From Acidobacteriaceae bacterium (GTDB lineage: Bacteria; Acidobacteriota; Terriglobia; Terriglobales; Acidobacteriaceae), in the NCBI GenBank assembly GCA_025355505.1, contig JANXZM010000049.1, positions 1-64,000 of the forward strand: DNA of 64,000 nucleotides, in the 5' to 3' direction. Of this stretch, positions 1-64,000 are shown piece by piece. Position 1 is the stretch's first letter. Every line of letters starts with the position of its first letter. The translations under genes were made by a program, and so were the position numbers. The notes under the pieces are model-generated. The model did not search any database. It saw nothing but the letters and a program-made list of their open reading frames with translations, and had not been told where the DNA came from.

Positions 1-89
1 AGGGCTACCGGGAGATCCCCGCGCTGCTGACTGCCCTGGCCCACGCGGTTTCTAAGAAGGGCGTTGCCGAGGACGTGAAGGTTGCGTAA
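1..89 (+). CDS. 3' end of an unidentified gene (partial)
   Basis: Only the last 28 residues and the TAA stop at 87-89 lie in the window, read in frame 3 from the left edge. The tail ends in AVSKKGVAEDVKVA. Nothing in this piece identifies a family. It runs towards pgl, which ends about 65 bases further on from the other strand. Confidence 0.45.
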   Translation, partial: GYREIPALLTALAHAVSKKGVAEDVKVA

Positions 90-153
90 CCTATGACAGT
101 CGGGAGCCGCTAACTTTCAACGGAGTTCCGGGCAATCTCACAACGACCAAGTC

Positions 154-894
154 TTAGCGAGTTAGTTTAGCGGCTGCGGCTTTGTCGAGCATCCACAACA
201 ATCTTCCGTCGGAGGGCTCAACTGTTTGCGAGGGCAGCGGAGGCGTGTTTTTGCCCTCCAGAACCTGGCGCAGCATGTTGGCTTTGTCGGCGCCGCTGGC
301 CATGAACATTACTTCGGCGGCGCGATTGAGCACGGGGAAGGTGAAGGTGATGCGGTGGGCGTTGAACTTCGCCACCCAATTGGCGACCACCAGGCGCGAC
401 TGTTCGTCGAGCGCCTGGGAATCGGGAAACAGGGAAGCGGTGTGGCCATCGGGACCCATGCCGAGCAGAATCAGGTCGAAGCGCGGGAACGCGCCGGGCT
501 GGAGGTCGAAGAATCGGCGGAGCTGGGCCTCATAGTCCGAGGCAGCGGCGGCGGCATCGGAATTTTCGGCGGGCACGCGAAAGACGTTTTCAGGGGGGAT
601 CGCAATTTTCGTCAGGAGCGATTCGTTGACCATCCGATAATTGCTGTCGGGGTGGTTGGGGGGGACGTGACGCTCGTCGCCGAAGAATAGAAAGGTGTGG
701 GTCCAGTCGAAGGCGGCGTAATTGGTGGCGAGCAGGCAATAGAGGGCCTTTGGAGTTGAGCCGCCGGAGAGCGCTACCGTGAAGCGGCCCTGGGCGCTAA
801 TTGCGGCGCGACCCGCGCGAACGAATTCTTCGGCGGCGGCGTGAAAAAGATCGGATGCGGTGGCAACGACTTCAATGGTTCGAGTAGAGGGCAT
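154..894 (-). CDS. pgl: 6-phosphogluconolactonase
   Basis: Hydrolyses 6-phosphoglucono-1,5-lactone to 6-phosphogluconate, the second oxidative pentose phosphate step, in the cytoplasm. At 246 residues it has the usual length of the DevB/SOL family. Visible family motifs are LSGGSTPKALY near residue 42, FFGDERHVPP with SNYRM near residue 70, and LLGMGPDGHTASLFP near residue 143. The ATG at 892-894 is the first methionine. It is the last gene of the cluster tkt, tal-pgi, gnd, zwf, pgl on this strand, 118 bases after zwf, so co-transcription is likely (inference). Confidence 0.95.
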   Translation of the reverse strand: MPSTRTIEVVATASDLFHAAAEEFVRAGRAAISAQGRFTVALSGGSTPKALYCLLATNYAAFDWTHTFLFFGDERHVPPNHPDSNYRMVNESLLTKIAIPPENVFRVPAENSDAAAAASDYEAQLRRFFDLQPGAFPRFDLILLGMGPDGHTASLFPDSQALDEQSRLVVANWVAKFNAHRITFTFPVLNRAAEVMFMASGADKANMLRQVLEGKNTPPLPSQTVEPSDGRLLWMLDKAAAAKLTR

Positions 895-1012
895 GGGAAA
901 TTTGCAATTTGAGAAACCTTGACTCCCTCTGTGTTCCTTTGTGCTCCCTGTGGTTAAGAACTTTGGTCGCGGGGGATCACATTGCTAAGTTGCAATTACA
1001 CAATCTCCACGG

Positions 1013-2554
1013 TCATTTTTCAAAATTTCTCCAGCGCCGGCCATCGCGTTCCATCAGTTCGTCGGACTCTTTTGGGCCCCAGGCTCCGGCGGGATAGTTG
1101 GGAAAAGTTCGGGGCGGCAGCGCCTTCCATACATCGAGTACGGGATTGACGATGCTCCAACCGGCCTCGACCATATCGGCGCGCTGGAAAAGCGTGGCGT
1201 CGCCGGTCATGCAGTCGTGCAGCAGGCGTTCGTAGCCGGTCGAAGGCACGACTCCGAAATAGTCGGCGTAGGCGAAATCCATATTCACTTCGCCCAGTTG
1301 CATGGCGGGCCCGGGAGTTTTGGCGGCAAAGCGCAGCGAGATGCCTTCTTCCGGCTGGATGTGCAGCACTAGTTGGTTGGGCATCATGTCTTCCACCTGG
1401 GTTTCGCGGAAGAGCATGAAGGGCGCGCGCCGGAACTGAATCACGACATGGGTATTGCGGCAGGGCAGCCGCTTGCCGGTGCGCAGGAAAAAAGGCACTC
1501 CCGCCCAGCGCCAGTTGTCGATCAAGAGGCGCATGGCGACGAAGGTTTCGGTGCGCGAGTCCGGGGGCACGCCGTCTTCGGAGCGGTAAGCGGGCACGGG
1601 CTGGTTGTTCATGGGGCCTTCTCCATATTGCCCGCGGACGGTTTTGCTAAGCACATCTTCGGAACTGAAGGGTTGAATCGCATGCAAAATTTTGGCCTGC
1701 TCGTCGCGCACCGCGTTCGCCTCGAATGAAATTGGCGGTTCCATCGCGGTCAGAGTGATGAGCTGCATAATGTGGTTGGGGACCATGTCGCGGAGGGCGC
1801 CCGCCCCATCGTAGTAGCCGCCGCGTTTCTCCACGCCGACGGTTTCGGCGACTGAAATCTGCACGTGGTCAATGTAGCGGCGATTCCAGATCGGCTCGAA
1901 AATCCCGTTCGCGAAACGGAGCGCCAAAATATTCTGCACCGTTTCTTTTCCGAGGTAATGATCGATGCGGTAGATCTGATGTTCGGAAGCGACTTTCAAG
2001 AGCTGCTGGTTCAAAGCCTTGGCGGAATCCAGATCGTGGCCAAAAGGTTTTTCTACAATCACCCGGCGCCAATGGCCATTCTCTTCGGTCATCAGGGCCA
2101 CTTTCGCAAGCCGCTCGACGATGTCGCCGAAAAAATTGGGCGCGGTGGCAAGATAGAAAAAATAGTTGCCGTGAGAGTTATGCTCCTGGTCAACTTTGGC
2201 CAGCGTTTCTTTCAGCTTGTCGTAGGTGGCGGGATCGTCGAAATCTCCGCTGACGTAATTCATGCGGCGCACAAACCATTCCCACAAATCGTTATCGACG
2301 GTGCCGGTGGCGAACTGTTTGAAATCTTCGGTGACCTTCTTCCGCACATCGTCATCGCTCATGGGACTGCGGCCCACGCCAATTACGGCGAACTCGCGCG
2401 ACAGCAGTTGCTGTGTGGCGAGGTTGTAGAGAGCGGGGATCAGCTTGCGGCGCGTCAAATCGCCGGTAAAGCCGAAGATCACCATGACACACGGGTCTCC
2501 CGTGCGCCCGACTCGCGGTTTGGCGGTTGCTGGCAGGACTTCTGTTTGAGCCAT
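1013..2554 (-). CDS. zwf: Glucose-6-phosphate 1-dehydrogenase
   Basis: Oxidises glucose 6-phosphate to 6-phosphogluconolactone with NAD(P)+, the entry to the oxidative pentose phosphate branch. The 513 residues match the normal bacterial length. The N-terminal nucleotide-binding segment [15 protein letters not shown] starts near residue 28, and the substrate-binding and catalytic signature [14 protein letters not shown] lies near residue 195. It sits between gnd and pgl in the same direction, which fits a pathway operon. The 93-base gap to gnd carries a GCTGCGAGC-type repeat. No sign of damage. Confidence 0.97.
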
Positions 2555-2647
2555 TGTTTCCTCGTAAAACTGAGTTGCGGGCTGCGAGCTGCGAGCAACC
2601 CAAAATCTGTTGGCGCGCAGCCCGAAGCTTGTAGCCGGGGCGGTTGC

Positions 2648-3640
2648 CTACTTCGTCTTCGCGGTTGCGTTGGGTTCGACGTGACCGCCAAACTTCTGTC
2701 GCATGGCGGAGAGCATCTTTTCCGCGAATGTATGTTCCTGCCGCGAGCGGAAGCGCGTGTACAGCGCCGCAGTCAGCACTTCGGCCGGAACCGCTTCTTC
2801 GATTGCCGCCTGGATCGTCCAGCGCCCCTCGCCGGAATCCTGCACGAAGCCGCTGTACTCGGCGAGCGTGGGATTTTCGGTCAGCGCCATCGCCGTCAGG
2901 TCCAGCAGCCATGAACTGACCACGCTGCCGCGCCGCCAGACCTCGGCAATATCGGGCAGGTTGAGATGGTAGCGGATCTCTTCGGGAAGTTCTTTGCTGG
3001 TCGCATTCTTGAAAATGTCGAAGCCTTCCGCGTAGGCCTGCATCATTCCGTATTCGATACCGTTGTGGACCATTTTCACGAAATGTCCGGAGCCGGAGGG
3101 TCCGCAATGGATGTAGCCATCTTCGGCGGTGCCAGGCATTTTGTCGCGTCCCGGAGTGCGCGGAATGTCGCCGCGTCCAGGCGCCAGCGTTTTGAAGATC
3201 GGGTCGAGGCGCTGGACAGCTTCATTCGGGCCACCAATCATCATGCAGTAGCCGCGCTCCAATCCCCAAACACCGCCGCTGGTGCCAACGTCGACGTAAT
3301 GCACACCCTTGGCGGCGCACAATTTGGAGCGGCGAACGTCGTCCTTGAAATACGAATTACCGCCGTCGATGATGGTGTCGCCCGCCTGCATGCTGCCGAG
3401 CAGAATTTGCACGGTTTTTTCCGTGGCATCGCCCGACGGCACCATGATCCATGCGGCGCGAGGCGCGCTCAGCTTGCCGACCAGATCGTCAAGCGAAGCA
3501 GATGCGACCGCGCCTTCGCCCGCAAGACCCTTGACTGCGTCGGCGCTCAGATCGGAAACGACCATGGTGTGATTGTCGCGCATCAGGCGCCGCGTCATGT
3601 TGGCGCCCATCTTCCCCAAACCTACCATTCCCAGTTGCAT
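2648..3640 (-). CDS. gnd: 6-phosphogluconate dehydrogenase, short decarboxylating type
   Basis: Oxidatively decarboxylates 6-phosphogluconate to ribulose 5-phosphate. At 330 residues it belongs to the short class of 6-phosphogluconate dehydrogenases (about 300-330 residues), which in characterised members often prefers NAD+, rather than the 470-residue NADP form. It shows the Rossmann motif GLGKMG at residues 7-12, the signature [13 protein letters not shown] near residue 117 and the catalytic helix [15 protein letters not shown] near residue 185. Cofactor preference is inferred from class only. It lies 107 bases downstream of tal-pgi across a hairpin and a short tandem repeat. Confidence 0.93.
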
Positions 3641-3667
3641 TCGTGCTCCTTAGGTTTTGCCTGGTCT

Positions 3668-3688
3668 GGACCGGCCAGAGGCCGGTCC
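3668..3688. repeat. Perfect hairpin between tal-pgi and gnd
   Basis: Nine-base arms GGACCGGCC (3668-3676) and GGCCGGTCC (3680-3688) flank the loop AGA. It lies between the tal-pgi stop and the gnd start, so on the transcript it could attenuate or process the message. It could also be a dispersed palindrome. No T-run follows, so it is not a classic terminator. Confidence 0.6.
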
Positions 3689-3710
3689 CCACTCGACCTC
3701 GATCTGATTC

Positions 3711-3751
3711 AAGAAGTTATTACAAGCAAGTTATGACAAGCAAGTTATTAC
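3711..3751. repeat. 14-base tandem repeat overlapping the tal-pgi stop codon
   Basis: Three consecutive units: AAGAAGTTATTAC (3711-3723), AAGCAAGTTATGAC (3724-3737) and AAGCAAGTTATTAC (3738-3751). The last unit contains the TAA stop of tal-pgi at 3748-3750 on the minus strand. The AT-rich units differ in composition from the coding sequence around them. Confidence 0.8.
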
Positions 3752-6663
3752 AAAATCTGTTTTATCAGTTCGGCCAGATTTGTAAGACCTGCCTTGACAT
3801 CGCCGCCGAGGTGCACGCGCAGCGCGCGGCGCTGGCGGTCAGCCAGTACCTGGAAGTCTCCACGAGCCTGCGCTGCTTTCACTACTCCGAAAGTGTACTT
3901 CTGTCCGGGGACGGGCAAGTCCTGGGCGTCGTCGCAGGTGATCTGCAGGAACACGCCGCTGTTGGGACCACCTTTATAAGCTTGTCCGGTAGAGTGCAAG
4001 AAGCGCGGCCCGAAGCCGAGGCAGGTCGCCACATGTTTGCGATCGCGCACGGTCATGCGCAGGGCTTGCAGCAGGGCTTCGTGCTCCGCGCTCATCTCGA
4101 GATAACCGAGCAAGGCAAAATAGTCGCCGGCGCCGAGACGTGCCAAGTGCGCGCGCAGATAGTTTTTGAGCGGGCTGCCGGAAGAAGTGGCGGCCGCCGC
4201 GACTTTTGCGAGGTCGGCGGCGTTCTTGTCGTCGGTGAAGAGCTTGAAGCCCGCTTCATCAACGATCGGTTTTTCCGGAGGAAGCGAACCCGAGCTTTCG
4301 TACGAAGAGGTAAGTTGCTTGGTGGCGATTTTACTGGCTTCGACGTCGGGCTGATTGAAGGCGTTGATGCCGAGGACGGAGCCTGCGACCGCGGTGGCAA
4401 TTTCCCAGCGGAAGAATTCCTGTCCGAGGTTGTAGATGTCGGACACGGCGATACGCACGACAGGCTGTCCGGATTGTTCGAGCGCCGAGACCTTGGCATC
4501 CTGCGCGGCGTCGGGCGCGGTCTCCAGCCGAACGTAGGCGAAGATGCGGTCATGAGAATTATTGGAATTGCCATACGCGTCCGGCGCACCGATGTCTTCG
4601 CGGTCAACCGGGATGACGCCCTTGCCGAGTTTGCCGGTGGATTCCGCGATCAACTGCTCGAGCCACGCGCCGAGGTCGGCAATTCCGGGCGAGGTGATGA
4701 GCGTAAGTTTGTCGCGGCCAAGTTTCGCGGCCGATCCGACGATCAGGCCGAGCATCACTCCCGGATTCTGTTCTACCGGAGCAGACGCCTTGCAGGCTTC
4801 GACCATCTCTTTCGTGCGTTTGAGGAACTTGTCCGTGTCGAGGCCCATGGCGGCGGCGGGGACCATGCCAAAGTTGGAGAGCGCCGAGTAGCGTCCGCCG
4901 ATGGACGGCAGGCCATAGAAAATGTGGCGGAAGCGGTCGCGCTCGGCGACCTGCTGCATCTTCGAGCCCGGATCGGTGATGGCGATAAAGCGGCTGCCCG
5001 CCTTGTCGGCGCCGACGGTTTGCTGGACGCGCTCGAAAAAATACTGCTTGTAAATATTGGGTTCGAGGGTGCTGCCGGATTTGCTGGAAACGATAAAGAG
5101 AGTCTTCGCGAGGTCAACCTTGTTTTGGACGCTGCGGATTTGCGCCGGGTCGGTGGAGTCGAGTATGTGCAGGCGCGGAAAGCCGGGAGTTTGCCCAAAG
5201 GTCAGCGCGAGCACTTCGGGACAAAGGCTGGATCCGCCCATGCCGAGCAGAAGGATGTCGGAGAAGCCGCCGCCCTTGACCTCGCTTGCGAACGCCTTCA
5301 GTTGGCCGGCGCTGGCGAGTTGTTCGTCCGTGATGCCGAGCCATCCTAACCAACTGGCCTCGTCTTCGCCGGTCCAGAGAGAGGCATCGTGCTGCCAGAG
5401 CCGTCTTACTTTTCCAGATGCTCGCCAGTCGTTAAGGTTTTTTTTTACCGCCGCATCAAGATCGGCGGGAAGGGAAGCGGTCTGTGCGTTAACCTGCGGC
5501 GCATCAGGTCGCTTCGTGTTCTTTTCAACCGCAGCCAACAGCGTGTCGAAGGCGTCGGCAAATAGTTTCACACCGTCGGCGGTCAGCTTGCCGGTCGCAT
5601 CTTTCATGACAATGCCTACGGCGGCAAGATCAGCCATAATTTTCCGTGAGCCGTCCAAACCTTCGGTCAGGCTTTGGCGCGGCTTACCGTGATCGCGGAA
5701 GGCGTCGAGCGTTGCGGGGGGGACGGTATTGACGGTGTCGGGTCCGATAAGTTCTTCGATGTAAAGCACGTCGCTATAGTTCGGATTTTTGGTGCCCGTG
5801 CTGGCCCAGAGCACACGCTGGGTTTGCGCTCCCCTGGAGGCAAGCGCCTTCCAGCGGGGACTGGAAAAGATGCGTCCGTAGGCTTCGTAGGTCAACTTGC
5901 CGTTGGCGATGGCAACTTTTCCGAGGATGCCCTGTAACTTCGTCTTGCGGGCGGCATCGGTCTCTTTCTTGAGTCGATCTCCAACCATCGAGTCGATAAG
6001 CGAATCGATGCGGCTGATAAAGAAGCTGGCCACGCTCGCAACCTTGCTCAGGTCGCCGCCGCTGGCAGCAAATGTTTCCACGCCGTCGACGAACGCCGCC
6101 GCGACTTCTTCATACACTCCCTGCGCGAACAGCAGCGTCACGTTGATGTTGAGGCCTTCGCTGAGCAATTGCCGGATGGCGGGGATGCCCTCGGCGGTGC
6201 CCGGTACTTTGATCATCACGTTTTCGCGGGCCACGGTCTTCCACAGCCGCCGCGCCTCGTCGATGGTGCGGTTGGTGTCGTGCGCAAGATACGGGGAGAC
6301 TTCCAGGCTCACGTAGCCGTCGCGCTTTTTGGTGCTCTGGTAAACAGGTGCGAGCAGGTCGGCCGCGTCCTGAATGTCGCGGATGGCCAGCAGTTCGTAG
6401 CGGCCCTTGGCGTCGAGGTCGGTGCGTCCGGCGAGCGAGTCCAGAAAATCCTGATACTGGGTTGAGCCCGCAATCGCTTTTTCGAAAATCGCGGGATTCG
6501 AAGTCATCCCGCGCAGGCCGTCTTCCGTGATCAGGCGCTGCAGTTCACCGCCCTTCAGCAGGTCGCGGCGAATGTAGTCGAGCCAGATGGATTGGCCGAA
6601 CGTCTGAAGCTGGGTAAGAGGGTTCGCGGCGTTTGCGGTCTCGATCGTGCCCACTGGATTCAT
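3748..6663 (-). CDS. tal-pgi: Bifunctional transaldolase / glucose-6-phosphate isomerase
   Basis: A 971-residue fusion. Residues 1-370 are a transaldolase: TSNPAIF near residue 54 and the Schiff-base lysine K152 in MIKVPGT. Residues 400-971 are a phosphoglucose isomerase of the form found in such fusions, with LLGMGGSSLCPEVL and VSSKSGSTLEPN. The two activities move carbon between sedoheptulose and fructose phosphates and interconvert fructose and glucose 6-phosphates, so one polypeptide can feed hexose phosphate back to Zwf. The start ATG (6661-6663) is followed by MNPVGTIETAN. The gene lies between tkt and gnd. The fusion is known in several phyla, so it is not new in itself. Confidence 0.95.
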   Translation of the reverse strand: MNPVGTIETANAANPLTQLQTFGQSIWLDYIRRDLLKGGELQRLITEDGLRGMTSNPAIFEKAIAGSTQYQDFLDSLAGRTDLDAKGRYELLAIRDIQDAADLLAPVYQSTKKRDGYVSLEVSPYLAHDTNRTIDEARRLWKTVARENVMIKVPGTAEGIPAIRQLLSEGLNINVTLLFAQGVYEEVAAAFVDGVETFAASGGDLSKVASVASFFISRIDSLIDSMVGDRLKKETDAARKTKLQGILGKVAIANGKLTYEAYGRIFSSPRWKALASRGAQTQRVLWASTGTKNPNYSDVLYIEELIGPDTVNTVPPATLDAFRDHGKPRQSLTEGLDGSRKIMADLAAVGIVMKDATGKLTADGVKLFADAFDTLLAAVEKNTKRPDAPQVNAQTASLPADLDAAVKKNLNDWRASGKVRRLWQHDASLWTGEDEASWLGWLGITDEQLASAGQLKAFASEVKGGGFSDILLLGMGGSSLCPEVLALTFGQTPGFPRLHILDSTDPAQIRSVQNKVDLAKTLFIVSSKSGSTLEPNIYKQYFFERVQQTVGADKAGSRFIAITDPGSKMQQVAERDRFRHIFYGLPSIGGRYSALSNFGMVPAAAMGLDTDKFLKRTKEMVEACKASAPVEQNPGVMLGLIVGSAAKLGRDKLTLITSPGIADLGAWLEQLIAESTGKLGKGVIPVDREDIGAPDAYGNSNNSHDRIFAYVRLETAPDAAQDAKVSALEQSGQPVVRIAVSDIYNLGQEFFRWEIATAVAGSVLGINAFNQPDVEASKIATKQLTSSYESSGSLPPEKPIVDEAGFKLFTDDKNAADLAKVAAAATSSGSPLKNYLRAHLARLGAGDYFALLGYLEMSAEHEALLQALRMTVRDRKHVATCLGFGPRFLHSTGQAYKGGPNSGVFLQITCDDAQDLPVPGQKYTFGVVKAAQARGDFQVLADRQRRALRVHLGGDVKAGLTNLAELIKQIL

Positions 6664-6779
6664 AAACGTCTCCTGACTAAGCCAGGCAAGAAGAATAATT
6701 GCCTGACGTTAATAAACTGTTACTTCACAGGCTGCGGAAAAAATCCGAAGCCGATGCCCAGCCCCTAAAGAGTTTGCAG

Positions 6780-6903
6780 AAAACGGTCGTCCCTCCGGGA
6801 CTTGAATCTTATTTTCTACCTTCCCCAGCGCTGAAGCGCAGGGCTAAGCTTGGTCGCCCCACCGGGGCTGGATTCTGATGTCCCGAGCAACGGGGCTGGA
6901 TGC
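6780..6903. repeat. Palindrome-rich spacer between tkt and tal-pgi
   Basis: The 240-base gap between tkt and tal-pgi contains several short inverted repeats: TCCCTCCGGGA, CAGCGCT..AGCGCAG, and GCCCCACCGGGGC, followed by a nearby repeat of CGGGGCTGGAT. These resemble the short dispersed palindromes between other genes of the window. No reading frame in the gap looks coding. Confidence 0.5.
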
Positions 6904-8982
6904 TCACTTGCCGAGCAGTTCGCGGGCCGCTTGAATTACGGCCTCGGTGGTGAAGCCGAACTTCTTCTGCAAATCCTTGAGCGGCGCGGAGGCTCCAAAA
7001 GTGCGCATGCCGATGACGCGTCCTTTCAGTCCTGTGTATTGCGCCCAGCCGAAGAACGAAGCCTGCTCGACTGCAAGTCGCGCGGTGACGTCGGGCGGAA
7101 GCACGTGGTCGCGGTAACTCTGGTCCTGATGCTCGAACAAGTCCCACGAGGGCATGCTGACGACGCGCGCCCGGATGCCTTCCGTTTTTAATTTTTCGTA
7201 GGCGTCGATGCAGAGGTATACCTCGCTGCCAGTGGCCATGAGGATGAGCTGAGGATTGCCATCGTCCGCGTCGGCGAGAATGTAGGCGCCGCGAGCCAAG
7301 CCCGCTGCGGACCCGTACTTGGCGCGATCGAGGGTTGGCAGGGCTTGCCGCGTCAGAATCAGCGCGACCGGCTCCTTCTTTAGAGCCATGATTACTTTCC
7401 ACGCCTCGACGACTTCGTTGGCATCGGCGGGACGCAGCGTCATCAGGCCGGGCACCGCTCGGAGTGAGATCAGTTGCTCGATCGGCTGGTGAGTCGGTCC
7501 ATCTTCGCCGACGCCGATGGAATCGTGGGTGAAGATCCAGATCGCGGGAATTTCCATGATGGCCGAGAGGCGGATCGGAGCCTTCATGTAGTCGCTGAAG
7601 ATCATGAAGGTCGAACCGTAGGCGCGGAGTTTCGACAGCACCATGCCGTTTACGATTGCGCCCATCGCATGTTCGCGAATGCCGAAGTGGAAATTGCGCG
7701 CGTTGTATTGTCCCGCTTCGAAATCGCCCGCACCGTCGAAAGTGAGCCGCGTCTTCGTCGATGGATACAAATCGGCCGAGCCGCCCATAAGCCAGGGATG
7801 GTTTTTTGCAATGGCGTTGAGAACTTTCGAGGACGAATCGCGGGTTGCGACTCCCTTGGCGTCGGGGGCAAATGCAGGGAGGTCCTTGTCCCATCCGCCG
7901 GAAGGTTGCTGACGCTGCATGCGTTCGAATTGAATGGCGAGATCGGGATACTGGGCGCTGTACTCGATGAACAGTGCGTTCCACAGACCGCTCAATTGCC
8001 GCCCGCGCTTGCCCATGATGTCGCGAAAGTTTTCGCGCACTCCATCGGGCACCAGAAACCTGGCGTCTTCCGGCCATCCGTAGGCGCGTTTTGTCAGTTT
8101 GATTTCTTCCTCGCCGAGCGGTTCGCCATGCGCTTCTCTTGTGTCCTGCCGGTGTGGCGAGCCAAAGCCAATGTGGCTGTCCACGATGATCAGCTTGGGG
8201 CGAACCTTGATGCTGAGGGCATGGGAGTAGGCGTTGGCGAGTGCAAGCAGGTCATTCGCATCGCGGACGTGCGACACATCCCAGCCATAGCTGGCGAACC
8301 GGGCAGCCACATTTTCGTCGAAGGCGAGATCGGTGTTGCCCTCGATCGTGATCTTATTGTTGTCGTAAATCCAGCACAGGTTCGAAAGTTTGAGATGCCC
8401 GGCGACGGAGGCGGCTTCCGAGGAAATTCCTTCCATCATGTCGCCGTCGCCGCAAATCGCCCACACGTTGTAGTTGAAAAGTTCGAATCCCGGACGATTG
8501 AAATACTCCGCCAGCCAGCGCTCGGCAATGGCCATGCCCACGCTATTGGCGACACCCTGACCGAGCGGGCCAGTCGTTGTTTCGACACCCGCGGTCCAGC
8601 CATATTCGGGATGCCCCGGGGTCTTGCTGCCCAGTTGCCGGAAATTCTGGACCGCGTCGAGCGACACGGCAGGGGTCGAAAGAATCTTGCCGTCGGGAGT
8701 TACGTCGCGCACGCCCGCCAGATGCAGCAGGGAATACAGCAGCATGGAAGCGTGTCCATTGGAGAGCACGAAGCGGTCGCGGTTTGGCCAGATCGGATTT
8801 TCCGGATCATAGCGCAGAAACTGCTGCCACAGACAGTAGGCGACCGGAGCCAACGCCATCGGCGTTCCCGGATGACCCGAGTTCGCCTTCTGCACCGCGT
8901 CCATGGAAAGAGTGCGAATCGTATTGATACACAACTGATCGAGTTGTGTACCGGTGGCGACAGACTGGTCACTGACAGCCAT
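6904..8982 (-). CDS. tkt: Transketolase
   Basis: Thiamine-diphosphate enzyme that moves two-carbon units between pentose, hexose and erythrose phosphates. The 692 residues match the family. Visible are the N-terminal GHPGTPMALAP segment, the diphosphate-binding GDGDMMEGISSEA near residue 177, and the central pyrimidine-binding domain with GIREHAMGAIVNGM. The ATG at 8980-8982 is preferred because GAGGA at 8991-8995 sits 8 bases before it; a TTG one codon upstream is less likely. It is the first gene of the pentose phosphate cluster, so the promoter should lie in the 220-base gap before the HD-GYP gene, where I see no convincing -35/-10 pair. Confidence 0.96.
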   Translation of the reverse strand: MAVSDQSVATGTQLDQLCINTIRTLSMDAVQKANSGHPGTPMALAPVAYCLWQQFLRYDPENPIWPNRDRFVLSNGHASMLLYSLLHLAGVRDVTPDGKILSTPAVSLDAVQNFRQLGSKTPGHPEYGWTAGVETTTGPLGQGVANSVGMAIAERWLAEYFNRPGFELFNYNVWAICGDGDMMEGISSEAASVAGHLKLSNLCWIYDNNKITIEGNTDLAFDENVAARFASYGWDVSHVRDANDLLALANAYSHALSIKVRPKLIIVDSHIGFGSPHRQDTREAHGEPLGEEEIKLTKRAYGWPEDARFLVPDGVRENFRDIMGKRGRQLSGLWNALFIEYSAQYPDLAIQFERMQRQQPSGGWDKDLPAFAPDAKGVATRDSSSKVLNAIAKNHPWLMGGSADLYPSTKTRLTFDGAGDFEAGQYNARNFHFGIREHAMGAIVNGMVLSKLRAYGSTFMIFSDYMKAPIRLSAIMEIPAIWIFTHDSIGVGEDGPTHQPIEQLISLRAVPGLMTLRPADANEVVEAWKVIMALKKEPVALILTRQALPTLDRAKYGSAAGLARGAYILADADDGNPQLILMATGSEVYLCIDAYEKLKTEGIRARVVSMPSWDLFEHQDQSYRDHVLPPDVTARLAVEQASFFGWAQYTGLKGRVIGMRTFGASAPLKDLQKKFGFTTEAVIQAARELLGK

Positions 8983-9202
8983 CAATTCTCTCCTCGCAAA
9001 TTGGCTTGCACTGTCGCAGCTACAAAATTAGATGAAATCCGAGTGAAATAGATACAGCTACGCCAACAGCCCCAAGTTTACATCGTGATTAAGAAACAAA
9101 ACGAGGCACGAGAGGACTAGCCCACGATTTTACACCGAGAAAAATTTGGCCAGCTGGTGGTCGGATGGGTCGCGCTGACTTTTGCAACGCGAACGGCGGA
9201 TT

Positions 9203-10447
9203 TCAGGTAAGAAAAATCTTATCCTGGGTGATCCTGTGTTGCAGAGTGGACGCTAGTTGGTCCACGTCTGTGGCCGAAAGGTTCATCACGTCGGGGTCAA
9301 GGATTGGGATGCGATTGCTTCCGACCGCATCCCGGCGAACCTGGATGAGCAAAGCCTGGAGCGCATGGGGATCGTATTTTTGCGGGCTCATGCGGATCAA
9401 ATCCTGGAGGGCGGCTCCAACCGACAGGCGTTCGCGGTAGGGGCGGTCGCTGGTCATGGCATCGAAGGTATCGGCCAGGGCCACGATGCGAACCGCTTGG
9501 GGCATTTCGTCGCCGCGCAAGCCGTCGGGGTATCCTGAGCCGTCTCCGCGTTCATGATGCCAGCGCACGATTTCCGGAATCTGCGGCCAGGGAAACTGCA
9601 CGTGGCTGACGATCTGATGGCCAACGATGGTGTGGTCCCGCATGGCGCGGGATTCTTCGGCGTCGAGCTTCGAAGGCTTTCCGAACAGCCGCTTATCGAC
9701 GGCAACTTTACCGATGTCGTGCAGATAGCCGGCCGAGCGCAGCGAGGCCACGTCCGTGGGGTCCATCCCCAACGCTTCGCCGATGGCCTGAGAATAGCGG
9801 CCGACCCGCAGCGAGTGGCCATGGATGTTGACGTGTTTGACGTCGATGGCGGTGGCGAAAGCTTCGAGCGCGTTGTCGTAGAACCCGTGGAGCGAGGCGA
9901 GCAGCCGCAGGTTTTCGGAAACCCGTTGCGCCAGCGTCTGGGCGAGCGTGTGATTTTGAATGGCCAGGGCGACGTAGTGGCTCAGCATTTCAAAAGCGTC
10001 GAGCGCGTCTTCTTCGTAGAGCGCGTCGCCGGGGCGGCGTCCGAGGGCAATCACGCCGGCGAGCTTTCCCCGAACTTTCAGCGGGCAAATGCACTTGAAC
10101 AGTTCGGGCGCGACATTGCCGTTCGCACTGAGAAAAACATCGTAGGTGGAACTGTTGAGCACGATCGGGCCGGCGGCCGCAGCCAGGGTGTGCACGTGGC
10201 GGGGAAGCAGGGGAATGAGGGAGGGTTCGGGCAGCAGCGCGAATCCCTGGGCATCGACCGAGGTGAGCAAGGAAGGCCGTTCGCCGAACGAAAACAGGAC
10301 AGCCTCGCGCGCGCCGGCCGCTTCCATCACGGCGGTCAGCAGGGTGCGAGCGGTTTGGTGGAAGTCGCGGTCCGCCGTAAGTTCGGGACCCAAATCCGCC
10401 AGCGCTTCGACTGTTCTTAAAAGCTTTTTGAGATTGGTTCCCTGCAA
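9203..10447 (-). CDS. GAF domain / HD-GYP putative cyclic-di-GMP phosphodiesterase
   Basis: 414 residues: a GAF sensor domain at about 35-180, then an HD-GYP domain at about 195-390. The HD-GYP part shows HSLRVGRYS, LHDIGKVAVDK (near residue 240), DHTIVGHQI and the defining HHERGDGSGYPDGL (near residue 292), all expected metal and substrate residues. Known HD-GYP enzymes hydrolyse cyclic di-GMP; activity here is inferred. There is no receiver domain or membrane segment, so it is probably cytosolic and responds to a small ligand or partner. The start is a TTG; no in-frame ATG precedes the domain. It is divergent from a gene that also begins with a GAF domain. Confidence 0.9.
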   Translation of the reverse strand: MQGTNLKKLLRTVEALADLGPELTADRDFHQTARTLLTAVMEAAGAREAVLFSFGERPSLLTSVDAQGFALLPEPSLIPLLPRHVHTLAAAAGPIVLNSSTYDVFLSANGNVAPELFKCICPLKVRGKLAGVIALGRRPGDALYEEDALDAFEMLSHYVALAIQNHTLAQTLAQRVSENLRLLASLHGFYDNALEAFATAIDVKHVNIHGHSLRVGRYSQAIGEALGMDPTDVASLRSAGYLHDIGKVAVDKRLFGKPSKLDAEESRAMRDHTIVGHQIVSHVQFPWPQIPEIVRWHHERGDGSGYPDGLRGDEMPQAVRIVALADTFDAMTSDRPYRERLSVGAALQDLIRMSPQKYDPHALQALLIQVRRDAVGSNRIPILDPDVMNLSATDVDQLASTLQHRITQDKIFLT

Positions 10448-10722
10448 TGCCTCTTGCGGAGGTGCGTGCGAGAAACCAGAGCGCGTTCAGGGTAGCATCG
10501 TACCCGCGAGTCGATTGTTGGTTAGTTTGGTGCGAGCGGCAGGGCATCGGGCGATCGGATCATCGGGTCAACGTTTACCCCGCGCGTACTTCTTATTACT
10601 GCTATCGGCCGATTTTCTTGACAGAGGCGCGGAGTTGGCTCATACTTCGGCCAAATCGCCTGCGCCGCTTGTGTTCTGCCGGTTTTACCCGGCAATCTAC
10701 CGATAGAGAGAAGCCTGTGGTT

Positions 10723-12243
10723 GTGCGTCAATCGAAGCCGTTTCGCTCTGGAGAAATACTCAGTGTGTTCGATCGTGTTGGTTCGCCGGAGACTTCCTCC
10801 AGCGGCAACGTGTTTCGCAACCTCTCCGGAAACCTTGACGTAAGCATAGCCCTGTTGTCGTTGAAGGAACTGATCGCGGGCGGGGACCACCGCCTGGATC
10901 CGATGCTCGGGACCATCACCGATGCCGCCCGGCAACTGACGGGCGCCACCGGAGCCGCGCTTGCGATGTGGAAGGCAGGCGCCATGGTGTGCCGAGCGCG
11001 CAGTGGCGAGACGGCTCCCGCGCTCGGTGCGTGGTTGAGTGCGGAGACTGGAATCTCGGGCGAGTGTTTGCGCACCGGTGAAATTCAGCATTGCGCAGAT
11101 ACCAAGAATGATCCGCTCGTCGATGTGGAAGTCTGCCGCAGCCTCGGTTTGCGCTCGATTGTCGTGTTGCCGATTCAGGGCTGGCGCGGGGTCAACGGAA
11201 TCCTCGAAGTTTTTTCCACCAAGCCCGCAGCTTTCGGCGAACGGCATATTGCACTACTCGAGCAGCTTGCGGGACTGGCGGAACGGGCACGCGCATCGCA
11301 ACCGCATGGCGCATCGTCCGCCGCGACGAAGCTTCCGGTAGAGAAGCCGCAACCCTCCGGCCTGCTCCCGGGGTCGGATCGTGTCGGGGACGTGGCTCTC
11401 GCTTTACTGGGCAGCCGATTGCGACCGTACGTTTTGGGCGCCATCGGTCTGGCCACGATTTCGCTGCTTGCCTTGGTGATCTGGATTGGTTGGCGCGGTC
11501 CGGATGAGACGGATGGCAAGGCGCATGCCGCGACGCCAGCTTCTGTCAACAACGCAGGCGTCAACTCCGTAACCGCGCATCCTTCCGACCAGCGTGCTCC
11601 CGACAATGACCCGGTCTGGAAACCGAATCCTGGTGGCGAATCGCTGTTGCCGTCCGGCGGAAAGACTTCAGCCGGAACTTTCGTAAAGTTCGCCTCAAAA
11701 GTAGACGTGGTCGAGGGAAAGAAAACTCGGGCGGACCGGTCGCTCTTGCTCGCCGACGCTGCTGCCGCTGCCGCCATCCCGCACGAAGTGCCCACTTCGC
11801 AGACTGGATCGCAAATCGACTCGCGCACCGCCGACTCGCATACTAAAGAGACCACCTCGGCCGAGCCACGGTCGATCCCCGCGGGCTCGACGAACCCGTC
11901 CGCTCTCGACGGAGTCTCCTCCGCGAAAGCTTTGTTGCCTGGGATCTCCGTGCCAGTGTCGCAAGCGGTTTCGGGCGGTCAACTTGTGTATCGCGTTGCG
12001 CCGGTTTATCCCGCACAGGCCCGTCTGCTGCGCATCGAGGGCACGGTCATTCTGGCAGCAACGGTCATGGAGGATGGAACGGTGCGCGATATCAAAGTTG
12101 TCGAAGGCTCGCCCGTGCTTGCCCAATCCGCCGTGGAGGCCGTGAAGCACTGGCGGTACAAGCCGTACGAACTTGAGGGAAGACCGGTGAAGAACGAGAC
12201 CAGGATCGCCGTTGACTTCAAGTTTCCCTCGGAAGGACATTGA
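10723..12243 (+). CDS. GAF domain - transmembrane - TonB C-terminal domain fusion
   Basis: About 506 residues. The N-terminal part (about 30-200) is a GAF domain, with LDPMLGTITDAARQLTGA leading in and SLGLRSIVVLPI later. One membrane segment follows at about 236-257, then a low-complexity Ser/Thr/Pro/Ala linker of about 150 residues and a TonB C-terminal domain (about 412-506) with YRVAPVYPAQARLLRIEG and VKHWRYKPYELEG. By topology GAF would be cytoplasmic and TonB-C periplasmic. No proline-rich TonB spacer or ExbBD partner is nearby. The start is uncertain: GTG at 10723 or 10717, after GAGAGAAG. The frame stays open to 10447, but that would overlap the divergent HD-GYP start. Confidence 0.75.
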   Translation: MRQSKPFRSGEILSVFDRVGSPETSSSGNVFRNLSGNLDVSIALLSLKELIAGGDHRLDPMLGTITDAARQLTGATGAALAMWKAGAMVCRARSGETAPALGAWLSAETGISGECLRTGEIQHCADTKNDPLVDVEVCRSLGLRSIVVLPIQGWRGVNGILEVFSTKPAAFGERHIALLEQLAGLAERARASQPHGASSAATKLPVEKPQPSGLLPGSDRVGDVALALLGSRLRPYVLGAIGLATISLLALVIWIGWRGPDETDGKAHAATPASVNNAGVNSVTAHPSDQRAPDNDPVWKPNPGGESLLPSGGKTSAGTFVKFASKVDVVEGKKTRADRSLLLADAAAAAAIPHEVPTSQTGSQIDSRTADSHTKETTSAEPRSIPAGSTNPSALDGVSSAKALLPGISVPVSQAVSGGQLVYRVAPVYPAQARLLRIEGTVILAATVMEDGTVRDIKVVEGSPVLAQSAVEAVKHWRYKPYELEGRPVKNETRIAVDFKFPSEGH

Positions 12244-12258
12244 GTCATTGAATCACTG

Positions 12259-12316
12259 AGACATTGAATCAATGGAAGTTCGGACAGGGGAAAAATGACT
12301 CAATGATTCAATGTCT
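12259..12316. terminator. Inverted repeat between two convergent genes
   Basis: Perfect 13-base arms AGACATTGAATCA (12259-12271) and TGATTCAATGTCT (12304-12316), between the end of the TonB-C fusion and the end of the glycosyltransferase. The placement fits a bidirectional terminator. The CATTGAATCA unit recurs at 14024 and 61024, so it is also a dispersed repeat. Confidence 0.55.
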
Positions 12317-13946
12317 ACACTCCGACCGGGAATGGCTTGGTGTGGGTTTCCGAACCCACCGAGAGCCCCGCGAACCGACCCTGCAGCAGTGACATCAGCC
12401 CGGTGACCCAGTACCCGATGACGAACAACAGGAGGAAGGGAATGGTGAAGTAATTCTCATTGTCGATGGCGTAAAAGATCGTCAGTGCAAAATAAATTCC
12501 GATCAAGAGTTCAATCCACGGAACCCATCCTAGACGCTTGCGGTATTTTTTCGCGCCGACTCTGTCCTTCTTCGATTCGACGCGGTACTTGGGAGTACGG
12601 GCGAAGGCGGTCTGCTTGCCGGCCAGCGCTTCGAGTACGGCAATCGTATTGGTGATGGTCAGCCCGATTCCCAGTGCCATCAACAGTGGCAAATAGAGCA
12701 GCGATCGCAACCAGCTTTTCGGAAACAGTTCCTTCTGCGAAACCAGATAGAAGCTGGAAATGGAGAACGTCGAAGCCATGAACAGGGGCAGGTCGATGTA
12801 GAGCATCTGGAACCAGCCCTGGTAGGAGCGAATAATCATGGCGGGCATCAGCAAACCGGAAAGCACGATCATCAGCGGATAGCTGAAGTTGGCGGTCAGG
12901 TGATAGCAGGCTTCTATCTTGACGTGTCGGGAGGCGTTGCTAGCGAACACTTTGGGGAGTATTTTCTTGGAGACTTGGATCAAGCCCTTGGCCCAGCGCG
13001 CCTGCTGCGTCTTGAAAGCGGTCATTTCCACCGGCAGCTCGGCCGGACATTCGACATCCTGCAGATAAAGAAACTTCCATCCTTTGAGCTGGGCGCGATA
13101 GGAAAGATCGGTGTCTTCGGTGAGGGTGTCATGCTCCCAGCCGCCGGCCTCGTCGATGGCGCAGCGCCGCCACATGCCGGCGGTGCCGTTGAAATTAAAG
13201 AAAACGCCGCTGCGCGCCCGTCCCGAGTGTTCGAGCACGAAATGGCCGTCGAGCAGAATAGCTTCGACCTGGGTCAGCAGCGAGTAGTTGCGGTTGATGT
13301 GAGTCCAGCGCGTCTGCACCATGCCGATCTTGGGATCAGTGAAGTGATGGATGCACTTCAGCAGAAAGTCGGGTGGGGGGACAAAATCAGCGTCAAAGAT
13401 GGCGACGAACTCGCCCTTCGCCGTTTTCAATCCTGCTTCCAAAGCGCCAGCCTTGTAGCCTTCACGGTTGTCGCGATGCAGGTAGGCGACCGGATGTCCC
13501 AGGGCGGCGTAGCGCTCCACCAAAAGGCGGGCGACCTCTATGGTTTCGTCGGTCGAGTCATCCAGCAACTGGATATCGAGTTTTTCTCTCGGATAGTCGA
13601 GCCGGCACACGGCGTCGAGCAGCCGGTCCACGACGTATTGCTCGTTAAAGATGGGCAACTGCACGGTGACGCGGGGCAGGTCATCGAAATGCGCGGGCGG
13701 TTCGGTCGTCTTGTTTTTTTTGTGCTTGTAATAAAGATAGACCAGCCAGTAGCGGTGGGCGCCGTAAGCCGCGAGGATGATCAGCACGATGAAATAGGGA
13801 ATCAGCAGCGCCAGATCAAACGCATCGACCTTGTAGAGGCCGACGAAAGTCTTGTCCAGGAAATGCTGGCGAAGGTAGGGCCCCAAGCCCTTGGAGGCGA
13901 GGATCACGGCCAGGGCCGGCGGGAAAGAAGTAAGAGTCAAATCCAT
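12315..13946 (-). CDS. Family 2 glycosyltransferase, processive membrane type
   Basis: About 543 residues. One membrane segment near residues 26-48 precedes a cytoplasmic GT2 domain with LDDSTDE (near 125), DADF (near 183), TEDTD (near 277) and QQARWAKG (near 313), the D,D,D,QxxRW pattern of cellulose-synthase-like and glucomannan synthases. Three or four further membrane segments follow. It probably polymerises or transfers a nucleotide-sugar unit across the membrane; the sugar cannot be told. The ATG at 13946 (MDLTLTSF) is preferred on membrane topology; an ATG at 13994 and an earlier start remain possible, and no strong ribosome site is seen. No BcsB/C or PilZ genes are adjacent. Confidence 0.85.
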   Translation of the reverse strand: MDLTLTSFPPALAVILASKGLGPYLRQHFLDKTFVGLYKVDAFDLALLIPYFIVLIILAAYGAHRYWLVYLYYKHKKNKTTEPPAHFDDLPRVTVQLPIFNEQYVVDRLLDAVCRLDYPREKLDIQLLDDSTDETIEVARLLVERYAALGHPVAYLHRDNREGYKAGALEAGLKTAKGEFVAIFDADFVPPPDFLLKCIHHFTDPKIGMVQTRWTHINRNYSLLTQVEAILLDGHFVLEHSGRARSGVFFNFNGTAGMWRRCAIDEAGGWEHDTLTEDTDLSYRAQLKGWKFLYLQDVECPAELPVEMTAFKTQQARWAKGLIQVSKKILPKVFASNASRHVKIEACYHLTANFSYPLMIVLSGLLMPAMIIRSYQGWFQMLYIDLPLFMASTFSISSFYLVSQKELFPKSWLRSLLYLPLLMALGIGLTITNTIAVLEALAGKQTAFARTPKYRVESKKDRVGAKKYRKRLGWVPWIELLIGIYFALTIFYAIDNENYFTIPFLLLFVIGYWVTGLMSLLQGRFAGLSVGSETHTKPFPVGV

Positions 13947-14023
13947 GAACTCAGCAGGACTATGAATCAAAAAGAAAGATGGCAGCGCAAGCATTGTACC
14001 TGATCGGGCGAAGCGCAAAGAGG

Positions 14024-14072
14024 CATTGAATCATTGAATCATTTTTCCTGCCCATGACCCAATGATTCGATG
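14024..14072. terminator. Inverted repeat downstream of the regulatory-domain protein
   Basis: Arms CATTGAATCATTG (14024-14036) and CAATGATTCGATG (14060-14072), 13 bases with one mismatch. It begins 8 bases after the stop of the minus-strand gene ending at 14080. It is the same sequence family as 12259-12316. Confidence 0.5.
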
Positions 14073-14079
14073 GGCTTCC

Positions 14080-15759
14080 TTATCGCCACTCCTCACCCGC
14101 TGGACTAAGGTTCAGGGCGACCTTCAGACGAGAACCTTCTTCCACTTTCACCGCCGTACCGGTCGCTTGCTGTGAGTTCAAAAAGTCAGAGTCGCGCCAG
14201 ACTCCCTCTTCCAAATCCTGCCAGGCATAGAGCGTGTAGCTGCCCGGCGCCAGACCGCGAATGGTGAAGCGTCCAAGCTGATCGGTCGATCCGGTCGCGA
14301 AGCGATCGGGAAGCTTGCGGTATTTTTCCTCCGGCACGGCCACCACCGTGGCGTTGGCCACGGGATGAACGTCGTCCACATCCTTTTCTTTTTCAGCGAC
14401 CGTTCCCTCGATCGTGCCGCCCTTGGTGCTCACTCGCAGATCAAGCGTCGCTGGCCCGCTTGCCGTGAATCCGGTTTCGATGTTTCGTTCGCCGAGCCTC
14501 ACCGATTTCAGGAAGAAGCTACCCTGCCCATCGCCGCCGTACACTTGCACGATGTAGTTGCCGGGGTTCACACCTTTCCACTCGAAGTTGCCGAGCCGAT
14601 CCACCGAAGCGTTGGTTCCAAAAAAGTCTCGCGAGATGAAGAAGCCTGGATCTTCCGGCAGCTCGGCCAGGCGCAGGTTTGCGACGTACTGAGTGAAGTC
14701 TCCCGACGCGCTACCCTCGATGTGGAGATGACCGGAGAGCGTGAAAGAAGGCAGGGGAGCCAGCTTCAAGCCTTCCACGTCAGCCGCGACGACGTTGATA
14801 TCCTGGTGCGCAGTGAGCGAGTGCGAATCCGCGCCAGCCGATGCCCTGAGCACATACGATCCCGGGCCGATCCCACGCAGTTCGAATTGGCCGTCTGGTT
14901 CTACATCATTGCTAACGTGGATCGAATCGCCCACCCTCGGAACCAACTCGACGACCGGCTTCTGGCCAGCAGTGACGCCAGTGACAATTCCGCGAACCCG
15001 ATAGGTTCTCGATGGCACCAGCGTGAAGTTGACTGGCATCTCGTCGCCCGGGTTGAGCGTCACGGCCGTGGCCTGCATGGCATCGTAGGTGCCGGGATAG
15101 TAGGTGGTGAGATAACGGGCATCGGGCTGAGCGTCGCTCTGGGTATCGGCTGGCGGCGGTTTTGCGTGGGCCTGCTCGTAGTCGCGCAAGTCCGGAGGCG
15201 GTAGGGCCAAAACATAGTACTGACCGGGGAACAAACCGGCGAGACGGTATTCGCCAAGGTCGTTGGTCGCCTCGCTCCCGGTGGCTTCCCGCGTTGCCTT
15301 CCCTGGTTTTTTTCTGAGTGCGGTCACTCTGACGCCGGACATCGGATCGCCATCTTCGTCCGTGATGCGGCCGCTCATGATGGCGGTGGGCAACATTCGA
15401 AACAGCAGGTCTTCCACCGATTGCCCGGCCTGAACCGTGAAAACGTTGGTGTCAGACTTGAGGCCGCGCCCATTCACACCGACAAACCCGATTTTCTCGA
15501 GGAAGATCCGGTAGCGCCCCGGCAGGGTGTTCTCAATGTGGAAATGGCCGTCGGCGTCGGTTGAGGCGGTGTAGTTTCCGCCCTGTTTCCGATCTTCCGC
15601 GATAACCTGCACCAGCACTTTTTTGAGCGCCTGGCTTCCCGGTTCCTTCACCACCGTGCCTGCAATGGAAGACGTGTTCGCCGGGGGTGCGGAGTCTCGC
15701 GCACTCGCCGGCAACAAAGCGCTGAGAAGGAAACAGGCGAAGAGGAGTGAGCGCGTCAT
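14080..15759 (-). CDS. Secreted carboxypeptidase-regulatory-like domain protein
   Basis: 559 residues with a clear signal peptide (MTRSLLFACFLLSALLPASA). The mature part is a string of Ig-like carboxypeptidase regulatory (CarboxypepD_reg/CnaB-like) repeats. The pattern SIAGTVV...GHFHIENTLPGRYRIFLEKIGF recurs as DLGEYRLAGLFPGQYYVLALP, FELRGIGPGSYVLRA, FEWKGVNPGNYIVQV and FTIRGLAPGSYTLYAW. Such proteins are expanded in Acidobacteriota and lie in the periplasm or at the outer surface; no catalytic domain is present and the role is unknown. It is 22 bases upstream of mqnC's end on the same strand, but no functional link is evident. Confidence 0.85.
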   Translation of the reverse strand: MTRSLLFACFLLSALLPASARDSAPPANTSSIAGTVVKEPGSQALKKVLVQVIAEDRKQGGNYTASTDADGHFHIENTLPGRYRIFLEKIGFVGVNGRGLKSDTNVFTVQAGQSVEDLLFRMLPTAIMSGRITDEDGDPMSGVRVTALRKKPGKATREATGSEATNDLGEYRLAGLFPGQYYVLALPPPDLRDYEQAHAKPPPADTQSDAQPDARYLTTYYPGTYDAMQATAVTLNPGDEMPVNFTLVPSRTYRVRGIVTGVTAGQKPVVELVPRVGDSIHVSNDVEPDGQFELRGIGPGSYVLRASAGADSHSLTAHQDINVVAADVEGLKLAPLPSFTLSGHLHIEGSASGDFTQYVANLRLAELPEDPGFFISRDFFGTNASVDRLGNFEWKGVNPGNYIVQVYGGDGQGSFFLKSVRLGERNIETGFTASGPATLDLRVSTKGGTIEGTVAEKEKDVDDVHPVANATVVAVPEEKYRKLPDRFATGSTDQLGRFTIRGLAPGSYTLYAWQDLEEGVWRDSDFLNSQQATGTAVKVEEGSRLKVALNLSPAGEEWR

Positions 15760-15780
15760 CAGGGATTGAATGGGTTTCGC

Positions 15781-16827
15781 TCAGTTGAGGAAATATTGCC
15801 GGTACAAGGTATCCCGCTGCGCCGGACGGAAGCCTGCGTCGCGAATGATGCGGCGCAATTCTTCTTCGGTTGTGCAGTTGGTCACGCCCGCGGCGCGGAC
15901 GACGTTTTCCTCCAGCATCACCGAGCCCACGTCGTTGCCGCCGAAGCGCAAGCCCATCTGGCAGACTTTCAATCCCTGGGTGACCCAACTGGATTGCACG
16001 TTGAGAAAATTCGAAAGATAGAGCCGCGAGATCGCCAGCACCTTCAAGTACTCAACTGCGGTGGCCTCATCCCAGTGGCGTCCGCCAAGCGCGGTGTTGG
16101 CGGGCTGGAAGCTCCACGGGATGAACGCGGTAAACCCGCCGGTCTGCTGCTGTAGATCGTAGAGAACTTGCAGGTGATTGATGCGGTGTTCGATGGACTC
16201 GCCGACGCCGAACATCATGGTCGCGGTAGTGCGCATGCCGAGCTGGTGCGCGGTACGATGCACCTCCAGCCAATCGGCGGTCAGGCATTTCAAGCGCGCG
16301 ATTTTGTAGCGGACTTCATCATCGAGAATCTCAGCGCCCCCGCCCGGAATCGAATCGAGGCCGGCGTCGCGCAGCCGCGCAATCGTATCGCGGATATTGA
16401 GACTGCTGTACTCGGCAATAGCCAAAATCTCCGAAGCGGAGTAGCAGTGGAGGTGAACCTGCGGAAAGCGCTGCTTGATGCCGCTGAGCATGCGCTCGTG
16501 CCAATCAATCTTGAGATCGGGATGCAGCCCGCCCTGCATCAGTACGCCGGTGCCGCCGAGTTCCACGGTCTCGCGAATTTTCTCGTAGATGGTGTCGAAA
16601 TCGAGGATGTAGCCTTCTGCCGACGCCGGCCCCTTTAATGGACGATAAAACGCGCAGAAGGTGCAATATTCCGTGCAGAAGTTGGTGTAATTTATGTTGC
16701 GGTCGATGATGTAAGTCACGGTGCCTTCGGGATGCAACTTGCGGCGAACCGCGTCCGCCTCCATGCCAATCCCGATCAGGTCATCGGAGCGAAACATCTC
16801 CAGAGCTTGCTGTTTGGTCAGGGACAT
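15781..16827 (-). CDS. mqnC: Cyclic dehypoxanthinyl futalosine synthase (radical SAM)
   Basis: Radical SAM enzyme that cyclises dehypoxanthine futalosine in the futalosine route to menaquinone. 348 residues from the ATG at 16827. The cluster cysteines are C51, C55 and C58 in CTEYCTFC, preceded by IIDRNINYTNF, both typical of MqnC rather than MqnE. HPDLKIDWHE and IPGGGAEILDDEVR are further family segments. A GTG three codons upstream (16836) is an alternative start. It follows the YqaA-type gene by about 20 bases, so the two may share a message. mqnA and mqnD are 4.5 and 10.5 kb away. Confidence 0.93.
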   Translation of the reverse strand: MSLTKQQALEMFRSDDLIGIGMEADAVRRKLHPEGTVTYIIDRNINYTNFCTEYCTFCAFYRPLKGPASAEGYILDFDTIYEKIRETVELGGTGVLMQGGLHPDLKIDWHERMLSGIKQRFPQVHLHCYSASEILAIAEYSSLNIRDTIARLRDAGLDSIPGGGAEILDDEVRYKIARLKCLTADWLEVHRTAHQLGMRTTATMMFGVGESIEHRINHLQVLYDLQQQTGGFTAFIPWSFQPANTALGGRHWDEATAVEYLKVLAISRLYLSNFLNVQSSWVTQGLKVCQMGLRFGGNDVGSVMLEENVVRAAGVTNCTTEEELRRIIRDAGFRPAQRDTLYRQYFLN

Positions 16828-16849
16828 CCTCTTCACCCCACGGTAATGG

Positions 16850-17509
16850 TTATTTTAACTGGTGCGAGGGGGTGGAGGCGAGTTTTTCGAAAATGCCCGA
16901 GGGCTGTCTGCGTTTGTATTCGAATAGGCCGTACAGTCCGCCGCATACCGAGAAAGCGATCAGAACGATAAACACGGGCCAATAGTACCGCGCGAAAAAC
17001 TTCACAATGTGCCGCCCGTAGTGCGCCCCGAGATAAGCAAGGAAGGTGTAACGGATGCCGCGCCCCACGGCCAAAGCGGCCAGAAACTTCCGGGTTGGGT
17101 ACTGCATGGCGCCGGCGGCCAAGAGCATGGGCACGATGGGAAACGGCGGCGGAAGCAGAGCGGGGATCGCGACCGCCGCGAAGCCCCAGCGTGCAAAAAT
17201 CGCGTAGATCTTGTCGGTCTTCTTCTTCGAGAACCTTTTCTCAAGAGTTTCCTTGCCACCCTTGCGAGCCATGCGGTAGGTCAGGTAACCGCCAAGGACG
17301 GCTCCCGCCGTCGCCATCATCGCGTAGTAAACCCACATGTCGCGATGGTGGGCGGCCAGCAGAATGGTGACGACGTCGGTGCTACCCGGCATCGGGACGA
17401 GCGAGTTGTCGGCGAGGCCCAACAAAATGAGGCTAGGGCCGCCGAGATGGATCAGCCATCGCAAGGCGCTCTTTTTCGTGGCGAGCAGGATGATTGTGAG
17501 CAAGTGCAT
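16850..17509 (-). CDS. YqaA/DedA-like (VTT domain) membrane protein
   Basis: About 219 residues with four or more hydrophobic segments and the SNARE-associated/VTT core: SLVPMPGSTDVVTILLA, GAVLGGYLTYRMARKGG, and the Pro-rich re-entrant segment IPALLPPPFPIVPMLLAAGAM followed by FLAALAVGRGIRYTFLAYLG. DedA relatives include proposed lipid scramblases and transporters for undecaprenyl phosphate or phospholipids; the substrate here is unknown. The ATG at 17509 with AAGGA just before it is preferred over a TTG at 17548. It is immediately upstream of mqnC. Confidence 0.85.
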   Translation of the reverse strand: MHLLTIILLATKKSALRWLIHLGGPSLILLGLADNSLVPMPGSTDVVTILLAAHHRDMWVYYAMMATAGAVLGGYLTYRMARKGGKETLEKRFSKKKTDKIYAIFARWGFAAVAIPALLPPPFPIVPMLLAAGAMQYPTRKFLAALAVGRGIRYTFLAYLGAHYGRHIVKFFARYYWPVFIVLIAFSVCGGLYGLFEYKRRQPSGIFEKLASTPSHQLK

Positions 17510-17590
17510 CTTCCTTATTGGAGCAGGATGACGGTCGGCAAGATGCAATGATAAAAAGCAGATTATGCCGTTCGGCTAAAGGGAAATATG

Positions 17591-20257
17591 CTATTTCAGG
17601 CCTTCCACCAAATAGAGGTCTCCGAGCGTTCGGTGGAAACCATAGACGTACGTCTTCCCGTCCGGTGTCATCAGGATAGGTCCGATGGTGGAGACACCGG
17701 TGGGATCGACCGGAACAATCTGCTTCCAGACTGTTTTCTTTCCCGTAGCTAATTCCAACTGGTAAACCTTGGCGGGCACCTCACCGGTGCGATAGACGTA
17801 TAAGGAGCGACCGTCCTGATTCCAGTTGATGGGTAGATCCCCCGGGTCCATACCGTTAACGATGCGAGGCTCGCCTCCAGCCGAGGGGTAGAAGTAGCCT
17901 TTTTGGTCAGGGCCAATCCCCACGACCAACTGGCTATCCGGCGAAATTGCAAACGCCGCGGCGTCGACTCCTTCGGGAGAAATCGCCTTCGGCTTTCCTC
18001 CGGAAACATCCTGCGAATAGAGCCGCACCCCGCGCCCCGGCTCGTTCCCCGAGAAGACAAAGCGCTTGCCGTCCGGGAACCAGCGTGCATACTGGTGGTT
18101 AATGGAATCGTTGGTAAGTGGCTGGGCTTCGCCAGCCCCGGTTGGTAACATCCGGAGCTGCTCGGGCGCGCCCGGAGTCTGCACGATGACCCGTTTTTGG
18201 TCAGGGGAGAGGGCATCGGCGGTGCCTTCGCCGAGTCGAATCGCTGGGGAGCCATCGGTGTTACGAATGTAAACGGCGTAAGTTAGCTCTTGTGCATTCC
18301 CGTAGTGCACCCCGCCGCCAACTCCCTCCTCATCAAAAAGAACGGTTTTGCCATCCGCGGAAAGATCGGCGGGATAGGAGTAGTCGAGCCATGAAAGGTC
18401 TCGTTCTTTGGCCTCGCCCCCATACCGAGCCATGACCTCGCGCCGCCGACCCGCGCGCGCCAGCAGCACGCGTCCGTCGCGCCAGATGTCGAACAAAACC
18501 AACGTACCGGGTATCCGTGTCACCAACCGTTCTTTCCCCGCCACGCTGACGGCGGAGAGATAATGATCCACTCCCAATTCGCTGGCCGTGAACCAGACTT
18601 CTTCGCCGGTAGGTGCCCAGGCAAGCCCCCCCGTACCGTACCAGTCGCGGGTCAGCTTTTTCTTCTTGCCAGACAGATCAACGATGGCCACGGCGCCGCC
18701 GTCGTCTCCCTGGTTGGGATGGTCAATGAATGCCACGAAGTCGCCTTTAGGGGAAACTCGCGGATAACTGATCCAGCCGCCGCTGGTCTCGTAGAGAATC
18801 TTGCCGATGGGATATTCCAGCCGGTCGCGGCCATTCACGTTGTGTACCACGGCCAAGCTGTTTCCATCCGGCGCCCAATCCGCCCATTCGACATTCTCGA
18901 GAATCGGGCGGGGAGCGCCTCCGGCCAAAGGCGCTCTCGCTAGTGTGCCCACGTTCACCCAAGTTCCGACGGGACGGTTGCCTAAAGAAAGCGCCATCTC
19001 ACCCGTCGAGGAAACTCCTAGAAGCTCGGCGTGGTCCAGTCCCAGAGAGCGCGATTCAACGGTGCCCTGACGGGCGGCGAATATCTCTACTGGGTTTCCT
19101 TGCCAGGCGGCGCTGTATAAGATGGTCTGTCCATCTGGTGCGAATCGGGCCGAGCGAATCTCTCCGCGGCGGAAGGTGATCTCGTGATACAGGGGCGCGC
19201 TGGCTGCCGAGGATCTCCATAGGCGCTTGCCCGCCACTAATCCGGCTGCAAGAGCAACCAGAAAACCGCAGAAGATCAGCACCGGCAGGAGGCGACCACT
19301 CCTTCGTGCCTGGCTTGGAGCTTCTTTCGCGCCGCTCGTGACGGATGCCAGGGCAGCGCCTCTGACCCCAGCACGAGAAGAATCGGTGTCACGCTTCAGG
19401 CGCTTCAGGTCTGCGCCAAGCTCCGCCGCGCTTTGGCAGCGCAGCTCCCGTTCTTTTTCCAGCGCCTTGTTCAGGATGATTTCCATTTGCGCCGGCAATC
19501 CCGGATTCAACTGGATCGGTGGAACGGGTACCTTGTTCAGAATTGCCTCAAAGACGACGGCCGAGGTAGCTCCTGAGAACGGCTGTTTGCCGGTTGCCAT
19601 TTCGTACAGCACGACGCCGAAGGAAAACAGATCGGTGCGGTGGTCCAGTATCTCGCCGCGCGCCTGCTCGGGGGACATGTAGCCAATGGTTCCCATCGCC
19701 GTTCCCGGAGTAGTGAGTTGGTCGGCGCTGACGGCAGTTGGCGTCCCTGCGGTGGCGGCCGATCCATCCACGAGGTGGCTACCCTGCGGGCTAAGTTTCG
19801 CCAAGCCAAAATCCAGGATCTTGGCCTGACCTCGTTGGGTGACAAAGATATTCGCAGGCTTGATGTCGCGGTGCACAATTCCGCCGGAGTGTGCCGCATC
19901 TAGACCATCCGAGATCTGGATGCCCAGTTCGAGCAACTGTGCAACCTTGAGCGGACGGCCCTCAATCATGTGTTTCAGGGTCGCGCCGTCCAAGTACTCC
20001 ATGGCGATAAAAGCTTGCCCATTCTCCTGGCCGATGTCGTAGATGGTGCAGATGTTCGGATGGTTCAGTGCCGAAGCAGCCTGTGCTTCACGCTGAAAGC
20101 GGCTGAGGGCTTGCGGGTCTTTGGCCACGTCATCGGGGAGGAACTTGAGCGCGACGAAGCGGTGCAGCCGGGTGTCCTCGGCCTTATAGACAACACCCAT
20201 GCCACCGCCACCCACCTTCTCAAGGACGCGGTAGTGCGATATGGTCTGGCCGATCAA
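17591..20257 (-). CDS. Membrane Ser/Thr protein kinase with PD40 beta-propeller
   Basis: 888 residues. The N-terminal Hanks-type kinase has the glycine loop [13 protein letters not shown]-binding K38 (VALKF), the catalytic HRD at 129-131 (HRDIKPAN) and DFG at 149-151, so it should be active. A Lys/Arg-rich linker leads to a membrane helix at about 322-343 ([17 protein letters not shown]). Residues 360-888 are repeated WD40/PD40-like blades ([42 protein letters not shown]), predicted extracytoplasmic. This kinase-TM-propeller layout is a known expansion in Acidobacteriota. The start is TTG at 20257; no earlier ATG is available. Ligand and targets are unknown. Confidence 0.93.
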
Positions 20258-20468
20258 TGAATAAGGCTCGCCCGTGCGCGACCATATTAGGGGTCCAGCT
20301 ACGGCAAGTCAATGCACTGCTGGCAAAGCCCGATGATTTCGACTGGTGCCGCTATGAGAGGACTATCGAGTAGTGGCAACTCAGAAACTGACCAGCAGTT
20401 TGCGGCTTCTTCCTTTGACGACTGAACAAAAAATGGCACTGTCGAAAAATTGCGATCACAGTTGAGTT

Positions 20469-21290
20469 CTAAACAAAATGAAGCCCCGGCGCTGGCGGCA
20501 ACGCTCCGATTTCCGCGCCCAAGCGGTAGTAAAGCTCAAGCCCTTCCAAGGACGGAGGGTCGAGATAATAATGGATATTATGCGTCAGGTAGACGCGAAC
20601 GATCTCGACGGTGAGGGCGAGGCGCGGCGCCCACTCCTGCGCGATGGCTTCGAGATTCTTTGGCGAGAGGCCATGGTCCCGTGACTTCTTGAAGACTTCC
20701 GCGATGGCCGCCCCGTTTTGCCCGGCTAGCGACTGCTTGCGAATGGCCCAGAAGGCGAAGACGAAGGACTTTCCCGTGCGGGCCACCCACTCTTCCGCCA
20801 GGTCGAGCGTGAAGTAGCGGGTCCGGTCGACGTGCAGCGCCGGGTCGCCGATGAGTAAAGCCGCGTCGCAAGCGGCGAGCATGGCATCGAGATTCGGAGC
20901 CATTGCCTTGTAATCGCGCGCACCGCCCAGCCACTTTGCAAACAGAATCTTGGCCAGCGCAACCGAGGTCATCGAAGAAGTATCGAGCGCAACGGTGCGC
21001 ACCTGCGTCCACCGCGAATCGACGGGCATCTTGCTTACCAAGAGGATCGACCGCACCGCGCGCCGTGCTGCAATCGCCACGTCGGGGATGATGACGAGAT
21101 CCGGCACCGTGGTATAAGCCGCAGCCGGAATGATGCCAATATCGGCGGTTCCCGCACGCAAGGCCTCGGCGCAGGCCGAAGGGATGGTGTAGGAGATATC
21201 GAAGTCAGGGCCTGCCGGGGCATGCTCAAAATCCCACATGAGAGGCGCCGTGTTCAGGTAGGAAATGGCCGAGATCTTTAGCCGGCTCAT
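20469..21290 (-). CDS. mqnA: Chorismate dehydratase (futalosine menaquinone pathway)
   Basis: Converts chorismate to 3-[(1-carboxyvinyl)oxy]benzoate, the first committed futalosine step. 273 residues from the ATG at 21290. Family marks are ISYLNTAPL at residues 9-17, TADIGIIPAAAY, VALDTSSMTSVALAKIL and DAALLIGDPALH, a periplasmic-binding-protein-like fold. The frame remains open 20 codons further upstream, but the ATG places the first strand where homologues have it. TATAAT lies about 17 bases before this ATG on the minus strand, so a very short leader is possible; no matching -35 is obvious. It is divergent from dprA. Confidence 0.92.
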   Translation of the reverse strand: MSRLKISAISYLNTAPLMWDFEHAPAGPDFDISYTIPSACAEALRAGTADIGIIPAAAYTTVPDLVIIPDVAIAARRAVRSILLVSKMPVDSRWTQVRTVALDTSSMTSVALAKILFAKWLGGARDYKAMAPNLDAMLAACDAALLIGDPALHVDRTRYFTLDLAEEWVARTGKSFVFAFWAIRKQSLAGQNGAAIAEVFKKSRDHGLSPKNLEAIAQEWAPRLALTVEIVRVYLTHNIHYYLDPPSLEGLELYYRLGAEIGALPPAPGLHFV

Positions 21291-21330
21291 CACTTTACGA
21301 ATTATACCGAAAGTGATGTGCGCGCCATCC

Positions 21331-21360
21331 TTGACAGCGTTTTCCCCCACAGTCTAGGGT
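21331..21360 (+). promoter_or_regulatory. Candidate promoter of dprA
   Basis: TTGACA at 21331-21336 and TAGGGT at 21355-21360 with 18 bases between. The -35 is perfect and the -10 keeps its three most conserved bases (T, A, last T). It is only 8 bases before the dprA ATG, so transcription from it would give an almost leaderless message. It is also inside the divergent mqnA upstream region. Tentative. Confidence 0.3.
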
Positions 21361-21368
21361 CACGCCAT

Positions 21369-22556
21369 ATGTCCAATCATAGCGATATGTCCGAGGTGGC
21401 CGTTGCCGCTCTCCACCCCGCTTCTTACCAGGGCACCTACTGGCTGGCGCTGGCGCTGACTCCGGGATTGGGTCCCACGCGCATCAAGAAATTGATTGAG
21501 CACTATGGCACGGCCGAGCGCGTCTTCCAGGCCAGCCTGACCGAACTCGAAGCCACCGGGATGCGCGCCGTTTCCGCGCAATCGATCGCCACCGGCAAGT
21601 CGATGGAACTGGCGCAGCAGGAATGCGCGAAGACGGTCGAGGCGGGCGCCAAAATTATTTCGCTCAGCGATCCCGAATACCCGTCGCGTCTGAAAGAGAT
21701 TTACGACCCGCCGGTAATCCTGTTCGTGAAAGGAAGCGTGGAGGTGCTGGCCCAGCCCGGCATTGCGATGGTGGGAACGCGTCATCCCACGCCCTACGGC
21801 AGCGGCATGGCCGAGCGCCTCTCCAGCGACCTCGCCGCTCGCGGTCTGGTGATCGTCAGCGGCATGGCGCGCGGCATCGATACCATGTCGCATCGCGGCG
21901 CCATCGCTGCCAAGGGAAAAACCGTCGCCGTCCTCGGCACCGGAATTGACGTCATGTACCCCAAGGAAAATACGCGGCTCGCCGAACAAGTGGTTGCTCT
22001 CGGCGGCGCGCTGATCACCGAGTTTCCAGTCGGGACCTTCCCGGCCCCACAAAATTTTTCCATTCGCAACCGGATCATCAGCGGCATGTCCGCCGGCGTA
22101 CTGGTCGTCGAAGCCGCGGAATACAGCGGCACGCGCATCACCTCGCGCCTTGCCCTCGAACAAAACCGCGACGTTTACGCTGTTCCCGGCAATGTGACCA
22201 ACAAGAATTCCTGGGGTCCGAACACGCTGATCAAGCAGGGCGCAAAACTTGTCGCCACCTGGGAAGACGTATGGGAAGAGCTGCCAACCGACGTGCAGTT
22301 AGCGCTCAGTGCCTTGCAGCAGAATGAATCTCCCGAACCGGAAACCGCATCTCTATTCCCGGAGGAGGTGACCTCGCCTCACGAAAAAAAGATACTCAAG
22401 TTGCTCAAGGCCGATGAATCGACGCACATCGATCAACTGGTGGAATTGCTGGAAGACGAAATGTCGGCCTCGGAAATCTTCGCCGCCCTCTTCGAACTGG
22501 AGCTGAATGGGAAGATACGGCAGATGCCGGGAAAGAATTTTGTAAAGAGCTTTTGA
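21369..22556 (+). CDS. dprA: DNA processing protein DprA (Smf)
   Basis: Binds incoming single-stranded DNA and loads RecA during natural transformation. 395 residues. The Rossmann-like core shows GTRHPTPYGSGMAE (near 136), SGMARGIDTMSHRGA (near 164), GTGIDVMYPKEN, FSIRNRIISGMS and EYSGTRITSRLALEQNRDV. The N-terminal SAM-like helices and a C-terminal winged helix (DQLVELLEDEMSASEIFAALFELELNGKI) are both present, so the protein is full length. The ATG at 21369 follows AGGGT with 9 bases spacing. The usual partner topA lies downstream, but here a four-helix-bundle gene separates them. Confidence 0.95.
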   Translation: MSNHSDMSEVAVAALHPASYQGTYWLALALTPGLGPTRIKKLIEHYGTAERVFQASLTELEATGMRAVSAQSIATGKSMELAQQECAKTVEAGAKIISLSDPEYPSRLKEIYDPPVILFVKGSVEVLAQPGIAMVGTRHPTPYGSGMAERLSSDLAARGLVIVSGMARGIDTMSHRGAIAAKGKTVAVLGTGIDVMYPKENTRLAEQVVALGGALITEFPVGTFPAPQNFSIRNRIISGMSAGVLVVEAAEYSGTRITSRLALEQNRDVYAVPGNVTNKNSWGPNTLIKQGAKLVATWEDVWEELPTDVQLALSALQQNESPEPETASLFPEEVTSPHEKKILKLLKADESTHIDQLVELLEDEMSASEIFAALFELELNGKIRQMPGKNFVKSF

Positions 22557-22653
22557 GAGGGCTGCGGGCCACGAGCTACGAGCTTTGGGCAAGCTGGAAC
22601 TAAAGTTGGTAGCTGGCGGCTCGAAGCTCGCCGCCCAGGTAGGAAGGTTTCTC

Positions 22654-23037
22654 GTGAAAGATTTCAGGGACCTGCGCGTAGGGTCGAAGGCCCACTCGAT
22701 GACAATCGGAATTTACAAGGCCACCAAAGAGTTTCCGAGAGAAGAGTTGTTCGGGATTCCATCCCAGATGCGCCGAGCCGCGTCTTCAATCGGAGCGGAC
22801 ATAGCAGAAGGGACCGGGCGCCGGTGCGATGGCGAGTTGACGCGGTTTCCGCACATAGCCCGTGGTTCTGCCGCGGAGCTCGAATATCATTTGCTGCGGG
22901 CTGGCGATCTTGATCTTCTCCCGAGCGCCAAGTTCGATTTGTTGCAAAAACAGGCAGACGAAGCACAACGAATGTTGACTTCGCTGATCCTGCGGGCGCA
23001 GCCCGTTCAGGGTGCCAAAAGGGGCGCGGCTGGTTAG
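22654..23037 (+). CDS. Four-helix-bundle (23S rRNA intervening-sequence-type) protein
   Basis: 127 residues, the normal size of the S23/IVP family. Matches the family pattern: DFRDLRVGSKAHSM, then IPSQMRRAASSIGADIAEGTGR, then FPHIARGSAAELEYHLLRAGDLDLL. The GTG at 22654 is chosen because AGGAAGG at 22641-22647 lies 6 bases before it. Members form pentamers of four-helix bundles; some are encoded inside 23S rRNA insertions and others, as here, alone in chromosomes. The function is unknown. It stands between dprA and topA, which are adjacent in many bacteria, and its upstream flank carries a GCTGCGGGCC..ACGAGC repeat, so it looks inserted. Confidence 0.85.
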   Translation: MKDFRDLRVGSKAHSMTIGIYKATKEFPREELFGIPSQMRRAASSIGADIAEGTGRRCDGELTRFPHIARGSAAELEYHLLRAGDLDLLPSAKFDLLQKQADEAQRMLTSLILRAQPVQGAKRGAAG

Positions 23038-23183
23038 CACTGGAGGGTGCTTTCCGGCGAGCTTGCAGGTGCTCCAGCGCTTGGTTGCCCGAGGCTTGCA
23101 GCGCGTAGATTGGAGCCACAGTTTCGCGAAATTTGCCAAATCATGTTAGTTTCGAGTCAAATAAACTGTCATTTGAGGAACCA

Positions 23184-25691
<2,508 letters not shown>

Positions 25692-25764
25692 TAGAGGCGC
25701 GGCTCTCAGAACGAAATTGCGGAGACGTAACTATTACAGCAAAACAACTAAAGAGGCGAAGATT

Positions 25765-26229
25765 ATGGCAAAAAAAGCAACTGCACACGACGCACAGGTA
25801 GTCATGCAACTTTACGATCTCCGCCGCGAAGCGGAGATGCGCAAGGCAAGAAATTGGTTTTTGGTGGAATTCTGGCCGCGGAGCGCCGATGACGTCCTGA
25901 AAGTCGCCAACGCGTTCCCCAGTCAGGAAAATGCGTGGATGCGCCAGGTGGGGGGCTACTGGGATATGGCCGCAGCGCTGGTATTGCAGGGCGCCGTCAG
26001 CGAAGAGCTGTTCGTGCAGCCCGGCATTAGCGGCGAAATGTTTTTCATTTTTGCCAAGATTCATCCCTTCCTGAAGGAAGTGCGGGAAAAGATGAACAAC
26101 CCCGACGCGTTTGCGAATGTGGAGAAGGTTGCCACGGGGTCGAAGCTGGCCCGCAAGCGGTTGGAGCACGTCTCCAAGCACGTTGAGAACCGCCTCAAAG
26201 CGATGGCCAAGCCGGCGAAGAAGGGCTGA
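25765..26229 (+). CDS. Conserved-looking protein of unknown function
   Basis: 154 residues, not recognised. The start ATG at 25765 has AAGAGG about 9 bases upstream. The sequence is compact and soluble-looking, with aromatic-rich stretches (NWFLVEFWPRSADDVLK, WMRQVGGYWDMAAALVLQG) and a basic helical tail (SKLARKRLEHVSKHV...KAMAKPAKKG). No signal peptide or convincing membrane helix. It follows topA by 73 bases on the same strand, so it may be co-transcribed. Codon use matches its neighbours. Confidence 0.75.
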   Translation: MAKKATAHDAQVVMQLYDLRREAEMRKARNWFLVEFWPRSADDVLKVANAFPSQENAWMRQVGGYWDMAAALVLQGAVSEELFVQPGISGEMFFIFAKIHPFLKEVREKMNNPDAFANVEKVATGSKLARKRLEHVSKHVENRLKAMAKPAKKG

Positions 26230-26312
26230 CCGCAGCCGGGCGCTCCTCTCATGCTCTGATTCCGGGCACATTCGTGTCGCCGCCCATCTGCTATCCTTAA
26301 TAGGTTGTGCGG

Positions 26313-26450
26313 ATGCTCTGGTGGTTTCTCATACTGGGAGTCAGTACTGCGGTGGTCGTGTCGGTTGCGCTTACGCTCTATATGCGGGTCCGGCGGCAAG
26401 TGAAGCGCTCGGCGGCCCACCGAGCGGAGCTCGACGGCCTCGACCACTAG
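26313..26450 (+). CDS. Small single-pass membrane protein (45 residues)
   Basis: ATG at 26313 to TAG at 26448-26450. The product begins MLWWFLILGVSTAVVVSV, a hydrophobic helix of about 23 residues, followed by a strongly basic stretch (MRVRRQVKRSAAHR) and an acidic tail (ELDGLDH). This is the classic layout of a small inner-membrane protein with a cytoplasmic positive tail. A GTG two codons upstream is a possible start. The ribosome site is weak (AGG, 7-8 bases before). It lies 50 bases before bioY. Function unknown. Confidence 0.5.
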   Translation: MLWWFLILGVSTAVVVSVALTLYMRVRRQVKRSAAHRAELDGLDH

Positions 26451-26500
26451 TTGCCACCTGAGCTGGTCTCCCACAAGTCCGCTACGAGGAAAGGAACGCC

Positions 26501-27106
26501 ATGTCTAGACTAGCTACCCATGTTCTTGGCCAGCAGACCCGGTCCATCGATCGGGAAATGGATTGGAAAGTGGAATGGGCGAAACAGGCGGCCATCGTGA
26601 TCACCGCCAGCCTTTTCGTTGCCTTGTGCGCGCGCGCGACGGTGCCACTACCCTTCACGCCAGTTCCGCTGACGCTGCAAAATTTCGGAGTTCTGGCCGT
26701 GGGCTTGCTGCTCGGTTCGCGTCGCGGGTTAGCCGCGCTCTCGCTCTACCTCGTCGAAGGCGCGTTCGGAATGCCCGTATTCAGCCCCTCGATTCTAGGC
26801 GGCGGAATTGCTCAGATACTTGGCCCGACCGGTGGATTCCTCATGGCCTATCCGCTCGTGGCCTTCGTTGCCGGCTGGATATACGAGCACAGCTCGCGCC
26901 GCTTCGGCTGGGCCGCGTTGTCCGCCGTGGCTGCCGAACTGGTGCTGTTTGCCGGTGGGCTCAGTTGGCTTGCCGTGCTCACGCACTCCGTTTCTCTGGC
27001 GATCAAGTTAGGCCTCTATTGGTTCGTTTTTGCGGAAGTCATCAAGGTGCTGATGGCCGCCTCCGTAGCCGCTCGCTGGCACCAACAGCCTTCTGGGCAA
27101 CGGTGA
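26501..27106 (+). CDS. bioY: Biotin transporter substrate-binding subunit BioY
   Basis: The membrane S-component that binds biotin for ECF-type uptake, or acts alone in some bacteria. 201 residues with about six membrane segments. Family marks are LCARATVPLPFTPVPLTLQNFGVLAVG, GSRRGLAALSLYLVEGAFGMPVF and GPTGGFLMAYPLVAFVAGW. GAGGAAAGG lies just before the ATG. No bioM/bioN (ECF ATPase and T component) genes and no recognisable BirA operator are nearby. Confidence 0.93.
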   Translation: MSRLATHVLGQQTRSIDREMDWKVEWAKQAAIVITASLFVALCARATVPLPFTPVPLTLQNFGVLAVGLLLGSRRGLAALSLYLVEGAFGMPVFSPSILGGGIAQILGPTGGFLMAYPLVAFVAGWIYEHSSRRFGWAALSAVAAELVLFAGGLSWLAVLTHSVSLAIKLGLYWFVFAEVIKVLMAASVAARWHQQPSGQR

Positions 27107-27267
27107 GCTGGTTTCATTGCGCGTAGGTTTGGGAAGGGCAGGGCTTTAGCAGCGCCGCTCAGAGCCACAAGAAATGCGGGCTTTAGCCCCAGAGGGCCAG
27201 ACGTCCCTCCCTGAGAATTATTTATGAGACCAGTTGTAAAGTTTACAGAACAGGACTGCAAAATCTT

Positions 27268-28116
27268 ATGAGTACAGTATCTTCTCCAGTTCGCGAAATT
27301 ACCGTGGCCCACAGCCCGGACTCCGACGACGCATTCATGTTTTACGGCTTGGCCACGAACAAAGTTCGCGTGCCCGGCCTGAAGTTCAGCCACACGCTTT
27401 GCGACATCGAGACGCTGAATCGCCAGGCGCAGGAAGGGGTCTACGACGTAACCGCGATTTCATTCCACGCCTATCCCTACATTCAGGAGAACTATGCGCT
27501 GATGTCGTGTGGCGGCAGCGTGGGCGACGGTTATGGTCCGATGCTCGTTTCCACGCGCCCCTTCACGCAGGACGACATCAAAGGCAAAAAAATCGCGGTG
27601 CCCGGCAAGCTCACTACCGCTTACCTGGCGCTCGAACTGTTCGCGCCCGGCATTGAAGTGGAAGTGGTCCCCTTCGATCAAATCATCCCGCAGATTTTGG
27701 AAGGGAAGCACGAAGCCGGCCTCATCATCCACGAAGGCCAGCTTACCTACGACAAGTCGGGGCTGCACCGCGTCGTCGATCTTGGCAGGTGGTGGCAGAA
27801 AGTCACCGGACTGCCGCTGCCGCTCGGCGGAAACGCCATCCGGCGCTCGCTCGGCCGGGAAACGATGGCGAGCGTTACGCAAGCGTTGCGCGAGAGCATC
27901 CAGTACGCCATCGATCATCGCGAAGAAGCGCTTGCCTACGCCATGCAGTTCGCCCGCGATCTCGATGCCCAGCTTGCCGACAAATTCGTAGGCATGTACG
28001 TCAACGAGCGGACCCTGGACTATGGCGACGACGGCAGGGAAGCGGTGCGCCGCCTGCTCGACATGGGGCACAAGGCAGGGATTATTCCGCAGATACCGCG
28101 CGTGGAGTGGGTGTAG
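27268..28116 (+). CDS. mqnD: 1,4-dihydroxy-6-naphthoate synthase
   Basis: Converts cyclic dehypoxanthine futalosine to 1,4-dihydroxy-6-naphthoate, the step after MqnC. 282 residues. Family marks are [61 protein letters not shown] and [16 protein letters not shown], then [11 protein letters not shown]. It reads in the opposite direction from mqnA and mqnC, so the three menaquinone genes are not one operon. The 160-base gap before it holds a short palindromic spacer with GGGCTTTAG motifs. Confidence 0.95.
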
Positions 28117-28120
28117 AGGA

Positions 28121-28167
28121 AGCTTTTGGCTATTAGCCTTGTTGGACCGAGCTAAGAGCCAAAAGCT
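28121..28167. terminator. Long hairpin between convergent mqnD and the M49 gene
   Basis: Arms AGCTTTTGGCTATTAGC (28121-28137) and GCTAAGAGCCAAAAGCT (28151-28167): 17 bases with one mismatch and a 13-base loop. It starts 5 bases after the mqnD stop and ends 25 bases from the stop of the opposite gene, so it could terminate both. A further AGCTAAAGGCAGCTTTT follows, suggesting a dispersed AGCTTTTGGCT-type repeat. Confidence 0.6.
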
Positions 28168-28191
28168 AACAGCTAAAGGCAGCTTTTCGCC

Positions 28192-29949
28192 CTACCGCAC
28201 CCTCTCCGGAAACGAAAATACCGGATCAATATCCACCGGGACATCCGAGGCCGCTTTGAGGGATGCCTTCAACTCCTCCGGCATCGTGCCGTACTTCTTG
28301 AACCAGTTTTCCGCACGCGCGCGGTCTCCCGTGGCTTCGATCTCCAGCAGTTCCTTGGCTAGATCAGCCAGCGCGCCCGGCATTTTCTCGTAGTCAATCG
28401 CGTACCTGCCGCTGGTATTGCGGCCAATCGCGCCGCGCTGGGAGAGATAGTTGAATTCCATCATCTCCGCTTGACCGTGCGCCTCAGCCGTCCCGAAGCG
28501 TACCGTGCGAAACAGTCCGCCCACATACGACGCGTAATACTCTTCCAACTTTTCCTTCGGAAGCGCGTCGTGATCCACCAGCCATTTCAAAGCGAACATC
28601 CCGGTCACATCGGCCTTCGCTTCTTTCAGTCCGCTAAAGGCCGGACCGATCGCTTCCCGGATATCGACTTTGCCCGCCGATTTGCCTGACGATGTCCGCG
28701 CGTACGCCGGGCCAAGTCCGTGACAGATCTCGTGCATGATCGTGCTCAGCAGATAACTTTCGCCCGAGACTTTCGCCGCCTGTTCCGGTTCCATCAGCTT
28801 GCGTGCGACCGGCAAGATGACGTAGTTCACCCGCGCGTCCATAAAGTTCTTGAAGAAAACTTTCTTGCTGCCCTTTTGCTCGTGCACCCGCGGATCGTTC
28901 GGCAGATTGTCAGCCACCGCCTGGTACCCGTGGGTCAGGTCTCCCGCTCGAAACGGAGCGTCCATCACTTCCATCGGCGTCTCCAGGCCATGTTTCGACG
29001 GACGGTCTTCCGCCGCCAGCGGCAGGGCATCCTGAATTTGCGGCACGTACTTTTGGAACAGCTCCAGCTTCTTGCTCTCGCGCTCGTTGCGCACCATCAC
29101 CGCCGCGCCGTACGAACCTTTGACGCCCAGCAGTCCGTCCATATAAGTTTCATAGGGCGCAAAAATGATGTCGAACTTCGGGTTCTTCAACTCCAGCCAT
29201 GCGAGGTCGCTCGGGAAATAATCATCGCTCAGCAGCGCATCCGCCCGCAGTTGAAGAAACTTCGCAAAAGCCGCGTCATCACTGAGCTTCGCCGCTGCCC
29301 GCAGAGCCTTTGCCGCTGGCTCCAGAAATGCGCGAAACGCGATCCGATAGGGAACCGCCTCCAGTTGTTCGTGATGCCAGCGCACGATTGTGAACTGATT
29401 GTAGATCGCCGATTTCCGATCCGGATGCTCCTTGACGTATTGCTCCAACTGATCGCGCGTCAGGTTCGCAGAATAGAATCCTCGCCCCGGCGGAATGGCC
29501 TGCGTCCCAACAAACGGTTTATTTTCGTCAATCAGGTCGAAGCGCGAAGCATTAATCCACAAGTAGCGTCGCAGTTGCACATCGCGCCGATTCTGGTTCG
29601 AGGCCAGAGACAGGTACAGCGTTAGGCCTTCGGGATCGCTCTGCCGCCAGTAGATGCTCTCCAGGTAACCGCAGGCATCCACCAGTTTGTGAACCAGTTG
29701 CTGTTCGCGAGCGCTGAGATCCGCTGTCCGGAACGGCATTTGGACGCGTCGAAACCTGGCCAAGCGTTGTCCCAAGTCAGCCGCGACTTTCAAATCCGCC
29801 GGAGCGCTGCTCTTTGCCGCCGAACCCGCCATCACTGTTTTCTTCGGCTGCGTCGAGCCAAAAGTTACCATCAGCAGAATGAAAAACAAAACTGGCCCGT
29901 AGTGCCTGACAAAGTGCGCTAAAAAGCTTTTAATATGACCGTTCTTCAT
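28192..29949 (-). CDS. M49-type (dipeptidyl-peptidase III-like) metallopeptidase
   Basis: 585 residues with an N-terminal hydrophobic segment (YGPVLFFILLMVTFG) that is a signal anchor or signal peptide. The zinc site is HEICH at residues 406-410, followed about 30 residues later by the second motif LKEAKADVTGMFAL (E443), the arrangement of family M49. Most dipeptidyl peptidases III have HEXXGH; the shorter HEXXH form is known in some bacterial members. It would release dipeptides from oligopeptide N-termini, here probably outside the cytoplasm (inference). It is divergent from a HAD hydrolase with only 55 bases between the starts. No clear ribosome site. Confidence 0.8.
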   Translation of the reverse strand: MKNGHIKSFLAHFVRHYGPVLFFILLMVTFGSTQPKKTVMAGSAAKSSAPADLKVAADLGQRLARFRRVQMPFRTADLSAREQQLVHKLVDACGYLESIYWRQSDPEGLTLYLSLASNQNRRDVQLRRYLWINASRFDLIDENKPFVGTQAIPPGRGFYSANLTRDQLEQYVKEHPDRKSAIYNQFTIVRWHHEQLEAVPYRIAFRAFLEPAAKALRAAAKLSDDAAFAKFLQLRADALLSDDYFPSDLAWLELKNPKFDIIFAPYETYMDGLLGVKGSYGAAVMVRNERESKKLELFQKYVPQIQDALPLAAEDRPSKHGLETPMEVMDAPFRAGDLTHGYQAVADNLPNDPRVHEQKGSKKVFFKNFMDARVNYVILPVARKLMEPEQAAKVSGESYLLSTIMHEICHGLGPAYARTSSGKSAGKVDIREAIGPAFSGLKEAKADVTGMFALKWLVDHDALPKEKLEEYYASYVGGLFRTVRFGTAEAHGQAEMMEFNYLSQRGAIGRNTSGRYAIDYEKMPGALADLAKELLEIEATGDRARAENWFKKYGTMPEELKASLKAASDVPVDIDPVFSFPERVR

Positions 29950-30004
29950 AGGAATACAAGTCTATCAAAGCCGCGAATCCCCCCGGAGCCGTTATCATAA
30001 ATAG

Positions 30005-30709
30005 ATGATTGGAAAGAACGGCGCCCAGACTCTGCTTATCGATGCCGATGACACGCTCTGGGAAAATAACATCTATTTCGAACGGGCAATCGCAAAGTTT
30101 ATTTCGTTCCTCGACCATCGCGACCATTCGCCCGAGGCGGTTCGTCTGGTGCTGAACGACGTGGAGCGAGAGTCCATCGTCAAGCACGGATACGGTCTGC
30201 ACAGTTTCGCGCACTCGCTGGTCGAAACTTTCGAGAAGCTTTCCGTCGACCCGGTCACGCCCGACTTGCATGAACGCATTCGCAGCTTCGCCCACCAGAT
30301 CGCCGATCATCCCATCGAAGTTCTTTCCAGTGTGCCCGAAACTCTCCAGTATCTCGGCGAGCGCCACCACCTCATCATGATGACCAAAGGAAATCCCGCC
30401 GAGCAATCTGGAAAAATCGAGCGCTCAGGCCTGAAAGAATATTTTTCCGCCGTCGAGATCGTAGCCGAGAAGGACGAATCGACCTACCGCTCCGCCATCG
30501 CCAAGTACGCACTCTTGGCGGACACCACCTGGATGGTCGGCAACAGCCCAAAATCTGACATCAACCCGGCGCTCTCCGCCGGGCTGCACGCCGTTTTCGT
30601 TCCGCACCACAACACATGGATACTGGAGCACGAAGACCTGGCAAACGCCCCGCCAAGCCAGCGCTTGCTGGTGGTGGAGCAGTTTGCCGATCTGAAATCT
30701 CATTTCTAG
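30005..30709 (+). CDS. HAD-superfamily hydrolase
   Basis: 234 residues. HAD motif I is LLIDADDTLWE with nucleophile D13 and acid D15; motif II is MTKGN; the motif III/IV region is AEKDESTY and WMVGNSPKSDINPAL. The helical cap (residues 20-95) makes it a subclass I enzyme resembling YjjG-type nucleotidases or haloacid dehalogenase-like phosphatases. The substrate is unknown. The ATG at 30005 has no close Shine-Dalgarno (the nearest CGGAG is about 14 bases away), so the leader may be very short. Confidence 0.88.
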   Translation: MIGKNGAQTLLIDADDTLWENNIYFERAIAKFISFLDHRDHSPEAVRLVLNDVERESIVKHGYGLHSFAHSLVETFEKLSVDPVTPDLHERIRSFAHQIADHPIEVLSSVPETLQYLGERHHLIMMTKGNPAEQSGKIERSGLKEYFSAVEIVAEKDESTYRSAIAKYALLADTTWMVGNSPKSDINPALSAGLHAVFVPHHNTWILEHEDLANAPPSQRLLVVEQFADLKSHF

Positions 30710-30733
30710 TTTCGGCCCCATGGCCGCCACTTG

Positions 30734-31084
30734 TTACTGAATCGTAAAAGGCATGGCGTTCGAGTTCGTCCCGCCCGAGCGCACGTAGACCTGCACGGTG
30801 CCTACATTCATGATGTCAGCCAACGTGATATTCGCCTTCACCTGAGTGGTGGTGTCGTAGGTCGTGGCCCGTGTCGTCGTGCCCCAATACACCACTGAGT
30901 CCGTGCCAAAGCCCGTGCCCTCTACCGTCAGGGTAAACGCTGGCCCGCCGGCTGCGGTGCTCGCGGGTGTAAGTTGAGTGATCTTGGGCGTGCCGTTCCC
31001 GTTCGTGTAATTGTGGGAGCCATAGCCGCATCCGGCGCCCATCAACGCGATTGCCAACAAAAATCCCAAACTGATCCGTGACAT
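30734..31084 (-). CDS. Small IPT/TIG-domain lipoprotein
   Basis: 116 residues from the ATG at 31084, chosen because GGAGG lies 5 bases upstream. The N-terminus MSRISLGFLLAIALMGAGCGYG reads as a lipoprotein signal with C19 as the probable lipidated residue, although the lipobox (MGAGC) is loose. The rest is one IPT/TIG Ig-like domain (KITQLTPASTAAGGPAFTLTVEGTGFG ... VYVRSGGTNSNAMPFTI, split here). It probably sits on the periplasmic face of a membrane. No functional partner is apparent. Confidence 0.8.
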   Translation of the reverse strand: MSRISLGFLLAIALMGAGCGYGSHNYTNGNGTPKITQLTPASTAAGGPAFTLTVEGTGFGTDSVVYWGTTTRATTYDTTTQVKANITLADIMNVGTVQVYVRSGGTNSNAMPFTIQ

Positions 31085-31446
31085 CGAAGCCTCCACTCTT
31101 GCAGTTTGGCCGTAGCGTAGCAAGGACCGGGAACAGGGTTGTCACAAGCTCGTCATTTTTGTGTACAAAAAACAAACAGAGTCGGCGATGCCGGGCATGA
31201 TTGACGGTTTGTCTGGGCTACTGACGGCGGGGGTACAGTTCGCCACAGGAACGTTTGCAGTCGTGTACCGCGAAGCCGTAGGAAGAATATCTATTTCAAG
31301 CGGGCGATCTCACAGCGGCTGCTGGCAGTAGATCGTTTTGGCGACCTCAGAAAACATTCCCAGCCTGCTTTGAACGATCCACAGTTATCTCCAAACAACA
31401 ACCGCCCTTGCATTTCGCAATCGCCGGAGACACAAGGGCAGCCAGG

Positions 31447-31536
31447 GAAGGTCTGATTAAGTGTCTTCGCGGCACACAAAACTACTGATGGGCCAGTGTT
31501 TGTACAGGAAGCGATAGACTTAATCAGACCTTCCCT
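31447..31536. repeat. Inverted-repeat unit A (first copy)
   Basis: Perfect 19-base arms AGGGAAGGTCTGATTAAGT (31447-31465) and ACTTAATCAGACCTTCCCT (31518-31536) around a 52-base centre. The right arm overlaps the left arm of the next unit by 5 bases. A related arm pair is at 52291 and 52543. It resembles a short non-autonomous mobile repeat; no transposase is present. Confidence 0.75.
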
Positions 31537-31663
31537 AGCAGCCTGTGGTGAAACTCAAATTTCAAAATCCAGCGCCTAAAGGCGCACTCAAAACAAAGCA
31601 CTTGCGGCACCGCTGAAGCGGTGCCCTGATACGAATCTTACTTTCACCACAGGCTGCTAGGGA
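31532..31663. repeat. Nested palindromic unit B (first copy)
   Basis: Outer arms are a perfect 22-base inverted repeat (31532-31553 and 31642-31663; the arm reads TCCCTAGCAGCCTGTGG and onward). Inside are two hairpins: the palindrome GCGCCTAAAGGCGC (31572-31585) and the 9-base stem GGCACCGCT / AGCGGTGCC (31606-31614, 31617-31625), followed by CTGATAC. A second copy at 63364-63496 keeps the layout with a different second stem. Confidence 0.8.
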
Positions 31664-31821
31664 TTATCTGATTCAGTCAGGTTGGGCAAGACGGGATGCT
31701 CGGAAGGGGCGACCCTCGGCGGCTAGAGCCGCTTGTGTGGTGGGTTCTAACGGCATGTCTACAGCTAGAGCCATGCCCCTTCAAAACTGTCCGGGAACCA
31801 ACTTGATTAGAGTTTCCCTAC
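31658..31821. repeat. Inverted-repeat unit C, related to 52289-52565
   Basis: Begins TAGGGATTATCTGATTCAG and ends CTTGATTAGAGTTTCCCTA, which pair imperfectly. The inner segment at 31707-31756 (GGGCGACCCTCGGCGGCT...) closely matches 52324-52376, and 31778-31821 matches 52521-52565. The hairpin GCGGCTAGAGCCGC lies near 31720. Probably a member of the same mobile-repeat family as unit A. Confidence 0.6.
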
Positions 31822-31955
31822 AAAAGCCGGCGAGATTTGGGGAGTTGAAATTCCGTGTCGGGTACGGCTTTTCGATTTTCGCCTTATAGACACAGGCCGG
31901 GATGACGGAATTTCTTCCGGTCCCGGCCCGCGCTTCTTTCACCATGGCAGCCGAC

Positions 31956-33776
31956 TCAGTTGGTCGGCGTGGGGGTAGCGTTAGCGGTGGTTGCCGCCGT
32001 CGCAGGCGTTGCCGCGGTGGTGGCGGCAGGAGCGCTCGCAGTGCTGTATCGCGAAAGCCGCGGGTAGAACGGTGTCACCTCGAACGGCATCTTGTCGCGG
32101 GCCGAAGTGATCGCAACTGGCTGCGCCTTCACGATCTCTACTTTGTCATCCCACGGGTTCAGCTTGACGCGTCCACCCAGAGGCAGTGCGGCGATCTGGT
32201 CCAACTTGTTCCAATCGAGCGCCGGAGCCGAGGTGGCCAGCGCCGCCATGCGCGTCACGATCCCGTTTTCGGTGATGTTGTTGCCGAGGTGGGCTTGCAA
32301 GAGGGCGCTCAAACTGGGAGCGCGCGCTTGCAAAGCCTTGACAAAAAGTCCCGCGCTTTCCAGTTTCTGAGCGTAGGGAGAGGCCTTCAGCATCTCGATG
32401 GCTTTCTTGTCCGCAGCAATTTCCTCTTCGGGAATGTGTTTGAACCCGAGGTTCTGGTAAGTCCCCTCGTCAGAGAACAGCATACGGTCATTGAACGCGT
32501 ATTGGCTGCCCAGGTTATGTCCCAGAACAATGTGTGAAAGTTCGTGCGAAAGCACCATGGCCAGGCTGCCTTCATCGGGAAGCACGTCGATCAGCCCGCG
32601 GCTCACCACAATCGTGTTACCGACGCTGAAGGTCTCCAGCGGGGAAGTCGTCAGCACCCGCGTCCGGACCGGCCGCGGAAGTTCGATATTGTTCGTGATC
32701 AGCAGGTTATTCACCACGGTTTGCAGAATCTTGTCGACGTCGCCTTCGGGCGCCAGCAGCCCGGCGCGTTCCAGTCGTTCGACCACGTTGTCTTCCGCCT
32801 GCTGTTGCCATTCGCGCTCGGCCGCCAGCGGAGTTGCATCCTGTGCGGTGGGCGTATCGTCTTTTACGCTGTCCACCCGGATGTTAGTAAGCTCGTCATT
32901 GGCCGCTACCGCCTTCAGGTTATATCCCCACATGCGAGTCTGCGCTTTGAACGCGATCTTGTTCTTAGCCCCAGCCGTAAAGTCGCCTTCCTCGCTGTAG
33001 ATGTAAGATGGCACCCAATAACCCGGGACCAGATTCAATCGCCAGCTATCCATGTGAAAGAAATAACTGTTCCGCGAAGGGCGCGCATAAGTGCCGTTCA
33101 GGCGCACAATGCTGAACTCCTGATCCTCAACCCAGATGCGGCCGAGAAAGCGTCCGCGTCCAGCGTCTTTTTTCGGCGTCAGATCAAACACCAGGCAGCG
33201 CACGTCGCCCAGGAACTCGCGCCGGGCGTAGTGAAAATCGTAGTGCTGCCGGTCAAAGTCGCTGCGGTCGGCGAAGATCATCCACGAGAAGCCCAGCGGC
33301 TGGTACTGGAACTTGAACTTCTTCGTGATTCCGCCCAGAAGACGCTTCTCCATGCCTTCGTCTTTGTCTTTGCCTTTGTCCGAAAGGTAGTCGCTCCGGT
33401 CGATCGAGTCGCTCAGGTCCATGCGTCCCAGAAAGTAATGATCATCCTGCGGAATCGGCCCCAGCTGCGGATCCTGCGCAAGGTTCTGCAGATAGGTTTC
33501 CACGATGGGAGTGCGCGGCGACAAAAACTTGATCAGATCTTTTTCCCGCAAGATCACGCGGTCTACAACCTGATCCATCGTGGTTGGTGGCGCCAGATTT
33601 GGCTGGGCCTGACTTGACGAAGCCTGGCTCGGCTGAGCAGCCGTCTGTACCGGCTGCGTCGCCGCAACCGGCTGTGGGTTCTGCGGCGCGGACGCCGACT
33701 GCTGGGCCACTGCCGACATCGTCACCGCTAGCAGAGCCAAAATCATCCAGTTCATGATGCTCACAACTTTCCGCAT
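31956..33776 (-). CDS. Secreted M48-family metalloprotease
   Basis: About 606 residues. A signal peptide (MRKVVSIMNWMILALLAVTMSAVAQQ) is followed by a Gln/Pro/Ala-rich segment, then a domain of about 230 residues with beta character (RSDFDRQHYDFHYARREFLGD), then the M48 peptidase. The zinc motif is HELSHIVLGH (H411, E412, H415), with the third ligand expected in EEEIAADKKAIEML. The tail is Ala/Thr-rich (APAATTAATPATAATT). The ATG at 33776 is preferred because GGAG lies 9 bases upstream. It follows a tonB-like gene by 20 bases, so the pair is probably one operon acting in the cell envelope. Confidence 0.87.
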   Translation of the reverse strand: MRKVVSIMNWMILALLAVTMSAVAQQSASAPQNPQPVAATQPVQTAAQPSQASSSQAQPNLAPPTTMDQVVDRVILREKDLIKFLSPRTPIVETYLQNLAQDPQLGPIPQDDHYFLGRMDLSDSIDRSDYLSDKGKDKDEGMEKRLLGGITKKFKFQYQPLGFSWMIFADRSDFDRQHYDFHYARREFLGDVRCLVFDLTPKKDAGRGRFLGRIWVEDQEFSIVRLNGTYARPSRNSYFFHMDSWRLNLVPGYWVPSYIYSEEGDFTAGAKNKIAFKAQTRMWGYNLKAVAANDELTNIRVDSVKDDTPTAQDATPLAAEREWQQQAEDNVVERLERAGLLAPEGDVDKILQTVVNNLLITNNIELPRPVRTRVLTTSPLETFSVGNTIVVSRGLIDVLPDEGSLAMVLSHELSHIVLGHNLGSQYAFNDRMLFSDEGTYQNLGFKHIPEEEIAADKKAIEMLKASPYAQKLESAGLFVKALQARAPSLSALLQAHLGNNITENGIVTRMAALATSAPALDWNKLDQIAALPLGGRVKLNPWDDKVEIVKAQPVAITSARDKMPFEVTPFYPRLSRYSTASAPAATTAATPATAATTANATPTPTN

Positions 33777-33796
33777 AAGTCTCATCTCCAAGGTGC

Positions 33797-34852
33797 TCAA
33801 TACGCCAGTTGAAATACCACGTGCACAATTGCTGTCGAATCCATTGCCTGGCCGTTTCGCATGGCCGGCTTGAACCGCATCTTATTGGCGGCGGCCGCGG
33901 CGGTTTCATCAAGTCCATGGCCCAGACCCCGGACCACGCGATTCACGTGTAGCTGCCCGTTCGCCGCGAACTGCACTTCCAGCAGGACTTCGCCTTCCAG
34001 TTTCAGACTTCTCGCTTCGTCCGTATAAGCCGGATTTGGCTTGTACGTGATCTCGACGGTTGTAGTCGGCGGCCCGCTATCCACGCGCAGAATATGCGGT
34101 GTGTTCTGCGCGATCTGCTGCGAGCCAAAGCCTGAGCTTTGCACTCCGGCATTGCCGCGTCCGCTCCTGCGCCCGTCTCCTTGTCCCGCAGTTGCCACCC
34201 CATTACCAAAATCGGCACTCGCCACCGTTCCTTTAATCCCTTTCGCGCCACCCGACCCGTTGCCTTGTCCCGGCCCCACCGGCATGTCGAACGAACCCGC
34301 CGCGGCTGCGATCAGCTTGCCGTTCGGCTTGCTGTTTTCACTCGGCTTGAGCCCATTCGGATCGCCGAACCCGCCCGTCTGCACCTTCGCAATCGGAGCG
34401 TTCACCGTCGGTGTCATCGAACTTCCCTGGAATTCCCCGGTATGAATCAGCACTGGACGCGCGCCGCTCGTCGCCTTTAACAGTGCTGGCGCGAAATTAT
34501 TCATCGCCACCTTGGGGGGTTCAATTTCCTGGGGCTGCGGCTTGGACGCGCGAATTTCCCGCGGCACGATCAGTTTCGGCTTCTCGAACACCGGCACCGC
34601 GGGCAGCAACTTCGCATGCACCGGTAGCGGCTTTGGCTTAGGCAACGGCTCCGGCCTAAGCGACGGCCGCGGCATCAACTCCGTTACGTGATAGTTCCCG
34701 CTGATCAGCAGCGTATCGGGTATTACAATCCCGAACAGGATCAAAAGCAGAATCAGACCCGTGAGAATCCCGTAGCTCGCTACGAAGGTCCGCCAGTTCC
34801 ACTTCTTTTCAGGCAATAGGCCGAGTTGAAAACCGCCATCGTACGTTGGCAT
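33797..34852 (-). CDS. TonB-family energy transducer protein
   Basis: 351 residues. One membrane helix at about 24-45 (VASYGILTGLILLLILFGIV), a Pro/Lys-rich spacer (RPEPLPKPKPLPVHAKLLP and on) at about 60-115, a Gly/Ser-rich linker, and a TonB C-terminal domain at about 255-351 (YKPNPAYTDEARSLKLEGEVLLEV ... AAANKMRFKPAMRNGQ). It would span the periplasm and contact an outer-membrane receptor. No exbB/exbD or receptor gene is adjacent. The ATG at 34852 has GGAG 6 bases upstream, which is better than a TTG at 34876. It leads directly into the M48 gene. Confidence 0.88.
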   Translation of the reverse strand: MPTYDGGFQLGLLPEKKWNWRTFVASYGILTGLILLLILFGIVIPDTLLISGNYHVTELMPRPSLRPEPLPKPKPLPVHAKLLPAVPVFEKPKLIVPREIRASKPQPQEIEPPKVAMNNFAPALLKATSGARPVLIHTGEFQGSSMTPTVNAPIAKVQTGGFGDPNGLKPSENSKPNGKLIAAAAGSFDMPVGPGQGNGSGGAKGIKGTVASADFGNGVATAGQGDGRRSGRGNAGVQSSGFGSQQIAQNTPHILRVDSGPPTTTVEITYKPNPAYTDEARSLKLEGEVLLEVQFAANGQLHVNRVVRGLGHGLDETAAAAANKMRFKPAMRNGQAMDSTAIVHVVFQLAY

Positions 34853-34993
34853 CCATGACTCCAAAAAGGGGCCCAAGCTGGGGAGAGCGCTCGGGGGTGG
34901 AGTCTTTACCTTAGGTGAGAAAGGTCAGGGGGTAAACGTGTCGCTTGCGCGTGTCCTTTAGTAACCACACTTAATGGGCAGGCCGATGGCCGA

Positions 34994-36409
34994 TTACTTT
35001 GGTGTCGCCGCTCGGCGCCGCGCAAAAACGTAGAACACCGGAACGCCCGCCAGTATCGCCAGGCATCCGGCGGCAGAACTTTTCAGATTGTCGGTGAACG
35101 TGTAGTAGAGAAGTGCCGCGGAAACCAGCACAAATACTGCGGGAACCACCGGATATCCCCACACGCGATAGGGGCGCTCGGCGTGCGGCTCCCGCCGACG
35201 GAAAACGAACACCGTGCTGCCCGCGATCATATAGAACATCCACTCCGCGAAAATCGCCAGCGAAAAGAATTGCCGAAAACTGCCCCCCAGCAGCAGCAGA
35301 GCAATCGCGAGCGCACACTGCACCACAATCGCCAGCGACGGTGTGCGGAAGCGCGGATGAACCTCGGCAATCGCCTTGAAAAAATATCCATCGCGCGCCA
35401 TCGCAAAGGGCACGCGCGCTCCGCTCATGATGGTACCGTTCAAAGTCACCAGCATCGAAACCGCCATACCCGCCGATACCAGGGTGGCGCCGGCGTGCCC
35501 CAGCACCAGCGCGACCGCGTCCGACGCGGGACGCTCCGAGCCAGCCACCGCCGCCGCCGGCAGCACATACTGAACCGCCGCATTCACCAGGATGTAGAGT
35601 GCGCCCACCGTGGCCACGCCCCAAATCAACGATAGCGGAATGTTGCGCTGCGGATTCCGTATTTCGCCCGCCACCATGTTCAGATCGTTCCAACCGTCGT
35701 AAGCCCACAGCGCCGCCACCAGCGCTGCGAAAAATCCAGCCACGCCGCCTTTTGCCCCTGTAAACTCGGTCGCAAAATTTGCCCAAGTTCCTCCGTTATA
35801 GGAAAAGCCGACCGCCACAATTCCGAGGATGATCGCCACCTTCAGCAGCGTGAACACAAACTGAAAGTCTCCGGCCCGGCGCACGCCAATGTAGTTCAGC
35901 CACGAAATCAAAACGGTGGCTCCGATCGCCACCAATTGTCCGTAGGTGACGGTGAATGGATGCGAAGTCGAAACATGCAAGAAGCTGGCATGGGAGAAGC
36001 AGGCATGCGACAAAAAAGAGAAGACCGGAAAAGTCTCCAGGATCCGCACCAGGCCGGTAGTGATGGTGGCAATCGAAGCCGGCTTAGCGATCAAAAACCA
36101 GGTCCATGCATATAGAAATCCCGCGAGCGGCCCGTAGGCGTCGCGAACATACACATACTCGCCGCCTGCCTGCGGCTTCATCGCGCCCAGTTCGGCGTAA
36201 GTAAGCGCGCCGAAAAAAGAGAGCAGCCCTCCGACCACCCACGCGAGATATACAACTCGCGCCGATCCCACCGCCTGCATCATCTCGGTTGGAACAAGGA
36301 AAATTCCGCTCCCGATGATCGTCCCAACCACCACCGCCCCAGCATGGGAAAGCCCGAGGTCGCGTGCCAGTTCCGGGCGGGAATGATTGTCCTTTGTTTG
36401 TAGGTCCAT
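34994..36409 (-). CDS. APC-family amino acid permease
   Basis: 471 residues with about 12 membrane segments. The first reads LSHAGAVVVGTIIGSGIFLVP, the conserved GSGIF helix of the amino acid-polyamine-organocation family. Next come GALTYAELGAMKPQAGGEYVYVRDAYG and ALWAYDGWNDLNMVAGEIRNPQRNIP, which resemble the LAT/SteT-type amino acid exchangers. The substrate is not determinable. It lies 115 bases after the sodium:solute symporter gene on the same strand; the spacer contains a CTCTGCGCACTCTGCG-type repeat. Confidence 0.9.
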   Translation of the reverse strand: MDLQTKDNHSRPELARDLGLSHAGAVVVGTIIGSGIFLVPTEMMQAVGSARVVYLAWVVGGLLSFFGALTYAELGAMKPQAGGEYVYVRDAYGPLAGFLYAWTWFLIAKPASIATITTGLVRILETFPVFSFLSHACFSHASFLHVSTSHPFTVTYGQLVAIGATVLISWLNYIGVRRAGDFQFVFTLLKVAIILGIVAVGFSYNGGTWANFATEFTGAKGGVAGFFAALVAALWAYDGWNDLNMVAGEIRNPQRNIPLSLIWGVATVGALYILVNAAVQYVLPAAAVAGSERPASDAVALVLGHAGATLVSAGMAVSMLVTLNGTIMSGARVPFAMARDGYFFKAIAEVHPRFRTPSLAIVVQCALAIALLLLGGSFRQFFSLAIFAEWMFYMIAGSTVFVFRRREPHAERPYRVWGYPVVPAVFVLVSAALLYYTFTDNLKSSAAGCLAILAGVPVFYVFARRRAATPK

Positions 36410-36524
36410 AATGTTCTACCGGCCGTTGGAAAGAAAGATTCTAACCGCAGAGCTGGCAAAGGAATCCAGCATTAACCAAAAAGATTTGACCCGTTGTACT
36501 CTGCGCACTCTGCGTCTCGGCGGT

Positions 36525-37994
36525 TCAAGCTTTTGATTCCACCCTCCACAACAGGCTCGCCGCGTATCCCACTGCAAACGTCACGCAGGTCCCGATCGCG
36601 ACCCACCAGGTGAAAGCGACCTGCGACCATCTCCACAAATACAGCTCTATCGCCAATCCGCAAATCATGCCAACCATCGCTCCGCGCTGATTCGCGCGCT
36701 TGGTGAGCACTCCCAGCAGAAACACTCCGAGGAGCGCTCCATAAGCAACCGATGCGATTTGCAACCCGACCTCCACCACGCGTCCCACCCGATGCAGCGC
36801 CAGCACCGCCAGGCCGAACAGCAGCAGCGCCCACGCGACGGTTGCCAGTCGAGCCATCCGCAGCCGCCCCGCTTCGCTTACCTCCGGACGAAAGCCGGAA
36901 CGAAAACGCAGATAGAAATCCATAATCGAACTCGATGACAGCGAATTCAGCGCCGCACTCAAGTTCGACATGGCCGCCGCCAGAACCGCGGCGATCAGCA
37001 GCCCCGCAATCCCGTGCGGCATCCGGCTTACGATGAACGTCGGATAGATCCTATCCGCCCGCCCGAAGGCGGACGATGGAACTTGGTAGTAAGCAAACAG
37101 CATCACGCCTACGAAAAGAAACAATCCAAACTGAAAAAAGACCGCCACTCCACTCGACAGCAAGGCCAGCACCGAGTGCCGCTGATTTCGCGCCGCAAGC
37201 AATCTCTGCACGATGAGCTGGTCCGTACCATGGCTTGCCGTCGTCAAAAACGCGCCACCGATAATCCCAGCCCACAGCGTATAGGGTGTCGCAAAATTCA
37301 AAAACGGCCAATGCGCCGAAAACGAAGCATCGAACACCTGGAACTTGTGCAGCCCACCCGCAATCGCCTGCACCGCCCCCCATCCTCCCGGCACCAGATG
37401 CAGAATCGTCACCAGCCCCACCAGCGTCCCGCCCACATAAATAAAGGTCTGCACCACATCCGTCCAGATCACCGCCGCCAGTCCGCCCTCAAACGTATAG
37501 ATCAAAGTGAGCAGCGTGATGATCGCGATCGAAGCAATTTCGCCGGTGCCCAGCGCAATCGACACCACAATCGACACGGCATACACGCGCACTCCCTCCG
37601 CCGCCGCCCTTGTCAGCAGAAACAGGCCCGCCGTCACCGTGCGCAGCTCCGGACCAAACCGCCGCTCAATGAGTTGATAAGCCGTGTACAGCTCGCCGCG
37701 AAAATACTGCGGCAGCAGCACAAAGCTAATGATGACGCGCCCGATCACATACCCCATTACCACTTGCAGAAAAGTAAAATTCGAATCGTAGGCTAGGCCG
37801 GGAATACTGATAATGGTCAGGGTGCTGGTCTCCGCCGCCACAATCGACAGCGAAATCGCCCACCAAGGAATGTTGCGGTCGGCAAGAAAGTAGTCTCGCA
37901 TCGTCCGCTGCCGCTTGCGAAACCGCAGCCCGAACAGCGTGATCCCCGCCAGGTAAGCCGCAATAATCAGCAGGTCGATCCGATTCAATCCCAA
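36525..37994 (-). CDS. Sodium:solute symporter family protein
   Basis: About 489 residues with 12-13 membrane segments. Family features are DYFLADRNIPWWAISLSIVAAETSTLTIISIPGLAY near the N-terminus and AAAMSNLSAALNSLSSSSIMDFY further on, the sodium-site and SSS signature regions. The TTG at 37994 is chosen because AAGGA lies 5 bases before it and it gives a short N-terminus (LGLNRIDLLIIAAY). The frame is open further upstream, but that reaches into a hairpin repeat. It is divergent from a BadF-type kinase, so the imported solute may be a sugar that the kinase phosphorylates (inference). Confidence 0.88.
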   Translation of the reverse strand: MGLNRIDLLIIAAYLAGITLFGLRFRKRQRTMRDYFLADRNIPWWAISLSIVAAETSTLTIISIPGLAYDSNFTFLQVVMGYVIGRVIISFVLLPQYFRGELYTAYQLIERRFGPELRTVTAGLFLLTRAAAEGVRVYAVSIVVSIALGTGEIASIAIITLLTLIYTFEGGLAAVIWTDVVQTFIYVGGTLVGLVTILHLVPGGWGAVQAIAGGLHKFQVFDASFSAHWPFLNFATPYTLWAGIIGGAFLTTASHGTDQLIVQRLLAARNQRHSVLALLSSGVAVFFQFGLFLFVGVMLFAYYQVPSSAFGRADRIYPTFIVSRMPHGIAGLLIAAVLAAAMSNLSAALNSLSSSSIMDFYLRFRSGFRPEVSEAGRLRMARLATVAWALLLFGLAVLALHRVGRVVEVGLQIASVAYGALLGVFLLGVLTKRANQRGAMVGMICGLAIELYLWRWSQVAFTWWVAIGTCVTFAVGYAASLLWRVESKA

Positions 37995-38018
37995 GCGATT
38001 CCTTCCATCTCCAGCGTA

Positions 38019-38040
38019 GAGATGCGGCTTGCCGCGTCTC
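38019..38040. repeat. TT-loop hairpin, copy 1
   Basis: Arms GAGATGCGGC (38019-38028) and GCCGCGTCTC (38031-38040) with the loop TT; one T-G wobble. Preceded by GTA. It is a variant of the GTAGAGACGGGGC elements at 39075 and 43138, with the stem changed on both sides. It lies between the divergent symporter and kinase genes. Confidence 0.65.
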
Positions 38041-38138
38041 CGTTGGCCAGCAAGGAGTTCGCAGCATTGTACAAGCATGTTCGGCGCCGCGAACCGCCGC
38101 CGAACGAATTACGCGGAACCTGTGTTAGAACTAGCGCG

Positions 38139-39074
38139 ATGCCCTACTATCTCGGAATCGACGGCGGCGGCACCAAAACCCGCTGCCTTCTCGCCGACGA
38201 AACGACTGTGCTGGCTATGGCAATGACCGGCGGCAGCAACATCGTTCGCCTCGGCGAGACGCAGGCAAGAGAAGCTTTGCACGCCGCCATCCACCAGGTT
38301 TGCATCACCGCCAAAATTTCTCCCGACCATATTCGCGCCATCTGTATTGGAGCCGCCGGCGCTGCCCGGTCCGAAATCGCCACGAGGATTCGCAGCATCA
38401 TTGCCGAGGTAACCGCAATTGCTTCCACAAACATCGAGGTCGTTGGCGATACCGTAATCGCCCTCGAATCCGCTTTCGGCGCGGGTCCCGGCGTGATCGC
38501 GATCTCCGGCACCGGCTCCATCGTCTACGGCCGCGACGCTGCCGGTCACACCGCACGCGCCGGAGGCTGGGGATTCGCCGTTTCCGACGAAGGCTCCGGC
38601 CACTGGATCGGCCGCCGTGCCATCACCGCCATCCTGAGCGCCCGTGATCAATGCCTCGAAACCGTGCTTACCGCCATGGTCCTTCAAGCCTGGAAACTCA
38701 ACACCATCGACGAACTCGTACCGCAAGCGAACTCGACACCACCACCTGATTTTCCGCGCCTGTTTCCCCTCGTTCTCCACGCCGCCGACGATGGGGATGC
38801 CGTCGCCCGCGATCTTTTGGCCGATGCTGGAGCGAAGTTGGCTGACCTCGCGGCCATCGTTGTCCGGCGCCTTGCGCCGCTAGATCCACTGGCCATGCTC
38901 CCCGTGGCCGCGCTCCCCGTGGCAATGACGGGCAGTGTCTTTCGTCGGTCTTCCGATGTGCGCGAGGTTTTCTACAATACGCTGCAGAAGAGCTTTCCCG
39001 GCCTCAACGTGCGTCAAGATCTGGCCGAGCCCGTCGAAGGCGCGCTAGCCAGGGCACGCGCAATAAAGATGTAG
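38139..39074 (+). CDS. BadF/BadG/BcrA-type ATPase, probable sugar (N-acetylglucosamine-like) kinase
   Basis: 311 residues of the ASKHA fold. Phosphate-1 motif YLGIDGGGTKTRCLLAD at the N-terminus, phosphate-2 ISGTGSIVYGRDAAG with GWGFAVSDEGSGHWIGRRA, and the C-terminal adenosine region MTGSVFRRSSDVREV. These are typical of the N-acetylglucosamine kinase branch of the BadF family. The start ATG at 38139 has no clear ribosome site, but the motif begins four residues in, so it is well supported. It is divergent from a sodium:solute symporter. Substrate identity is inferred from the family. Confidence 0.87.
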   Translation: MPYYLGIDGGGTKTRCLLADETTVLAMAMTGGSNIVRLGETQAREALHAAIHQVCITAKISPDHIRAICIGAAGAARSEIATRIRSIIAEVTAIASTNIEVVGDTVIALESAFGAGPGVIAISGTGSIVYGRDAAGHTARAGGWGFAVSDEGSGHWIGRRAITAILSARDQCLETVLTAMVLQAWKLNTIDELVPQANSTPPPDFPRLFPLVLHAADDGDAVARDLLADAGAKLADLAAIVVRRLAPLDPLAMLPVAALPVAMTGSVFRRSSDVREVFYNTLQKSFPGLNVRQDLAEPVEGALARARAIKM

Positions 39075-39094
39075 AGACGGGGCTTGCCCCGTCT
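39075..39094. repeat. TT-loop hairpin, copy 2
   Basis: Perfect 9-base arms AGACGGGGC (39075-39083) and GCCCCGTCT (39086-39094), loop TT. It begins right after the kinase stop codon and could act as a terminator, although no T-run follows. Identical to the copy at 43138-43157. Confidence 0.7.
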
Positions 39095-39112
39095 GACGCA
39101 GACTGACCTGTG

Positions 39113-39967
39113 ATGTTCGACAACGAGATGTCCGAAAAGAAAATGTTCGAAGAAGAAACGGGGTTGCCCTCAACGGCATCGGCAACGCCGCCGCTTGCCC
39201 CCGCCGATCTGCTCCACACCGCCGCCGACCCCGACCTCACCGAGGACTTGGCCATGGCCCTCCTCAAGCGCGCCGACTTGCCCCCGGAAGTCCTGGAGCA
39301 ACTCGCCAAAAACACCAACGCGCTCAAGGGCCGAAAGGTAAAGATCGCGCTGGCCAGCCATCCGCATACACCACGCCATGTCTCGGTGCCGCTTGCACGC
39401 CAGTTCTACATTTTCGATTTGATGAAAGTTGCGCTCTCGCCCAGCGTGCCCGCCGACGTAAAAGTTGCCGTCGACGATGTCCTAATCTCGCGCCTCAAGA
39501 CGATCACCATCGGCGAACGTCTAACGCTGGCCCGCCGCGCCTCGGGCAGAGTAGCCGCCGCGCTCCTTCTGGATGTGGCAGGCATGGAAGGTAAGACTCG
39601 CGATGGCCGAAACGTGGATGTCAGAGTCACTGACGCCGAAACCGTAGCTCGCGAGACCCGAGTCATGCGGACCGCACTCGAAAACGCGCGTCTAACCGAA
39701 GCTCTCGTCATCAGCTCCGTGCTTCGTCCCGCCGCCAGCGCAGCCCTGGTGCATGCGGTCGCGCAGCACGCGAAGTGGTCCCGCCGCAGAGAAGTTCGCG
39801 CCGCCCTTCTGCGAACCGAGCATCTCTCTCTAGCGCGCGCCCTGGAATTCAGCCGCGAAATCCTCACCCCGCTGCTGCGCGACCTACTCGCCAGTTCGCG
39901 TCTTCCCGGCCAAATCAAAGACCAACTCCTCTGTGAGAGCGGCAGCCATGAGTCAGGCCATCTATAA
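39113..39967 (+). CDS. Unknown protein, helical-repeat-like
   Basis: 284 residues, not recognised. The acidic N-terminus (MFDNEMSEKKMFEEE) is followed by an Ala/Leu/Arg-rich, almost all-helical body such as LAMALLKRADLPPEVLEQLAKN, HPHTPRHVSVPLARQFYIFDLMKVALSP and SRRREVRAALLRTEHLSLARAL. The alternation of short helices resembles HEAT-like or DUF2336-like repeats, but this is only a pattern impression. No signal peptide or membrane helix. The start is uncertain (GTG 39110, ATG 39113 or ATG 39128). It follows the BadF-type kinase on the same strand. Confidence 0.7.
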   Translation: MFDNEMSEKKMFEEETGLPSTASATPPLAPADLLHTAADPDLTEDLAMALLKRADLPPEVLEQLAKNTNALKGRKVKIALASHPHTPRHVSVPLARQFYIFDLMKVALSPSVPADVKVAVDDVLISRLKTITIGERLTLARRASGRVAAALLLDVAGMEGKTRDGRNVDVRVTDAETVARETRVMRTALENARLTEALVISSVLRPAASAALVHAVAQHAKWSRRREVRAALLRTEHLSLARALEFSREILTPLLRDLLASSRLPGQIKDQLLCESGSHESGHL

Positions 39968-40027
39968 GTTTGTCATCCCGAGCGATGGATGGGCGGTAGT
40001 GGGCGACCTCATTTTTGACAAGCGAGT

Positions 40028-40060
40028 GCCCCATGTCTCGCGCTTTTCGAGACGTGGGGC
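40028..40060. terminator. Terminator-like hairpin between convergent genes, copy 1
   Basis: Arms GCCCCATGTCTCG (40028-40040) and CGAGACGTGGGGC (40048-40060), 13 bases with one G-T pair and the loop CGCTTTT. It lies between the helical-repeat protein and mscS, 11 bases from the mscS stop. The same layout with a different stem is at 52677-52707. Confidence 0.7.
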
Positions 40061-40070
40061 CTTTCGCTGC

Positions 40071-41903
40071 TCATGCCTGCTGCTGCGGTGCCGCCCCCTG
40101 CGTCTTGGCCTCCCCGCGCAGCAATCCCACAATCTTCTCGTACAACATCGAGCGCGTCATATACCGCTCATTGGCGCTGGTGATATACCGAATCTGCATT
40201 TCCACTCCCGACGAGGTCGGGCGCAGATGAATCGCTGGAGCCATTGCCAGCGCCTTACGATACCCAGCCGATTTCTGCCATTCTTGCTCGGCCTGCGCCG
40301 CGCTCGCCCGCGTCTCTTCCTCCACCAGTCGCTGGATTGCTTCCACCAGCGGATAAGGATTTTCCCCCTGCCCCACCACCACCTGCAGTTCATCCCACAA
40401 CCACTGTCCCGCAGTCGAAAAATTAAAGTAGTGTCCCTCGATCGCAAAGCTGTTCACGAACGCGACCTTGCGTCCGGTCGGATGCCCGGTATCGGTCCAG
40501 TTACCGGTTTCGAGCAGCATCGTGCGCAGCAATCCGATCTCAATCACTTCGCCGACCACGCCATTGATCTCCACCCAATCGCCGACTCGAATTCCGTTTC
40601 GTCCCATGAGCACGAACCATCCAACAAATCCGACGATAAAATCCTTGAGCGCTATCGTCAGCCCGGCGCCCGCTAATCCGAGGATGGTCGGCATCTGGTT
40701 CGGCACTCCAAAAATCACGAATCCAATCAGCAGAACGCCCACTGCCTGCAATGCGAATCGAACCACTCCACGCAGGGTGAGAAGGTGCTTCTTGTCCGGA
40801 GCGGCATGGGTGTAAAGCCGGTCCACCATGAGGCTCCCGAGATACACCAGCACGACCACAAAGAGCACCCAAAGAACGGATCGCAGCATGCCGTGCAGGA
40901 CGGCCCGCTGCTGGCCTCCCGTAACCTCGATCCAGTTGCCGTAGATTGCCTGCAATTCCTGCTCCTCTCGAATGCGCCTGTCGAGGCCAGAGAGCAACTT
41001 CTGGTTGCTGGAAAAATGTTTAAGGGAGTTCACGGCTGTCGCGGTGTCTTCTTTCGAAGCTGTCTCGGCCGCGGCCTCTTTTCGAAGCTCCGTCGTCCGC
41101 TGCTTGGTCTCTTCTCTTTGCGGCTTTTCCTCGCGAACGCGGCGTTGCAGGGATCCGTGTTGCGTAGCCAGGTCGTTTGCAATCTCCTCGGCTTCGCGCC
41201 GCGCCGACTCGATGAGCGCGCGCTTCTCTCGCAGCCACATCCAGGCACGCACCTGGCCCGCCAGATTGCTGGCGCCGAATTCGACCGCCGCGCCCGCCGA
41301 AGTCCCCGCTGGGTTCTGACCCTGGCGTTGCTGCAACTCGTGCTCTGCCGCTTCGTGTTGATCCCGCTGTCGCTGAACCGCGTCCTCCTGATTGCCTCCC
41401 GCTCGGGCCAATTCCTGCTGCGCGTCTTCGATCTCATCCTCATCCAGAGCTTGTTCCGCATCCAGCAGATCCTTCTGATCCGAGAGCGCGTCTTTTTCGC
41501 TGGGCTTGGCGGAGGACATCCGAGCCTTGAGTTGCTCGAGCTGCGATAATGTCTCCGCCTGCCCCGCTTGCGCCTCTTGCAGTTTCAAATAGAGGCCGCG
41601 GTTCTTGGGATACTGAGCAGGCCGCTGTTCGGTGGCAAGGCGCAGCGCATCTGCAAAAGCCAGGTCCACCGCATGGTCCGCGATGCGCGCCGCTTCCTGC
41701 GCGAATCGTTGCTCTTCCGGAGTGATTGCCAGAGCAGCCAGCGCGCGCGCAGTAGAGAGTGGCCGGTCGTCAACCAGATGAGCCTCGGCCTCTGCGGCCG
41801 TGATCTTGCCAGGGCGACTGCTCTCTCGCGTCGCAAAATAGGCGGCGCCAGTCCCCAGCACCACCACCACCAACACCACGATCCCCCACCGTAGCCGTTT
41901 CAT
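40071..41903 (-). CDS. MscS-family mechanosensitive channel with long N-terminal coiled coil
   Basis: 610 residues. A first membrane helix (residues 7-24) is followed by about 300 residues of charged, Gln/Glu-rich sequence with strong coiled-coil character (QEAQAGQAETLSQLEQLKAR, REEKPQREETKQRTTELRKE). Then come membrane helices from about 345 (VLWVLFVVVLVYLGSLMV; LGLAGAGLTIALKDFIVGFVGWFVLM, the pore-lining TM3 pattern), the beta domain (RVGDWVEINGVVGEVIEIG) and the alpha/beta C-terminal domain. The channel would open under membrane tension to release solutes. The extended periplasmic coil resembles larger MscK/YbiO-type members. It stands alone between convergent and divergent neighbours. Confidence 0.9.
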   Translation of the reverse strand: MKRLRWGIVVLVVVVLGTGAAYFATRESSRPGKITAAEAEAHLVDDRPLSTARALAALAITPEEQRFAQEAARIADHAVDLAFADALRLATEQRPAQYPKNRGLYLKLQEAQAGQAETLSQLEQLKARMSSAKPSEKDALSDQKDLLDAEQALDEDEIEDAQQELARAGGNQEDAVQRQRDQHEAAEHELQQRQGQNPAGTSAGAAVEFGASNLAGQVRAWMWLREKRALIESARREAEEIANDLATQHGSLQRRVREEKPQREETKQRTTELRKEAAAETASKEDTATAVNSLKHFSSNQKLLSGLDRRIREEQELQAIYGNWIEVTGGQQRAVLHGMLRSVLWVLFVVVLVYLGSLMVDRLYTHAAPDKKHLLTLRGVVRFALQAVGVLLIGFVIFGVPNQMPTILGLAGAGLTIALKDFIVGFVGWFVLMGRNGIRVGDWVEINGVVGEVIEIGLLRTMLLETGNWTDTGHPTGRKVAFVNSFAIEGHYFNFSTAGQWLWDELQVVVGQGENPYPLVEAIQRLVEEETRASAAQAEQEWQKSAGYRKALAMAPAIHLRPTSSGVEMQIRYITSANERYMTRSMLYEKIVGLLRGEAKTQGAAPQQQA

Positions 41904-42003
41904 CGAATCACCCCAAAGCTAGCGTAGGGACAAACGCCCTCGTCCGTCCAGCCGAGCGAGGCTCGGCAGCGCATCATCACAACATCGACGGCGCAGCCCC
42001 ACA

Positions 42004-42426
42004 TCACGGCACCCAATCCGCAAGAAACACGTTCGTCTCCCGCTGCGCCTTCCCGTTACGATGCGATATCCAAACCAACTGCGTTCCATCCGGACTCAAC
42101 ATCGGGAACCCGTCAAACCCCTCGCTAAACGTAATTTGCTCCAGGCCGGTACCGTCCACGTTGATCGCGTACAGCTCGAAGTTTACCGTCCCGCCCGTGG
42201 AGCCGAGGTTCGGCGCAAAAATAATCCGCTTCCCGTCCGGATAAAACGACGGCGCAAAACTCGCCGCATTCAAATTCGTAAGCTGCCGCACATTTCGCAG
42301 ATGCTTTTCGCCGGTCGTAGCCAAAGTAGAAGCCGCGGGGCCAGTCCCCGCCTGTGCACAAGCCCTCCGCCCCGCCAACTGCCCGGCAAGCAATAAAATG
42401 TTCAAAAGCAGCCTGAAAGTTGTCAT
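42004..42426 (-). CDS. Shortened TolB/PD40-like secreted protein
   Basis: 140 residues from the ATG at 42426, with a signal-peptide-like N-terminus (MTTFRLLLNILLLAGQLAG). The body has the family segments GEKHLRNVRQLTNLN, FYPDGKRIIFAPN, ELYAINVDGTGLEQIT and FPMLSPDGTQLVWISHRNG, closing with ETNVFLADWVP. That is only two or three propeller blades, where full PD40 relatives with the same opening and closing segments usually have five or more. It may be a remnant with an internal deletion or a real short form. No ribosome site is evident. It is divergent from the DUF4440 gene at 42621. Confidence 0.6.
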   Translation of the reverse strand: MTTFRLLLNILLLAGQLAGRRACAQAGTGPAASTLATTGEKHLRNVRQLTNLNAASFAPSFYPDGKRIIFAPNLGSTGGTVNFELYAINVDGTGLEQITFSEGFDGFPMLSPDGTQLVWISHRNGKAQRETNVFLADWVP

Positions 42427-42620
42427 TGGAGGAAAAGTGTAGCAGGCAAACCGCTCGTGTGGCGCGGGCAGTCTTGCCCGCGTTTCGGCAGCACCGCAAA
42501 GCTCAGGGAGTCGGCAGCCCCGGTGACTCGCCCCTCCACGACGCCTGAACTGCCCGCATGATAAATTTATCGCCGGTCGTACCTCAATAACCCGCCGCCG
42601 CTGCGGCCCGAGAATGTTCG

Positions 42621-43082
42621 ATGAAAAAAATCGCCCTCGCATTTCTGCTGCTTTTCGCCGTCACTTCCTACGCCAAGAAAGAAAAACCAGCGCAGGGCTC
42701 CGACCTCCTCGTCCAACTGGAAGCCGACTTTGCCCAGGAAGTCGCCAGGCACGGCCACGATGCTTTCCTCACGTACTTCGCCGAAGATGGTGTTGAAGTC
42801 GTGGACGGCGGCGCATTCGACAACAAAGACGCCATGCGCAAACAAGCGCCCTGGCCCGAAGGTACGACTCTCACCTGGACGCCCGTCAAAGCCGATATGG
42901 CCGCTTCCGGCGATCTCGGCTACACCTACGGCAATTACGTCTATACCGCCAAAAATAAAGATGGCAAGCTTGTCGCCAGCTATGGCAAGTACACCTCGAT
43001 CTGGAAAAAACAAAAAAACGGACAATGGAAGGTGGTAGTGGATGTGGGAAACTCTAGCCCCGACCCAAAATCAGGGAAGTGA
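42621..43082 (+). CDS. Secreted DUF4440/SnoaL-like protein
   Basis: 153 residues. A signal peptide (MKKIALAFLLLFAVTSYA) precedes an NTF2-like cone fold: LLVQLEADFAQEVARHGHDAFLTYFAEDGVEVVDGG and later GKYTSIWKKQKNGQWKVVVDVG, the usual DUF4440 opening and closing elements. No catalytic residues can be assigned. A relative of this fold is at 54755. The function is unknown; such proteins may bind small ligands in the periplasm. Confidence 0.82.
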   Translation: MKKIALAFLLLFAVTSYAKKEKPAQGSDLLVQLEADFAQEVARHGHDAFLTYFAEDGVEVVDGGAFDNKDAMRKQAPWPEGTTLTWTPVKADMAASGDLGYTYGNYVYTAKNKDGKLVASYGKYTSIWKKQKNGQWKVVVDVGNSSPDPKSGK

Positions 43083-43137
43083 GGGCAGCAGGCTGCGGAG
43101 GAACTCGGGTTCAGCATCAGCCCAGGCCCGCCCGTAG

Positions 43138-43157
43138 AGACGGGGCTTGCCCCGTCT
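43138..43157. repeat. TT-loop hairpin, copy 3
   Basis: Perfect arms AGACGGGGC (43138-43146) and GCCCCGTCT (43149-43157), loop TT, preceded by GTAG. Identical stem to 39075-39094. It lies 55 bases after the DUF4440 stop and 90 bases before mutL. Confidence 0.7.
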
Positions 43158-43246
43158 TAGCAGACACGGCAATCTGCCGAAGGCGCGCCTTTACGCTGCG
43201 CCTAAGAGTCTGTCACACTGGCCACTGACCACGATTCGCTGATCCC

Positions 43247-45316
43247 ATGGGCAAGATTCACATTCTCTCCGAGAGAGTTGCCAACCAGATCGCTGCCGGC
43301 GAGGTGGTGGAGCGTCCCGCGTCGGTGGTGAAGGAGTTGCTGGAGAACGCGCTGGACGCCGGTTCCACGCGCATTCGCATTCAGGTGGAGGCGGGCGGGA
43401 AGAAACTGATCCAGATCACCGACAACGGCTGCGGCATGGTGCGCGACGATGCCATGCTCGCCTTCGAACGCCACGCCACGTCGAAAATCAAAGACACCGA
43501 CGACCTGCTCACCATTTCGACCCTGGGATTTCGCGGCGAGGCGCTGCCTTCCATCGCTTCGGTGTCGCGCCTGCATCTGGAAACGCGCGCGGAAGAAGAA
43601 CCCGCCGGTACGGTCCTCGAAATTAACGGCGGCAAGATCATCCGCGTGGAAGAAGCCGGGCTGCCTCTGGGAACTTCGATCACGATTCGCGATCTCTTCT
43701 TTAATACGCCGGCGCGTAAAAAGTTTTTGAGATCGGAGTCCACCGAGCTGTCCCACATCGCATCGCTCGTAACCCATTACGCGCTGGCGCATCCGGAAAA
43801 GCATTTCGAATTACACTCCGCCACCAATGCCTTGCTGGTGGCGCCGCCCGTGGCCGGCCATCGCGAGCGCGTCTACCAGGTGTTTGGACGCGAGACCCTT
43901 GAGCAGTTGATCCCGCTGGCGGCGATGCAGCCACTGGAGCGTATCGGACTGCCGCAACCCCCGCCGTGGCGTCGTGCCGCGGACACTCTTGTCCGGGAAA
44001 CCTTATCCTCCAAGTCAACGCAGTCAGGACCACCCGCTCAGTTTGCAGCGGAGTCGCAGGCGGGAGTATCCGCACCCCAGGATTTCGGCGAAGTGCGTCT
44101 GCACGGTTTCGTTTCCAAGCCGGAAATTCAGAAGCTCAATCGCAATTCGATTTTCATTTTCGTGAACGGACGACTGATTCGCGACCGCCTCATTCAACAT
44201 GCGATCATCGAGGCGTATCGAAACATTTTGCCCCCTACCGTCTATCCAGTCGTCTTGCTATTTATCGAGATGCCAACCGCCGAAGTGGATGTGAATGTGC
44301 ACCCGTCGAAGACCGAAGTCCGCTTCCGTCAGCAAACGGTGATTCACGATTTCGTGCGCGAGTCGGTACGCGCGGCCCTGATGAAGGCACGGCCAGTCCC
44401 GCAGTTCTTGACGGAAATTCGAGCGCAGCCATCGGCAAGTGCTGGCCTCACCAGTCCCGCGATCTCTCAGGGGCAGCACAGCGGCGAAGGTCGGCAGCCT
44501 GCCCCGTGGCTCGACTTGTACGAACCCGCGGCGGCGGGCGGCTTCGCGCTGCAGGCGCCGGAGGTTCCGGCGACAACGGCGCACCTCGAGTTTGAAGGCG
44601 GAATTGCAATCGAGGCCAACGCGGCCGTGTCGCTGGCGCGCCCGCCGGAGGCAGCAGGCAATTCTCAGCCAATTCCAGATCACGGCTGCGCCCCGCCAAT
44701 CGCGCAAGAGCCGCAAGCCGCGCCAACTTTAGAGTCGCTGCGAACCCTCCGCCCGCTAGGCCAGATTCGAAATTCATTTATTCTTGCCGTCAACGAAGAC
44801 GGTCTCTGGATCATCGATCAGCATGTAGCCCACGAGCGCGTACTGTTCGAGCGAGTTCTGCGGCAACGCTCGGCGCAAAAGGTGGAGAGCCAGCGTCTGC
44901 TCATGCCCCTCGTCATCGAACTGACTCCGGCACAGCAAGCCATCTTCAGCGACATTGCCGAAGAACTGGCGCACAATGGTTTCGAGGCGGAACCGTTCGG
45001 CGCGCGCAGCGTAGCCGTAAAAATCGCACCAGCGGGCGTGGATGCGGCGCAAATCGAGCACATGCTCAACGAAATCTTCGAGCAACTCACGCGCGAAGAC
45101 CAGGTCATCAATCTCGAAGCGGTGCGGACCCGCATCGCCGCATCGATCGCATGCCACGCCGCCATCAAAGTCAATATGCCCCTCGAGCAAAACAAAATGG
45201 AATGGCTGCTGGCGGAGCTCGCAAAAACCGACCATCCTATGACTTGCCCGCACGGCAGGCCGGTGGTGCTGCGCTATTCCATGCAGGATATTCAGAAGGC
45301 ATTCAAGAGGATCTAG
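43247..45316 (+). CDS. mutL: DNA mismatch repair protein MutL
   Basis: Links MutS mismatch recognition to strand incision. 689 residues. The GHKL ATPase part has IAAGEVVERPASVVKELLENALDAGS, ITDNGCGM and TLGFRGEALPSI. The C-terminal domain carries the latent endonuclease motif as DQHVAHERVLFE (V for the usual A), plus ACHAAIK and CPHGRPVVL, so this is a nicking MutL as in bacteria without MutH. A variable Pro/Ala linker (about 380-500) separates the halves. Upstream is a GACGGGG hairpin repeat; downstream a winged-helix-like gene and cmk follow on the same strand. Confidence 0.96.
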   Translation: MGKIHILSERVANQIAAGEVVERPASVVKELLENALDAGSTRIRIQVEAGGKKLIQITDNGCGMVRDDAMLAFERHATSKIKDTDDLLTISTLGFRGEALPSIASVSRLHLETRAEEEPAGTVLEINGGKIIRVEEAGLPLGTSITIRDLFFNTPARKKFLRSESTELSHIASLVTHYALAHPEKHFELHSATNALLVAPPVAGHRERVYQVFGRETLEQLIPLAAMQPLERIGLPQPPPWRRAADTLVRETLSSKSTQSGPPAQFAAESQAGVSAPQDFGEVRLHGFVSKPEIQKLNRNSIFIFVNGRLIRDRLIQHAIIEAYRNILPPTVYPVVLLFIEMPTAEVDVNVHPSKTEVRFRQQTVIHDFVRESVRAALMKARPVPQFLTEIRAQPSASAGLTSPAISQGQHSGEGRQPAPWLDLYEPAAAGGFALQAPEVPATTAHLEFEGGIAIEANAAVSLARPPEAAGNSQPIPDHGCAPPIAQEPQAAPTLESLRTLRPLGQIRNSFILAVNEDGLWIIDQHVAHERVLFERVLRQRSAQKVESQRLLMPLVIELTPAQQAIFSDIAEELAHNGFEAEPFGARSVAVKIAPAGVDAAQIEHMLNEIFEQLTREDQVINLEAVRTRIAASIACHAAIKVNMPLEQNKMEWLLAELAKTDHPMTCPHGRPVVLRYSMQDIQKAFKRI

Positions 45317-45420
45317 CTGCGAGCTGCGAGCTTCGGGCCGCGAGCAATTCATCTTTTGGATGTACCAGAGAGCTTCGTAGCCCGCAGCTCGCGGCTGGAA
45401 GCGTAGAGCCACCAAGGCAT
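45317..45420. repeat. GCTGCGAGC inverted repeat after mutL
   Basis: Directly after the mutL stop: GCTGCGAGCTGCGAGC followed by TTCGGGCCGCGAGC, then about 35 bases later the reverse form GCTTCGTAGCCCGCAGCTCG. Related GCTGCGAGC or GGGCTGCGGGCC stretches lie at 2576-2640 (zwf-gnd gap) and 22557-22600 (after dprA). No gene is supported in this spacer. Confidence 0.55.
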
Positions 45421-45456
45421 GGGCCAATCTGCGATCGCTGTGTTCTAATCGAAATC

Positions 45457-46335
45457 ATGACCGACCTGGAACTCCTAGAGGCTCGCACGCACAAGTGGCG
45501 CCTGGACGGCCAGCCCGTGCACATTATCGATGAGGCGCGCGCCTTCCTCGAGTCGGTGGGATTTTGTCTGATGTATCCGATGCGGCCCGCGATTCTGCTG
45601 CCGACTTTCATAGGTGCCTGGGTGGGTGCCGATGACAAGCTGCCGATGCGTCAGCATGCTTATAACGATCCGCGGGCGAAAGAAGCGACCGAACTGATGG
45701 TGCGCGCGCTGCGTGACCGGGCAGCGTACGAGGCTCCGCTGTTTGACGAGAACAACGCCTTCTTGCTGGCGGCCTCGGTGTTTCCTTATTTCTATGCGCT
45801 CGTAGGGGAGCGCAACCCGAAGCAGCCGCCGGCAACCGGACCGCGGTCGCCCTATTCGCCATTGGCCTGTGACGCTTTTGAAATCATCCGGCGCCGTGGA
45901 CCGATTTCGAAAACCAAACTAGGCGAGATGCTGGGCGGCTCGGTTTCGAACGCCGGCCTCGATCGCGGCCTCAGCGAACTCTGGGCCAAACTGCGCATCA
46001 CGCGCGTTGACTACACAGTGGAGGAAGGCTCGGTGTGGGACGAATTGTCCCGCTGGGCCCCGGATGTAGTGCGCGAGGGCGTGGGAATCTCGGTGCCCGA
46101 AGCACTCTCCGCGCTGGTATCAAAATATCTGGACTGCGTGGTTGCCGTGGATGAGGGAGAAGTCGAGAATTTCCTGGCAAACTTCGTTCCGCGCACGCGA
46201 GTGAAAGAAGCGATCCACGCCTTGCTCTCCGCGCGCGAATTGAGCTTCGTGCATGTCGGGAGCAAGTCGCTTCTGCAAATAACTCCGCCAAAAGTAGAAT
46301 ACGTCCCCAAGCCCCGCCCAGAGCGCGTCAGCTGA
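45457..46335 (+). CDS. Unknown protein with winged-helix-like segment
   Basis: 292 residues, family not certain. It starts at the ATG at 45457 (MTDLELLEARTHKWRLDG); the frame is open further upstream but that part is a repeat. A segment at about 140-190 (LACDAFEIIRRRGPISKTKLGEML ... LDRGLSELWAKLRITRVDY) reads as a winged helix, and the C-terminal part (RVKEAIHALLSARELSFVHVG) as a second one. The layout is reminiscent of the AlkZ/YcaQ DNA-glycosylase group, but its QxD active-site motif is not seen, so this is a guess. It lies between mutL and cmk on the same strand. Confidence 0.75.
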   Translation: MTDLELLEARTHKWRLDGQPVHIIDEARAFLESVGFCLMYPMRPAILLPTFIGAWVGADDKLPMRQHAYNDPRAKEATELMVRALRDRAAYEAPLFDENNAFLLAASVFPYFYALVGERNPKQPPATGPRSPYSPLACDAFEIIRRRGPISKTKLGEMLGGSVSNAGLDRGLSELWAKLRITRVDYTVEEGSVWDELSRWAPDVVREGVGISVPEALSALVSKYLDCVVAVDEGEVENFLANFVPRTRVKEAIHALLSARELSFVHVGSKSLLQITPPKVEYVPKPRPERVS

Positions 46336-46471
46336 AGAGTTGAACCGCAGAGGGCATTGCATATCTCCCGGGTATCTGCCTGGTTTTCCCCTGTGTTTCC
46401 CCGTGGTGTTTCCCCCGTGCCCCGTGTGGTGAAGCTCTCTCTCGCTCCGTGTACAATGCTCACTTCGCCCA

Positions 46472-47161
46472 ATGACAGATTCTTCCCAACGCAAACTCAT
46501 CATCGCCATTGACGGCCCAGCCGGAGCCGGCAAGAGCACGATCGCTTCCCGACTGGCGCGCAAACTGGGCTACGTGAATCTGGAGAGCGGGGCCATGTAC
46601 CGCGCGCTGGCGCTGCGGGCCATCGAGTGGGACGCCTCGTTCGATGACGAAGCCACGCTGCTGAAGATGGCGGAGGATTCGCACATTATTCTCGAGCGCT
46701 CCATCGGGGGCAATCGGGTCTTGCTCAACGGCAAAGACATTTCGGCGCGCATTCGAGAGCGCGATGTGAGCGAGGCGGCGTCGCGCGTCTCGGTACATCC
46801 CAAAGTGCGAGAGTGGATGGTGGCGCGGCAGCGCGAGATGGGCATCGCCGGCGGCGTCGTGATGGAGGGCCGCGATATTGGGACAAAGGTTTTTCCCGAT
46901 GCCGATCTAAAGATTTTTCTCGACGCCGACCCCGTGATTCGCGAACAGCGGCGCCTCGACCAGCAGAAAGTAAAAGGCGCGCCGGCGCAGGCGATGGCTG
47001 CGGAGCTTCGCGAGCGCGACCATCGGGACCGCACCCGCGCGGCTTCTCCGCTGGTCGCCGCCGAGGATGCCGTGGTCCTCGACTCCACGAATTTGAGCGA
47101 AGACGAAGTTCTCAATCGAATCCAAGAATTGGTGGAGCAGCGACTGGTGCCGAGGGGCTAA
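46472..47161 (+). CDS. cmk: Cytidylate kinase
   Basis: Phosphorylates CMP and dCMP with ATP. 229 residues, normal length. P-loop DGPAGAGKSTIASRLA at residues 14-29, then YVNLESGAMYRALALRAI, the CMP-binding GGVVMEGRDIGTKVFPDADLKIFLDA and the lid RERDHRDRTRAASPL. No clear Shine-Dalgarno precedes the ATG; the 136-base upstream spacer is a GTGTTTCCCC-type repeat. Last gene of the mutL-cmk stretch before a non-coding, partly AT-rich region. Confidence 0.95.
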   Translation: MTDSSQRKLIIAIDGPAGAGKSTIASRLARKLGYVNLESGAMYRALALRAIEWDASFDDEATLLKMAEDSHIILERSIGGNRVLLNGKDISARIRERDVSEAASRVSVHPKVREWMVARQREMGIAGGVVMEGRDIGTKVFPDADLKIFLDADPVIREQRRLDQQKVKGAPAQAMAAELRERDHRDRTRAASPLVAAEDAVVLDSTNLSEDEVLNRIQELVEQRLVPRG

Positions 47162-47185
47162 GGGTTTGCGCTCGCGACGAAAAAC

Positions 47186-47206
47186 ACCGCCCAAGCGGAG
47201 CTTGGA
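47186..47206. terminator. Hairpin after cmk
   Basis: CCGCCCAAGCGGAGCTTGGACG region: arms CCAAGC and GCTTGG with a short GGA loop, about 30 bases after the cmk stop. Related CCCAAGC...GCTTGG arms occur near 60447. No clear T-run follows. Confidence 0.35.
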
Positions 47207-47229
47207 CGAACACCCTATCCCGTTGCAGC

Positions 47230-47675
47230 GATAGGTTAAGACCCGATGATTTGGATTCGCTGGAGGGGTAACATTTATCGTTCCAGTATTGACGCCGGCT
47301 GCTGCGCTGTACTTGTAGTGGCGGAAACTGCGGGATCCCTCGTTTTGTGTGGTGACCAGCACGAACGGGACAATGTACCAGATATCTTTTGGAATAACGC
47401 AAGGCCCGAGGCAGTGGAAGTTGGGTCGATGGTAGGTCCGATTGCCACCGCCACGGAGGTTGACGGCGAAGCAGGGCCGTGGGCGCTTCGCGCACGGAGA
47501 CCGGCGATGCATTGTGGATTTGACCTGGACGCTGACGAAGCGCATGCCGAGGTCGCGAGGTCGTAGGGAGAGCTCTTTCCCCAAGGCTTCGTTACTTGGA
47601 AGTCCTGTTCGGGGGCTTCGTCATGAAGCGCATTTCGGCTTACTCGCCGCTTTCCTTAGAAGGACGGATTTTCAT
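47230..47675 (-). pseudogene. Decayed PD-(D/E)XK endonuclease (group I intron-associated type)
   Basis: Reading the minus strand from the ATG at 47675 gives MKIRPSKESGE, then a TAA (47640-47642), then AEMRFMTK. After the run of G at 47611-47615 another frame gives EQDFQVTKPWGKSSPYDL. Near 47555 a third frame gives RFVSVQVKSTMHRRS, CFAVNLRG, HCLGPCVIPKDIWYIVP and FRHYKYSAA. Joined, these match the plan of the PDDEXK_5-like endonucleases common in Acidobacteriota: YD..VQVKST catalytic core, then a VIPxDxWYIVP strand. At least one stop and two frameshifts make it a pseudogene. The 3' end is uncertain. Confidence 0.6.
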
Positions 47676-48213
47676 ACCCGGCGATTTCAAAGTTCCCCCC
47701 TCTTCAATGGGTCCCCAAATAGAAAAAGCGCGGCCGTTCGCCACGCCTTTGTTTTTTTGACTCTATATATCCGAAATAAAAAATTTGGGGGGCGATTGGA
47801 CAAATCTCCGATATTTATATTTGGAATGGAATCAGAGGGATCAGAGGAAAAAGGCAATTTGGGGGCTGGATAACTTTCCGAAGTACAGTGACTGATGGTC
47901 ACCTAACTGCGGCGGCGCGCTCTCACCGATTGGGCACGTGTTGTTGCGCAGCCCCCGGTTTTACAGAAAGAAGTTGATTTACGATGCTCGCCCGCTGAAC
48001 GGTATCTGCTTTCCCCTCGATACGCGGCGAGCCCTGTCTTGGCAGGCGAAAAAACCTACGAAGCCGGAGTTTCTCCGCCGCCTGCCAGTTTCCAAAATGG
48101 GGCGGCTGGGCTTGCCCGTATTGGCATCCTGGCAGCGCCGCCGACATCTTAACCTTCTTGCCGGTCATTGCCGGAATCATCACAAATTGACGTGATGGAG
48201 CGCACTTAGCGGA
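47676..48213. other. Spacer without a supported gene, partly AT-rich
   Basis: 47690-47870 is clearly richer in A and T than the rest of the window (TTTGTTTTTTTGACTCTA, AAATAAAAAATTTGGGG) and lies next to the pseudogene, so it may be of foreign origin. 47890-48200 has overlapping short frames on both strands (about 85 codons each) with no ribosome sites or recognisable product. Confidence 0.5.
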
Positions 48214-48375
48214 ATGGGGTTTCGCCCTACACTTTCACTAATCCGGTTAGCGCGGTTCATTCGCGGAAAAGTTGGGATCACTTTTTCTCAGCTTGGAATC
48301 GCAAGGGCGGAATGTTCCGTCGCTATGTGGCGATGGGCTGGGCGGCGGGCTAGATTTTTTAGGAGTGGTGTCGGC

Positions 48376-50136
48376 ATGAACGTCGTGACCCAATTTCCGG
48401 CGGCACACGATTACGAGCGCGAGCTGCGCTTCCGGGCTATGTTTGAAGGGGCCGCGATTGGAATCGGGATTTGCCAGCTCGATGGCCGGATGGTGGAAGC
48501 GAATGCGGCACTCAGCGGAATGCTCGGGTACAGCCGGCAGGAACTGACGGGCACCCACGCTGGCGATTTCTTTCCCGAAACTCGCCCCGAAATTCACTCC
48601 GAAATTCATGCTGACGTTGATTCTGAACTTCATCGCGAGATAGGCGGCGAAATTAGTCGTGAAGTTTTCCTTGACAATGTTTTGCTGGAACAACGACTGC
48701 TGGGCGAGCTGATGCGAGGCGAGCGCGGCTCCTTCGAAATCGAAAAGCGCTACCGGCGCAAAGACGGATCGAAGCTCTGGGGACATCTTTCGGTGTCGCT
48801 GGGGCGTGACGCCCGCCGGCAGCCCGCCTTCCTGATCGCAATGCTGGCGGACGCGACCGAGCGCAAGCGGGTGGAAGAACATCTGCGCGAAGCGGAGAAG
48901 ATGGAAGTGATCGGACGGCTGGCGGGAGGAATCGCGCACGACTTCAATAACCTGCTGACCGGGATTCTGCTGTACTGCGACCTGCTGAGTGCCGGATTGG
49001 AGAGTGGTGGATGGGAGCAAAGTGAGCTGTGCCAGCACGTTGAAGAGGTGCGGATGGCGGGCGAGCAAGGGGCGGCCTTGACCCAGCAACTATTGGCGAT
49101 CGCGCGCAAGCAAGCGGCGAAGCCGTGCCCGATCCCGATCAACGCGATTGTCACTTCCACGAAAAATCTATTGCAGCGGCTGATCGGCGAGCAGATTGAA
49201 CTGATCGTTGTGCTCGACTCCGCGCTCGACTCGGAACTCGACTCCGGCGCCGGACTTGTGCTCGCCGATCCGGCGCAATTGCGGCAGATCCTGATGAACC
49301 TGGTGCTCAACGCTCGCGATGCGATGGCGCAGGGCGGAAAGATCAGGTTGAGCACGCGGGCGGTGGAATCTCCCCGTGAATTTCCTGGTAAAGCTGAGCC
49401 CGGGAGCGCCCGGCGGGCCGTCTCGCTGGTGGTGATCGACAACGGTTGCGGGATGGATGCGGAGACGCGCGCACGCTTGTTCGAGCCTTTCTTCACCACC
49501 AAGAAGCCGGGAGAGGGAACGGGGCTGGGTCTGGCGACGGTGCAGCGTATCGTGAGCGAAGTGGGCGGGATGATCGAGGTGGAGAGCGAACCGGGATGCG
49601 GCACCTGCGTTCGAGTGTTTCTTCCGGCGATCGAGCAGTCATCGACGCGGGAGGCATCGATCCAGCGGACTTCGACCGGACATTCTCCGACCAGGCTCTT
49701 TTCGAATCAGGCGAGCCCGCTGGTCGCGCTTGCCTACGCGGGCGAACTGGCTCGCGAAACCGGCGAAAAAACTATTTTGCTGGTGGACGACAACGCCCCG
49801 GCGCGCAAATCCATGCAGCGCGTCTTGCTGGATGCAGGGTACCGGATTCTGGCAGCGTCCAGCGCGAAACAAGCGCTCAAGGTTTTCGCGGAACATTCCG
49901 GCGCAGTCGATCTGCTGATCGCCGACTTCATGATGCCGGGATTGAATGGACAGGCAGTCGCTGAAAAATTCCTGCGGCAGAAGACGGACTTGAAGGTCCT
50001 GCTGATTTCCGGCTACCAGGACGCGCCCGATGAATCGGTGGTGGGCGCGGTTGAGACGATTCGCAAACCATTTTCCGGAAGGGCTCTGATCGAACGCGTG
50101 AGTGAAGTTCTTCATCGGGAAGTTGGTCGGCCGTGA
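48376..50136 (+). CDS. Soluble hybrid histidine kinase (PAS, HisKA, HATPase, receiver)
   Basis: 586 residues from the ATG at 48376, with AGGAG about 10 bases before it. PAS at about 15-160 (FRAMFEGAAIGIGICQLDGRMVEAN), HisKA with the phosphorylated His near 187 (GIAHDFNNLLTGI), HATPase with NLVLNARDAM (near 308), DNGCGMD and GTGLGLATV (near 382), and a C-terminal receiver from 465 (ILLVDDNAP) with the phospho-acceptor Asp near 515 (IADFMMPG). No membrane segment, so it senses a cytoplasmic signal. An acidic tetrapeptide repeat is inserted in the PAS. It is followed by an NtrC-type regulator. Confidence 0.92.
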   Translation: MNVVTQFPAAHDYERELRFRAMFEGAAIGIGICQLDGRMVEANAALSGMLGYSRQELTGTHAGDFFPETRPEIHSEIHADVDSELHREIGGEISREVFLDNVLLEQRLLGELMRGERGSFEIEKRYRRKDGSKLWGHLSVSLGRDARRQPAFLIAMLADATERKRVEEHLREAEKMEVIGRLAGGIAHDFNNLLTGILLYCDLLSAGLESGGWEQSELCQHVEEVRMAGEQGAALTQQLLAIARKQAAKPCPIPINAIVTSTKNLLQRLIGEQIELIVVLDSALDSELDSGAGLVLADPAQLRQILMNLVLNARDAMAQGGKIRLSTRAVESPREFPGKAEPGSARRAVSLVVIDNGCGMDAETRARLFEPFFTTKKPGEGTGLGLATVQRIVSEVGGMIEVESEPGCGTCVRVFLPAIEQSSTREASIQRTSTGHSPTRLFSNQASPLVALAYAGELARETGEKTILLVDDNAPARKSMQRVLLDAGYRILAASSAKQALKVFAEHSGAVDLLIADFMMPGLNGQAVAEKFLRQKTDLKVLLISGYQDAPDESVVGAVETIRKPFSGRALIERVSEVLHREVGRP

Positions 50137-50223
50137 AGTTAGTTGATCGAAATTAGACGATCGGAAATAGTCGATCGTGAGGTTTGAGCTCGTGAAGTCC
50201 AGTAACACCTAGGGAGATTTCGC

Positions 50224-51687
50224 ATGTTTACTGCATCGACCGCCGCCGTCCTCAGTCATAGCCCCAGCCATGTCCCGCAAATCGAGGGAGCGAATTTTTT
50301 AAACCTTCTGATCGTGGACGATGACCGCACCATCCGCGAGGCCTGCCGCGAGGTGGCGCAGTCGTTGGGATTTAACACGCAGGTGGCGGAGTCTGCCGAA
50401 CAAGCCTACCGGATGCTCGACAGTTCGAGCACCGACGCGGTGCTGCTGGACTTGCGGCTGCCGGGTGCGGGCGGTCTGGAAGCACTGCATTCGATCAAGA
50501 AGCATAGCGCGGATGCGCTGGTGATTGTGGTGACCGGCTATGGAACCGTACAGTCGGCGGTGCAGGCAATGAAGGATGGGGCGTACGACTACGTGACCAA
50601 GCCCTTCAGTATGGAAGAACTGCGGTTGCTGCTGGAGCGGGTGGCGGGGCATCTGCGGTTGAAGACGGAGAACCGGGTGCAGCGGGAGTCGATCAAGTCG
50701 CGGCAGGGGTTCGGCAACATCATCGGGCGCGCGCCGGAGATGGAGAAGCTCTACCGCATTATCGCGAAAGCGGGACAGAGCGCGCATCCGGTGCTGATTC
50801 TGGGGGAAAGCGGGACGGGCAAGGAGTTGGTCGCGAAGTCCATTCACTTCGCCGACATCTTCCGCAACAAGCCGTTCATTCCCGTGGACTGCGGGTCGCT
50901 TGTGCCTACGCTGATTGAAAGCGAATTGTTTGGGCACGTGCGCGGCGCCTTCACGGGTGCGACGAATCCCAAAGACGGACTGCTGGCGATCGCCGAAGGG
51001 GGCACGGTGTTTCTGGATGAAATTGGCGAGCTGCCGGTGGACTTGCAGGCGAAGCTGTTGCGGGCGATTCAGGAGAAGGAGATTCGTCCGGTGGGAAGTG
51101 TGAAGCGGGTGCCGATCAACGTGCGGATTCTAGCCGCGACCAATCGCGACCTGGAGCGGGCGGTGGCCGAGGGCACGTTCCGCCGCGACCTTTTCTTCCG
51201 GCTTAATGTGCTGACCCTGCGGATTCCGGCGTTGCGGGAGCGGAGGCAGGACATTCCGCTGCTGGTGGCGCATTTTCTGGAGCGCATCGGGCACGCCGCG
51301 GGATTCGAGAAGACAATTTCGGACGAGGCGATCAAGGCGCTGCTGAATTACGACTGGCCGGGCAATGTGCGCGAACTGGAGAACTCGCTGGAGCGAGCGT
51401 GTGCGCTGAGCAGCGCACACGAGATTCAGATACGCGATCTTCCCACCCAAATTTACAGCGTGCCCATCGATTTGATGGCGATGAGCCAGCCGAGCAATGG
51501 CATCGTGCCCATCGCGGAACTGGAGAAACAGACCATTCTGAAAGCACTGGCGCAGGTGAACGGAGACAAGATGCTGGCGGCGCGACTACTGGGCATTGGA
51601 AAAACCACGCTTTACCGCAAGTTGAAAGAGTACGAGTCCCAAAACTGGGCGTTCGCGCACAGCGTTGGTGCCAGAACGGGAGATTAA
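50224..51687 (+). CDS. NtrC-type sigma-54-dependent response regulator
   Basis: 487 residues. Receiver (about 20-140) with acceptor Asp near 78 (DAVLLDLRLPGAGG), AAA+ domain with Walker A GESGTGKE (near 195), the sigma-54-contact loop GAFTGA (near 240), Walker B GGTVFLDEIGELP, and a Fis-type helix-turn-helix at the end (LAARLLGIGKTTLYRKLKEYE). All parts needed for sigma-54 promoter opening are present. AGGGAG lies about 6 bases before the ATG. Upstream is the hybrid kinase, which is its probable phosphodonor; downstream is a small gene with a sigma-54-like promoter. Confidence 0.95.
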   Translation: MFTASTAAVLSHSPSHVPQIEGANFLNLLIVDDDRTIREACREVAQSLGFNTQVAESAEQAYRMLDSSSTDAVLLDLRLPGAGGLEALHSIKKHSADALVIVVTGYGTVQSAVQAMKDGAYDYVTKPFSMEELRLLLERVAGHLRLKTENRVQRESIKSRQGFGNIIGRAPEMEKLYRIIAKAGQSAHPVLILGESGTGKELVAKSIHFADIFRNKPFIPVDCGSLVPTLIESELFGHVRGAFTGATNPKDGLLAIAEGGTVFLDEIGELPVDLQAKLLRAIQEKEIRPVGSVKRVPINVRILAATNRDLERAVAEGTFRRDLFFRLNVLTLRIPALRERRQDIPLLVAHFLERIGHAAGFEKTISDEAIKALLNYDWPGNVRELENSLERACALSSAHEIQIRDLPTQIYSVPIDLMAMSQPSNGIVPIAELEKQTILKALAQVNGDKMLAARLLGIGKTTLYRKLKEYESQNWAFAHSVGARTGD

Positions 51688-51731
51688 GCTGGGCTCGATC
51701 GCATAAGTCATTTATTTTCAGGGTGAAGCTG

Positions 51732-51748
51732 TTGGCCCGGAAATTGCG
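51732..51748 (+). promoter_or_regulatory. Candidate sigma-54 promoter
   Basis: TTGGCCCGGAAATTGC: GG at 51734-51735 and GC at 51746-51747, exactly 10 bases apart, with TTGGC and TTGC matching the consensus YTGGCACGRNNNTTGC except for one base. It lies between the NtrC-type regulator and the next gene. The predicted start of transcription is about 51758, only 2-3 bases before the ATG at 51761, which is unusually close. Confidence 0.5.
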
Positions 51749-51760
51749 AAAGGAATCGGC

Positions 51761-52282
51761 ATGATCCTTCTTGTGACGGCAAGCGCGCGGGCATCGGAAT
51801 GCGCCGCGGCGCTGAATCAAAGTACAGGCGAACGGGTTGTGGTGGCGGAAACTCTGGCACGGGCAGCCACATTTTTACGGTCGCAGAGCTGCCTTGCCGT
51901 GGTGCTTGATCAGCACCTTCTGGAAACCGAGCCCCATGAAGCGGAGCGCACGCTCGAACACCTGGGCACTGCGATTGCGGTGCAAGTCAATCTGGCAATC
52001 AGTGGGATGGAGCGTCTGGTGCGGGAGGTCCGTGGGGCCGTGCAACGTCGCCAAAGCGAGGAAGTGAGAGCCCGCCAAGCGGCGATCGGCAAGCTTCACA
52101 GCGAACTGAATGGCACGGTCACGGCGCTGCTGCTGTCGAGCGGACTGGCGCTGAAAACTCCCGGGCTGCCGGCGGGGGCGGCCGCTAAGCTGGAATCGGT
52201 GCACGAACTGGTGCGGAAACTCCGGAAGCAATTGGAGACTGAGGGAGCAACGGGAGAGCTCGAACAGGCTGCAAGCCCCTGA
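51761..52282 (+). CDS. Small signalling protein: pseudo-receiver plus DHp-like helix
   Basis: 173 residues. The first 65 (MILLVTASARASECAAALN ... SCLAVVLDQHLLETEP) have receiver-like spacing but lack the acidic pocket: the Asp at the acceptor position is followed by QHLL, not the usual motif. A helix follows, then ARQAAIGKLHSELNGTVTALLLSS, which resembles a histidine-kinase dimerisation H-box (HExNN-like) with H115 or so as the candidate phosphosite. No ATPase domain. It probably works with the kinase and regulator just upstream, as a phosphotransfer or titrating protein (inference). Confidence 0.7.
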   Translation: MILLVTASARASECAAALNQSTGERVVVAETLARAATFLRSQSCLAVVLDQHLLETEPHEAERTLEHLGTAIAVQVNLAISGMERLVREVRGAVQRRQSEEVRARQAAIGKLHSELNGTVTALLLSSGLALKTPGLPAGAAAKLESVHELVRKLRKQLETEGATGELEQAASP

Positions 52283-52288
52283 TGATCG

Positions 52289-52590
52289 TCCGATTAAGTC
52301 TTGGTTGGCAAAAACCGGGTGATGGGCGACTCTCGGCGGCTAAAAGTCTGCCTTTGTGGCGGGTTCTAGCGGCACGGCTGAACAGGTTGCGCAAAAATGC
52401 TATGGGGGGAACCTGGAACCATAGTGGCTGAAGCCGAAGTCATTTTCAGCGGCGTATTGTCGTGCCTGAAGGGAATACCCAGATTAGAATCACGCGTCTT
52501 GCGGTGACATGTAAGGCCGCGCATTCAAAACTATCGGAGAGCCAACTTAATCAGAGCTACCCTAACAGTCCGTGGCAGAACTTCTCAAAA
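52289..52590. repeat. Composite repeat: unit C with unit B-like edge, second copy
   Basis: CCGATTAAGTCTTGGTTGGC at 52290 pairs imperfectly with GCCAACTTAATCAGAG (52541-52556), followed by CCCTAACAGTCCGTGGCAGAAC, the same order as at 31518-31560 (ACTTAATCAGA, CCCTA, GCAGCCTGTGG). The segment 52324-52376 matches 31707-31756. About 120 bases in the middle (52377-52520) are absent from the first copy. No gene is supported in 52283-52718. Confidence 0.6.
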
Positions 52591-52660
52591 AGTACGGGGC
52601 GGGTGTCCCATTCCAACGACGCGTAAGTATAACGGGGGTTGTCCTTGAATGTTGACCGAG

Positions 52661-52707
52661 AAAAAACCGAGTGTGCCCCACTCATCGCGTCTTTTCCGAT
52701 GAGTGGG
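52661..52707 (-). terminator. Intrinsic terminator of aspS
   Basis: On the minus strand, perfect 11-base arms CCCACTCATCG and CGATGAGTGGG (52707-52697 and 52687-52677, loop 9 bases), then GCACACTCGG and six T (52666-52661). It begins 12 bases after the aspS stop. The stem differs in sequence from 40028-40060, but the layout is the same. Confidence 0.7.
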
Positions 52708-52718
52708 ATTCGCCGCGC

Positions 52719-54536
<1,818 letters not shown>

Positions 54537-54754
54537 GTTTTCGCCTTGTCTTGCTGGAATTACGGTGGTGAGCCGAACCCAAGATTATAAATGGAGCGGC
54601 GGGCGGCAAGGCCTTCGAGCCTACCCTGAATTCTCAAGGGTGCCCGGTCCAGGCTCGGCTTGGGCACGGGTGTTTGTCCGCAATCGAAACGGTGGCCCTA
54701 TGACGAGACAACCACCGCCGCCACGCGCCTCGATGTCACATCTAGCGCGGGCCG

Positions 54755-55201
54755 TTAATCCAGATCGTTAGCGCTCCAGATGTTGGGGGTGATCTGGCGG
54801 AATTTCAGTTTCCATTGGCCGTCGATTGTTGCCCAGGTGTCGGCCATGTGGCGATAGCGGGGATGTTCTCCGGGGACGATCAGGTTGTAGGTGACGACGG
54901 CCGAGTCATCGTTCAGTTTGACTACGTGGAAATCGTAGGCGCGCGTGTCCTTGGGCGTTGCCTGCTGCGCGGATTCGACGACTTCACTTTTGTCGTAGAA
55001 GTCGCCGTTCGTTCCGATGCCCTGGAAATCATCAGCGATGGCGCGGTCTACGGCGGTTGGGTTCCTGGTCTGGGTCGCTTGCAGGAACTGCTTTTGCTGC
55101 TCGATGAGTTGCTGGTCGAAGGCGGGGAGCGGCTTGGCAGTCTGCGCCGCCGCCAGAGTGACAGTAAAGATAGCTGTACACAGCAGGAAAGTGCTTCGCA
55201 T
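54755..55201 (-). CDS. Secreted DUF4440/NTF2-like protein
   Basis: 148 residues with a signal peptide (MRSTFLLCTAIFTVTLAAAQT). The mature part is an NTF2-like fold: FDQQLIEQQKQFLQATQTRNPTAVDRAIADDFQGIGTNGDFYDKSEVVE and later DDSAVVTYNLIV and TWATIDGQWKLKFRQITP, the usual DUF4440 pattern. Function unknown. It lies between aspS and hisS on the same strand but is unlikely to share their role. A second protein of this type is at 42621. Confidence 0.82.
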   Translation of the reverse strand: MRSTFLLCTAIFTVTLAAAQTAKPLPAFDQQLIEQQKQFLQATQTRNPTAVDRAIADDFQGIGTNGDFYDKSEVVESAQQATPKDTRAYDFHVVKLNDDSAVVTYNLIVPGEHPRYRHMADTWATIDGQWKLKFRQITPNIWSANDLD

Positions 55202-55317
55202 CGTTTGTCTCCCGAGGCACTATTTTACTTCGTGATGCAGCCTCGCGGTTTTTATTCGCTACCGACAAAGAGCCTTAACTACCAGGGCACTAAGGTCCAG
55301 CAAGGGAATCGACTAAG

Positions 55318-56598
55318 TTACTTTTTCCGCAAAAACCATTGCGCCAATTCCGCGCGCGGAACCGTGACTTGTTCGCCGGAGGCTAGATGTTTGATCGCGA
55401 ATGCATCCGCCTTCACTTCATTTTCGCCGACGATGAGGATGTATCGCCCCGCCATCTTGTCGGCGGCCTCGAACGACTTTTTCAGGCGGAACGAATCGTC
55501 GCCTAAATCGACTACCAGATCGTGGCGGCGCAGTTCGCGCGCGAGGCGAGCGGCTTCGCGATTCATGCCGGCGCCGAGCGGAGCGATGTAGACGTCGGGC
55601 TTGCGGACTACCGACTCCGCCGATGTGGTTAGCGAAAGCACCAGCCGATCTTCTCCTATGGCAAAGCCGATGCCCGGAGCAGCCGGGCCGCCTAGGGCTT
55701 CGGATAGGCCGTCGTATCGTCCGCCGCCTAGAATCGCATTCTGCGCGCCTAGCGCCCCGTGCGTGAATTCAAACGCTGTGCGAGTGTAGTAATCGAGACC
55801 CCGCACCAGCCGGTTGTTTTCCACGTAGGGGATTTGGACTGCGTTCAGGATATTTTTTACTTCTTCGTAGTGGGTGCGGCAGGCTTCGTCTAGAAATTGG
55901 CTGATGGTGGGGAAAGTTTCTATGATGGGCTGGTCTTCGGGGACTTTGCAGTCGAAGACTCTTAACGGATTGGTTACGGCGCGGCGCTGGCAGTCGGCGC
56001 ACATTGTTGCTACCACGGGCGCAAGCGCTTGGCGGAGAGCCTCGTTGAATTGTGCGCGGTCGGCGGGGCAGCCTACGGAGTTGAGTTCGAGCTTCCAGTT
56101 GACGATGCCCACGCGATCGAGCAAGGTGGCGAGAAGTTCGAGAATCTCCGCGTCTCTGGCGGGAGACTGGCTGCCAGCGGCGGCGGGGCCGATGACTTCG
56201 GCTCCGATTTGATAGAACTGGCGGTAGCGGCCTTTTTGCGGACGCTCGCGGCGGAATTGCGGCCCAATATAGAAGAGCTTGCTGAGGCCGCGGTCCCAGA
56301 GTTTGTGCTCGATGTAGGCGCGGACCACGCCGGCAGTGTTTTCGGGGCGGAGAGTCAGGGATTGTCCTTTATCGCTTTCAGCGCGCCCACGATCTTCCCA
56401 GGTAAACATCTCCTTGCTGACGATGTCTGTGTCTTCGCCTACGCCTCGGGCGAATAGTTCGGTGGACTCGAAGATGGGGGTGCGGATTTCATGGAAGTTG
56501 TAGGCTTGGAAGACTTCGCGGACGGCGGCTTCTACGAAGTTCCAGAGCGCGGTATCGGGGGGAAGAAGGTCGCGGGTTCCTCGGGGAGATTTGATCAT
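55318..56598 (-). CDS. hisS: Histidyl-tRNA synthetase
   Basis: Charges tRNA-His. 426 residues, normal length. Class II motif 1 near residue 30 (IRTPIFESTELFARGVGEDTDIV), motif 2 FYIGPQFRRERPQKGRYRQFYQ, the histidine A loop RGLDYYTRTAFEF, GGGRYDGL and motif 3 GIGFAIGEDRLVL. The C-terminal anticodon-binding domain (PDVYIAPLGAGMNREAARLARELR) is complete. Upstream 217 bases (56599-56816) show no gene. Confidence 0.97.
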   Translation of the reverse strand: MIKSPRGTRDLLPPDTALWNFVEAAVREVFQAYNFHEIRTPIFESTELFARGVGEDTDIVSKEMFTWEDRGRAESDKGQSLTLRPENTAGVVRAYIEHKLWDRGLSKLFYIGPQFRRERPQKGRYRQFYQIGAEVIGPAAAGSQSPARDAEILELLATLLDRVGIVNWKLELNSVGCPADRAQFNEALRQALAPVVATMCADCQRRAVTNPLRVFDCKVPEDQPIIETFPTISQFLDEACRTHYEEVKNILNAVQIPYVENNRLVRGLDYYTRTAFEFTHGALGAQNAILGGGRYDGLSEALGGPAAPGIGFAIGEDRLVLSLTTSAESVVRKPDVYIAPLGAGMNREAARLARELRRHDLVVDLGDDSFRLKKSFEAADKMAGRYILIVGENEVKADAFAIKHLASGEQVTVPRAELAQWFLRKK

Positions 56599-56816
56599 TT
56601 TGTCGGTCGCTGGTGGTTCGGCACGGCTTGAGACTTGTACTCCGCGCTGGGGTTCTCAGTTGTCGGCTTTCAATTGAACCGTTTCGTGCCTTCGATCCAC
56701 GGCGGTGCTTTATTAGTTTAACGTTGAATTGGAATTTTGCGGATCTCGTAGCATGAATTCGGGCAGGTCGACGAGAATGCTCGCTCCGTTGATACTAGCC
56801 ACCAGGACTAGTTGCC

Positions 56817-57623
56817 ATGCGTCGCGTACAGTTGATCGAAATCCATGAACAACCGTGGTTCCCGTCGTCTATTCGAGATGAGATCACGGATACGCTTCAG
56901 TTTGGGTTCAATCTCTTCAATGCTTATGCGCCCATCGTTCCGCTGCTGCAAAGCGCGCTGGAGTCTACGAAGAGCCGAACGGTTGTCGACATGTGTTCAG
57001 GCGGTGGAGGACCCTGGTTAGAGCTTGGTCGAACGCTGCAACATGGAAAGCTGCGAGGAGACGAGCCGGCGCTTCAGATTTGGCTCACGGATAAATATCC
57101 AAACCCTGGAGCAATTCAAAATATTAGAAGCGCTTCCGAGAATCACATTACCTTCTATCCAGACTCGGTGGATGCGATGAACGTTCCTGTGGAATTGAAG
57201 GGGTTTCGGACGATGTTCACTTCGTTCCATCATTTTTCGCCGTCGGGGGCTCGCGCCATATTGGAGGACGTCGTCAATGCCGGGGAAGGCATCGGCGTAT
57301 TTGAAATAACGCGGCGTGCTCCATTCACGATCGGGCTTATGTTTGCCTGGGTTCTTACTCTGGTCGTCTGCACTCCCTGGAGACGGCCGTTCCGCTGGTC
57401 ACGGTTGCTGTGGACGTATTTGGTTCCTGTTATTCCCCTGGTGTTGCTGTTCGATGGAGTGGTGTCGTGCCTGCGGACATATCGGACGCAGGAGTTGCGT
57501 GAGATCGTCGAAAAATTGACGGCAGGAGGATATCGGTGGGAGATTGGCGAGCTTTCGACTGGGAAGGCGCCAATTACATATCTGATTGGGTGTCCGGGGT
57601 TATGCGTTCCGGAGACTCATTGA
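56817..57623 (+). CDS. Methyltransferase-like protein with C-terminal membrane hairpin
   Basis: 268 residues. Residues 30-160 look like a class I SAM-dependent methyltransferase: VVDMCSGGGGPWLEL as motif I, then IWLTDKYPNPGAIQNI at the acidic-loop position and TMFTSFHHFSPSGARAILED in the later strand-helix. Two hydrophobic segments follow (TIGLMFAWVLTLVVCTPW near 172 and LLWTYLVPVIPLVLLFDGVVSC near 200), then a short soluble tail. This suggests attachment to the membrane, perhaps acting on a lipid or polyisoprenoid substrate; that is inference. No obvious pathway partner nearby. Confidence 0.65.
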   Translation: MRRVQLIEIHEQPWFPSSIRDEITDTLQFGFNLFNAYAPIVPLLQSALESTKSRTVVDMCSGGGGPWLELGRTLQHGKLRGDEPALQIWLTDKYPNPGAIQNIRSASENHITFYPDSVDAMNVPVELKGFRTMFTSFHHFSPSGARAILEDVVNAGEGIGVFEITRRAPFTIGLMFAWVLTLVVCTPWRRPFRWSRLLWTYLVPVIPLVLLFDGVVSCLRTYRTQELREIVEKLTAGGYRWEIGELSTGKAPITYLIGCPGLCVPETH

Positions 57624-57711
57624 ACACCAGCGCAATTGGAATGCGTTCTGGCCCGCCGGGGCTAAAGCCCATGCCGATCTCACAGGAGTACGCGGCCCTG
57701 AAGGGCCGCTC

Positions 57712-57804
57712 TTCCACGTTGATTTACACCTTCCACGGTGATTTACACCTTCACGGTGATTTACACCTTCCACGTTGATTCACACCTTCGCGGTGATTCA
57801 CACA
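57712..57804. repeat. Tandem repeat of five 18-19-base units
   Basis: Units start at 57712, 57731, 57750, 57768 and 57787 and follow the pattern TTCCACGTTGATTTACACC with single-base changes (G for T, C for T) and one single-base deletion. No spacers separate them, so this is not CRISPR. It lies between the convergent methyltransferase-like and M1 genes, next to GGCCCTGAAGGGCC. Confidence 0.85.
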
Positions 57805-57840
57805 TCGTGGAGTTTTCCGCAGCCCTGAAACTAGCCCCAG

Positions 57841-60252
57841 TTAGTTGGAAGCCAGCACATCGTCGTTGTAGTTCACCAGGGCGCGTTTTGGGGCATCTTT
57901 TAATCCCTTCAGCGGGACTTTCTGATCCACCGAATTGTTTCCGGTCAGGTGTGCGCGGCCGAGGTTTAAGGTGCGGCCATCTGCCAACTCCAGGTAGATC
58001 GGCACCACCATCCGGAACTTATCATCCACGCCGGACTGGGTGACTTTGAAGCCAAACACTACGTCGCCGTTTGCGTCTTTTTCAAACTTGTAGTCGATCT
58101 TGTAGGTGGGCAGGGCGGTGCCGAAGACATACTCGTTGAAGAACCAGTCCAGGCGATGGTTACCCTCTAGATCCATCTCCGCGGTCATGTGTTTGTCCAT
58201 CACGGCTTTGAAATCTTCGGTGGTAGCCGCTTTGCCGGAATAGGTCTTTACAAAATCCTGCATGGCGTCCTTGAAATTCTGGTCGCCGGTCTTGCGGTCC
58301 CACATCATCATGCGGATCATGTGGAGAATGTAGGCACCCTTGGGATAGATTAGGCGTCTGGTCACGTTGAAACCGGTGCGCGAGTTGTTCGCCCGGTATC
58401 CCATGGTTAAGGGGCCCGCGTCAATGGCCCGGAAACCTTGGGCGTCTCGTTCCAGCAACAACTCGCGCTCGTCGTTCCAGAACTCGATGAATTTCTTTGG
58501 ATTCTTCTCGATCATGCTGAGGTAGAGGGAGGCGGACATATCGGCGAAGCCTTCGCTCATCCACTGGTCGCGGCCGGAAGCAAAGCCGACCGTGTGTCCC
58601 CACCATTGGTGAGCAACTTCGTGGGCTGTGACTGCCTTCCAGTAGCCACGATCGGAATGGTCCAGGCCTAGAGAATGGCGGACGGTGGTGTCAAAGTAGT
58701 AGCAGATGGGAATCCAGACCAGTTCCGGCCACGATTGGCCGAAGTTGCACGCCGTCTGCTGCGTGAGCTGCAGGTGTTTGAACAGTGAAGGGCCGAAATA
58801 GTCGGTGTAGAGTTGCACCGCCATTTCGCCTTCGGCCAGCGCTTTCTTATTCAGGGAAAGGGTGCTCATGGTACCCAGCGCCACTGGCGCTCCCATATGC
58901 GAACCTTGCGAGGGCAAATCATCGTTGACGACATGCTGCAATGATTTCACCCAGTCGGGAGACTCTTCGTTGGCATAGGACTGGATGAAGTATTCGGGCT
59001 TGGTGAGTTTGGCTTCCTCTACCTTGAACTTGCCGAAGCTGAATCCCGCTACCGTCTGCGGGTTTTCACTTTTCCATACGGTTACATTCTGATTGCCCTC
59101 ATTGCTCTCGGAGACGAGTATGCCGGTCGCGGCCATCTTCATTCCTTTGGGAATGCGGAGAGTCATGTCATAGAGCGCGTATTCTCCCAATGCCGCACCC
59201 GGATGATTGGGATACCAGTCTTCACGAGCGACCGGAAAATAGTTACCGCTGCCCTCATTGCTCACGGCCTCTTTCCCGCCATAATTTGTGGTGATGGTGA
59301 ACTTCTCTCCTGCGCTGAGAGCTTTTGGCAAAATGACGGCGAAGTTGCCGTCGTCGTTCTTGTCCTCCTGAATGAAGGCAAGGGGCTGTCCGTTGGCGGT
59401 AACAGTCTGCACCCGTAAAGGCCGGAAGAGGTCGAAGGGGAGAACCCGCACGCCGTTGCGGAGTACAACAAGATCGGTGGTGGCCTTGCCGGAGAGGTAG
59501 CCGCTCTTTTCGAAGGTCACATCCAGTTGCTGATGCTCAATGCGCATCGGCCTGCCAACACTGCCCGGCGCGCGCTGGCCGGTAACACTGAAGGATGCCC
59601 AGTGACCCCATTTGTTCTCTTCATAGGTGCGGAAGTTGACTTGGTCCGAGTCCCAGTCGGGCTCAATCTCATAGATTTCCTTGTCGCTGTAACGCTTGCC
59701 GTGGATGAAGGCGACGAAGAGTCCGCCCGGCTCGGGGCTCAATACATCCTGCAGAATGCGCGCTTCCAGGTTGTCCTTGAGTTTGTGGCGCGTCGTATTC
59801 TGACTATCTTTCAGCAAGCCGCCATCGCAACCGCCAGATGCGGGGCTGCCGCCTTTCTTGATTTCGTCATAGGTAGAGTCCGTAAAGCGCAGGACCGCCT
59901 GACTGAAGTTCTCACTGAACTCATCCTCTTTCGTGAGCAGCTTCAAACTCTTGCGCTCGGATTCGAGGGGCGGGGCGAGGACAAAGTTGCCATCACCGGT
60001 GAAGACTGCGCCCGTGACTTTGCCCTGCACCGGCGTTACAAAGCACACCGTTCCCGATCGCAGATGGAATCTGCCCGCGTCGCGCTTCAAGACGAGGTTA
60101 CTGACGCTCACCGCCTCGCCTCCGAGCGTCAGGTTACGAAGTTGCTGGTAGGCAGGGTCGGAGTTAGAAGCAGGGGCGGGATTATCGGAAGCGTAAAGAG
60201 GAAGAAACGAACCAAGCAGAAGGGTGGTGGCAAACAAAATACGAGAAGCCAT
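57841..60252 (-). CDS. Secreted M1-family (aminopeptidase N-like) metallopeptidase
   Basis: About 803 residues from the ATG at 60252, giving a signal peptide (MASRILFATTLLLGSFLPLYA); AGGAGG lies 12 bases upstream. The zinc motif is HEVAHQWWGH (H544, E545, H548) with the third ligand in WMSEGFADMSASLYL, as in family M1. The long N-terminal beta region (about 20-400) is larger than in typical aminopeptidase N, and the exopeptidase GxMEN motif is not evident, so the specificity may differ. The C-terminus has a short beta domain. Probably periplasmic peptide degradation. Confidence 0.9.
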   Translation of the reverse strand: MASRILFATTLLLGSFLPLYASDNPAPASNSDPAYQQLRNLTLGGEAVSVSNLVLKRDAGRFHLRSGTVCFVTPVQGKVTGAVFTGDGNFVLAPPLESERKSLKLLTKEDEFSENFSQAVLRFTDSTYDEIKKGGSPASGGCDGGLLKDSQNTTRHKLKDNLEARILQDVLSPEPGGLFVAFIHGKRYSDKEIYEIEPDWDSDQVNFRTYEENKWGHWASFSVTGQRAPGSVGRPMRIEHQQLDVTFEKSGYLSGKATTDLVVLRNGVRVLPFDLFRPLRVQTVTANGQPLAFIQEDKNDDGNFAVILPKALSAGEKFTITTNYGGKEAVSNEGSGNYFPVAREDWYPNHPGAALGEYALYDMTLRIPKGMKMAATGILVSESNEGNQNVTVWKSENPQTVAGFSFGKFKVEEAKLTKPEYFIQSYANEESPDWVKSLQHVVNDDLPSQGSHMGAPVALGTMSTLSLNKKALAEGEMAVQLYTDYFGPSLFKHLQLTQQTACNFGQSWPELVWIPICYYFDTTVRHSLGLDHSDRGYWKAVTAHEVAHQWWGHTVGFASGRDQWMSEGFADMSASLYLSMIEKNPKKFIEFWNDERELLLERDAQGFRAIDAGPLTMGYRANNSRTGFNVTRRLIYPKGAYILHMIRMMMWDRKTGDQNFKDAMQDFVKTYSGKAATTEDFKAVMDKHMTAEMDLEGNHRLDWFFNEYVFGTALPTYKIDYKFEKDANGDVVFGFKVTQSGVDDKFRMVVPIYLELADGRTLNLGRAHLTGNNSVDQKVPLKGLKDAPKRALVNYNDDVLASN

Positions 60253-60335
60253 GGCGGAGAAGAGCCTCCTGTATAAAAGAGCACCGGTAGTATGCACGAT
60301 TTGCCGGTTTGTGCAAAGGATATCGATCACGAGAT

Positions 60336-60518
60336 ATGGAAGTAAATGATTTAGAGGAGATCGTGGAAGCGCTTCAGTCGGCGAGGCAAGACGGGGAGTT
60401 ACTCAGAAAGCTCAGTGGAGTCAGTGACCGACTTAAAGACCTTGCCCAAGCGAAAAGCTTGGACGGGGCACCCTTCTGGGTGCAGGATGGATGCGAAGTA
60501 CTTTACGCTTTCGCGTAA
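60336..60518 (+). CDS. Possible small protein (60 residues), doubtful
   Basis: ATG at 60336 to TAA at 60516-60518. The product, MEVNDLEEIVEALQSARQD and onward, reads as an amphipathic helix followed by VQDGCEVLYAFA. It overlaps the 3' end of the ferredoxin gene on the other strand by 16 bases and includes a CCCAAGC..GCTTGG hairpin. AGATATGG is the only upstream purine stretch. It may be chance. Confidence 0.25.
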   Translation: MEVNDLEEIVEALQSARQDGELLRKLSGVSDRLKDLAQAKSLDGAPFWVQDGCEVLYAFA

Positions 60519-60760
60519 TAGGCGGCGTTGTTTTCCAGAAACTGTTTGTTGTCATCGGGGAGTTCGTCTGCCACGAAGGTCGAGTCCGAGGTGCAGGCCG
60601 GGACGCAGGCGCCGCAATCGATGCAACCATCGGGGTCGACATAAAGCTGGGTCGCCGTCTCAAACTGGGGTTCGTCTTTCTTGGGATGGATGCAGTCGGT
60701 GGGGCAGACGTCCACGCAGAGCTCGTCCTTGATGCAGCTATCGGTGATTACATAGGCCAT
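60503..60760 (-). CDS. 7Fe-type (3Fe-4S/4Fe-4S) ferredoxin
   Basis: Small electron carrier, 85 residues. Cysteines are C9, C15, C19, C23 (CIKDELCVDVCPTDCI) and C46, C49, C52, C56 (CIDCGACVPAC). The wide first group matches the FdxA-type layout with one 3Fe-4S and one 4Fe-4S cluster. AGGA lies 10 bases before the ATG at 60760. About 80 and 120 bases upstream are two CRP/FNR-like dyads, so expression may respond to oxygen or a similar signal (inference). Partner enzymes are not nearby. Confidence 0.9.
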   Translation of the reverse strand: MAYVITDSCIKDELCVDVCPTDCIHPKKDEPQFETATQLYVDPDGCIDCGACVPACTSDSTFVADELPDDNKQFLENNAAYYAKA

Positions 60761-60831
60761 GATTGCTTTTCCTGCGATGTTTGCCGGAAGTAGTTCCAGT
60801 CATAGGTTAGCTAGGGAAGCCCGTCTTGGCG

Positions 60832-60845
60832 GTGACCTGCATCAC
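60832..60845. promoter_or_regulatory. CRP/FNR-like dyad, proximal
   Basis: GTGACCTGCATCAC: five-base half-sites separated by four bases, with one mismatch to a perfect dyad. The form GTGAT-N4-ATCAC is close to the FNR consensus TTGAT-N4-ATCAA. Its centre is about 78 bases before the ferredoxin ATG. Confidence 0.45.
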
Positions 60846-60874
60846 AGGGCAGCGCGGGTTAATCACACAGAACG

Positions 60875-60888
60875 GTGATGGGGATCAC
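60875..60888. promoter_or_regulatory. CRP/FNR-like dyad, distal
   Basis: GTGATGGGGATCAC, a perfect dyad with a four-base centre. Its centre is 43 bases (about four helical turns) from the proximal site, so both would face the same side of the DNA. Confidence 0.5.
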
Positions 60889-60950
60889 GGGCGGGGAAAG
60901 GGTTGGTGGAGTATAAAGTCTGCAATTGCAATCCTGAGTAGAAGTAAAGA

Positions 60951-61010
60951 ATTGCCCGGCCTCACCCCACGACCCCACACAGCCGCCACCCAGGCGGCGG
61001 GCCGGGCAAT
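60951..61010 (-). terminator. Nested hairpin downstream of the gamma-carbonic anhydrase gene
   Basis: Perfect outer arms ATTGCCCGGCC (60951-60961) and GGCCGGGCAAT (61000-61010), with an inner stem GCCGCC / GGCGGC (60982-60987, 60993-60998). It lies 50 bases after the stop of the minus-strand gene, so it can act as its terminator; it may also be a dispersed element. Confidence 0.55.
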
Positions 61011-61023
61011 ATCAAACTGGAAA

Positions 61024-61053
61024 CGTTGAATCATTGAGACATTGAATCATTGC
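61024..61053. repeat. CATTGAATCA-type repeat, third location
   Basis: CGTTGAATCATTGAGACATTGAATCATTG, in two partial units, matches the stretches at 12241-12316 and 14024-14072. It ends 7 bases from the stop of the gamma-carbonic anhydrase gene. All three locations sit just after gene ends. Confidence 0.6.
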
Positions 61054-61059
61054 CAAGAG

Positions 61060-61581
61060 CTACTGGCTTTTTCTTTCCATCAAGTAGCAGTCTTTGTATC
61101 CTAGATAATTGTTGGCGTAGCGGAGGATTGTTTCCTGGTCTTTTTCGTTTAGATGGCGGCGGAATTTTCCTGGGGAGCCCATCCAGAGGGAATTTGGTTC
61201 GACTGTTGTTTTTTCGGGGATGAGGGTGCCGGCGGCGATGATGGAACCGGAACCGATGACGGCACCGTTGAGGATGATGGAGCCCATGCCAATGAGGCAG
61301 CGGGCTTCGATGGTGCAGCCGTGGAGGATGACGTTGTGGCCCACGGTGACGTAGTCGCCAAGGTAGACGCCGTATTGTTCTTTCATGCCGTGGAGGATGG
61401 AATTGTCCTGAATGTTGGAATAGTGGCCGACGCGGATCTGGTGGACATCGCCGCGGAGGACGGCGTTCATCCAGATACTGGAGTGCTCGCCTAGAATGAC
61501 GTCGCCGATGAGTTGGGCGGAGTCGTCGATGTAGGCGGTGTCGGGGAATTGGGGAGTGACGCCTTTGTAGGAGCGGATCAT
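61060..61581 (-). CDS. Gamma-type carbonic anhydrase family protein
   Basis: 173 residues forming a left-handed beta helix from hexapeptide repeats (IGDVILGEHSSIWMNAVLRGD and on). The metal-binding histidines of the family are visible in SILHGMKE, VTVGHNVILHGC and spacing between them. Some family members are active carbonic anhydrases and others (YrdA/PaaY type) have uncertain activity, so the reaction is not certain. The trimeric enzyme would be cytosolic. It is followed by a CATTGAATCA repeat and a nested hairpin. Confidence 0.92.
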   Translation of the reverse strand: MIRSYKGVTPQFPDTAYIDDSAQLIGDVILGEHSSIWMNAVLRGDVHQIRVGHYSNIQDNSILHGMKEQYGVYLGDYVTVGHNVILHGCTIEARCLIGMGSIILNGAVIGSGSIIAAGTLIPEKTTVEPNSLWMGSPGKFRRHLNEKDQETILRYANNYLGYKDCYLMERKSQ

Positions 61582-61812
61582 GGATTTATCAGATGCTGGA
61601 AGCGCTTTGTCGGACCCACGGTTTCGGAAAATGCGTGTGGGACCGCCTTCCGGGCGAAGTCAAGATACCATGCCTTGCTCAGCGGTAGAAAGGCAAACCA
61701 TTCACCACCAAGGGCACGAAGGTTCACGAAGGTCTGGAGTTGCTGGATGAAGAAGCGGGGAAATACATTGCAGCGGGCCAGTGAGGCGTCTTTGTGATTA
61801 AATTCAGGGCGT

Positions 61813-63222
61813 ATGGATCCCCTTGAACTTTCTTCTGAAGACTTCCGGCGTCTGGCGGCAAACGTTGTGGAGCTGGCTGCTGAATACATTTCCACTCTGG
61901 ACGCTCGCCGCACTTTTCCTATAACCACGGGCGCGGAAGTCGAACGCCTGTTTGCGCAGGAGTTACCGGAGCAGGCGATGGGCGAGCGGGCCTTGGCCGC
62001 GCTCGGGGACGTAATCGCGCAGTCGCGGGCGCAAAACGGAAGGTTTTTTGGATATGTGCAAGGCCCGGGAGAGCCGGTGGCGGCTCTGGGCGATCTGCTG
62101 GCCTCGATCTTGAATCAGAACATGACGGCTTGGCGGTCTGCACCGGCGGGCGTGACCATTGAGCGGACGGTGGTGCGGTGGCTGGCGGAGGCGGTGGGCT
62201 GCGAGGGTTTTTTCGGAACGCTTACCGGCGGAGGGTCGGCGGCGAACCTGATGGGATTGACGATGGCGCGTGAGGCGAAGACTCCGGCCAACGAGTGCGG
62301 ACTTCGCCATGCGGCTGCGGGCGTGATCTACGCCTCCGAGCAAGTGCACATGGCGGTGCCGAAGGCTGTGGCGATGCTTGGCATCGGTCGGGAGAACCTG
62401 CGGGTTGTGCCGTGTGACGCATCCTACCGGATGATCCCGTCGCAACTGGAGCAGGCCATACGGCGCGACCAGGCGGAGGGCACGATTCCGATCGCGGTGG
62501 TTGCGTCGGCGGGCACGGTGAATACGGGGGCGATTGATCCGCTGCGAGAAATTGCCGACATCGCTCACGCGCACGGCGCATGGATGCACGTGGACGGAGC
62601 TTATGGAGCGCTGGCTGCGATTGCCGTCCCGGGAAAATTCGAGGGGCTGGCGCTTGCGGATTCGCTTTCGCTCGATCCGCACAAGTGGCTTTACCAGCCA
62701 CTCGATTGCGGATGTCTGCTGTATCGCGATGTTGGCATGGCGCGCCGGACATTCGCTTATACGGGGGACTATGCCAAGCAGCTCAGCAGCGATCCGGTGG
62801 AGGGCTTCGCATTTTTCGAGGAGTCGATTGAACTTTCGCGGCGCTGCCGCGCGCTGAAGCTCTGGCTTTCGCTGCGGTATCACGGGCTCGCGGCTTTTCG
62901 GGCAGCGATCCGGAAGGACCTGGAGTGCGCGCAGCGGCTGGCGACGGCGGTCGCGGGTTCTCCCGCGCTTGAACTACTGGCCCCGGTGGAACTGAGCGCG
63001 GTCTGCTTCCGGCACCTTTTGGGTAAGGACGCTTCCGAGGAAGAGCGCAATCGCTTCAACTTGGCTTTGCTCAAGCGCATTGTGGCGCGCGGCCGGGTCT
63101 ATCTGTCGAATGCCGTGTTGCACGGCAAGTTCTGCCTGCGTGCCTGCATTGTCAACCATCTCACCAAAGAAACGGACATTGATGCGGTGGTTCCCGAGGT
63201 ACTGGCGGCAGTCCAAGAGTGA
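61813..63222 (+). CDS. PLP-dependent aromatic-L-amino-acid-decarboxylase-type enzyme
   Basis: 469 residues of the group II decarboxylase family. The PLP lysine is K291 in LDPHKWLYQP. Also visible are GGGSAANLMGLTMARE, YASEQVHMAVPKAVAMLG, and HVDGAYGALAAI with the PLP-pyridine Asp. Substrates of relatives include DOPA, tryptophan, tyrosine and phenylalanine; aspartate/glutamate forms also exist. The actual substrate cannot be read. No ribosome site is obvious before the ATG at 61813. The gene stands alone, with the carbonic anhydrase divergent upstream. Confidence 0.9.
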   Translation: MDPLELSSEDFRRLAANVVELAAEYISTLDARRTFPITTGAEVERLFAQELPEQAMGERALAALGDVIAQSRAQNGRFFGYVQGPGEPVAALGDLLASILNQNMTAWRSAPAGVTIERTVVRWLAEAVGCEGFFGTLTGGGSAANLMGLTMAREAKTPANECGLRHAAAGVIYASEQVHMAVPKAVAMLGIGRENLRVVPCDASYRMIPSQLEQAIRRDQAEGTIPIAVVASAGTVNTGAIDPLREIADIAHAHGAWMHVDGAYGALAAIAVPGKFEGLALADSLSLDPHKWLYQPLDCGCLLYRDVGMARRTFAYTGDYAKQLSSDPVEGFAFFEESIELSRRCRALKLWLSLRYHGLAAFRAAIRKDLECAQRLATAVAGSPALELLAPVELSAVCFRHLLGKDASEEERNRFNLALLKRIVARGRVYLSNAVLHGKFCLRACIVNHLTKETDIDAVVPEVLAAVQE

Positions 63223-63514
63223 AAACAGAGGACGCGGGAACGGGCACAGGAGTACTTGAAGGCGCATGCCGCGACGCAGGCTCTGACGGAGGTGGATCGC
63301 TACATCGGCGACCGGGCAGTGAAGAGCTATCTCATCCACTGCGCACAAGCCTTTCGCCCTGAGCTTAACAGGCTGTGGTGAAACTCCAGCGCCCAAAACC
63401 AGCGCCTAAAGGCGCCCTCATAACACGGCACTTACGGTATGCCTGAACCTGAAGGCATACCCTGATACAAAACATGCTTGCACCACGGGCGGCTAAGTCA
63501 GTTCTACTCAGTTG
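63223..63514. other. Spacer holding a palindromic repeat
   Basis: About 290 bases between the decarboxylase stop and the next stop on the other strand. The repeat at 63364-63496 fills much of it. The remaining 140 bases (63223-63363) have no convincing coding sequence. Confidence 0.6.
63364..63496. repeat. Nested palindromic unit B (second copy)
   Basis: Outer arms (ACAGGCTGTGGTG near 63368 and CACCACGGGCGGCT near 63482) pair imperfectly. The inner palindrome GCGCCTAAAGGCGC (63402-63415) is identical to the first copy at 31572. The second stem is GGTATGCCT / AGGCATACC (63436-63444, 63453-63461), different in sequence from the first copy but still fully paired, and again followed by CTGATAC. 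Confidence 0.8.
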
Positions 63515-64000
63515 CTATTGATCCGCGCCCACGAGTTGAACGGCGTCAATCTCATTCCATCCGGGGACGACATTGGTTGCGAGCGTGACTTTAACGTGGT
63601 CAGTCTTGAAGGTGGTCTTGGGGAATTTGACCATGAGATAGTTCAATTCTGTCGTGGGATCGTTGCCTTGCCAGACGGCGTGGGCTCCGCCCTGCTCATC
63701 GTAAACTTCAATTTTGATGATCGCTCCCGAGCCGCAGGACTCGCGAACGCGCACCTCAGTGGCATGCACCGGTCGCGGATATTTCAAATCCAGCCACTCA
63801 ATGCCGCCATCCTGGGTTTTGGATGTCCAGGCGGCTCCGTTGTCCCCGTAGTTATCAACATTGGGAGCTCCGGTCGCCTGATTGGCCGACCAACTGTCGG
63901 TGCCTTTGGCGTCATTGTAGGTTGAGGAGGCAGTGGCCTGAATGGCCCACTGGCCGTTGGGATCTTTCTTGATTTCATCTTGCTTCAATGCCCATTCGGC
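63515..64000 (-). CDS. Discoidin-like domain protein (partial, cut by the window edge)
   Basis: At least 160 residues; the frame is open at the right edge (AEWALKQDEIKKD), so the N-terminus is missing. The visible part resembles a galactose-binding/discoidin-like beta sandwich: AIQATASSTYNDAKGTDSWSANQATGAPN, DGGIEWLDLKYPRPVHATEVRVRE and a final GWNEIDAVQLVG. Such domains bind carbohydrates or are appended to larger envelope proteins. Function unknown. Confidence 0.75.
   Translation of the reverse strand, partial: AEWALKQDEIKKDPNGQWAIQATASSTYNDAKGTDSWSANQATGAPNVDNYGDNGAAWTSKTQDGGIEWLDLKYPRPVHATEVRVRESCGSGAIIKIEVYDEQGGAHAVWQGNDPTTELNYLMVKFPKTTFKTDHVKVTLATNVVPGWNEIDAVQLVGADQ

Follow-up and report, generated by a model that had tools for sequence, protein, structure and literature searches.

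A repeated double-hairpin unit in an Acidobacteriaceae genome, probably a RAYT-type transposon end carried within a DDE-type MITE

Di Nocera et al. 2013 (PMC3733652) describe acidobacterial TIRYT genes with terminal inverted repeats, some of which are double-palindromic, and the inverted unit that brackets ORF1552 of K. versatilis is given there as a member of a repeated family. Compensatory changes in the hairpin of REPINs are reported by Bertels and Rainey 2011 (PMC3116915). Acidobacterial TnpA-Y1 proteins of class 3, with about 600 structures in Solibacter, are described in PMC6006769, which also gives a CnGA foot.

The window studied here is the whole stretch of 64,000 nucleotides. A preliminary description had drawn attention to a nested palindromic repeat at 31532-31663 and 63364-63496. 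Both copies are confirmed by the sequence, and both have the order that had been described, i.e. an outer inverted repeat, the palindrome GCGCCTAAAGGCGC, a second stem and then CTGATAC. The second stem is GGCACCGC/GCGGTGCC in one copy and GGTATGCC/GGCATACC in the other; as had been noticed, four positions are changed and pairing is intact at all four. The repeat is a genome-wide family of two nested modules, a shell and a core. We think it likely that it is a non-autonomous IS1182-like DDE MITE of about 118 bp, the interior of which would be the double-hairpin end of an acidobacterial RAYT of the TIRYT kind. The features are as follows.

31535..31538, no strand: left 4-bp YTAR target duplication, CTAG (sequence and duplication test on 32 copies)
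31539..31553, plus strand: left terminal inverted repeat of the putative MITE shell, CAGCCTGTGGTGAAA (the same repeat lies beside DDE transposase genes)
31570..31633, plus strand: two-hairpin core of probable RAYT type (model R2, 83.5 bits; covariation)
31572..31585, plus strand: hairpin 1, GCGCCTAAAGGCGC (sequence, folding, covariation)
31606..31625, plus strand: hairpin 2, GGCACCGC-TGAA-GCGGTGCC, the covarying second stem (sequence, covariation)
31626..31632, plus strand: tail CTGATAC, a type shared with cores next to the Y1 genes of L165, L166, L173 and L189
31642..31656, minus strand: right terminal inverted repeat of the shell
31657..31660, no strand: right target duplication, CTAG (sequence and duplication test)
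63365..63496, plus strand: second copy, whole, with flanks TTAA/CTAA
63369-63383 and 63478-63492: terminal inverted repeats of the second copy
63402-63415, 63436-63461 and 63462-63468: hairpin 1, hairpin 2 and tail of the second copy
31437..31543, no strand: neighbouring inverted-repeat unit abutting the first copy, arms 31437-31462 and 31518-31543, 92% complementary
31657..31820, plus strand: neighbouring repeat with a divergent core at 31717-31785, found at at least 7 further places in the own genome with 89-94% identity

The first copy has refined bounds of 31539-31656 with CTAG on either side, while those of the second are 63369-63492 with imperfect flanks. Compared with the first, the second copy has a longer loop in hairpin 2 and poorer outer arms. 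Folded as single-stranded DNA, the first copy gives z values of -8.7 and -10.2 for the two strands; the second gives just -1.5 and -0.9. The two are 78% identical across 82 nt, which is above chance.

The genome is a 4.16-Mb draft of 119 contigs, about 96% complete. A blastn search of it gave 45 matches at approximately 40 separate places, a few of these being matches to the opposite arm or to a neighbouring repeat. Among 40 sequences, 34 copies bounded by CAGCCYGTGGTG ends were recognised, and 31 of them form alignment A1; L027 (a duplicate contig end) and the rearranged L043 and L054 were left out. The elements are short, bounded by the inverted repeats and lacking coding capacity, 4 of the 31 being open in any frame (about 40 codons). 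Near-identical copies (96-97%) occupy different sites with matching flanks. A covariance-model search of this genome and its relatives, which the preliminary description had proposed, was made with model R1. It returned 67 matches in the own genome and also matched 21 of the 23 other genomes of the genus.

The inverted repeats of the shell are CAGCCYGTGGTG, flanked by 4 bp that are mostly YTAR, and 4-bp YTAR duplications are usual for IS1182/IS5-like elements. The left and right flanks are identical in 16 of the 32 copies tested and differ in the other 16; the permutation mean is 5.98, and 2 of 20,000 shuffles are as high (p ~1e-4). When duplication lengths from 1 to 7 bp were compared, a length of 4 bp was the only one to exceed every shuffle. 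L027 and L052 were left out of this test, and the flanks of L052 would count against duplication. At 17 loci with the same shell in relatives (L071-L082, L095-L099) the flanks judged by eye are identical in 7.

The pattern YTARCAGCCYGTGGTGNAAC is widespread, occurring in at least 113 stretches from Acidobacteria, Planctomycetota, Myxococcales and others. Of the 66 short pairs of the same terminal repeat listed in other organisms, some of which overlap, 46 span 165-188 bp with other interiors. The longer element L282 (1511 bp) has CTAG on both sides and encodes a 480-aa DUF772/DDE_Tnp_1 protein that is nearest to IS1182, although it scores 175.8 against an IS1182 cut-off of 270. Among DDE homologues in the same genus, L326 has a variant of the terminal repeat at both ends of the gene and L327 and L342 have the exact repeat at one end; others are weaker. 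Shell-bearing DDE genes are thus seen in relatives and in one Bryobacteraceae MAG. Since IS1182-like DDE transposase genes in relatives are bordered by the shell repeat, the most probable reading of the shell is a DDE MITE belonging to an IS1182-like family. No autonomous shell-bearing element was present among the terminal-repeat sites examined in the own draft, where just one DDE homologue was identified, a distant one (36% over 111 residues) that has no shell element.

Other candidate partners were rejected. IS701 (PF13546, DDE_5), considered on account of YTAR, has no match in the own genome, and 0 of the 13 loci returned from relatives have the shell repeat at two mismatches or fewer. In the long terminal-repeat pair L249 the frames were examined by eye and none looked transposase-like; the long pairs L256, L267, L285, L287, L302, L304 and L305 have unlike flanks.

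The sites occupied by shell copies are mostly intergenic, with an open frame at 6 of 30 joined sites compared with 78% of random stretches. The stretch that is absent from genomes G010 and G015 starts at 31357 and 31369 and ends at 31884 and 31885, respectively, and the corresponding region of G004 and G008 is reduced in length. This missing stretch is a block of several repeats, and therefore provides no precise empty site for the first copy. At the place of the second copy G008 retains a remnant of the right terminal repeat only, and G004 is without 63220-63513, so that among the relatives compared (G004, G008, G010, G015) no precise empty site was obtained for either copy.

The core was modelled separately (R2; 64 positions, 61 sequences). 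At least 134 matches to R2 are present in the own genome, including cores outside this shell, and the model also matches 27 of 199 genomes of the phylum and 18 of 19 other genomes of the family. Forty of the own cores, mostly outside this shell, were fetched for inspection. Cores are located in this shell, in shells with terminal repeats of the GCTGCGGAAAAA or TCTGATTAAG type, or in none that is visible.

The core is linked with Y1/HUH transposase genes. A search of 41 relatives used as its query the protein encoded by L013, one of the Y1_Tnp genes of this genome. At 15 of the 16 loci L158-L173 (protein identity 41% or more, with the query locus among them) cores lie on both sides of the gene in opposite orientation; the remaining locus, L170, has a core on one side. 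None of the 14 more distant loci L174-L187 has a flanking core, and one has a weak match 1.4 kb away. Twelve further selected Y1 loci comprise five that are two-sided (one of these, L194, having an extra core between), one that is one-sided and six without a core, L191 (49% identity) being among the last. Two Y1 proteins that were tested score 94.5 and 93.1 bits with the NCBIfam model of REP-associated tyrosine transposase (NF047646; cut-off 80). At several loci the 3′ end of the Y1 gene runs into hairpin 1, which is translated as P-Q/R-R-L-K-P.

The tail types to left and right match at 14 of 15 two-sided loci, the left unit of L167 being rearranged. Placed on a tree of 20 proteins from 23 Y1 loci (no protein was recognised in L173, L191 and L193), the six tail types require five changes, which is the minimum, and 0 of 200 shuffles are as low. 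In these sequences, the tail type of the core follows the transposase tree. The CTGATAC tail is shared by the window element and the cores beside the genes of L165, L166, L173 and L189; on the tree the CTGATAC group has moderate support only (84/83). The tail of L188 is TCCGATAC, one letter different, and was grouped with CTGATAC; the Y1 protein of L158 goes with the CCACCCAA type. The own genome's Y1 copy of the CTGATAC type, L188, is truncated, so present mobility of the repeat by means of the RAYT is doubtful there. An intact partner transposase, either Y1 or DDE, was not found in this draft, which is about 96% complete. The complement of the tail reads GTATCAG rather than a GTAG foot, and we therefore do not class the core as a GTAG REP.

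We note several related units. A sister DDE-type inverted repeat, CAGGCTGCGGAAAAA and its variants, occurs in the window near 52369-52398, in L087 at about 1501-1638, and in L384, L399 and L402. Of 137 matches resembling its terminal repeat, 16 are flanked by TTCA, 9 by TGAA, 4 by TTTA and 3 by TAAA, several of these belonging to one tandem array; all four are loop sequences of RAYT cores. This suggests that DDE elements may insert into hairpin loops, for example between gcggcacggctgaa and CAGGTTGCG. In L040, L047, L055 and L060, and in L045 and L057, other IS-like ends start inside the hairpin-2 loop, reading CCTGAAG followed by GTGTAAAG or GTGTTCAG. Most of them are close to the end of a contig, and the loop thus seems to receive other elements as well. 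At 6728-6869 of the window a fragment of the sister repeat and a hairpin 1 adjoin an Rfam Acido-Lenti-1 match (6824-6869), itself a hairpin and the sole Rfam match elsewhere in the window. A core with a TCTTCCACG tail type lies at 57656-57718 and is followed by tandem ggtgatttacaccttccac-like units, and a minus-strand match at 27129-27192, immediately ahead of an ORF, is a weak and divergent core (22.2 bits). The own genome has three further Y1_Tnp genes (L009, L011, L015) near a different long inverted repeat, AAGGATGGGGCACCCAC; these genes apparently represent another Y1 system.

Covariation had been put forward as the sign of a folded, copied nucleic acid, and on a larger sample this stands. 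The 31 own copies (30 distinct) have 24 double-changed cells compared with 5.8 in shuffles; 22 of the 24 are in hairpin 2 and none in hairpin 1. These changes mainly separate two subfamilies, so that a small number of ancestral events contribute repeatedly to the count. A stronger test used 61 diverse cores, in an alignment based on sequence only, though its members were found by a structure model. It gave 111 double-changed cells against 34.8 in shuffles, with 97.2% of cells paired and both hairpins covarying, while one-sided intermediates with standard pairs are few (7 cells compared with the 111). The preliminary description had accepted that it would be overturned by an ordinary IS-derived end. 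That applies in part: the outer repeat is evidently that of an IS1182-like DDE transposon, but the covarying stems appear to belong to a different transposase system.

An RNA under selection is expected to keep many more G-U than A-C pairs, and a DNA hairpin is not. Alignment A4 draws on 93 selected sources and has 134 distinct rows, each aligned by fitting to the model; 1638 of its 1719 cells are Watson-Crick, with 28 G-T, 21 A-C and 32 other. Alignment A3, which omits L112 and L116 (no core), L095, the second L092 unit and three opposite-strand matches and has four own cores added, gives 8 G-T and 13 A-C. The hairpins of the own copies give 2 and 4. When the outer arms are included the own copies have 29 G-T against 15 A-C, an excess that arises because the two terminal repeats themselves differ by a U-G pair. 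G-T and A-C are thus similar in number in the core, and both are rare, so DNA hairpins provide a better fit than RNA. The paired stem changes most likely reflect the DNA hairpins of a transposon end and not a new RNA.

A structured RNA, either a small RNA or a cis-regulatory leader with covarying stems, would agree with the strong covariation and the intergenic positions, but beyond the lack of a G-U excess in the core there is no Rfam match over the element at gathering score (one weak sub-threshold hit lies there), and a scan of 31400-31900 gave no sigma-70-like promoter. Moreover the unit inserts with YTAR flanks, and cores are found at the ends of transposase genes; we consider an RNA highly improbable. 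Five weak Rfam hits in 31400-31800 are below their gathering scores and were taken as chance. The hairpins might instead be kept as transcription terminators or as mRNA-stabilising stems for neighbouring genes, roles often proposed for REPs (PMC3733652). Hairpin 1 on the minus strand did score as terminator-like, one of two such sites in 31400-31900, yet the shuffle mean is 0.8, so the count is close to shuffle level, and no other site of the element passed the scan, making this very unlikely.

Quasi-palindrome correction, whereby template switching in replication turns imperfect hairpins into perfect ones, could also generate paired changes, with the MITE spreading any palindrome and no selection acting on shape. 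The abundance of double changes with few one-sided intermediates is what such a process would give, as is the variation in length of the hairpin-2 apices from TGAA to TGAACACCTGAA. Against this the loop and the tail are conserved, the two-hairpin layout is kept across many different stems, and the cores bracket RAYT genes at fixed places. Template switching explains the change of the stems and not the retention of the unit, so it may act alongside the main explanation; as an alternative to it we regard it as unlikely. Lastly, the whole could be an ordinary MITE in which the inner hairpins are shrunken remnants of its own parent IS and no second transposase is involved. The near-identical copies at different sites with matching flanks are what an ordinary MITE would leave. 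However, the same core and tail bracket the RAYT genes of L165, L166, L173 and L189, the core is found in other shells, and only two of the 66 short same-repeat pairs listed in other organisms contain it, leaving 64 without (the two are L238 and L278; L244, of 60 bases, was outside this search). The probability of this explanation is accordingly very low, comparable to that of an RNA.

We therefore favour a RAYT-type end carried within a DDE MITE. Cleavage at the CAGCCYGTGGTG ends would be expected from a DDE transposase acting in trans, and the excised unit would insert at YTAR with duplication of 4 bp. The interior module would fold on single-stranded DNA, where a Y1/HUH enzyme could recognise its shape, its loop and the clade-specific tail, here CTGATAC. 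If the enzyme reads these elements, paired changes in the stems would be tolerated. At the level of sequence the proposal draws on the shell, the flanks, the shell-bearing DDE genes, the inverted cores around RAYT genes, the co-segregation of tail and transposase, and the covariation. We infer transposition, the action of either enzyme on the copies, the working of the hairpins as single-stranded DNA and the entry of the core into the shell.

A more speculative and rather doubtful extension is that the element has two engines. The RAYT hairpin unit, present in several DDE MITE shells, might spread as single-stranded DNA by Y1/HUH or as double-stranded DNA by DDE. If DDE elements land in RAYT hairpin loops, each system would time and again be colonised by the other, which might benefit both rather than being an accident.

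Taken singly, the two halves are familiar kinds of element; what is unusual is the nesting of the RAYT end in a MITE, the several shells and the matching of tail with transposase. Among the titles of open-licence papers that were screened, none describes a RAYT end inside a MITE. The repeat would clearly exemplify a transposon end that is housed in the shell of a different transposon. It also indicates that transposase-linked DNA hairpins can give RNA-style covariation, a trap for non-coding RNA scans. With at least five tail types following the transposase tree, the genus offers a direct means of testing whether a RAYT reads the stem, the loop or the tail.

Of the known systems the TIRYTs (PMC3733652) resemble the core and its genes, being acidobacterial Y1/HUH genes related to RAYTs and bracketed by inverted units unlike GTAG REPs. 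Gene ends that overlap the repeat are reported there too. The likeness is one of gene type and arrangement with that account, in which tsa392, aba1552, acp645 and gma794 form a protein group. The parts of the account used for the comparison describe no nesting within a DDE MITE such as we propose here. The class 3 TnpA-Y1 genes of PMC6006769 are likewise acidobacterial and flanked by high-copy structures, but class 3 has a Y----Q motif, whereas the Y1 proteins here have YIH-NPV or similar, resembling the class 2 motifs of the same source. The core has the features of REPs and REPINs in being a repeated palindromic unit (at least 134 matches) beside a RAYT gene (two-sided at 15 of 16 loci). As with REPINs and their RAYTs (PMC3116915), two hairpins appear to form one mobile unit, with a link to a Y1 transposase, intergenic location and compensatory changes. 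Unlike REPINs it has no GTAG foot, its two hairpins are dissimilar, and it lies within a probable MITE that is flanked by a 4-bp duplication. The shell, for its part, is like IS1182/IS5-like DDE insertion sequences and their MITEs, being short and coding-free, with terminal inverted repeats, 4-bp YTAR flanks and shell-bearing DDE genes in relatives. It differs from such MITEs in that the putative parent protein is below the IS1182 cut-off, and in that the interior appears to be a foreign RAYT-type module rather than a shrunken IS.
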